Below, one piece after another: positions 1 to 31,155 of a DNA stretch of 31,155 nt; the stretch's first letter is position 1, and every line of letters begins with the position of its first letter. The DNA is taken from positions 1 to 31,155 of IMG/VR virus record IMGVR_UViG_3300017742_000061; one strand, written 5' to 3'. Made by a program: the position numbers and the translations under genes. Origin of the DNA: a virus. Below the pieces are notes generated by a model. The model was not told where the DNA came from, ran no database searches, and worked only from the letters and a program-made list of their open reading frames with translations.

Positions 1-393
1 TCTTGCATCTGTATAATAAAGGTTTGAACTTCCTTCTGATAATGCATCTGTATCGAATGAAGAAAGACTTACTGTAAAGTCTACAGTTCCGTCTCCGTCT
101 TCGTATGCAACTGTAATACCTGCCTCGGTATTACCTGACATCATTCCACCAACGATATCTTGTATTTCTTCTGTTGTTTTACCTGTTGATGAGATTGTAA
201 TAGTATCTGCAGCGTCATCATAGGTTACAGTTGTTGAACCTGAACCTTGAATTATTCCACCAATTTTATCTGCAATTGCTTCTTGTACTGCAGTTCCTAC
301 ACCACCAGCAACTAAGTCGCCTGATGAGTTGATTACTTCTACACCACCAACGGATAAACCGTTTTTGATATTAAAATTCTTTTCGCCTGCCAT
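1..393 (-). CDS. Tail-fibre-like protein, 3' part cut by window edge
   Basis: Reading leftwards from the ATG at 391-393 gives 131 codons with no stop before the window edge, so the C-terminus is missing. The protein starts MAGEKNFNIKNGLSVGGVEVI. It then has a segment with TTEEIQDIVGGMMSGNTEAGI and a strand pattern ending in SEGSSNLYYTDAR. These segments recur in tail-fibre and appendage proteins of marine T4-like phages; the SEG-x-x-N-x-Y-x-T-x-AR motif is also present in the genes at 393-653 and 7453-8553. The start overlaps the upstream stop by one base (TAATG), so translation is probably coupled. I infer a virion appendage protein. No receptor-binding domain is visible in the part shown. 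Confidence 0.75.
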   Translation of the reverse strand, partial: MAGEKNFNIKNGLSVGGVEVINSSGDLVAGGVGTAVQEAIADKIGGIIQGSGSTTVTYDDAADTITISSTGKTTEEIQDIVGGMMSGNTEAGITVAYEDGDGTVDFTVSLSSFDTDALSEGSSNLYYTDAR

Positions 394-653
394 TAGAATG
401 ACCCTCCGTTAACACCTGGTAAACTGAGTTCACCATTTGATGAGTTGTAAGAAAGGTTTGTTTCTCCTGAAGCAAGTGATATAGCTGTTCTAGCTCTTGC
501 ATTAGTAAAGTATTGATTTGTTGAACCTTCTGAAAGATTATCAGTATCTAATTCTGAAATCGCTGCTGCGACAAGTTTTCCAGATGATGATATAATTTCG
601 GTGGTGCCAACGGTAATCCCATACTCTACTACAAATGTGTTTTGTGTTGCCAT
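393..653 (-). CDS. Short tail-fibre-like structural protein (86 aa)
   Basis: This 86-residue protein is built like a shortened version of its downstream neighbour. It has an N-terminal segment with YGITVGTTEIISSSGKLV, the shared motif SEGSTNQYFTNARAR (about residues 42-56), and a C-terminal tail ending in NGGSF. Similar G-G-S/T-F ends close the genes at 2933-4531 and 4681-4926. The ATG at 653 is preceded by AGGAC and, 39 bases further up, by a perfect late promoter. Its stop overlaps the next start (TAATG). It is probably a small fibre or fibre-connector subunit; its exact role is not recognisable. Confidence 0.7.
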   Translation of the reverse strand: MATQNTFVVEYGITVGTTEIISSSGKLVAAAISELDTDNLSEGSTNQYFTNARARTAISLASGETNLSYNSSNGELSLPGVNGGSF

Positions 654-691
654 ATTCGTTGTCCTAGTCTAAGAATGTGTTATTATACAGA

Positions 692-699
692 TATTTATA
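692..699 (-). promoter_or_regulatory. T4-type late promoter
   Basis: The minus strand reads TATAAATA, a perfect match to the T4 late (-10) consensus. It lies 39 bases above the ATG at 653, in the 74-base gap between two fibre genes. A weak hairpin (5-bp stem with a GAGA loop, about 703-718) follows the stop of the gene at 728-1561 just before it. Confidence 0.75.
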
Positions 700-727
700 A
701 AAGTCGTGCCCTCTCGGACATGGTTTT

Positions 728-1561
728 TTAAATATCTACAAGTATTTTTTTAAATTTATATACAGTTGAATTTGTTGAAGCAGATGTGACTCTGATTCTG
801 AGAGTATTTATGTTTATGTCTACTCCAAATGTAGCTAATTCACTTGTATCTGTTGTAATTGTTCCGTATTGGGTAAAGTATGCACTAGTTCCGTCATGAA
901 CTACTGAGACTTCTGTATGTTGATAGTCTCCACTTGTTGAATCTGAGATTGAAACTTGATATTTCGCACTTCTATATGTTCCTATTGCAAAACTATCCAT
1001 TGTAGTTGCAGTTGTTGATGTGGTTGTTATAGTTCCACCATCTAAACCACCTGATACTGTTGCAAAGGATAAGGTTCCTGAACCATTTGTGACTATTGCC
1101 TGACCACTTGTACCATCTGATGTTGGGAAAACAATCGAAGCACCTGTGATACTATTAGTTGCAGTGATAGTTGTTGCAGTTAAATCTCCTACGAGTATAT
1201 CTGCAAGTGCATATCCTGTTCCTGTTATATTAACAGTCGAACCAGGTTCTACTTCAAGACCATCAAATAATTTCCATGTGGAATCTGTTGCATCTCTGAA
1301 TAGACCTGTAAATTCTGTAGCACCACTATCTGATAATCCGTCATCATAATTACCATAGAACCCAATGTCTAGTGTATCTGAACTTGTATTACCGTTTGCA
1401 AGTTCTAACATTGAATCAGCTACTGAAGTTTGGGAAGAATTAACTGTTACCGTTGTACCGTTAACTGTTAAATTACCTGTAATGGTTGCATTACCATCAA
1501 CTTGCAAATTACTTGCTGATTCTAATCCTAGGTCTGCATAAAATTTAGATTTTGTTGCCAT
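728..1561 (-). CDS. Modular tail-fibre-like protein (277 aa)
   Basis: It has three recognisable parts. Residues about 20-100 hold NATITGNLTVNGTTVTVNSS followed by an ADSMLELANGN segment, the same module as in the gene at 2933-4531. Around residues 145-172 lies an FPTSDGTSGQAIVTNGSGTLSF motif, common in phage fibres. Residues 189-277 form a beta-rich C-terminal domain with HTEVSVVHDGTSAYFTQYG, which is repeated in the next two upstream genes. The mosaic build, low-complexity Thr/Ser content and location in the appendage cassette point to a fibre or distal appendage protein. The start is preceded by AGAG and a perfect late promoter 23 bases upstream. Receptor specificity cannot be deduced. Confidence 0.75.
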   Translation of the reverse strand: MATKSKFYADLGLESASNLQVDGNATITGNLTVNGTTVTVNSSQTSVADSMLELANGNTSSDTLDIGFYGNYDDGLSDSGATEFTGLFRDATDSTWKLFDGLEVEPGSTVNITGTGYALADILVGDLTATTITATNSITGASIVFPTSDGTSGQAIVTNGSGTLSFATVSGGLDGGTITTTSTTATTMDSFAIGTYRSAKYQVSISDSTSGDYQHTEVSVVHDGTSAYFTQYGTITTDTSELATFGVDININTLRIRVTSASTNSTVYKFKKILVDI

Positions 1562-1583
1562 AAAAGAATCTCTTGTGTTATAC

Positions 1584-1591
1584 TATTTATA
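1584..1591 (-). promoter_or_regulatory. T4-type late promoter
   Basis: The minus strand reads TATAAATA 23 bases above the ATG at 1561. It directly follows a strong terminator hairpin (1611-1639), so the 98-base gap works as a terminator-then-promoter unit that separates this fibre gene from those upstream. Confidence 0.8.
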
Positions 1592-1610
1592 ACATTTGAG
1601 AAGTAGGACC

Positions 1611-1639
1611 AAAAAAAAGGGGAACCGAAGTTCCCCTTT
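1611..1639 (-). terminator. Intrinsic terminator with UUCG loop
   Basis: On the minus strand a GGGGAAC stem, a TTCG loop and GTTCCCC are followed by a run of Ts, extended by A/T pairs at the base of the stem. It lies 21 bases beyond the stop of the gene at 1660-2070. The plus strand would also fold (CGAA loop) but has only a short T run, so the minus direction is favoured. Confidence 0.88.
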
Positions 1640-1659
1640 CCGTATAATGTAAAGAAGTT

Positions 1660-2070
1660 TTACGCTCCTACTAAGACCCTATGGAACTTAATAGTTGTAG
1701 AACTGCTGGACGCTGGTGTTACCCTCAATCTTGCATCTGAACCTGAGATGTCTGCATCAAAGGTTGCTAGATTAGCAGATTTAAGTGTGCCATACTGTGT
1801 CATTGTTACCGCACTTCCGTCATGTACTAATACTATTTCTGTGGAATGGAAATCCGAACCACTTGACATTGCTACAATGTATCTCGCTGCTCTATATGAA
1901 GCATGAGCAAAGGTATCTAAATTTACCTCTGTAGTTGCAGTTGTTGTCAAAGAACTTGAAGTTCTATGTTTAGTATCTAGTTCTTTAGAAGTAGTGATAA
2001 CATCGCCACTGGTATCGTAAGAGAAGACTCTTATCAACTCAGCGATTTTGAATGCGTTTGTTTTAGCCAT
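1660..2070 (-). CDS. Short fibre/appendage protein with shared C-terminal domain (136 aa)
   Basis: A short N-terminal region (residues 1-50, starting MAKTNAFKIAELIRVFSYD) is followed by an 85-residue C-terminal domain at residues 52-136 with HSTEIVLVHDGSAVTMTQYG and a closing TTIKFHRVLV strand. This domain aligns by eye with the C-termini of the genes on both sides (728-1561 and 2081-2908), so it probably arose by tandem duplication or module exchange. Here it is almost a stand-alone domain. The start has GGAG ten bases upstream. Transcription probably ends at the strong hairpin after its stop. A virion surface or fibre-tip role is inferred. Confidence 0.7.
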   Translation of the reverse strand: MAKTNAFKIAELIRVFSYDTSGDVITTSKELDTKHRTSSSLTTTATTEVNLDTFAHASYRAARYIVAMSSGSDFHSTEIVLVHDGSAVTMTQYGTLKSANLATFDADISGSDARLRVTPASSSSTTIKFHRVLVGA

Positions 2071-2080
2071 TTTCTACTCC

Positions 2081-2908
2081 TTAACTATGTCTAATTTGGA
2101 AAGTATCCACTGTTGTGTTAGTGTTGGCAGGTGTCATGAGAAGTCTCATGTTTCCTGAATCAACATCTGAACTCAAAGTGAACAATGAAGATGATGAATA
2201 AACATCACCGTATTGCACAAAATATGAATTGGTACCATCATTTATCAGTAGAACCTCAGCTGCGTGAGTTCCTGCCGATGCGTGAGTGGCATTAATAACA
2301 TATTTAACCGCTTTATTCGCAACTGCGTTAGACGATAAGACCTGGTCTGCAGTTGTTGCTGTGAAAGTTCCTTGTGTAAAGAAACCTTGGACAAGATTAC
2401 TTGCCGCTGTTATAGCAACAACCTGTACGACATCACCAGATAAGGCATTTTCAGCAAGTGTTAATGTTGTTGAGTTAGTTGCAGTATAGTCTGCACCACC
2501 TCCAACTAATTTAACACCGTTGATGTACACCTGTTCTGAACCACTTGTATATGATAATGAGTTTGAACTATCATCATTACCTGTGATTGATGTTGTAGTA
2601 GAAGATATTGTGTATGTGTATACAACAATACCACTACTTGGTTGGTCTGACCAATCTAAAGTTCCTGAACCGTTAGTCTTTAAGACCTGATTCGAAGAAC
2701 CATCTGCTGTTGGAAATGAGAATGCGTCGTTAACAGTAAGAGTTGCTGGGTTAGACCCAACTTCTACGACTGAAGCAGAACCATCGTTCTTTTCAGTATA
2801 GAATCTACCATGATAAGTGTTGACTGCTAATTCACCTAGTGTTAAATCACTAGTTGCAGGAACACTATTTTGAGTAGCACTTCTTTTAAATTGAATTACT
2901 GTTGCCAT
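2081..2908 (-). CDS. Modular tail-fibre-like protein (275 aa)
   Basis: The N-terminus MATVIQFKRSATQNS with a following LTLGELAVNT segment is the type found at the start of many phage fibre and tropism-determinant proteins; the neighbour at 2933-4531 starts the same way (MATVIQIKRS). Then come FPTADGSSNQVLKTNGSGTL, an SEQVYINGVKL strand motif, and a C-terminal domain (residues 188-275) with HAAEVLLINDGTNSYFVQYG shared with the next two downstream genes. The start is preceded by AGGAGA. It is separated from the gene at 1660-2070 by ten bases, so the two are probably co-transcribed. It is likely a fibre subunit attached through its conserved N-terminus; this is inferred from family resemblance. 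Confidence 0.75.
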   Translation of the reverse strand: MATVIQFKRSATQNSVPATSDLTLGELAVNTYHGRFYTEKNDGSASVVEVGSNPATLTVNDAFSFPTADGSSNQVLKTNGSGTLDWSDQPSSGIVVYTYTISSTTTSITGNDDSSNSLSYTSGSEQVYINGVKLVGGGADYTATNSTTLTLAENALSGDVVQVVAITAASNLVQGFFTQGTFTATTADQVLSSNAVANKAVKYVINATHASAGTHAAEVLLINDGTNSYFVQYGDVYSSSSLFTLSSDVDSGNMRLLMTPANTNTTVDTFQIRHS

Positions 2909-2932
2909 CTTATTCTCCTAGATTAAGCGTTA

Positions 2933-4531
2933 TTAAAATGTTCCGCCGTCTATAGCTGTGACTGTAACCGAACCACTTGATACTGTGAAGTTATCCGCAT
3001 GGAAACTTGCAATACCTTTTGCAGTAGTAGTTGCGTCATCGATAGCTACATCTCCTGAACTTACAGTGAAGTAAGTGCCTGAGAAACTTGCGATACCTTT
3101 GTTGGATGCTGTTGCATCTTCCGCTGAAAGAGTAATAGCACCTGCACCATTAGTGATGTCAAGTCCTTCTCCTGCAGTTAAAGTAGCAGCGTCAAATACT
3201 CCTGATGAAGTATCTCCAATTAATAACTGACCATCTGTAGGAGCTGAACCTGCATAAGAGTCAATACTTCCACTCATACTTGCGTTAGCAAGAGTTAAGT
3301 TTCCGAATTTACCTGCCATAGCAGTTCCAGAGAATACTGATGAACTATCTGTTGCACTTGTAAGAGCAACGAAAGAACCGTCTGTATCGTCCATACCAAA
3401 GAAACCAATTTTAGCACCACCTGAGTTGTACTTAAATTTAATACCTCTGTCAAGATTGTCATCTGAAGAATCATCACCTAGTTCAAATACAGGGTCAGCA
3501 ATATTTACTGTTGTTGAGTTTACTGTAGTTGTAGTACCGTTAACTGTCAAGTTACCTGTGACTGTTAAGTTACCAGATGTTGTTAGAGTTGCAGTTGTAA
3601 TATCGTCTGATATTAAGTTTCCTGAAACTGTTAAGTTATTTGCAATTGTGACATCGTTAGGAAGACCAACTGTTATAGTTTGTCCACTTGCTGAAGTCTC
3701 AACTTCGTTTGCTGTACCTGTGACTGTTAATGATTGAGTGTCTAAATCAACTGTACCTGTTCCTGAAGAACCTGCAATGTTTAAATCGTCATCTCTATCT
3801 AAACTATCTACATAGTCTTTAACAGCAGCTGAAGTAGGTATAGTAGTGTCGTTATCGTTTGAACTAATACCTTCTGATTGTGTTACCCACAAAGCATCTG
3901 CTAATTTGTCTAAAGTCACTGCATCATCAGCAATCATTGCTGTTTCAACTGCTGAGTTAGCAATTGTTAAAGCACCGTTTGCAGCTAATGTTGCATCTCC
4001 TGATACGCTAACATTGTCAAATGAATCTGAACCGTCATGCACAAGAATTTGTGCTGAAGTAGGTGAAGAAATATCTGAGTCTGAAGCACCAGCTAAAGTT
4101 GAAGTCGTTGATACAAATGAAAGTGCTCCACTTCCGTCTGTTGCAATAACCTGGTTAGCAGAACCGTCTGCCGCAGGAAGAGTAAAGGTTGTTGATGCAC
4201 CTAATGTGTCAGCAGCTTTTAACGCAACAAAGTTTGTTCCGTTATCACTGTCTTCCATTAGTGAAAGACTAGCACCTGCCGTTGAACCATTACCAACTTT
4301 AAAGTTGGATGGTGTAGCAGAAGAACCAGAAAGAATATCAGTATAATACTTACCACCAATCGCTTGGATTAGGGGTGTAGAGTTATCTGAATCTACTGAC
4401 TCAATGTATAGTTTCGCACCAGCACCTGAATTCGACCTGTCCTGTACATACGCTAATTCACCTTCCGATAAGTCTGAGACTGCTGGAGCTGAAACACCTG
4501 TACTTCTTTTAATCTGAATTACTGTTGCCAT
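2933..4531 (-). CDS. Long modular tail-fibre-like protein (532 aa)
   Basis: This is the longest of the left-hand fibre genes. It starts MATVIQIKRSTGVSAPAVSD and continues with LSEGELAYVQD, the conserved attachment-type N-terminus. Later segments include LPAADGSANQVIATDGSGALSF, a long Ser/Thr/Asp-rich strand region, NLTVTGNLTVNGTTTTVNST with ADPVFELGDDS (also in the gene at 728-1561), and paired repeats of the form KGIASFxxxxFTVSSGxV near the C-terminus. It ends IDGGTF, like two neighbours. RBS AGGAAA precedes the ATG at 4531. The build suggests a beta-structured trimeric fibre. Trimerisation and receptor binding are inferred, not visible. Confidence 0.78.
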   Translation of the reverse strand: MATVIQIKRSTGVSAPAVSDLSEGELAYVQDRSNSGAGAKLYIESVDSDNSTPLIQAIGGKYYTDILSGSSATPSNFKVGNGSTAGASLSLMEDSDNGTNFVALKAADTLGASTTFTLPAADGSANQVIATDGSGALSFVSTTSTLAGASDSDISSPTSAQILVHDGSDSFDNVSVSGDATLAANGALTIANSAVETAMIADDAVTLDKLADALWVTQSEGISSNDNDTTIPTSAAVKDYVDSLDRDDDLNIAGSSGTGTVDLDTQSLTVTGTANEVETSASGQTITVGLPNDVTIANNLTVSGNLISDDITTATLTTSGNLTVTGNLTVNGTTTTVNSTTVNIADPVFELGDDSSDDNLDRGIKFKYNSGGAKIGFFGMDDTDGSFVALTSATDSSSVFSGTAMAGKFGNLTLANASMSGSIDSYAGSAPTDGQLLIGDTSSGVFDAATLTAGEGLDITNGAGAITLSAEDATASNKGIASFSGTYFTVSSGDVAIDDATTTAKGIASFHADNFTVSSGSVTVTAIDGGTF

Positions 4532-4680
4532 TTTTATTTTCCTATAAAAATTGTGTTATTGTTAATGACCTGTCACTGTCGAGGTCGTGATTACATAATA
4601 TATAAAAATTCTATCCACTCACAATGTGGGTCGATACCTTCACTGGTTGGTATCCTTGATTTGTATAGTTATTTAGTGTT
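4532..4680 (-). other. 149-base intergenic gap
   Basis: No gene or perfect late promoter is seen. On the minus strand it holds two small inverted repeats (GATACC/GGTATC and GACCT/AGGTC, each with a loop of about ten bases) and an AT-rich stretch; AGGAAA near the left end serves the gene at 2933-4531. A weak terminator or non-late promoter is possible. Confidence 0.35.
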
Positions 4681-4926
4681 TTAGAATGTTCCACCATCAA
4701 TTGTGGTGGTTGTTGTCCATTTATCTGATGCTTGGTCATATGAAAGAAGACCATCATCTGTTTCTGTTGCATTCACATCTGCAAGTTCGTTGATAGATTT
4801 AGCAGATAAATCTGTTCCACCACCACCTGAACCTATTGCAACTTGTTTGGCACGAATGTTTCCTGTACCACCCACTCTACCTGAGATACCTGCAACTCTT
4901 GAAACTGTTCCTTTAATGTTCGACAT
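4681..4926 (-). CDS. Small structural protein ending IDGGTF (81 aa)
   Basis: This 81-residue protein has a Gly-rich, basic N-terminal half (SRVAGISGRVGGTGNIRAKQ) and a C-terminal half with INELADVNATETDDGLLSYD followed by a W-containing strand and the tail TTIDGGTF. The LADV...DDGLLSYD...KW pattern is common in marine phage fibres. The same C-terminal tail is found in the gene at 2933-4531. GGAG lies seven bases above the ATG at 4926, and the upstream gene ends only two bases away. It may be a linker or adaptor subunit of the appendage; the function is not recognised. Confidence 0.7.
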   Translation of the reverse strand: MSNIKGTVSRVAGISGRVGGTGNIRAKQVAIGSGGGGTDLSAKSINELADVNATETDDGLLSYDQASDKWTTTTTIDGGTF

Positions 4927-4928
4927 AA

Positions 4929-5264
4929 TTAACTCCGACTTACACCTGGTGTCACTACTGCCTGTCCTTCGACCACTCTAGTAGTTATCCCACCAGGACT
5001 TGTAATATTTAAATCGTAAACATATCGACCTGCTTCTAAGGAATTGGTTTGAGTATCATTTAAACTCAATGTGACTTGACCATTCGATGCTGATATCGAA
5101 GTTGTAAATGCTACTGAAGCACTAGAAGAACTGTATGTTTTTCTCATCTGTGCTAATGCAGTATAGTTAGTCAAATCAAGGACATCTCCCGCTGCATCAG
5201 TCACATCTACTGTAATTGTGAAGTCGGTTCCTTGGTCAATATATAAATTTGCGATAATAGCCAT
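4929..5264 (-). CDS. Ig-like/BppU-type small appendage protein (111 aa)
   Basis: The sequence starts MAIIANLYIDQGTDFTITVD and alternates strands through LTNYTALAQMRK, VTLSLNDTQT and AGRYVYDLNI to a VVEGQAVVTPGVS end. This is the pattern of a single compact beta-sandwich similar to the N-terminal domain of baseplate upper proteins and to short proteins beside fibres in T4-like cyanophages. It probably links or decorates the fibre base. A perfect late promoter ends only five bases above the ATG, and no Shine-Dalgarno is visible, so its own transcript may be leaderless. Family assignment rests on pattern recognition only. Confidence 0.7.
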   Translation of the reverse strand: MAIIANLYIDQGTDFTITVDVTDAAGDVLDLTNYTALAQMRKTYSSSSASVAFTTSISASNGQVTLSLNDTQTNSLEAGRYVYDLNITSPGGITTRVVEGQAVVTPGVSRS

Positions 5265-5269
5265 ATAAC

Positions 5270-5277
5270 TATTTATA
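5270..5277 (-). promoter_or_regulatory. T4-type late promoter abutting a start codon
   Basis: The minus strand reads TATAAATA, then GTTAT, then ATG. With the usual T4 late spacing the first transcribed base would be the A of the ATG at 5264. The same arrangement is seen at gp25 (23477-23484). Confidence 0.7.
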
Positions 5278-5289
5278 CGAATTTAGAAC

Positions 5290-6000
5290 TTATGAATTAG
5301 GTTCTGTTAATTGTGCTGTGGGTTGAGTCTGATGAACCTTTGATGCAGTTCCAGAATTATTTATATACATTTCACTTGCTTTTCTTAATGTTCCGTTATC
5401 ATTAATCCAAACTTGTTTAACTTTTGCCACAGGACCGATTTGTCTGGTACCTGGAACAGGAACGGTATATGTAAAAGGTGTTCTATTCTGATATGTGAAA
5501 GGTGACCTATGACTGTATGTAGAAGGTTGCCTCGCATTAGCAATGTAAGGTTGTCTAGCACTTGCAGGATTTCTATATGTAAAAGGTGACCTATTCTGAT
5601 ATGTAAAGGGTGTTTGACCTTGTGTCTCATATGTACTAGGTTGTCTATTCTGATAAGTGAAAGGTGTTCTACCAGTTGCGTTATATGTAAAGGGAACTCT
5701 ATGTTGATATGTGAACGGATTCCGACCTGTAGCATTATTCTGATAAGTAAATGGTGACCTTGCATTGTATGTGAATGGTGTTTGAGCATTTGCAATATAG
5801 GGAACACGATAACTTACAGGATTTCTGTAGGTAAAAGGTTGCCTTGCATTCGCAATATAAGGTACACGATATGTAAATGGATTTCTATATGTAAATGGAT
5901 TTCTTCCATTAGCAATATATGGTTGTCTTGCATTTGCAGGATAACTTGCGTTAGCAATATAAGGTTGTTGTACGATAACTGGTTGATTAGCTGATGGCAT
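5290..6000 (-). CDS. Proline-register repeat protein 2 (236 aa)
   Basis: Residues 11-183 are an array of units such as RQPYIANA, RNPFTY and RTPFTYQN. All 24 prolines from position 7 to 181 fall on odd residue numbers, with spacings of 6, 8, 10 or 12. The C-terminal part (about 191-225) has two copies of a short module, KQVWINDNGTLRKA and SEMYINNSGTASKV, a motif widespread in phage tail proteins; one copy also opens the neighbouring gene (IYVNTGGT). No enzyme motif, signal peptide or membrane segment is present. GGAG precedes the ATG at 6000. I infer a fibrous virion appendage with a beta-type alternating structure; the true function is unknown. Confidence 0.75.
   Translation of the reverse strand: MPSANQPVIVQQPYIANASYPANARQPYIANGRNPFTYRNPFTYRVPYIANARQPFTYRNPVSYRVPYIANAQTPFTYNARSPFTYQNNATGRNPFTYQHRVPFTYNATGRTPFTYQNRQPSTYETQGQTPFTYQNRSPFTYRNPASARQPYIANARQPSTYSHRSPFTYQNRTPFTYTVPVPGTRQIGPVAKVKQVWINDNGTLRKASEMYINNSGTASKVHQTQPTAQLTEPNS
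5452..5970 (-). repeat. P-F-T-Y / P-Y-I-A coding repeat array, copy 2
   Basis: Tandem imperfect coding units, mostly 18 or 24 bases long and always a multiple of six bases between proline codons, encode residues 11-183 of the 236-aa protein. Frequent units are x-P-F-T-Y and x-P-Y-I-A-N-A. Because the DNA is repetitive, other frames also stay open here. Confidence 0.9.
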
Positions 6001-6012
6001 TATCTATCTCCA

Positions 6013-7449
6013 TTATACTGCAAGTTTATAACTACCATAACTACTAACAAGATGTATATCATTTCCTAAGTGACCACCAGCAGAAGTACCATTTGATGCA
6101 ATGAAATGTGTATAGTAAGTTGTCTGACCAGATTTACTTGCTCTAATTGTAAATATCAATCCTGAAGCACTGACAATTGCGGTACTATTACCTGGATTTG
6201 AACTAGATACTGCTTTCCACATAAACTGCCTAAAATTAGCTGTTCCACTCATATTACCTGCTGATGAAGAACCTGAATACAAATTATAGAATGTACCTGC
6301 AGTATAGTTTGTGGAATATTGTCTATTGGCAGGATGTTCCGAATCTGTACCACCGTTAAAAATGGATTGTGATTGAACGGTATATTTAATAGAGAATGTC
6401 CATGTATCATCAACTACATTATTATTACCAAATTCAGTAGGAACAATTTTGATATAATATGGATTTTGACCAAATGTATTTGACATTGCTGCTGAGGTAC
6501 CTCCAGAATACCCATAGTAAATAAATCCTGGTGCAGATGTCTTAATAAATCCTACATAGAACTGTGCAAAAGCTTCACCAAAACTAAAATTAAAGTTCTG
6601 ACTTTGCACTGTCTTCCACTCATAAGCGAGATTCTGTAAACTAGAAGCGGCTAAAGGATTTGCAGGATAATAAGGATTACCTGGAGCAAATGCTGAATTA
6701 GGATTTTGTGCCATATGTGGTGATGCCGCACCCCACCATTCATTCGCAGACATACCGACATCTGTGTTTACTTTGGCAAGAAATGGTGCTTGACCCACAT
6801 CTGATGTTGATTCGATATTTGCAGTTGATGAACTTCCACCACCAAATACATCATAAATCACAGGAGTTTGTGATGAAACAGGTGTTCTTGCTTGATATGT
6901 AAAAGGAACTTGATATGTAAAAGGTGTCCTTGCATTGTAAGTAAATGGTTGTTGTGCATTACTTGGTGATTGAGCATTCGCAGGATATCTTGCCTGATAT
7001 GTAAATGGGTTTTGTGCTGATACAGGATTTCTGTACCCAGCAGGATATCTAGCATTGTAAGTAGACGGTTGCCTTGCATTCGCAATATATGGTTGTCTTG
7101 CATTTGCCGTATATGTAAATGGATATGGTTGCTGAGCATTCGCAATAATTGGTTGTCTTGCATTTGCTATATACGGATATGGTTGTTGAGCATTTGCAAT
7201 ATAAGGATTTCTAGCATTCGCAATATACGGATATGGTTGTTGAGCATTTGCAATATAAGGTTGCTGTGCGTTTGTTGGATTCCTATATGTGAATGGAGTC
7301 CTGTTTTGATATGTAAAAGGTGTTTGTGCGTTCGCTATATATGGTTGCTGAGCATTAGCAATATAAGGTTGCTGTGCGTTAGCGGGTTGCCTATCATTAA
7401 ACGGTTGTTGAAAAGTCCCACCAGTATTTACATAAATTTCTTCTGACAT
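6013..7449 (-). CDS. Proline-register repeat protein 1 (478 aa)
   Basis: The N-terminus EEIYVNTGGTFQQP is a short phage-tail module that recurs at the C-terminus of the neighbouring gene. Residues 14-200 are a repeat array of QQPYIANA, QTPFTYQN, QQPYPYIANA and similar units. All 28 prolines from position 16 to 196 lie on even residue numbers. After a GGGSSS hinge (about 203-208) comes a globular region of about 270 residues, rich in aromatic residues, Gly, Ser and Asn, with no motif I recognise. It could be a fibre with a repeat shaft and a C-terminal head, which would make the globular part the candidate host-contact domain. Its start is three bases from the upstream stop, within GTATAAATTATG, and no clear Shine-Dalgarno is seen. 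Confidence 0.78.
   Translation of the reverse strand: MSEEIYVNTGGTFQQPFNDRQPANAQQPYIANAQQPYIANAQTPFTYQNRTPFTYRNPTNAQQPYIANAQQPYPYIANARNPYIANAQQPYPYIANARQPIIANAQQPYPFTYTANARQPYIANARQPSTYNARYPAGYRNPVSAQNPFTYQARYPANAQSPSNAQQPFTYNARTPFTYQVPFTYQARTPVSSQTPVIYDVFGGGSSSTANIESTSDVGQAPFLAKVNTDVGMSANEWWGAASPHMAQNPNSAFAPGNPYYPANPLAASSLQNLAYEWKTVQSQNFNFSFGEAFAQFYVGFIKTSAPGFIYYGYSGGTSAAMSNTFGQNPYYIKIVPTEFGNNNVVDDTWTFSIKYTVQSQSIFNGGTDSEHPANRQYSTNYTAGTFYNLYSGSSSAGNMSGTANFRQFMWKAVSSSNPGNSTAIVSASGLIFTIRASKSGQTTYYTHFIASNGTSAGGHLGNDIHLVSSYGSYKLAV
6850..7410 (-). repeat. P-F-T-Y / P-Y-I-A coding repeat array, copy 1
   Basis: Imperfect tandem units encode residues 14-200 of the 478-aa protein. Spacings between proline codons are 6, 18, 24 or 30 bases. 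The units are the same types as in the array at 5452-5970, in a different order, so the two arrays are related by duplication or recombination. Confidence 0.9.
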
Positions 7450-7452
7450 AAT

Positions 7453-8553
7453 TTATACTACAAACCATATGTGACCTGATGATGTACTGCCTGTTCCTGA
7501 AGGTGCAGAACTTGTAATTGTCTTATCCATCACGACATTATCACTAACGATTTTTATTCCCTCTGATGTGTTAACACTGATATTTATATCACCATCTAAA
7601 GGGTCGGAAGTACCTGCAGCGAAAGTTTTAGATAAACCGTCTTGTGCATTAATGATTGCATTTACTCTTGTATCTGTAAAGTATTTCTGATTATTACCTT
7701 CTGATACTGAGTCTGTTGTGTTTGTTGGATTGACAGGTTCCCAATAATTATTGGTAGCATCCCATGCCAAAACTTGACCACCAGATGGTGCAGATGTATA
7801 ATTAATATCTGATAGAGTAGAAGCAGAATGTGTAGTTATACTTGTGACTGTTCCTGCACTACCTGAAACATTTCCTGTGACATTACCTGTTAGGTTTCCA
7901 GTGACATTTCCTGTGACATCACCAGTTAAATCACCAATAACATTTCCTGTTAGAGTTTTACCACTTGCAAGTGATATATTATCTTCTGCATAAGTCTTAC
8001 CTGCAAGTTGAATATTGAATCCACTTTGTAGAGTAGTTGTAGGAGATGAATTATCTCCTTGAAGTATAATACCATTTGTATTTGTATTATAGATAGTGTT
8101 CTGTAATGTTTCTGTAAAGAATGAAAGTATTGCAGAAGATGTTGCAGTTCCTTCGAAAGAACCTGTATAAGCAAAGATTTGTATTAAATCACCTGCACTT
8201 GCCGGAGACACTAACTGTATGCTATAATAGAAAGCACCTGCAAGACCGGCAACTTGCCAATCTTGTGCTTCTTCTAACAATGCACCATTCTTAAATACTT
8301 GAACTCTATTTCCTTTATATTTAAGAATATTTCCTTGTCCATCAGCACCTGTAAATGTCTGTTGATTTGCAGTTGCGGTATATCTATATCTTCCAAAATA
8401 GAATGCTTTATCTTCAACTGCGTTAACAGCATCGACTAGATTATCTCCTAATGCAGGTCTTAGTCCTTGAACTTCACCAACATCAACTGCAAGTTCATTA
8501 TACTTCTGCCTGAATTCTTCTATAGTGCTGTAATTATCTACTGTTTTAGCCAT
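7453..8553 (-). CDS. Tail-fibre-like protein with G-[DN]-[VL]-T repeats (366 aa)
   Basis: Residues 1-130 start MAKTVDNYSTIEEFRQKYNE and include VQVFKNGALLEEAQDWQV, an N-terminal module common to marine phage fibres. A four-residue repeat follows in the middle (about residues 200-230: TGNVIGDLTGDVTGNVTG and onwards), typical of fibre shafts that wind into a beta-helix. It then has SGGQVLAWDATNNYWEPV, the shared motif SEGNNQKYFTDTRVNA, and a short C-terminal stretch ending SGHIWFVV. AGGAAA lies upstream of the ATG at 8553, and the start overlaps the stop of the coiled-coil gene by eight bases. Fibre assignment is strong in type; receptor specificity is unknown. Confidence 0.8.
   Translation of the reverse strand: MAKTVDNYSTIEEFRQKYNELAVDVGEVQGLRPALGDNLVDAVNAVEDKAFYFGRYRYTATANQQTFTGADGQGNILKYKGNRVQVFKNGALLEEAQDWQVAGLAGAFYYSIQLVSPASAGDLIQIFAYTGSFEGTATSSAILSFFTETLQNTIYNTNTNGIILQGDNSSPTTTLQSGFNIQLAGKTYAEDNISLASGKTLTGNVIGDLTGDVTGNVTGNLTGNVTGNVSGSAGTVTSITTHSASTLSDINYTSAPSGGQVLAWDATNNYWEPVNPTNTTDSVSEGNNQKYFTDTRVNAIINAQDGLSKTFAAGTSDPLDGDINISVNTSEGIKIVSDNVVMDKTITSSAPSGTGSTSSGHIWFVV
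7861..7957 (-). repeat. 12-base coding repeat (G-[DN]-[VL]-T)
   Basis: About seven consecutive copies of a 12-base unit encode TGNV, TGDV, TGNL and variants within the 366-aa fibre protein. Repeats of this kind are usual in fibre shafts and can change copy number by slippage without breaking the frame. Confidence 0.85.
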
Positions 8554-8758
8554 TTAACTTTCCTAGTATATCTTGAAGTATCGTTTTAATTTCAATCACT
8601 TCAGTCTTTAAATTATTTATCTCATCTGTCTGAGCTTTAAACTTTAATTTTCTTTGTTTAGCAAGTCTCCACTGTTCAATGTCTGTATTTACAATTGCAG
8701 ATGACTCTTCATCTCTTACGAGATTAGAATGACCTTCAACTTGTGCATACTCTTTCAT
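8546..8758 (-). CDS. Small coiled-coil protein (70 aa)
   Basis: I chose the ATG at 8758, giving MKEYAQVEGHSNLVRD. That N-terminus resembles small conserved proteins found beside baseplate and fibre genes in T4-like cyanophages, and this ATG lies one base after the stop of the giant gene. An in-frame ATG at 8776 would add six residues and overlap that gene. Residues about 25-68 (QWRLAKQRKLKF, then LKTEVIEIKTILQDILGKL) form a likely coiled coil. Its stop overlaps the start of the fibre gene at 8553 by eight bases. The role is unknown; a virion component or fibre-assembly helper are possibilities. Confidence 0.75.
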   Translation of the reverse strand: MKEYAQVEGHSNLVRDEESSAIVNTDIEQWRLAKQRKLKFKAQTDEINNLKTEVIEIKTILQDILGKLNG

Positions 8759-8759
8759 A

Positions 8760-11700
8760 TTATGTTGCCAATGCAATACATCTTAATGCCGCTACTAAAG
8801 GTATTTCACATGTATTGGTTCCTTGCCCTACTACTTTAATTGAGAATGATGAGAACTCTGAAAGTCCTTCTGCAGTATAATCATATTCTTTAAAGTTTCT
8901 TGCATCTGATTCAAGTGTTGAATCTGGAGAACCGTCTGTATTGAAATATTCCCAACCCAAGTCATCCCAAGGTTGTGAGTCATCGTTCTTCAGAACTTTA
9001 TACATGAACTTGATGTCTGTTGTTGCAGGTTTAAATAAATCTGCTGTGACTCTCAATGCAGTTGCAGGAGTCTTCAAGTTAACTTTTCTTGTACAATATA
9101 CCATTGCATTGTTATCACCCTCAGGTTCAGTAGATGCAACATAAACTGTTCCTTCTGGTAATGATTCTGTTGTTCCATCAACCTTTTTACTAGTTGCACT
9201 GTCAATATTATTCAGTCTATTCATAATACCAATAGCACCTAAAGTTCCTACATCGATTATAGGAGACAAGTTGGAATTGAATGATTGTAATTGCAACTGA
9301 CATGTAAATGATTTTGAACCACCATTGTAAGCAGATTCATTCACTGTGGATGAAATTACATGAGGACTGTCAAAATGCACATTGTCATTTAGTGTGACAA
9401 ATTCTGTGACTGTTTTCTTAACATGATTACTTCCATTTGCAAATCCTTCTGGTGATTGCATTGGAGACATGTAAACACTTGAATATATTCTTGTGTTTTT
9501 AAACTGTAAACTAGGTATCATTGTATGTAATGTATCAAAATAATAATTTCTTGTTGACATTACATTTGTACCACCACTCACTGTATTTGAAGGTGCAGTA
9601 TAATTATCTTTGAAGTCATATGCAGATACATCTGGTGTCACACAGAAGGAATCAATACCAATCTCTTTTATTGTATTAAATGTAGTATTAATTGCATCTA
9701 CTGGTATACCACCGATTGTTTCTCCTACTGTATCAACATTAACAGTTATTGTAGCACCATTTCCACCCTCTTGGAAACTGACATCTTCACCCACTATATA
9801 ACCTTGACCTGGATTTATAATTTTACAACTAGTTAAAGCACCACTTGAAGATGAAATCACTTCGACTACCATTCCTGTTCCGTTACCAGTTGTAGCAGAT
9901 TGTGTTCCAGTTGTTGTCGCACTGTTGTTTAAAGTTCCACTTGATATAGTTTCTGAACTAATAGTTAAAGCAGAACCTTGTTTATCTCCAGTTGCACCTG
10001 AAATTACTACACTTGATGCAGTTGTATACATTCCATGAGAATAGTTATATACTTTAACAAAGTTTTTACCTGATAATGCTTCAATAGGATTATTCTGCAA
10101 TGTATGAGAAGGTAATGCACTATTGTTAAATCTTAAATCAGGTGTTTTTGTTGTATCGAATGAACATATCTTCATGTTGAACTTCATATCATCTGTTTGT
10201 TCTGCAGTCCATGTAGATGCATTTTGTGATAAGAATAATGAACCTGCATAAGGTTGTCCTGATATTGTTTCACCAGAAACGATATCTGGTTCACCCATTC
10301 TTGAAATAAACACTTCGTAATCATTTGAATTAGATAGAACAACGAAACACATTTCTGCACCCTCTTCTATATAAACTGGTGATTCGAATGTAAATGTTGT
10401 TGCAACTGAACCGTCTACAGAAGTGGTAACATCTGATGGATTCTTAGTTACCACTGAGAATGGTAATATTACTTGTCCTGGGTATCCGTTTACCATGTTT
10501 CTGATTTCTACTGATACAGGTAAGTTTTCTGACTTAGATGCAAAGAAAATATCAATTGATGATAAGAACATTCCACCTTGTGGTTCACACATAAATGATT
10601 GTGCTAATGGGTCTTTCCAACCACCTCTTCCACCACCATCTAATCTGGTTATGAATCTTCTATCTGCAATATCCAATCTTTGTGTTGGGAATCTCTCTAA
10701 CTGTGGAGGACTAATTGGTGCCGGCACAGGCAAGACTGGTTCTGGTATTGGTGGAACTATTGGAGCACTTGGGGGTACAACTATAATTGGTTCTGCAACG
10801 GTTACAACAGGTTCAATTGTATCTACTGGTATTTCTGGTGCTTGTGAATCCCATTCAGTAGCATTTATGTTTTCACCTCTTCTTGTAAACTGTCTCTCAC
10901 CTCTTGTTCTTTCTGTAATAACTCGACCATTTCTTGTAGAAACAATTTCTGTTTGTGAAGATTGTAATAATCCTTGTGCTTGATATATAACACTAGCAGA
11001 AGATGCTGGGTTAGATAAATTAAAAGCAGATGATGTAATCATCATCTCTCTCATACCACTAGGGAATCTTTGTGACTCTGAATTAGGTAAATCAAAGTAT
11101 GCACGACATCTTCCGTTTCCGTCTGTTTTAAGACCTGAAGTAGATGTTGTACCACCATCTTGTGAATAGTTTGCATTAAGTGGTCTTACATATTTGTTTA
11201 CATCGATATTATCAAAATATATAAAGTGATTTGATTTTGGTTTTAAATTGGTTGCATCGATTTCAATAGTTCTGGCACGCATGAATGGTATCATTGATAC
11301 TGATACGATTCTATCGTTTCTTGTTTCTGCAAAGTCTTCAACAACACTTGTTGTCACACCTGTTCTTGTTTGTGTTTCAGGTGTTTCTGTAATTTCTCTT
11401 GTGACTTGTAGACCTGCAACCCATTCACCACCTTGTGCTGGGTCTCCTGACCAAGAACCATTTGATGTTGCTTGAACTTCAGAACTTACTGCAGATGGTT
11501 CACCTGCCCATGTGGTTTGCCAGTTGTTCCAAACTGTACCAAGTGCATTATCACTTCCTGCCATAACAGCATCAAAGTTTCCTTCTCTGTTTACTCTGAC
11601 TTCTGGTAATCTATCTGTATCTTGCCATATATCAGTACCAGGTGTTAATTTAAGTTGACCATCGAATGCAAAGACATGATATGGGTTAACATTCAATTGT

Positions 11701-14700
11701 CTTGATGCTTTATCTTGGTTTACATATGACAATTCTGAGAATGGTAATGTAATTAAATCACCAGTCTTAGTATAGTTTGCTGATGCAGAAGTATCTAAAT
11801 CTAAATCAAAGAATTGTGAATATGACTTAGGTCTCATTGCACCTAATTTAACATCTATAGATACATTATAGTCTGGATGTGATACATCACCAACTCTATG
11901 ACCTCTGAAGTTATCTACTAAGAAACCTGATTTGAATCTATCGAATCCGTCTGCATCTAAAATTTGTTTTGTTTGTGTGTCTTTTTCTAATAAAGATAAT
12001 GCAGTAATTCTTTCTAAGTTTGTGACCCTATTGTTAATCTTACCAATATCTTTCATGGTATATCGTCTATGGTCATATGACCTTACTCTGATATCTTTTA
12101 GATTATTTGTATAGGGTGGTATTCTCAACTCAAACATTTCGATTGCTTCATCGATTCCTTTAGGTTTGGTTGGTGTCAATGAAGGAATACCTGTTGATAC
12201 CATCATCTGACCTGTTTTGTGCATAAACACTTTGTCTATTCTTCCAACATAGAAGTCAATAGCACCAGTCATATTTGAACCATTAACAGGTGTATCTGGT
12301 GTTGATGCATTCATAACAGAAATATTACTTCTTGTTGTTGCAAAAGAACGACCAGTTTCATAACCGAATGGTGCATATCTGGCACCAGAAGTTGTGTTAG
12401 ATAAGTCTAATGGACTTACAACATTGTGTTGAGATGTATTTGCAAAAGTTGATTGTGCAAATATCTGTCCCACACTTGGTCTAAAGTCAACACAATCCGA
12501 TAGTTCGAATGTTCCGTCTGGTTCTAAACCACCTAAGTCGACTCTACTTGGAGAGTAAACAGGTATATCTTTATAGTCAATGTTAGTGTATGAATTTACA
12601 TCATAGAAATCACCAGCATTTGATGCTGTAAAGTAATCGAATACTATTAAAATAGGTCCTTGTGGTTTAGGTTCACCTGATTTAAGTGTAATTTTTGCTA
12701 AGTCATAGAAACCATCTCTCTGACCATCGTCAAAGAAGTATCTGTTTTTAATCTCTGGAGAACCTGCAACGATATTTGATAAAGTTGCGGTTGCAAGTGA
12801 AGAAGAACCAACAATTACTTCAGTATCGGTAAATCTTTCTGGTGTTGTATAATAGAAATAGTTTGTATTTCCATTACCATTTAGTGTGACCATTACTGCT
12901 CTTGCATCAGATGTTTGACCAACGATTGTTTCGTGTTCTGCAAATGTTCCTGATGTGACTGTAAATGTTGCACTTGGTGTCACAGGAGTACCATCAACTC
13001 CTTCATAGATACCTCTTATCTTAAATGCATCTGATACACCAAGAGATATGTCTTTGTTTGTGTATTGAGTTCCATAGAAAGTTGTGGAACTTGTAGAAAC
13101 TTTTAAACATCTATTTTTATTTAATGTTTTGTCTCTGTTAACAGGTGTGTTGATATCAACTGTATATGTGACCTTTAAAACTGCATTGTCATCATCAGCA
13201 TGAAAACCTGAAATTGTTAATGTGTTTGAACCTGGTGTCACTGTGTAGTCTTCGATATTAAGTAGACTACCTGCTGACTTAGCATTACCACCAGTATTAG
13301 TTCCTCTTTCGATAACTGAAATTGTTAAGTCATCTGTATTAGGAGTATTTGAATCAAAAGATTCACTTGAAGATACACTAAGTTGGAAAGAGTTTGATGC
13401 AACTGTCACAACCTTTTGTCTTCTTACTTTAACTTGGTCTGGTCTATGTGCTTCAACCCAATCTCTCGGCCAACTGAATATTGATGCAGTCTGGTCTTGG
13501 TTAACAATATTAACTCGTCTTCTTGTGACATTTCCTTGGAAGTTTCCTGTTGCACCAGGACTAACTAATGTTGCAGTCTGATTATCTGCAACTGAAGCAA
13601 TAACTAATTCTTGTCCTGAACCTGCAGGATTATAGATAACATCTCCTTCTTTTAATTCTCTAGTGAAGGCAGTTCCAAATCCTGTTAATGCTGTTGATGA
13701 ATTTGTTATTTGAACTGTACCTGTTAAAACAAAACTACCGTTTGTTATTACATTGGCAGTGAATATTTCTCTTCCATTAGCACCAGGAACTTGTGATATA
13801 GAACGAACTCTATCTATGTTATATTTTCTTACTGTTGTAATTCCACCCTTTGTTGTTGCTGTACTTCCTTCTGAGATTGCACTACTTGATACTTTAAAAT
13901 CTCCTACTACATCATGCAACATAATAGAGTTATCTGAACTACTTATCGATGCGAGTATTCCTGTTGCACCTGAAACTGAATCGGTAATTCTATCACCAAC
14001 TCCAAACTCAGAACCATTTAAACTACCAAATGTGACTTTAGTGAACATCTTAATGTCGAACATTGATAAGTCCCACTTAGAAGTTGCAGTATATACATTA
14101 CTTGAATCTGTTCCTTCATTTAGTGTGATATCTCTAACTCTTGCAAATCCAATTGATATTTCACTGTTTTCTGCACCATTACTTGCAACCACTGAAGGCC
14201 ACAATTTACATGTATTAAATGGGTCTTGTGAATCTGTTCCTGATTCATTACCAAATTCTGGTAATGAATGTGCTTTTGTGACTCTTAAAATATTACCTAA
14301 TCTTATAGGTGTATTTGTTGATGCTAAAGTAGAAGTAGTTCTTGCTTTATCTACAGGTATAATAGAACTTCCTATTTTCTCTACTTCATAACCCTTAACA
14401 TATGCTTTACCAGGAGATATCTGCATAACAAATTTATCTTCTTTACCACCATTTTGTGCAGTATAGAAACCTCTGTTTGTAGTATCATCTAAATGTTCTC
14501 TCATTGATTGAGTGAACTGTCTTACAACGAAATCACCAGATGCATCGAATGTTCTTCGTGCCATTGTGTTTTCAATTTCATTGTACATAGGTCTATTGAC
14601 ATGTAGTTCAATAATACCTTGATTAACTCTTGTTAACTCAATGAAGTTTGTATCGTCTGGAGTTACCAGTGATTGTTTCTTTAATACTAAATCTATTTTA

Positions 14701-15473
14701 AATCTATCTGCACCAGAAGCGTTTTCGTTTGATGTTCCTGTTGCATTGTCAAGTAATGCACCGTCTTCTGCAGAACCTACAAAACTTTCTGTAATAGAAA
14801 GACCTACTTTATAACTTGGTCTACCTGAATACTTTTCAAGTATGAGTTCTTGTTTGTCAACTTTAAGGAAATATCCTCTACTGAAGACAACACCTTCTGA
14901 AATGTTTGCTATCGAAGCACGACCATTTGGTGTTTGGTCTGATACTTCAACTTGAAAGTCATTGTTGTTTGAACTGACATCAGAAGTATTACCTGCAGAG
15001 TCTAAAGTGACAAGTTGCAGTTCTTCATTTGCTGTAAAGGCAAAATCGTTTGATGTATTTGTTCCTTGTTGTAGATAGTAAACAAAAAGTGTTGCTTTGT
15101 CATCTGTTGTTTCAGCAGATGAGGTAATAATTTTTGCAACAACACCTGAAGTTTTACCTTGTACATGTAAACCATGTGATGCAGTTCTATATGTTTCGAT
15201 ATTTGCATCACCATTTGCATTTGGATTAGCAGACTTTATTTTAACATAATATAAGTCCATGTCAATATCACACTGAGAACCAGATACTATTGACCCCTCT
15301 TTAAAGAAGTGGTCACCAAATCTCTCTATCTGATTCTGTAAGATAGATTGAGACTGAGTTAATTCTCTTGCTTGTAATGGTCTTCCAGCACGATAAAGAA
15401 CTTTTTGAAATTTATTATCTTCTGAATAGTCATCGTAATAGGGTGATATATTTAAATCAGTTTTCTCTGCCAT
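8760..15473 (-). CDS. Giant DUF4815-type virion structural protein (2237 aa)
   Basis: The N-terminus (YYDDYSEDNKFQKVLYRAGR, then LQARELTQSQSILQNQIERF and GDHFFKEGSIV) is the hallmark of the DUF4815 family found in baseplate-peripheral proteins of T4-like marine phages. The first about 1500 residues are beta-rich with several small glycine-rich repeats. Residues about 1550-1595 form a Pro/Val-rich linker (VVPPSAPIVPPIPEPVLPVP). It is followed by a new domain starting GGWKDPLAQSFMCEPQGGMF and continuing LSSIDIFFASK, a segment I associate with other baseplate wedge or fibre proteins. It lies between gp8 and the fibres, the place held by gp9-gp12 in T4, so it may anchor the fibres. The position supports this; the exact T4 counterpart is not established. 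The start has AGGAC upstream. Confidence 0.8.
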   Translation of the reverse strand: MAEKTDLNISPYYDDYSEDNKFQKVLYRAGRPLQARELTQSQSILQNQIERFGDHFFKEGSIVSGSQCDIDMDLYYVKIKSANPNANGDANIETYRTASHGLHVQGKTSGVVAKIITSSAETTDDKATLFVYYLQQGTNTSNDFAFTANEELQLVTLDSAGNTSDVSSNNNDFQVEVSDQTPNGRASIANISEGVVFSRGYFLKVDKQELILEKYSGRPSYKVGLSITESFVGSAEDGALLDNATGTSNENASGADRFKIDLVLKKQSLVTPDDTNFIELTRVNQGIIELHVNRPMYNEIENTMARRTFDASGDFVVRQFTQSMREHLDDTTNRGFYTAQNGGKEDKFVMQISPGKAYVKGYEVEKIGSSIIPVDKARTTSTLASTNTPIRLGNILRVTKAHSLPEFGNESGTDSQDPFNTCKLWPSVVASNGAENSEISIGFARVRDITLNEGTDSSNVYTATSKWDLSMFDIKMFTKVTFGSLNGSEFGVGDRITDSVSGATGILASISSSDNSIMLHDVVGDFKVSSSAISEGSTATTKGGITTVRKYNIDRVRSISQVPGANGREIFTANVITNGSFVLTGTVQITNSSTALTGFGTAFTRELKEGDVIYNPAGSGQELVIASVADNQTATLVSPGATGNFQGNVTRRRVNIVNQDQTASIFSWPRDWVEAHRPDQVKVRRQKVVTVASNSFQLSVSSSESFDSNTPNTDDLTISVIERGTNTGGNAKSAGSLLNIEDYTVTPGSNTLTISGFHADDDNAVLKVTYTVDINTPVNRDKTLNKNRCLKVSTSSTTFYGTQYTNKDISLGVSDAFKIRGIYEGVDGTPVTPSATFTVTSGTFAEHETIVGQTSDARAVMVTLNGNGNTNYFYYTTPERFTDTEVIVGSSSLATATLSNIVAGSPEIKNRYFFDDGQRDGFYDLAKITLKSGEPKPQGPILIVFDYFTASNAGDFYDVNSYTNIDYKDIPVYSPSRVDLGGLEPDGTFELSDCVDFRPSVGQIFAQSTFANTSQHNVVSPLDLSNTTSGARYAPFGYETGRSFATTRSNISVMNASTPDTPVNGSNMTGAIDFYVGRIDKVFMHKTGQMMVSTGIPSLTPTKPKGIDEAIEMFELRIPPYTNNLKDIRVRSYDHRRYTMKDIGKINNRVTNLERITALSLLEKDTQTKQILDADGFDRFKSGFLVDNFRGHRVGDVSHPDYNVSIDVKLGAMRPKSYSQFFDLDLDTSASANYTKTGDLITLPFSELSYVNQDKASRQLNVNPYHVFAFDGQLKLTPGTDIWQDTDRLPEVRVNREGNFDAVMAGSDNALGTVWNNWQTTWAGEPSAVSSEVQATSNGSWSGDPAQGGEWVAGLQVTREITETPETQTRTGVTTSVVEDFAETRNDRIVSVSMIPFMRARTIEIDATNLKPKSNHFIYFDNIDVNKYVRPLNANYSQDGGTTSTSGLKTDGNGRCRAYFDLPNSESQRFPSGMREMMITSSAFNLSNPASSASVIYQAQGLLQSSQTEIVSTRNGRVITERTRGERQFTRRGENINATEWDSQAPEIPVDTIEPVVTVAEPIIVVPPSAPIVPPIPEPVLPVPAPISPPQLERFPTQRLDIADRRFITRLDGGGRGGWKDPLAQSFMCEPQGGMFLSSIDIFFASKSENLPVSVEIRNMVNGYPGQVILPFSVVTKNPSDVTTSVDGSVATTFTFESPVYIEEGAEMCFVVLSNSNDYEVFISRMGEPDIVSGETISGQPYAGSLFLSQNASTWTAEQTDDMKFNMKICSFDTTKTPDLRFNNSALPSHTLQNNPIEALSGKNFVKVYNYSHGMYTTASSVVISGATGDKQGSALTISSETISSGTLNNSATTTGTQSATTGNGTGMVVEVISSSSGALTSCKIINPGQGYIVGEDVSFQEGGNGATITVNVDTVGETIGGIPVDAINTTFNTIKEIGIDSFCVTPDVSAYDFKDNYTAPSNTVSGGTNVMSTRNYYFDTLHTMIPSLQFKNTRIYSSVYMSPMQSPEGFANGSNHVKKTVTEFVTLNDNVHFDSPHVISSTVNESAYNGGSKSFTCQLQLQSFNSNLSPIIDVGTLGAIGIMNRLNNIDSATSKKVDGTTESLPEGTVYVASTEPEGDNNAMVYCTRKVNLKTPATALRVTADLFKPATTDIKFMYKVLKNDDSQPWDDLGWEYFNTDGSPDSTLESDARNFKEYDYTAEGLSEFSSFSIKVVGQGTNTCEIPLVAALRCIALAT

Positions 15474-15494
15474 TGTTTGTCCTAAATTTTATAT

Positions 15495-15516
15495 ATGGGA
15501 GTCCTTTGACTCCCAT
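15495..15516 (-). other. Strong hairpin between gp8 and the giant gene
   Basis: A nine-base perfect inverted repeat (ATGGGAGTC / GACTCCCAT) with a four-base loop lies in the 46-base gap. The minus strand has no T run after it (ATATAAAATTT follows), so it is a weak terminator at best. It could instead be an RNA-processing or mRNA-stabilising structure that adjusts expression of the giant gene. Confidence 0.6.
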
Positions 15517-15519
15517 GAA

Positions 15520-16995
15520 TTACATTTCGATAATCAGTTTGATATCTTCAATTTGGTCGTTCGCTCTTGTCACGGCACCTCTATTTTCAATATACATCAT
15601 TCTACCAGTATGTTTTGCAACTTCTGGATTTGTTGGTGATTGAGTTAGTGTTCCGATTGAACCTACTCCTGTTTTGTATACTGTTTGACCATTTGAAAAA
15701 GCAACATAACCACCTTCACTGTTTGCCATAGGTAGATATGAGACTACATTTCCGTCCATTGATATGACTCTAGCAACTGCAACACCTGCTCCGTCTGAAG
15801 AGGCATTATAGACAACATCGTCAACTGATAAACTACCAATTGAAGATAGAGTCATTTCGAAGTATGCTTTCATAGTATCGTCTGTTGCTCTATTTGTTGT
15901 ACCAAAGGCAAATGGGTCTTGACATAAACCAATTCTTCTGAAGTCGTTGTCTGTTGGGAAGTCGCCTGTACCTTCTGCAAATTCTAATCTTGAATTTAGA
16001 ATGATATAGTTTCCACCTAACTCTTCTACAGGGTCAGCACCATGTCCAAACTGAGGTGAGATTACTGGAGTTGCAACACCACCTTGAGCATTACCACCAG
16101 AATTAATACCTGATATATTTGCAACATCAATTGATGCTCTCAGATATCCTGTTCCTCTTGCAGTCACATCGATTTCTCTTAGACCACCTGAAACTACTTT
16201 AACAGTACATGTTCCGCCTGAACCGTCTCCGTCGATTGCAACACCTGTATATGTTCCATTTGTATAGTTGGTTCCTGGATTGTCTACTTTAATATGTAAG
16301 ACTGAACCATCGACAGCATTTGATTCTACTTGCCATTGTTGTGAAGTGTCGTTGTCTGCTGAGGAGTTCAGACCACCATTTGCACCAGTTCCATAAACTT
16401 TATTTTGAGCACCTATTGTCTTAACAGGTATAAAGTCGTTAGTCACAAATTTGATTGTATCAGATGCAGAAATAGTGTACATGTATTTCCAAAGATAAGG
16501 CATTCCGTCTGTTCCACCCTCATCTGCTGGTGTTCCTTCAAATAGAGTTGATACATCTGTTCCTGTAGGTTTGTTCATTGAGTTTACAACTGCACCTGAA
16601 CTATCTCTTCCAGTTCTGATACATTTATATACATTATACTCATCAGTCATTACATAGAATCTTCCCTCATACAAATTATTTTTATTTGTTGCAGGTGTAG
16701 TATTTGTTGCACTGTAGTCATGTGAATACTCATCGTATTTTGTACTTGCTGTCCAATTATATCTTTGTATACCGTGTGAAACATCTCCTGTTTTGACCTT
16801 TTTAAGTGCCAACATGTCTTCCCATGCTTGAATCTCTTCACCAGGTCCGTTTGCAGGTGCAGGTGGGTTATTATCATCAGTCCATGAATATGAACGACCT
16901 ATGAAAACATATGTTGATGATGCTGATTCACCAAAGTCTTCCTTAAATTGTCTCGCATTATGAACACGAAACTTTTCTGTTATTATTGCTGCCAT
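15520..16995 (-). CDS. 8: Baseplate wedge subunit gp8
   Basis: The assignment rests on both ends of the protein. Near the N-terminus ITEKFRVHNARQFKEDFGES followed by VFIGRSYSW matches the T4 gp8 pattern (KFRT..., then FGRSEPW). The C-terminus HTGRMMYIENRGAVTRANDQ, then IEDIKLII, matches T4 gp8 HSGEMIYMENRPPI...DQTEEINILF. At 491 aa it is longer than T4 gp8 (334 aa); the extra length lies in the middle, around the Gly/Ser/Thr-rich stretch at residues about 210-320. gp8 sits in the baseplate wedge with gp7 and gp10. The start has GAGGAGA upstream and a CATAAATA late-type promoter about 40 bases above. It follows the gp7-like gene as in T4. Confidence 0.9.
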   Translation of the reverse strand: MAAIITEKFRVHNARQFKEDFGESASSTYVFIGRSYSWTDDNNPPAPANGPGEEIQAWEDMLALKKVKTGDVSHGIQRYNWTASTKYDEYSHDYSATNTTPATNKNNLYEGRFYVMTDEYNVYKCIRTGRDSSGAVVNSMNKPTGTDVSTLFEGTPADEGGTDGMPYLWKYMYTISASDTIKFVTNDFIPVKTIGAQNKVYGTGANGGLNSSADNDTSQQWQVESNAVDGSVLHIKVDNPGTNYTNGTYTGVAIDGDGSGGTCTVKVVSGGLREIDVTARGTGYLRASIDVANISGINSGGNAQGGVATPVISPQFGHGADPVEELGGNYIILNSRLEFAEGTGDFPTDNDFRRIGLCQDPFAFGTTNRATDDTMKAYFEMTLSSIGSLSVDDVVYNASSDGAGVAVARVISMDGNVVSYLPMANSEGGYVAFSNGQTVYKTGVGSIGTLTQSPTNPEVAKHTGRMMYIENRGAVTRANDQIEDIKLIIEM

Positions 16996-17034
16996 TTTCT
17001 TTTATCTCCTCAGATAATTAAATTTCTTTAATAC

Positions 17035-17042
17035 TATTTATG
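17035..17042 (-). promoter_or_regulatory. Late-type promoter (CATAAATA) for gp8
   Basis: The minus strand reads CATAAATA, one mismatch from the T4 late consensus, overlapping the stop codon of the gp7-like gene and 40 bases above the gp8 ATG. The same variant occurs at 28085-28092 and 28524-28531. Confidence 0.55.
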
Positions 17043-20000
17043 CAGTCCCAGACTTTACATATGCATTAAATGTTAAATTTGTTCGTAAATTTTTATGATT
17101 GTCATATTCTGATACATAGAACTTAGGATAGTAATGTTCTAAATCTGATATTCTTAATCCCTCTTTAACGGATTCTTCCATTAATACACTACCTGAATTA
17201 TCTTCCATTAAGATGTCGTCATTATCCGTTTCATCTTTCATATGATAAGATATCACATATGTGTTTTGATTACTAATTGTATTTATAGTGTTAAATGTAG
17301 ACCCAAAAGGAACAAAACTAACTAAACCGTTTTCAGAGTTCTCTTCATCAATTAGTGTGTCTCCGTTTTCCAGACAAATTATATCGTTTGATTCTGTTCT
17401 AAGATATTTGCCTGCCAACTCAATAGACCTTTCTGTTGTAAAGTAATGTGTTGGTTCATCTGTAGTTGCACTTTCAAGTCTGAATATACTTCCGTCTTCC
17501 ATTGTGAAGGTATCACCAAAGTCTCCCATAACCCTATCAGTTCTTTTTGGTTCCATTCTTACTTTACATACTTCTTCTTCTAACTCAATAAGACTGCCAT
17601 CTTCGAGTATTAGTCGTTCATCTACAAATTGCCCACCAATTTGGAAAATCTTTCCTTGGTCTGCAGGTCTTCGTTCATTACTTCTGACTAAGTAATCATG
17701 GTCTGAAGAATCTAAAGATAATGCAGTTGGTATTCCGTCATGTAAACCTTTCTCGTGTTTTACTAATTTATTTGCAAAAGAGTTTATGATGTTAAGATTG
17801 ATGTGTCTTGACCTATGTGAACTATCATAGAACTCTGAATGTTGACCTAAGTCTTGACCTGCTGGGTTTGTTGTAGAAAGAGTTAAAACACCATTACTAT
17901 CTATACCTATTGCAGGAACACCTGCATTTCTTAAATGTGTTAAAATACCAAAATCTGTAACCTCTGAATCTGTAGTCCAAAGTTTGACAACTCTTGTAGA
18001 ATTTGCAAAGGCATTTGGAACTGCAAGACCAAGGTCTGAATGTATTATAAGAGTCGGTCTAAATCTAAACTGTTCATCTGCAACTGTATTGATATTTGAG
18101 TTGATTGCAACTTCACCAAAGAATATGTGACCAGATGGATGTATTAAATCTTTTAATACACTTCTCCAACTGTTGATTGATTCACCAACTTTTACAACAT
18201 ATGAATGTGTTTGATAATAAACACCATCTTGTATGTTTGATGCTTCTGCAGATATTGTTCCTCTATCACCCAATAGTCCTTCATTTACATTTCCTTCACC
18301 AGCAAATTTACCTCTTCCTGATATTGGGTCTGATTTAAATACTTGGAAAGAATCGTTTACATTAAATGTGACTTTCTCTCCTTCTAAGAATTCACCTGCT
18401 AAATCAGTATATGTTAATATCTGTTTAGATAACTCATAACTAACAACCTTTCCAGTTGAACCTGAAGTTGCACCTGTTATAACTAAGTCTCTATTTAAAG
18501 TTCCAGTAGGGTTAGAAATCAACATAGGATAATGTGAACTTCTGGAAACAGAACCGTCTGAGTCAAAGTTATAACCTTGACCGATAATGTTGATAGAATC
18601 TACACCACCAATTTCATCTGAATATGAAAGTAAAGTTGCACCTGTTCCTGTTGCAACTGATGCTTTTCTACAGATTGATACTGTTTCTGAAAGTGTTCCA
18701 GTGACTTCATCGTTGGTCTGAAAAACACCAATGTGTGTAGGTATTCTCTTTACAACTAGTCTGTTATGTTTAGTGTCAATTCTTACGACTATTGCATTTT
18801 TAGATACAGGACTTCCTACTGTGATTACTTCTCCTACTTGGAATTTGATTACATCTTCTGCATCAAAATATAAATAACCACCTGGACTTGCTACTGGTAC
18901 ACTTGTATAACCTACACCACCATTTCTAATTTCAATTCTTCTAATTCTTCCGTCATCTGATATAGTATTTCCACCACCATCGATATATGCATCTAATGTT
19001 ATGGGTTTTCCTGTTTCGTGTAGTAATCTATTTGATTCGGTAACAATTTCAATTTTTGTTCCTGCAGTTTGACCACTTGCAAATGTGACTCTATCATTTT
19101 TTGTAGTATAGACTGAACCATCACCTGGGTCTATTTGTAATAAACCGTCTCTAAAAACTTTAACAGTGTGGTCATTGAAGAATACATATCTTCCGTTTAC
19201 ATCTTTTACACCTGCACCACCAAATAAAGTTTGACCAGCAGTTGCAATAAATTCAAATTGACCCCAAAGTGTGGCATTCTCTAGTACAATTTCATCACCA
19301 GTTGCACCAATGACTGCTTCTGCACCATTACCATCTGTATTGGTTTCGTCAAAGATGACCATTTCACCTGCTTCATAGTTTATACCACCATGTTCGATGA
19401 TAATTTCTTTAACAGGTCCAGATGATAGACCATCAACCTTTGCAGTAGAGTCTACAACTCCAGCATCATCTTTTGCACTTGTTATATCAATATTGTCATT
19501 GAATGAATATAGAGAACCAATTGTTGATTTCTCCATAAGAATACCTGAACCATCTTCTGCTAAGATTACACCACTATCATTGTGTGCAATGTAAGTAGAT
19601 GACCCACTATCGGTATCTATTCCAGTGTTAACACCTAAGACTGTTCCTGTATAAACAGTGATACCATCTCTATCTAAAACTGAGACCTCTTCATTCTGTA
19701 CAAAAGTACCATAATGATTTCTGGATATACTACATGAGTAAATATCAGTTGTAAGTGTGTTTAATCTTTCTATATTTGCTTCTGCAAGTATAGTACCGTC
19801 AGCACTAGTATATGTTATTTTATCAGTCTCAGAAGGTACTTGGTCTGTAGTCATATGAAGAACCAGTCTTCTCTCTTCATTATAATCTGATGTAGAAACA
19901 TAAAGTGTTTCGTTATCAGGATACCTAACTTCTGCATCTTGACCGTATAAGAGTCTCATTAAGAATTTAATTGACTCTTCACTTCCTTTTTTCTGATACA

Positions 20001-20625
20001 AATCAGAAATGTTTTTGATTGTTAATCTTTTGTTTTTAAGTTTCGATAAATCAATCGAAGGTAAGAAATCTCTCTGGAAGTATTGTAAGAATTCTTCTGT
20101 TGTATGGTCGATATCGGAATAGTCCAATAATCGATTGTTTGCAAGTATACTGTTTTCTTTGTATGATTCAACCTGTGCAGTTTGTAAACTATTTCTTCCT
20201 TCTATGACTTCATCTTTTGAGAAACCATTTCCTGAAATCGTTGAAACATATAGAGTGTTAGTATTGATAACATCTATTCTTGCAATAGAACCATTTGTTT
20301 TTCCGTAAACATATTCTCCTACAGTCAATGGTTCTGCTGATGTATTTGGGTTTGTAGGAGTTGACTCGTTTATTATTTTAGATGTGTTCTCATCTGGAGA
20401 TGGTGAGACGGTCGCAGACTCTACAAGTAGAGCACCGAGACCGTCTTCTAAAGCAATACCATCTAAATCGCTTTGTGATTTAAGAGTTATAACCTCTTTC
20501 TCTAAGAATTCAAAATATGCAGATAAAAATGCCGAAAAGGCAGGTGCATCTTCTCTTATATGTTCTGGTAAGATTGTATGCAGTCTTTGTGTTATTTTAT
20601 CTGATGATAATGATTCGTGAGACAT
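17038..20625 (-). CDS. 7: Baseplate wedge protein, gp7-like (1195 aa)
   Basis: The N-terminal region (residues about 10-45, ITQRLHTILPEHIREDAPAF) and the segment around residues 185-240 (FLQYFQRDFLPSIDL, then ISDLYQKKGSEESIKFLMRL and YGQDAEV) match the signature of large wedge proteins related to tail protein I of P2-type phages, of which gp7 is the T4 version. T4 gp7 has 1032 residues. Its place directly before gp8 and near gp6 supports this. Six copies of a motif like I-x-x-EDGS-x-x-x-x-E are scattered through it, four of them in the last about 180 residues. gp7 links the wedge inner ring to gp8 and the periphery. I am confident it is a wedge protein, somewhat less that it is the strict gp7 orthologue. 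Confidence 0.75.
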   Translation of the reverse strand: MSHESLSSDKITQRLHTILPEHIREDAPAFSAFLSAYFEFLEKEVITLKSQSDLDGIALEDGLGALLVESATVSPSPDENTSKIINESTPTNPNTSAEPLTVGEYVYGKTNGSIARIDVINTNTLYVSTISGNGFSKDEVIEGRNSLQTAQVESYKENSILANNRLLDYSDIDHTTEEFLQYFQRDFLPSIDLSKLKNKRLTIKNISDLYQKKGSEESIKFLMRLLYGQDAEVRYPDNETLYVSTSDYNEERRLVLHMTTDQVPSETDKITYTSADGTILAEANIERLNTLTTDIYSCSISRNHYGTFVQNEEVSVLDRDGITVYTGTVLGVNTGIDTDSGSSTYIAHNDSGVILAEDGSGILMEKSTIGSLYSFNDNIDITSAKDDAGVVDSTAKVDGLSSGPVKEIIIEHGGINYEAGEMVIFDETNTDGNGAEAVIGATGDEIVLENATLWGQFEFIATAGQTLFGGAGVKDVNGRYVFFNDHTVKVFRDGLLQIDPGDGSVYTTKNDRVTFASGQTAGTKIEIVTESNRLLHETGKPITLDAYIDGGGNTISDDGRIRRIEIRNGGVGYTSVPVASPGGYLYFDAEDVIKFQVGEVITVGSPVSKNAIVVRIDTKHNRLVVKRIPTHIGVFQTNDEVTGTLSETVSICRKASVATGTGATLLSYSDEIGGVDSINIIGQGYNFDSDGSVSRSSHYPMLISNPTGTLNRDLVITGATSGSTGKVVSYELSKQILTYTDLAGEFLEGEKVTFNVNDSFQVFKSDPISGRGKFAGEGNVNEGLLGDRGTISAEASNIQDGVYYQTHSYVVKVGESINSWRSVLKDLIHPSGHIFFGEVAINSNINTVADEQFRFRPTLIIHSDLGLAVPNAFANSTRVVKLWTTDSEVTDFGILTHLRNAGVPAIGIDSNGVLTLSTTNPAGQDLGQHSEFYDSSHRSRHINLNIINSFANKLVKHEKGLHDGIPTALSLDSSDHDYLVRSNERRPADQGKIFQIGGQFVDERLILEDGSLIELEEEVCKVRMEPKRTDRVMGDFGDTFTMEDGSIFRLESATTDEPTHYFTTERSIELAGKYLRTESNDIICLENGDTLIDEENSENGLVSFVPFGSTFNTINTISNQNTYVISYHMKDETDNDDILMEDNSGSVLMEESVKEGLRISDLEHYYPKFYVSEYDNHKNLRTNLTFNAYVKSGTA

Positions 20626-20636
20626 TTAGTTTACTC

Positions 20637-21107
20637 TTATGTTATAGTTGCACTGTTATTTGCAATTGGGAACCAGTTTGAACCGTTCCAAATACAAACA
20701 CATGATTCACCTCTTGCATCAAAAGTGATTTGCTCAGTTGAATCTGTTGAAGCACCCCATGACGCAACAGTAATAGCTGCTGAACCACCTGAACCCATTG
20801 CTGAACAAACTAACACTTGTAATTGTCCGGTATTTGTTCCTACACCCAAATCGAAAACTACTTTCGATGAGAATCCGGCACCGTTAATGATATTACAAAA
20901 GCTATTTGCTAAAGTTGAACTAGTTGCCGAATGTGTGACAATATCATCTACTGCTAAATGCGTAGGGATATTTTCAAACAATTGACCAATAGTCATTTTT
21001 TTGTTGACAGGTGTTCCACCTGGGTTGTCAACGATGTGTAGTAAATCATCAGCACCAATTGCTGAATCTGCTACTGCTGATAGTGCTGATATTTTTTTAT
21101 CTGCCAT
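20637..21107 (-). CDS. Extra structural protein between gp6 and gp7 (156 aa)
   Basis: The N-terminus MADKKISALSAVADSAIGAD followed by DLLHIVDN and KKMTIGQLFENIPTH is a module seen at the start of many marine phage fibre and tail proteins. The rest (residues 60-156) is beta-rich and ends with CVCIWNGSNWFPIANNSA, a W-N-G-S-x-W-F motif common at C-termini of phage surface proteins. T4 has no gene between gp6 and gp7, so this is an insertion in an otherwise conserved order. AGGAG stands upstream of the ATG at 21107. A decoration or appendage role is likely but unproven. Confidence 0.72.
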   Translation of the reverse strand: MADKKISALSAVADSAIGADDLLHIVDNPGGTPVNKKMTIGQLFENIPTHLAVDDIVTHSATSSTLANSFCNIINGAGFSSKVVFDLGVGTNTGQLQVLVCSAMGSGGSAAITVASWGASTDSTEQITFDARGESCVCIWNGSNWFPIANNSATIT

Positions 21108-21148
21108 TTTTTTCTCCTTTTATATAATCCAAATTAATGGGAAACTAC

Positions 21149-21183
21149 TCGCGGGACTCGCGACCACTTTATTCATAATGAAT
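21149..21183. other. Two inverted repeats in the gap after gp6
   Basis: The 79-base gap between gp6 and the extra gene contains a GC-rich hairpin (TCGCG, five-base loop, CGCGA at 21149-21163), itself part of a direct repeat ACTCGCG, and a palindrome ATTCATAATGAAT at 21171-21183. No good T run or perfect late promoter is seen. They could form a weak terminator or mark the border of an inserted gene. Confidence 0.5.
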
Positions 21184-21186
21184 ACC

Positions 21187-23058
21187 TTAATATGTAGAAC
21201 TAGATGTTGAAGTAAATCCAACCCCAGCACTACTCTCACCACTTGCGATGGTGTCTATTTCACCTTTCACCGTGACATCAGCAGAAGAGATATCTACAAG
21301 AGAACCTCTCGTTGCAACTACATCGTAGCTGTCAGGAATAATTGTGAAATCAATCGTTGTATTAGTGTTTACTGTTCCAGTAACCATCAATGCACCAATT
21401 GTAATTTTACCTGTAGTGTAGTCGACTACTCCTGCAGTCGTATCACTATAGATTCTTGTTGAACCAGATAGATAGAATCTTCTTAGATTTCCATTACCAT
21501 CGTCATCAAAATATTGTATGTTAACAGAATCACCTGTCACATAAAAACCTGTTGAACTTAATATACCACCCAATGCTTTATTGTATTCTGCATTTGGATG
21601 ATAGAAAGCATTACCAAAGTCATTGTTATAACCAATCTTCTTATTCAGAGTCATGCTTGTTGCTTTCTTTAATCTTATATTTGTTATGTTAGATAGAATT
21701 GATGTATCTGTATCATCAATGGTTCTTACTAAATTTGAATGTCTGAATATACTATCGAAGTTAGATAAATTTTCTGCATCATATGTATTGATTGTAGTAT
21801 CTACTAATTGTTCTAACTCTCCTTTTGATAGTGTAGTAAAGTTGTTGTTGTATTTGAATGTTGATGATATAAGAATCTTAATAATCTCTGGATTTACAAT
21901 TTCAGGTCTTACAGTTACCATATTCAATGCATTTAGTTTTCTAACAACATCACTCTTTTCGACTTCTGTTAAGTAGTCTGAATTCTTAGGTTTGATTGCA
22001 AGAAAAACTTTACCATATTGTGGTGGGTCATTGTCTTCACCACCCCATACTGCAACTGCATCTGCATTCGGATAATACTCACTGACCTTTGCTTTGTAGT
22101 CATTCAGTGTTACCAGTCTGTTCTGAGATGTAAAGAATTTGTTTGCCTTAAACTTGATTGATTCAATTGATTCTTTCTCTGCACCACCTGTTGAATTTGT
22201 TGTAGTTGTGACTGTTGAATCATTAAATCCATTTACTGCTGTAATTTGACTAAAGTTTTTTGCACCATCGGCATGTTCTGTATCAACTACAATATAAGTT
22301 GCAGTTATGATATCACCATCCAATAGTTCTCTACCTAATACACCATCACCAAAGTAAATCTCTAAGTATCCTTCTTCGTTTTCTTGTGTATAGTACACAT
22401 TTGATTGTGTTGTAATTGTGGAAATGTCTGTAGATAAAGCATAGGTCTCTGAGACACCATCTGAGTTGACTACAACTGATAATTTACTTCTATCAACTCT
22501 CTCATTTGATAAAACAAATTTTGAATTCTTAATTTGTCTATCATAAACAAAAGAATCGACCATGTATGTACCTTGTGATATTTCTACACCAGCATAATTG
22601 TATGTTGAACCGTTTTGAGTTGGTTTGTTTGTATCTGTAGTCACAAAGTCATATGATACACCATCAAAAACTGTTTGAAAGACATGACCTCTTGGTATTG
22701 TCATTTCTGCTAATGTCGGAGAACCACCATCTGCATTTTTAACATTTCTTATTGCAACATCAATGATTGCAGAAGAACATTTTTCAGAAGCAGGTGTAAA
22801 ACCTAAATCTTTTGCACGAGATACAACATTTTTTCTTATTTGTGCTGAATCTAAGAACAATTCTGATGCAGCGATGTTAGTATTGACCGCACCAATATGA
22901 GATGAATATGCAAGTAGGTCAATCAATGTCGACATTGTTGAACCTTCAAAGTTATAGTCTTTTAATTTCTCTTGTCCTTTGAGATATGCTTTTAGATTAT
23001 CTGAAATCGATTCGAAATCTAATTCTGTAATGTTTATTTGTGAACTCTTTGTTGCCAT
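21187..23058 (-). CDS. 6: Baseplate wedge subunit gp6 (baseplate J-like)
   Basis: Length (623 aa) is close to T4 gp6 (660 aa). The N-terminal part (LDFESISDNLKAYLKGQEKL, then STMSTLIDLLAYSSHIGAVN, then AASELFLDSAQIRKNVVSRA) is the typical start of gp6/baseplate-J proteins, followed by the beta-rich region with YLEIYFGDGVLGREL (residues about 230-245) and FFTSQNRLVTLNDYKAKV (about 310-327), both strong family signatures. gp6 dimers form the inner iris of the baseplate and join neighbouring wedges. The start overlaps the gp25 stop by one base (TAATG), giving a coupled gp25-gp6 pair as expected for this family. Confidence 0.92.
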   Translation of the reverse strand: MATKSSQINITELDFESISDNLKAYLKGQEKLKDYNFEGSTMSTLIDLLAYSSHIGAVNTNIAASELFLDSAQIRKNVVSRAKDLGFTPASEKCSSAIIDVAIRNVKNADGGSPTLAEMTIPRGHVFQTVFDGVSYDFVTTDTNKPTQNGSTYNYAGVEISQGTYMVDSFVYDRQIKNSKFVLSNERVDRSKLSVVVNSDGVSETYALSTDISTITTQSNVYYTQENEEGYLEIYFGDGVLGRELLDGDIITATYIVVDTEHADGAKNFSQITAVNGFNDSTVTTTTNSTGGAEKESIESIKFKANKFFTSQNRLVTLNDYKAKVSEYYPNADAVAVWGGEDNDPPQYGKVFLAIKPKNSDYLTEVEKSDVVRKLNALNMVTVRPEIVNPEIIKILISSTFKYNNNFTTLSKGELEQLVDTTINTYDAENLSNFDSIFRHSNLVRTIDDTDTSILSNITNIRLKKATSMTLNKKIGYNNDFGNAFYHPNAEYNKALGGILSSTGFYVTGDSVNIQYFDDDGNGNLRRFYLSGSTRIYSDTTAGVVDYTTGKITIGALMVTGTVNTNTTIDFTIIPDSYDVVATRGSLVDISSADVTVKGEIDTIASGESSAGVGFTSTSSSTY

Positions 23059-23471
23059 TATCTTGCCCTTGTTAGTGTCATGTTAACTTCCTGATTCGGC
23101 ATGCCATTTATTATTGTATAGTAGATTGTGACATTCAAATCATTTCCGTTTATTACAAACTGAGGTAAAACACCTGAAACTCTTGGTTCGAAGTCTTCAA
23201 TTGTTTTACTAATTTTTCTTTGTGCCCTTTTTACTCGTCTTTCAGTGTCAAGTGCAAATAACAGTTCTCTAAATCCACCACCTAATGCTGGTTTGAATGG
23301 TCTTTCATAATAATTTGTCAACATGATATTCTTAATTGACTGTTTGATTGCATCTGTATCTTTTTTAATGGTTAAATCACCAGTTATGGGGTGAGGAGTA
23401 AAGTTCATGTCTAAATCTGCGTAAACTTCCTTCGCTGCTACATTCTTCCCTTGTGATTTTAAATTTGCCAT
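23058..23471 (-). CDS. 25: Baseplate wedge subunit gp25
   Basis: At 137 aa it matches T4 gp25 (132 aa). Family features are ADLDMNFTPHPITGDL at the start, DAIKQSIKNIMLTNYYERPF in the middle, and FEPRVSGV (residues about 93-100), the conserved E-P-R loop shared by the gp25/type VI TssE family. gp25 forms the sheath-initiating part of the wedge core with gp6 and gp53. The gene directly precedes gp6. A perfect late promoter ends five bases above the ATG, while AAGGAG lies upstream of that promoter, so long transcripts could carry a distant Shine-Dalgarno and short ones would be leaderless. Confidence 0.93.
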   Translation of the reverse strand: MANLKSQGKNVAAKEVYADLDMNFTPHPITGDLTIKKDTDAIKQSIKNIMLTNYYERPFKPALGGGFRELLFALDTERRVKRAQRKISKTIEDFEPRVSGVLPQFVINGNDLNVTIYYTIINGMPNQEVNMTLTRAR

Positions 23472-23476
23472 ATATC

Positions 23477-23484
23477 TATTTATA
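23477..23484 (-). promoter_or_regulatory. T4-type late promoter abutting gp25 start
   Basis: The minus strand reads TATAAATA, GATAT, ATG. The expected late start site falls on the A of the gp25 ATG. The element lies in the 17-base gap after the spike gene. Confidence 0.75.
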
Positions 23485-23488
23485 CTCC

Positions 23489-24718
23489 TTATTTACCTTT
23501 TACTGAAGTATATTTACCTGAACTTGAACCACCTTTGATAGTTGTGTCATGTTTGTGGGTTGCAAGTGTTGGAGAATCTCCAGCAGAAGTTGATATATCT
23601 CCTGTTGCATCAATTGTAGAATCATTTGTCTGAGCACCAGTGATATGAACTGTACCATCAACCTTTAAGTTTGTAGTCATGGTTGTATTCGGTGAAGTGA
23701 ATGTTGTATCACCCACTACATCTGCATTTAATGTTCCTTGAATTTGTGCATCAACATTTCCTTTCAATACATTCATATTGACATTACCTGTATCAACTGT
23801 TATATTAACATTGCCGTGTCCAACTTGTAAGTCTGCGTTACCAGCAATATACACTTTGTCGTCTTTGAGTATTGCAGTGTAATTGTTGTTTACAATTCTA
23901 GTGACTTCTGAACCGTCTGCATGAATCTCGTGGAATGTTCCTGACCTGTGATGAACATTTAGTCTTTCTGCTTTTGGTGTGTCATCAATTTCTAAAACAT
24001 GTCCTGCCTCGGTTTGCAAAACCTTATTGTAAGGATATACAGGTTTTGCTTGGACATCCACAAAATCTCCTAAAATCTTTTGAGTCACTGGGTGAACCAT
24101 ACCACCATTTATTGCATGGTCTAAAATTCCACCCCTTGCAATAGAAGATAAATCTGATTCTTCCGTATATAAAGGATAGTAAGGCAACATATCTGCAGTC
24201 ACCTCTAACTCTTCGATAGTAGAACCTGTGTTATCGTAATTAATCTTTAATTCTTTTGGTGTTTTTGGTGCAGTTTCTATTGAACTTGTTAAACCATGAG
24301 AACGATTAGGTGCCTGTTCTGGATTCGGTCCATCAGGAGTATCTTTATAGTCATCAACTTTTAATCTTCTTGGGTCATTGAATCCCTTTTCTATATTTCT
24401 AGTAAGTAATTCATCTTTTGTTGTTTCTTTATAACCATTCTGAGGAATACCAGCAGACACATGTGTAATTACAGGGTCTTGTCTGGTTTCACCATCTCTA
24501 AAGAATCCATAGACTGTAGAACCTTCTACAAGTCCATGTTGAGTTCCTATTCCAGATAATCCTGCAGAAGTTGTGGGTAATAAAACTTGTGCCCACGGTA
24601 AATCAGGAGTTGCGATGTATTGTTTGTTTTCAGAATGAATACCATGTATTCTTACACGAACTCTTCCGACCATCAAAGGGTCGTTTCTGTCTTCAACTAT
24701 TCCATAAAATGTTATCAT
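23489..24718 (-). CDS. 5: Baseplate hub spike, gp5-like without lysozyme domain
   Basis: The N-terminal domain (residues 1-95: GIVEDRNDPLMVGRVRVRIH, then LPWAQVLLPTTSAG and YGFFRDGE) is the OB-fold of gp5/VgrG/gpV spikes. Residues about 270-380 are short alternating strands (NADLQVGHGNVNITVDTGNV) typical of the triple-stranded beta-helix needle. The end has LATHKHD; an H-x-H pair (H388/H390) binds iron at the tip of related spikes. T4 gp5 is 575 aa with a lysozyme domain between OB-fold and needle; here the intervening region (about 100-260) is short and shows no lysozyme motif. The start overlaps the hub gene by four bases (ATGA). Peptidoglycan must be opened by another protein or by force alone. 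Confidence 0.87.
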   Translation of the reverse strand: MITFYGIVEDRNDPLMVGRVRVRIHGIHSENKQYIATPDLPWAQVLLPTTSAGLSGIGTQHGLVEGSTVYGFFRDGETRQDPVITHVSAGIPQNGYKETTKDELLTRNIEKGFNDPRRLKVDDYKDTPDGPNPEQAPNRSHGLTSSIETAPKTPKELKINYDNTGSTIEELEVTADMLPYYPLYTEESDLSSIARGGILDHAINGGMVHPVTQKILGDFVDVQAKPVYPYNKVLQTEAGHVLEIDDTPKAERLNVHHRSGTFHEIHADGSEVTRIVNNNYTAILKDDKVYIAGNADLQVGHGNVNITVDTGNVNMNVLKGNVDAQIQGTLNADVVGDTTFTSPNTTMTTNLKVDGTVHITGAQTNDSTIDATGDISTSAGDSPTLATHKHDTTIKGGSSSGKYTSVKGK

Positions 24719-26154
24719 ACTTCTCTCGGTGTTGCAGTGTTGTCTAATGGTGTTGCAGTTTCTATTTTCTGCATGTAAGATTCTTTAACACATTCCATTG
24801 TCATTTTACCTGACAATTGTGTTGGGTCACCAACTAACTTCAAATCAGTTATAAGATATCTATCATCGTTTAATTTATCTGATGTGTCTTGTTCTGAAGT
24901 TGGTTCTGCAGATGGCAAAGATAGTTGTACAATCTGACCAACATTCATATCTGTTCTGAAAGGAACCGTCACAATAATTCTATGTTGAGATAAAATTTCT
25001 TTAAGTGCAATTCTTTCTAGTGTTGCATTGTCTCTATTTTCTTTTCCTCTAAAAAGTTCATCTGCGTTCAAATCTCCATTGTCATCATATGAATGTCTCA
25101 TATCAGATGCCTCAATGAAAAACGCGTTAAAATGCTGGTTTGGAGGTAAGTCAACATCTAGTTCTGAATATTGTGGTGGTTCTCCTTCACCTACTGAGTT
25201 TTCAGCAGTAAATGTATACTCATATTCACCATTATGAATCATAGGAAAACCAGATAGATGTTTACCTCGTTTCCATGTCTCTTCTATATCATAAACTTCT
25301 TCTGATTCTAATTTACGCAAAGGGTCATAAACTTTCATATGAGATGCATAAGCACCTCGTAAAGTTCCTTTCAATGTATCAAACATTTGTGGTTTTCTGT
25401 AGGAAAATATCTGACTATTTAAACCACCAGGTGCATTCAAGTCCATATCTTCTGTTGGAGATGAATTTCTAGGTTTCATACTGAATGAAACAGGAAATTC
25501 TTGTTCAAACATTTGGTCAATTGATTTAAATCTAAACCCACCATTTAGTGTTTGAAAGAAGAACATACCATTTCTATAGTTTGTATCACCACCAATGTTT
25601 GCCTCTTTTGTACAGTAGTCTAAAATCTTATTAACAGTCCAGTTAGGAACAATGAATTGATGATTATCAGGTTTAGTTTCTTCCCAATGGTCAAATTCTT
25701 CCATAGGAATCTTTGCTTCATTTACTAAAACATTCTCTAACATGTCATCATAAGAACCCCTCAATGTTCTACTTAATCTAGTTCTATTGAGATTGAAGAG
25801 TCTTGGTTCACATAGACTTAACATGTATGATTGAATCTTTTCTGATGGTCTTGAAATGTTATCTGCTTTGAATACTCTAAATGTTTTATCGATACTATAC
25901 AATGCATCTGCAGTATCTCCCATTCCTTCTTTTTGTTTTACTGAGATACGAATAAACTCCTGTCCAGTAAAACGATAGTTCTTCAGTAGATTAAGACCGT
26001 CAACAATACCAACGACACCTGATACAAACTTCCGATATATACTTTCTGACATCTCAAATTCACCAACAACACCTGAAATGTCCAGTGTTTCACCGAATTG
26101 ATTTATTAATGCGAGAGATTCTACTAAAAACTCTCCTTGTTTTAATGCGCTCAT
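24715..26154 (-). CDS. 27: Baseplate hub subunit, gp27-like (479 aa)
   Basis: The N-terminus (FLVESLALINQFGETLDISG, then FEMSESIYRKFVSGVVGIVD) and the DYCTKEANIG region around residue 190 fit the hub family (gp27/gpD/VgrG base), which forms the trimeric ring that holds the gp5 spike and adapts to the tube. It is longer than T4 gp27 (391 aa). The gene lies between gp53 and the spike and overlaps both by four bases (ATGA), implying coupled, balanced synthesis. Position and hub-like sequence agree; the detailed match to T4 gp27 is remote, so I rate it below the wedge genes. Confidence 0.75.
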   Translation of the reverse strand: MSALKQGEFLVESLALINQFGETLDISGVVGEFEMSESIYRKFVSGVVGIVDGLNLLKNYRFTGQEFIRISVKQKEGMGDTADALYSIDKTFRVFKADNISRPSEKIQSYMLSLCEPRLFNLNRTRLSRTLRGSYDDMLENVLVNEAKIPMEEFDHWEETKPDNHQFIVPNWTVNKILDYCTKEANIGGDTNYRNGMFFFQTLNGGFRFKSIDQMFEQEFPVSFSMKPRNSSPTEDMDLNAPGGLNSQIFSYRKPQMFDTLKGTLRGAYASHMKVYDPLRKLESEEVYDIEETWKRGKHLSGFPMIHNGEYEYTFTAENSVGEGEPPQYSELDVDLPPNQHFNAFFIEASDMRHSYDDNGDLNADELFRGKENRDNATLERIALKEILSQHRIIVTVPFRTDMNVGQIVQLSLPSAEPTSEQDTSDKLNDDRYLITDLKLVGDPTQLSGKMTMECVKESYMQKIETATPLDNTATPREV

Positions 26155-26861
26155 GATGCCATTACTTTTTCAAATTCTGATACAACTCTTCTTATGTATT
26201 CAGGTCTAATAACTTTTATTTTTCTATTTGTTTCGTTTACTTCGTAATCATGTGTGTAATATGTGACAGGTGTAAAACCTGTGTCAATTGTATTTCGTCT
26301 GAGTCCTTCTGAGTTAACATAATGGTCAATACCATCTGGACCTGAAACTACAGAACTTACAGTAAATGATTTACCACTCACTTTGCCTGTGACTACATCA
26401 TTTACATTCCAAGTTCCACCTGCAACTCCTATCCTGTTAAATGTAGGTTGAACTGAGATGACATTACCTGATTGTTGAGATGTTTCAATGATTTCTCCCA
26501 ACAACCATTTATCATCCTTTGATACTATGTCTGTTGAACGATTTGAAATTAACCAATATTCAGGATACATCTCTTTGAGTTGATTTTCAAATGTCGTCTG
26601 GTCTTTGTACCACTGATAGTAGTTATCCATATCATTGACTAAGAAGAATGTCCAATGCAAATCACTATCACCATATAATCTATCTGCAACTACATCTGGT
26701 CTTTCACCATCTTGTATTTCATAGAATGTATATGAGATAACACTGTTAACAGAGTCTTGTTCAATTGTAGACTTTCTAAAGAAGTCTTTAATGGTAACAA
26801 TTTTACCTGTTGATAAAGTATATTGTATTTCTGGAAAGTTTTTAAATAATTGATTTGACAT
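26151..26861 (-). CDS. 53: Baseplate wedge subunit gp53
   Basis: The LysM-like core at residues about 47-105 (YEIQDGERPDVVADRLYGDS, then LHWTFFLVNDMDNYYQWYKD) matches T4 gp53 (VANAIYGNPQLYWVLLMCND...). The C-terminal EYIRRVVSEFEKVM helix also fits. At 236 aa it exceeds T4 gp53 (196 aa). The extra part is around residues 131-180 and contains VNDVVTGKVSGKSFTV, a small glycine-rich module also seen in other baseplate proteins here. gp53 clamps neighbouring wedges. The stop overlaps the hub start (ATGA). It follows gp48 after eight bases. Confidence 0.88.
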   Translation of the reverse strand: MSNQLFKNFPEIQYTLSTGKIVTIKDFFRKSTIEQDSVNSVISYTFYEIQDGERPDVVADRLYGDSDLHWTFFLVNDMDNYYQWYKDQTTFENQLKEMYPEYWLISNRSTDIVSKDDKWLLGEIIETSQQSGNVISVQPTFNRIGVAGGTWNVNDVVTGKVSGKSFTVSSVVSGPDGIDHYVNSEGLRRNTIDTGFTPVTYYTHDYEVNETNRKIKVIRPEYIRRVVSEFEKVMAS

Positions 26862-26869
26862 ATTTTACC

Positions 26870-28054
26870 TTATGGATTTTTCTTACCAGATGCATTTTCT
26901 TTGACTGCGTTTTCTGCCGCTGCACCTGCTTCAATATTCGTTGTATCACCTGTTGCATTTTGGTCAATAATACTAGGCATAGATTTAAGTCCTGATGCCT
27001 TACCATTTGGGTGAGCAGTAATTTCTTGGTAAGCTTCTTGTGTAAGTATTTTAAGTTCAGTGAATTGTAAATCCATTTTAATACTTGTTGGTTGACCGTC
27101 TTCATAGTAAGTCATTGATGTTGAATCTCCCTCATATGTGACTTTACACCCCTTTAAAACCATAGGAAGATATCCGTCAACTTTCTCTGCAATCGGTCCT
27201 TCTAAGATTGCTTCCCATGTATTTGGATAGTTAAAGAATCCTTCTGCATCTGATGAACCAGCACCTAATGCCGGATATGTATCAGGCAACATTGCAGTCT
27301 TAAAATAGTATATTATTTCGTTTATCATATCTGCTTCTTCTTTTGATGATGGAGACATTGTATATGAAAACGATAGTTCTCTAAAGTCGACACCTTCTAA
27401 TGCCATTTCTTGCATAGGGTTGACTGCTTTACCTTGCATGATAAACATTGCATTACCAGTCATACTGTTTAACATTTTTTGAGCTGCTTGTGATAGACCT
27501 TGAACCATACCTGAAATAAATCCACCAGCACCACCTTGTTGAACTCCTCTTGCAAGGGCACCAACATCTTTTTTACTATACTGAACGGCAGCTTCTTGTT
27601 CTAATGTTAAAGGAATGTGTAATGCAATTTCTACTTGTGAATCTGCAGTATTCATCAAAGATGCTCTATTTCCATCTTTACTCAAACCAACACCAGTTGC
27701 CTGTTTCATTTTACCGTCTTCACTTCTTCTTTGACGATTGATTCTTTGTCTACTACTGAATACGATATAGTTATCGTGTTCTTCGTTTAAAGGATATTGC
27801 AATTCTATTGGTGCACCTTCTGGAGATTTCTTTGCCTTGTTCTTTGATAGATTGTTTGCATTCAAAGACTTTTCAAGTGAAGTTCTTCTTTTGTCTAAAG
27901 TCTGTTTTGCAACTTCTGCCTGTGCTTCTAACTCATTTGAGTTGATTACTGAAGTATAATTAATCTGAGATAGTTTGGATTTGATTCCTTTTGCACTTGA
28001 TATAGCAGATTTTGCCTGGTTGACTTTACTTAAAATTTTGTTAATATTGGGCAT
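26870..28054 (-). CDS. 48: Baseplate tail-tube cap gp48
   Basis: At 394 aa it is similar to T4 gp48 (364 aa). The N-terminal third is helical and charged. The middle has EVALHIPLTL-like and GGFISGMVQGLSQAAQKMLN segments. Residues about 220-340 hold FRELSFSYTMSPSSKEEADM, then IIYYFKTAMLP and LQFTELKILTQEAY, the tube-protein-like fold that gp48 shares with gp54 and gp19. gp48 sits on the hub, and with gp54 starts tube polymerisation. The C-terminal 50 residues are Ala/Asn/Lys-rich and probably disordered. AAGGAT precedes the ATG at 28054. It is the first gene of the leftward operon. Confidence 0.85.
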   Translation of the reverse strand: MPNINKILSKVNQAKSAISSAKGIKSKLSQINYTSVINSNELEAQAEVAKQTLDKRRTSLEKSLNANNLSKNKAKKSPEGAPIELQYPLNEEHDNYIVFSSRQRINRQRRSEDGKMKQATGVGLSKDGNRASLMNTADSQVEIALHIPLTLEQEAAVQYSKKDVGALARGVQQGGAGGFISGMVQGLSQAAQKMLNSMTGNAMFIMQGKAVNPMQEMALEGVDFRELSFSYTMSPSSKEEADMINEIIYYFKTAMLPDTYPALGAGSSDAEGFFNYPNTWEAILEGPIAEKVDGYLPMVLKGCKVTYEGDSTSMTYYEDGQPTSIKMDLQFTELKILTQEAYQEITAHPNGKASGLKSMPSIIDQNATGDTTNIEAGAAAENAVKENASGKKNP

Positions 28055-28061
28055 ATAAATA
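28054..28061 (+). promoter_or_regulatory. T4-type late promoter for the rightward operon
   Basis: A perfect TATAAATA on the plus strand begins at the last base of the opposing gp48 start codon and lies 28 bases before the gp4 ATG. Confidence 0.8.
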
Positions 28062-28084
28062 TCCTTAAACGAGTTATATACATC

Positions 28085-28092
28085 TATTTATG
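28085..28092 (-). promoter_or_regulatory. Late-type promoter (CATAAATA) for the leftward operon
   Basis: The minus strand reads CATAAATA, overlapping the opposing gp4 start codon and 30 bases above the gp48 ATG. It mirrors the plus-strand promoter at 28054-28061. Confidence 0.6.
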
Positions 28093-28521
28093 TCATACAG
28101 TGGTAAGTTCAAACCAAAGAATTACAAAAAATACAAAGGAGACCCAACAAAAATCTTCTATCGTTCGCTATGGGAACGCAGATTCATGGTTTACTGCGAT
28201 AATAACGAAAATGTCATTGAATGGGGAAGTGAAGAAGTCATAATTCCTTATAAATCACCTTTAGACAAGAGAGTTCATCGTTATTTTCCCGATTTTTACA
28301 TAAAATATGTAAATTCCTCTGGTCAAACAGTAAGAGAGGTCATCGAAGTCAAACCAAAGAGACAATTACTGCCTCCGAAACCCCCAAAACGACAAACTAA
28401 GAGATATCTTAACGAAGTTGCTACATATGCCGTAAATCAAGCAAAATTTAAGGCAGCAGAAGACTTTTGTAAAGAAAGAAGACTAAAATTTCGAATTTTA
28501 ACTGAAGACCACCTTACATAA
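28090..28521 (+). CDS. 4: Head-completion nuclease gp4
   Basis: The start MSYSGKFKPKNYKKYKGDPT, then FYRSLWERRFMVYCD and EEVIIPYKSPLD, closely follows T4 gp4 (also called 50), which completes DNA-filled heads before tail joining. A PD-(D/E)xK nuclease signature is visible: E29 in SLWERRF, P67-D68 in YFPDFYIKY, and E86-V-K88 in VIEVKPK, the TnsA-like arrangement of this family. Length 143 aa matches the family. It is the first gene of the plus-strand operon and lies about 30 bases from a perfect late promoter. No strong Shine-Dalgarno is evident before the ATG. Confidence 0.92.
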   Translation: MSYSGKFKPKNYKKYKGDPTKIFYRSLWERRFMVYCDNNENVIEWGSEEVIIPYKSPLDKRVHRYFPDFYIKYVNSSGQTVREVIEVKPKRQLLPPKPPKRQTKRYLNEVATYAVNQAKFKAAEDFCKERRLKFRILTEDHLT

Positions 28522-28523
28522 TA

Positions 28524-28531
28524 CATAAATA
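28524..28531 (+). promoter_or_regulatory. Late-type promoter (CATAAATA) abutting a start codon
   Basis: CATAAATA, then GTATGT, then ATG at 28538 (an earlier in-frame-independent ATG lies at 28534). The predicted start site is at or within a base of the start codon, a third case of very short or absent leader in this window. One mismatch from consensus lowers confidence. Confidence 0.45.
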
Positions 28532-28537
28532 GTATGT

Positions 28538-29113
28538 ATGTTAGACTTACTTGAAAGAATACAAGGTGAAACTCCGTTAGAAACAGAGAAACGAAGTCAG
28601 GAAAGTTTAGAGTGGTTTAAAGGAAGACTTAGAAAGATAAGACAACCTGTAAATAAACTAATTACAGACGATGATTTTCCTGTTGTTAGCAAACCAGAGT
28701 TGGGTAGAATGTATATGTATCGTTATGATGCAAAATACCAAGATGTTCTGCCTTATTGGGATAAATTCCCACTCACTATTGTGTTTGAGTTTCTTACAGA
28801 CGGTTTTATGGGCATAAATTTACATTACATTGCACCAAGGTATAGAACACCATTACTTTTAAGTCTCTATGAGATAGCAACTGATAATGAACAAGATGAA
28901 GAACGAAGAGTTATGTTATCATATCAGTTAATTAAGACTGTTTCTGGTCTTAGATATGCAAAACCATGTGTAAAGAGATATCTTTATGCACATATCGATT
29001 CTAGGATAGCAGAAGTGCCTATGGATTATTGGGATATGATGGTGATGTTACCGTCACAACAATTTAATGTTAATGCAAACAAAGTATATGCAGATAGTAG
29101 AGAGAAATTTTAA
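28538..29113 (+). CDS. T4-like structural protein, possibly gp2 DNA-end protector (191 aa)
   Basis: Residues 55-105 hold YRYDAKYQDVLPYWDKFPLT followed by DGFMGINLHYIAPRYRTPLL, a signature I know from conserved T4-like phage proteins often annotated as gp2 (DNA end protector) in cyanophages. T4 gp2 is next to gp4, which fits. The protein here is shorter than T4 gp2 (274 aa), and I cannot verify the match, so the symbol is left empty. The rest is helical with no membrane or signal segment. If gp2, it would guard DNA ends in the filled head and be injected with the genome. Its stop overlaps the next start (TAATG). Confidence 0.6.
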   Translation: MLDLLERIQGETPLETEKRSQESLEWFKGRLRKIRQPVNKLITDDDFPVVSKPELGRMYMYRYDAKYQDVLPYWDKFPLTIVFEFLTDGFMGINLHYIAPRYRTPLLLSLYEIATDNEQDEERRVMLSYQLIKTVSGLRYAKPCVKRYLYAHIDSRIAEVPMDYWDMMVMLPSQQFNVNANKVYADSREKF

Positions 29114-29799
29114 TGGATATTAATAAACTAAAATCAAATTTCGATGCAGGTGCATTGAATAACTATTTCCAAGTCAACATGTTTTGTCCTCAATTGGGAT
29201 TCAACATAGAAGGTGTTAGATGTGAAGCAACAAGTCTTCCAGGAAGAAGTTTAGCAACCAAAGATTTTTATACAACAGGAACAAATACAAAAAAAGTCAC
29301 ACAGGTTAACAACACAAATGAAGTTGATTTTACCTTTATATGTGATTCAAGTTTCTTTGATAGATACATTATCGAAGCATGGCAATCGTCTATCTTTACT
29401 GCAGAAGATGGAAATAGTATTAAACCAATCTTAATGTATCCAAAAGATTATTATGGAACAATAGAAATAGAACAATTTAGAAGAGACTCATCAATGGCAC
29501 TAAAATATAAATTTTATGATGCATTTCCAGTCTCTTACGAACCAATGTCACTCTCAATGGGTGAAAGTGCATTGTTAAAATTTACATGCAAATTTGCATT
29601 TAAAACATTTGATACTGAATATGGGGATGCACCTCAACTTTCGGTACTAAATAAAGGAAGACGATATCTTGATTTAGCAAGAGAGAGTCTTACAGTTGCA
29701 AGTAGGTTTAGTAGTAAATCTAAAGACATGTTAGGGAAACTTAACAAATTAGATTCTGCTGGGTCAAGACTTAGCAATTTACTAGGTGGTGGCATCTAG
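29113..29799 (+). CDS. 54: Tail-tube-type protein, probably gp54 tube initiator
   Basis: The sequence has the plan of the tail-tube family: NNYFQVNMFCPQLGFNIEGV and CEATSLPGRSLATKDFY at the start, VDFTFICDSSFFDRYIIEAW in the middle, DYYGTIEIEQFRRDSSMALK and YKFYDAFPVSYEPMSLSMGE towards the end. This is the pattern of gp19, gp54 and gp48. A C-terminal helical tail (residues about 180-228) goes beyond a plain tube subunit. Placement near gp48, gp26 and gp4 favours the tube initiator gp54 (320 aa in T4) over the main tube protein gp19, which normally follows the sheath gene. It would sit on gp48 and seed the tube. A gp19 paralogue is the alternative. Confidence 0.68.
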   Translation: MDINKLKSNFDAGALNNYFQVNMFCPQLGFNIEGVRCEATSLPGRSLATKDFYTTGTNTKKVTQVNNTNEVDFTFICDSSFFDRYIIEAWQSSIFTAEDGNSIKPILMYPKDYYGTIEIEQFRRDSSMALKYKFYDAFPVSYEPMSLSMGESALLKFTCKFAFKTFDTEYGDAPQLSVLNKGRRYLDLARESLTVASRFSSKSKDMLGKLNKLDSAGSRLSNLLGGGI

Positions 29800-29821
29800 T
29801 AATAACATTATGGAGTAAATT

Positions 29822-30526
29822 ATGGGATTACCAATCCAATCAGCACCGACATATAAAACGGTGCTACCAAGTGATGGTCGTGAAGTAAAGTTTCGACCTT
29901 TTCTTGTTAAAGAACAAAAGGTTTTACTTTTAGCTAAAGAGAGTGAGGATAAAAAAGAATCACTCGAAGCAGTAAAGACGATGATTAATAATGTGACCTT
30001 TGGGGAGATTAATGCAAATGAACTTGCAACAATCGACTTAGAATGGTTGTTTATTAAGATTCGTGCTGTATCAGTTGGAGAAACTACCACTGTTAAAATG
30101 AAATGTCAAGAAGATGACTGCTCAGGAACAGGAGATGTTTCAATCAATTTTGATAATGTTGAAGTTAAAGGTGAACTGATTGATAATACTGTGATGATTA
30201 GTGATGATGTTGGTGTAGTTCTAAGATTACTTAGAGTACAAGACACTACTGAAATAGAAGATAGTGTGGATGAAAATGAATCCATATTTAAACTCCTGAA
30301 TAAGTCAATAGATAGAATCTTTGATGCAGAAAGTGTTTATGAAAGAAATGATATATCTGACGAAGATGTTGATGAGTTCATTGAGAACTTAACAATAGGT
30401 CAGGTTGAAAAGTTAACAGATTTCTTTCAAAGTGCTCCAAGACTGGAACATGATGTTGAGTTCAAATGTGAAGTTTGTAATTCTCAACAGACGAGAAAAC
30501 TACAGGGATTAGCAAATTTTTTCTAA
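29822..30526 (+). CDS. 26: Baseplate/tail-assembly protein, gp26-type
   Basis: The region KTVLPSDGREVKFRPFLVKE followed by QKVLLLAKESED (residues 12-43) is the signature of the T4 baseplate protein family that includes gp26 (208 aa in T4). Four cysteines in two pairs (C95/C100 and C216/C219) suggest a metal-binding ribbon. The C-terminal third is acidic and helical. GGAG lies upstream of the ATG. The zero frame ends GCA AAT TTT TTC TAA; an open -1 frame with coding character continues for 62 codons, so a longer product of 295 aa is probable. The family is thought to act as an assembly factor for the hub or tail; the frameshift link resembles G/GT chaperones of lambda-like tails. Confidence 0.82.
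   Translation: MGLPIQSAPTYKTVLPSDGREVKFRPFLVKEQKVLLLAKESEDKKESLEAVKTMINNVTFGEINANELATIDLEWLFIKIRAVSVGETTTVKMKCQEDDCSGTGDVSINFDNVEVKGELIDNTVMISDDVGVVLRLLRVQDTTEIEDSVDENESIFKLLNKSIDRIFDAESVYERNDISDEDVDEFIENLTIGQVEKLTDFFQSAPRLEHDVEFKCEVCNSQQTRKLQGLANFF
30514..30523 (+). promoter_or_regulatory. Putative -1 ribosomal frameshift site
   Basis: In the gp26 frame the bases A AAT TTT and T TTT TTC form two overlapping X-XXY-YYZ slippery heptamers, directly before the TAA at 30524. Slipping back one base at either leads into the 62-codon extension. A six-base-pair hairpin (GGTGTT at 30546-30551 with AACACC at 30562-30567) lies 22 bases beyond, farther than usual. Confidence 0.65.
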
Positions 30527-30708
30527 TCGCCCTTTCTCACGAGTCGGTGTTTAATTATTATAACACCAACTTTCAGATGATGCAACATCACAATTATTCA
30601 TTAACAGAATTAGAGGATATGATGCCGTGGGAAAGGGAGATTTATGTTAATCTTCTCTTAAACTACTTAGAACAAGAAAAGCAGAGACAACAGAATAGTA
30701 AACAATAA
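30520..30708 (+). CDS. Frameshift extension of gp26-type protein (T-like)
   Basis: Read in the -1 frame, the sequence gives FLIALSHESVFNYYNTNFQM, then MQHHNYSLTELEDMMPWERE, then IYVNLLLNYLEQEKQRQQNS, then a stop at 30706. The E-L-E-x-M-x-P-W-E-R-E-I-Y stretch has the look of conserved tail-assembly chaperone C-termini. No start codon with a Shine-Dalgarno precedes the first half; the first ATG (30577) would leave out the first 19 residues and has no ribosome site. So it is best read as the second part of a 295-aa fusion made by -1 frameshifting. An independent 43-aa protein starting at 30577 is the alternative. Confidence 0.65.
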   Translation, partial: FLIALSHESVFNYYNTNFQMMQHHNYSLTELEDMMPWEREIYVNLLLNYLEQEKQRQQNSKQ

Positions 30709-30751
30709 TCTTTATTATGTATGCCGTGATTAACAATATGGAGTTATTAAA

Positions 30752-31132
30752 ATGGCAGAAGAAACTAAAGACATGTCAAGCAATGAGGTGGAGATTGATT
30801 TAGATAAGTACATGGCACTTATCGAAAAACTTGACGAACAGGAAGATGTAATCCGAGAAATGAAAGAAGATGCCATTAAGGCAAAACGAGGATTAGAACC
30901 ACCAAAAAGAAAGTTTATAGACTTGTTCTTAGACGACAACGATTTGAATGAGAAAGCAATCATCGGATTTATCTCATTCTTTTTAATGATGTGTTTCGGT
31001 ATAACAGACCTAGTCACAGCACTAGTTTGGGATATAGACTTAAAAGTCTCTGAAACAATCTATACATCATTTGTAGTAGTCACACTAGGTGCATTTGGAA
31101 TATCCGAAGCAGGAAAAGCATTCGGTAAATAA
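30752..31132 (+). CDS. Small two-helix membrane protein (126 aa)
   Basis: Residues about 13-46 form an acidic coiled coil (LDKYMALIEKLDEQEDVIRE), residues about 68-92 a hydrophobic helix (AIIGFISFFLMMCFGITDLV), and residues about 102-120 a second one (TIYTSFVVVTLGAFGISEAG). There is no signal peptide. GGAG precedes the ATG. It is not a known T4 baseplate gene. In cyanophage-type genomes this position lies between gp26 and the large tape-measure gene, so it might be packed in the tail with the tape measure or act in the host membrane during genome entry. The topology is visible; the role is a guess. Confidence 0.7.
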   Translation: MAEETKDMSSNEVEIDLDKYMALIEKLDEQEDVIREMKEDAIKAKRGLEPPKRKFIDLFLDDNDLNEKAIIGFISFFLMMCFGITDLVTALVWDIDLKVSETIYTSFVVVTLGAFGISEAGKAFGK

Positions 31133-31143
31133 AGGAAAATTTA

Positions 31144-31155
31144 ATGGCAGACGAA
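31144..31155 (+). CDS. Start of a gene cut by the window edge
   Basis: ATGGCAGACGAA (M-A-D-E) follows AGGAAA and lies 11 bases after the membrane-protein stop. Only four codons are present. By synteny a tape-measure or similar tail gene is possible, but nothing in these codons shows it. Confidence 0.5.

Follow-up and report, generated by a model that had tools for sequence, protein, structure and literature searches.

Mirror-matched proline arrays in two adjacent phage genes suggest an antiparallel two-protein beta ribbon in a tail-fibre shaft

Introduction

In phage T4, gp34 has been described as a parallel homotrimer, and gp37 is reported in the same source to trimerise too (PMC3004832). 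T4 gp5 contains a triple-stranded beta-helix, described as built from three identical chains with a VxGxxxxx repeat (PMC4576200). In the tandem beta-zipper of staphylococcal FnBP, the partner of the repeat protein is described as a row of folded fibronectin type I modules (PMC7480013).

Here, two adjacent genes are analysed in a 31,155-nucleotide stretch of viral DNA (IMG/VR record IMGVR_UViG_3300017742_000061; hereafter the window). A preliminary description had noted that the prolines of both proteins are locked in a two-residue register, and had proposed an extended beta-type fibre. The present analysis makes it highly probable that the products of gene 1 and gene 2 pair as an antiparallel beta ribbon and so make up the shaft of a tail fibre, in which prolines of the two chains would face each other at non-hydrogen-bonded sites.

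Genomic setting of the gene pair

The window covers part of the genome of an uncultivated T4-like marine phage. The plus strand carries head-closure, end-protector, tail-tube and baseplate-hub genes. On the minus strand, PHROG baseplate wedge subunits, a tail-tube cap, a Gp5_OB hub protein and a gp8-like subunit are followed by a 2237-aa protein and the tail-fibre region. The features used below are:

15520..16995, minus strand: T4 gp8-like baseplate wedge subunit (PHROG/Pfam), marker of the baseplate/tail-fibre module
8760-15473, minus strand: 2237-aa protein (phrog_358/DUF4815), upstream of the array pair
6013-7449, minus strand: gene 1 (class A), 478 aa, open reading frame confirmed
7405..7449, minus strand: gene 1 residues 1-15, MSEEIYVNTGGTFQQ, conserved start with M1, N8, Q14 and Q15 invariant in 18
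6844..7404, minus strand: gene 1 residues 16-202, parity-locked array, mirror-paired with gene 2 by proline register
6016..6843, minus strand: gene 1 residues 203-478, C-terminal domain, putative receptor-binding tip at the far end of the paired span
5290-6000, minus strand: gene 2 (class B), 236 aa, open reading frame confirmed
5452..5982, minus strand: gene 2 residues 7-183, parity-locked array, mirror complement of the gene 1 array by proline register
5293..5451, minus strand: gene 2 residues 184-236, conserved C-terminal module (TRxIGPxAKVKxVYVNDxGTLRK...IHQ), putative base cap
4929..5264, minus strand: LtfC-like protein (PHROG: L-shaped tail fiber protein assembly; Pfam LtfC under its cut-off)

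The array pair was assigned to the tail-fibre region because of its LtfC-like neighbour, and it lies beside baseplate wedge and tail-fibre assembly genes, as in a T4-like tail-fibre module. Further PHROG baseplate wedge and hub genes stand upstream of the 2237-aa gene, which occupies the position of the gene annotated VrlC in Mosig and HTVC008M. In one related contig of 146 kb, the major capsid protein shares 67.5% identity with its counterpart in Methylophilales phage Melnitz, 64.9% with that in HTVC008M and 64.2% with that in Mosig.

Only 12 bases separate the stop of gene 1 from the start of gene 2. The gene 1 protein is without a Pfam or PHROG match. Its C-terminal domain is mostly beta in the AlphaFold2 model, and a Foldseek search of this model against the PDB gave nothing at E 0.001 or below (best E 0.031). 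Among relatives the gene 1 C-terminus is variable, with a Hint-type domain in some; Hint scores over the Pfam cut-off in two relatives (L161 and L092, the latter also with Vint) and under it in a third (L173). The C-terminal module of gene 2 has four predicted strands, with pLDDT block means of 54-69 over residues 191-230. Of 26 members, 25 match phrog_13729 with E values no higher than 0.1. The module also has a weak match to Pectobacterium phage ZF40 (E 0.07).

Relatives, protein classes and cassettes

Relatives were collected from IMG/VR by tblastn, which confirmed 192 stretches with gene 1 and 233 with gene 2; 80 of each were kept, representing 79 and 78 loci. With a degenerate two-unit PYIANA pattern, 71 stretches were recovered. 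Two species-genome records carry relatives, both of them MAG contigs. Among isolated phages, neither tblastn nor distant blastn recovered an array relative, in searches where BLAST low-complexity filtering could mask arrays. No family fitting the arrays was found in a PHROG scan of classes A and B, stray weak matches aside, and a PDB sequence search returned nothing up to E 1. In tail regions of 41 kb from Mosig, Melnitz-3, HTVC008M and ACG-2014b, no proline run of at least seven was parity-locked.

Four protein classes were recognised. They make up two types of cassette, in which A is followed by B or C by D. Class C begins with KVKTPxGW units and class D ends in TPVxRWD. Several contigs carry two cassettes per phage. 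The window phage probably has two as well, since on a contig with a gene 1 identical to that of the window a C-D pair follows at a distance of about 9 kb (L002, L152). Array open reading frames number two in 204 of 233 sequences, one in 19 and three or four in 10. The extra ones in these 10 are a second cassette (L218, L162) or a single long upstream frame; in the window the latter is the 2237-aa gene, a chance motif match, and the other upstream frames are presumed to be alike.

Two-residue parity of the arrays

The register was confirmed in both window proteins. All 28 prolines between residues 16 and 196 of gene 1 stand at even positions (gaps of 2, 6, 8 and 10), and all 24 between residues 7 and 181 of gene 2 at odd positions (gaps of 6, 8, 10 and 12), as does P183 of gene 2. 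Full parity arose in 0 of 20000 residue shuffles of each array, in agreement with the earlier view that chance would not produce it. The faces of the alternating chain differ in composition, as had also been described, with P, R and nearly all I on one and Y, F, A and V on the other. The non-proline parity holds every Y (21 in gene 1 and 21 in gene 2), F (8 and 12) and A (30 and 16), about one third of one array face being Tyr or Phe; R is entirely on the proline parity (12 and 18), together with 15 of 16 I. In both proteins parity is lost outside the arrays.

Homologues with many odd prolines in the array, taken beforehand as an observation that would speak against the preliminary proposal, were looked for and are absent. 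In the array cores of 102 non-redundant array proteins, drawn from 233 sequences, 3559 prolines are in phase vs 55 off, and the non-proline face holds 2888 of 2911 Y and 1030 of 1044 F. Arrays were selected by at least three motif words, ignoring parity, with a few extra among the 102 added by a rule that uses it. The parity fraction is 0.88 or more in 188 of 189 motif-selected arrays (not de-duplicated), against a control of 189 motif-poor proline runs from the same DNA, which centre on 0.5-0.6. A proline-blind segmentation placed 120 of 24734 array residues out of phase, corresponding to rare phase slips. In relatives the parity extends over hundreds of residues.

The arrays are unlike collagen, as previously stated, in having no Gly-X-Y, 1 and 4 Gly in 183 and 176 array residues, and a periodicity of two residues. 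They also differ from a gp5-type shaft, with Pro-led repeats of 6, 8 and 10 residues in place of VxGxxxxx octads.

Mirror register read from prolines

Matching array lengths within cassettes prompted a test of pairing between the two genes. For the window proteins, gene 1 residue i faces gene 2 residue 203-i, which gives 24 proline-proline pairs (gene 1/gene 2: 22/181, 28/175, 36/167 ... 196/7). The unpaired prolines are P183 of gene 2 and, in gene 1, P16 together with P74, P92 and P110, which each close a PYP and have Q or R opposite. When the gap order of gene 2 was shuffled 20000 times, the maximum was 20 proline matches vs the 24 observed.

The comparison covered 48 non-redundant pairs (21 AB, 27 CD) taken from 74 distinct adjacent pairs, with no more than 0.6 of 6-mers in common. 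Mean proline match in the cognate pairs was 0.876 antiparallel and 0.588 parallel. Background values were 0.549 for non-cognate antiparallel comparisons (472, between arrays of similar proline count) and 0.56 for arrays matched to themselves. Two other arrangements were tried and rejected: parallel pairing of gene 1 with gene 2, which fell below antiparallel in 48 of 48 pairs, and antiparallel self-pairing of each array, whose match is the background value just given. In a shuffle test, at most 3 of 300 shuffles reached the observed match in 43 of 48 pairs; the five weak pairs are all AB (L146, L157, L148, L035 and L042). By proline positions alone, the cognate gene 2 was ranked top for 26 of 27 C genes and 13 of 21 A genes, and second or third for the remaining 8 A genes.

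Complementarity of residues and units

A symmetric residue-pair matrix was prepared with prolines omitted, trained on one cassette type and tested on the other. The blind test ranks every register, antiparallel or parallel, that overlaps by half or more. Trained on CD, the matrix put the proline register first in 20 of 21 AB pairs; trained on AB, it did so in 27 of 27 CD pairs. In the sole AB exception, L148, the best blind register is eight residues off the proline one, consistent with the AB anchor described below.

A later set comprised 25 new non-redundant pairs from 56 adjacent array pairs, with open reading frames required to have nine prolines in phase and an in-phase share no lower than 0.85, and pairing not a selection criterion. 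A matrix trained on the earlier 48 only ranked the proline register first in 22 of these 25 pairs, some of which are close to the training set (gene 2 of L327 is 92% identical to that of L157). The failures are L285, whose gene 1 is split into separate open reading frames in its contig, and L273 and L311, whose best blind register lies eight residues from the proline register. Antiparallel exceeded parallel matching in 22 of 25 later pairs (not in L285, L273 and L327), with means of 0.81 and 0.56. This set includes two pairs with gene 2 before gene 1 (L244, L316), in which the pairing is still antiparallel.

When units of the same length were shuffled with prolines kept aligned, the true order exceeded the shuffle mean in 48 of 48 pairs, reaching the 1% level in 13 of 21 AB and 26 of 27 CD pairs. 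Frequent opposing units, in counts dominated by CD, are PYIANAQQ/PFTYQNRQ, PYPYIANSQT/PGTYARQGQT and PVSAQQ/PFTYRN. More generally, PYIANAQQ lies opposite PFTYQNR[QST], and PVNGQQ, PVSAQQ or PANAQS opposite PFTYRN or PFTYRV. Complementary units are found with either member in either gene; PFTYNARY and PYIANARQ, for example, are opposed both ways round.

At the residue level, Tyr is mostly opposite Ala, Phe opposite Gln and Ile opposite Arg, and the facing counts in the window are 21 A-Y, 14 F-Q, 11 I-R and 11 Q-T. Aromatic residues faced one another 189 times against 579 expected, below expectation in 48 of 48 pairs. Cross-strand aromatic-glycine pairing is known, and Tyr opposite Gly or Ala is consistent with it. 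At the level of sequence, the pairs show a constant i+j register with complementary facing residues, the pattern expected of antiparallel beta pairing between two chains.

Anchors, span ends and array lengths

The register is tied to conserved motifs at its end. In CD cassettes, the first proline of the C array is opposite the proline of TPVxRWD in 45 of 47; the exceptions, L135 and L147, are length variants of contigs with matched lengths. In AB cassettes, gene 1 residue 17 is opposite the Arg of TRxIGP in 23 of 27. The exceptions here are L009 and L087, where the gene 1 array starts one residue earlier, L146, where it starts three later, and L148. In the window this anchor is Arg186, within the gene 2 C-terminal module, and gene 1 residues 1-15 would face gene 2 residues 188-202 if the mirror register were extended.

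At the other end, gene 1 residue 202 is opposite Met1 of gene 2, and in the 48 pairs the in-phase array of gene 1 stops about where gene 2 begins. Within the paired span 1755 of 1782 gene 1 prolines are in phase, and beyond it, in the C-terminal domain, 209 of 403. Before the span 103 of 110 are in phase, but this region is not a clean control because its border is set by the last proline of the uninterrupted gene 2 run, and many of its prolines may still be partnered. Gene 1 stays in phase for 5-52 residues beyond the position that faces gene 2 Met1 in 9 of the 48 pairs.

Array lengths of gene 1 and gene 2 correlate, with r of 0.83 in the 21 AB and 0.97 in the 27 CD pairs. The outliers differ by 66, 112 and 130 (AB) and by 44 and 108 (CD); these mismatches (L004, L066, L157, L032 and L049) are tentatively ascribed to the inclusion of in-phase tip-domain prolines in the count or to interruption of the array. 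Some near-identical contigs differ in the length of only one of the genes (L135, L147, L073 and L017 vs L136, L126 and L013), which may reflect repeats collapsed in assembly, most of the data being metagenome assemblies of repeats, or real mismatches.

In three comparisons of related cassettes the differing units occur as complementary pairs, in a list built from matched units, where single-gene changes are invisible. From L057 to L044, for instance, PYPYIANSQT/PGTYARQGQT changes together with PYIANRQN/PSTYQNRQ. The preliminary description had also held that proline codons always lie a multiple of six bases apart, such that unit gain or loss preserves frame and face. The large single gaps between close relatives (54, 60, 108 and 264) are multiples of six bases, and many lengths in the complete tally are not; little weight is placed on the pairwise DNA alignment for odd-length indels, in which many gaps are ambiguous within repeats.

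Proposed structure and alternative explanations

At the level of sequence, the mirror register, the complementarity, the end anchors and the end of the gene 1 array near the gene 2 start are established. Physical contact of the chains, their beta conformation, and the fibre and receptor-binding role are inferred. In antiparallel strands, alternate residue pairs are hydrogen-bonded, and proline, which has no N-H, suits the non-hydrogen-bonded sites. The prolines would all share one parity and stand face to face because they fit these sites.

In the proposed structure, the two arrays would run antiparallel along their entire length, each residue paired with one of the partner chain, as a two-stranded ribbon, with a paired length of about 180 residues here and about 160-540 in relatives. 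At roughly 0.33 nm per residue in full extension, a straight shaft would measure about 60 nm for this pair and about 180 nm for the longest. Residues of one parity would form non-hydrogen-bonded pairs with N toward the outer edge, where proline can be accommodated, and the edge prolines would block addition of further strands. Between the prolines, opposing units would be complementary. Location and layout suggest a tail-fibre shaft whose base module combines the gene 1 start with the gene 2 end and whose tip is the variable C-terminal domain of gene 1. The pair is likely to be a natural, genetically encoded, sequence-programmed protein duplex, with complementary unit codes that let either strand be predicted from the other, growth by complementary unit pairs gained in both genes, and each cassette a self-contained and specific kit for making a fibre.

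Several other explanations were weighed. The working unit may be larger, for example a six-stranded fibre in which three gene 1-gene 2 ribbons pack through their aromatic faces. This extension of the pairing has somewhat less than an even chance: the Tyr/Phe-rich face would suit such packing, and threefold symmetry would resemble the T4 proximal half-fibre, where gp34 is described as a parallel homotrimer (PMC3004832), while the number of ribbons is not indicated by the sequence. It is improbable that the arrays stay apart and each bind a third periodic partner in opposite directions. Mirrored spacing would be expected there too, but not residue complementarity between the chains that is predictive across cassette types, nor complementary units occurring with either unit in either gene, and no third array gene was seen alongside the pairs in the 233 sequences.

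Phage fibres are usually homotrimers, and two-residue alternation would agree with the preliminary proposal that each protein forms its own homotrimeric extended beta fibre. We consider that proposal very unlikely, as it leaves the mirror matching, the matched lengths and the end of the gene 1 array at the gene 2 start unpredicted; the antiparallel self match is at background (0.56), a value uninformative on a parallel homotrimer. Of the extended-fibre reading, strict alternation stands, with a beta-type chain as its natural explanation, whereas the two genes appear as mirror-complementary partners instead of two similar fibres. A disordered, low-complexity elastic tether deserves even less credence. 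The arrays are unfolded in single-chain AlphaFold2 models, with pLDDT mostly about 26-45, but these models hold one chain without its partner, and low pLDDT is equally expected when an obligate partner is missing; disorder requires neither parity nor mirrored partners. Least credible of all is a structurally meaningless by-product of repeat slippage or DNA inverted duplication. Units of even length are gained and lost, with large gaps in multiples of six bases (54, 60, 108 and 264), and slippage would preserve register in one gene, but it cannot mirror another, and the reverse complement of a proline codon is not a proline codon. A search for inverted duplication in the DNA found no inverted repeat of at least 14 bases in 5290-7449. 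Cross-chain antiparallel pairing, not homotrimers, is the best explanation of the strict parity because of the mirror register and the position at which the gene 1 array ends.

Comparison with known systems

No described relative of the pair was found in the open-access literature, consulted mainly as titles and abstract openings, or in PDB, Pfam and PHROG. If the pairing is true, its building principle, two different antiparallel chains with a readable unit code and not three identical parallel chains, is absent from the literature searched. It would then be one of the rare protein complexes for which the sequence tells the partner, the register and the direction, with held-out data to test the reading, and the two-residue proline register would be explained as edge control in a beta ribbon. 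It would also raise the questions of how two genes acquire matching units at mirrored places, whether the fibres of co-infecting phages remain orthogonal, and whether the code could template programmable protein duplexes.

The T4 gp34/gp37 long tail fibres are similar in having a long thin shaft, a place in the tail-fibre region and a receptor-binding tip at the end, here predicted from sequence. In contrast to the trimers described for gp34 and gp37, two gene products are apparently antiparallel here and complementary in sequence. The gp5 beta-helix likewise is a repetitive extended beta structure in a phage tail; the present arrays are Gly-poor (1 and 4) and would involve two different chains. 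With the tandem beta-zipper they would share a long linear repeat protein adding beta strands along a repetitive partner. They differ from it in that the partner is itself a linear array without a predicted fold, both arrays coming from one virus and following a unit-by-unit code. An antiparallel beta hairpin has the same predicted strand geometry, and the pair resembles a very long hairpin divided at the tip between two genes, but with two chains, paired spans of some 160-540 residues and self-matching at background. Set beside a homotrimeric parallel phage fibre, in which one gene product would self-associate with no partner-specific code, the sequences show a cognate two-gene code.

Proposed array pairing and its limits

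Gene 2, which encodes the partner array protein, precedes gene 1 in two of the related metagenomic loci (L244 and L316), yet the pairing of their arrays is still predicted from sequence to be antiparallel. The L244 contig, 121 kb long, belongs to a MAG bin assigned to Sphingobacteriales, which hints only weakly at the host. Breaks in the two-residue phase are rare inside the arrays and were found at L157:5851-6756 and L111:3649-5196. The slips of L111 begin at residue 360, just past residue 359, the position opposite Met1 of the partner in the proposed pairing.

Variation in CD cassettes

In L117, a 95-aa ORF (5692-5979) lies between genes C and D of the CD cassette. It had no match in Pfam and could encode a chaperone or tip subunit; comparable C-D gaps, of about 286-334 bases, also occur in other CD cassettes. 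Gene 1 of the C-D cassette of L285 (4860-6602) is split into separate ORFs in the contig, reflecting either an assembly error or a real frameshift.

Other genes in the window

Three otherwise unlike proteins encoded in the window share the C-terminal motif GG[TS]F, and a 366-aa protein encoded upstream of gene 1, with no match in Pfam or PHROG, contains a stretch of GNVxGDxTGNVTGN-type repeats.

Window genes with these motifs
393-653, minus: 86 aa, GG[TS]F end
2933-4531, minus: 532 aa, GG[TS]F end
4681-4926, minus: 81 aa, GG[TS]F end
7453-8553, minus: 366 aa, GNVxGDxTGNVTGN-type repeats

Putative tip domains of gene 1

Hint/intein-like domains form the C-terminal end of gene 1 proteins in several relatives, at the putative fibre tip.

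Gene 1 copies with Hint-type ends
L161:6363-8288: Hint, above Pfam cut-off
L092:4688-5983: Hint, above Pfam cut-off
L173:1901-3163: Hint, below Pfam cut-off
L225:77-1762: weak PT-HINT trace only
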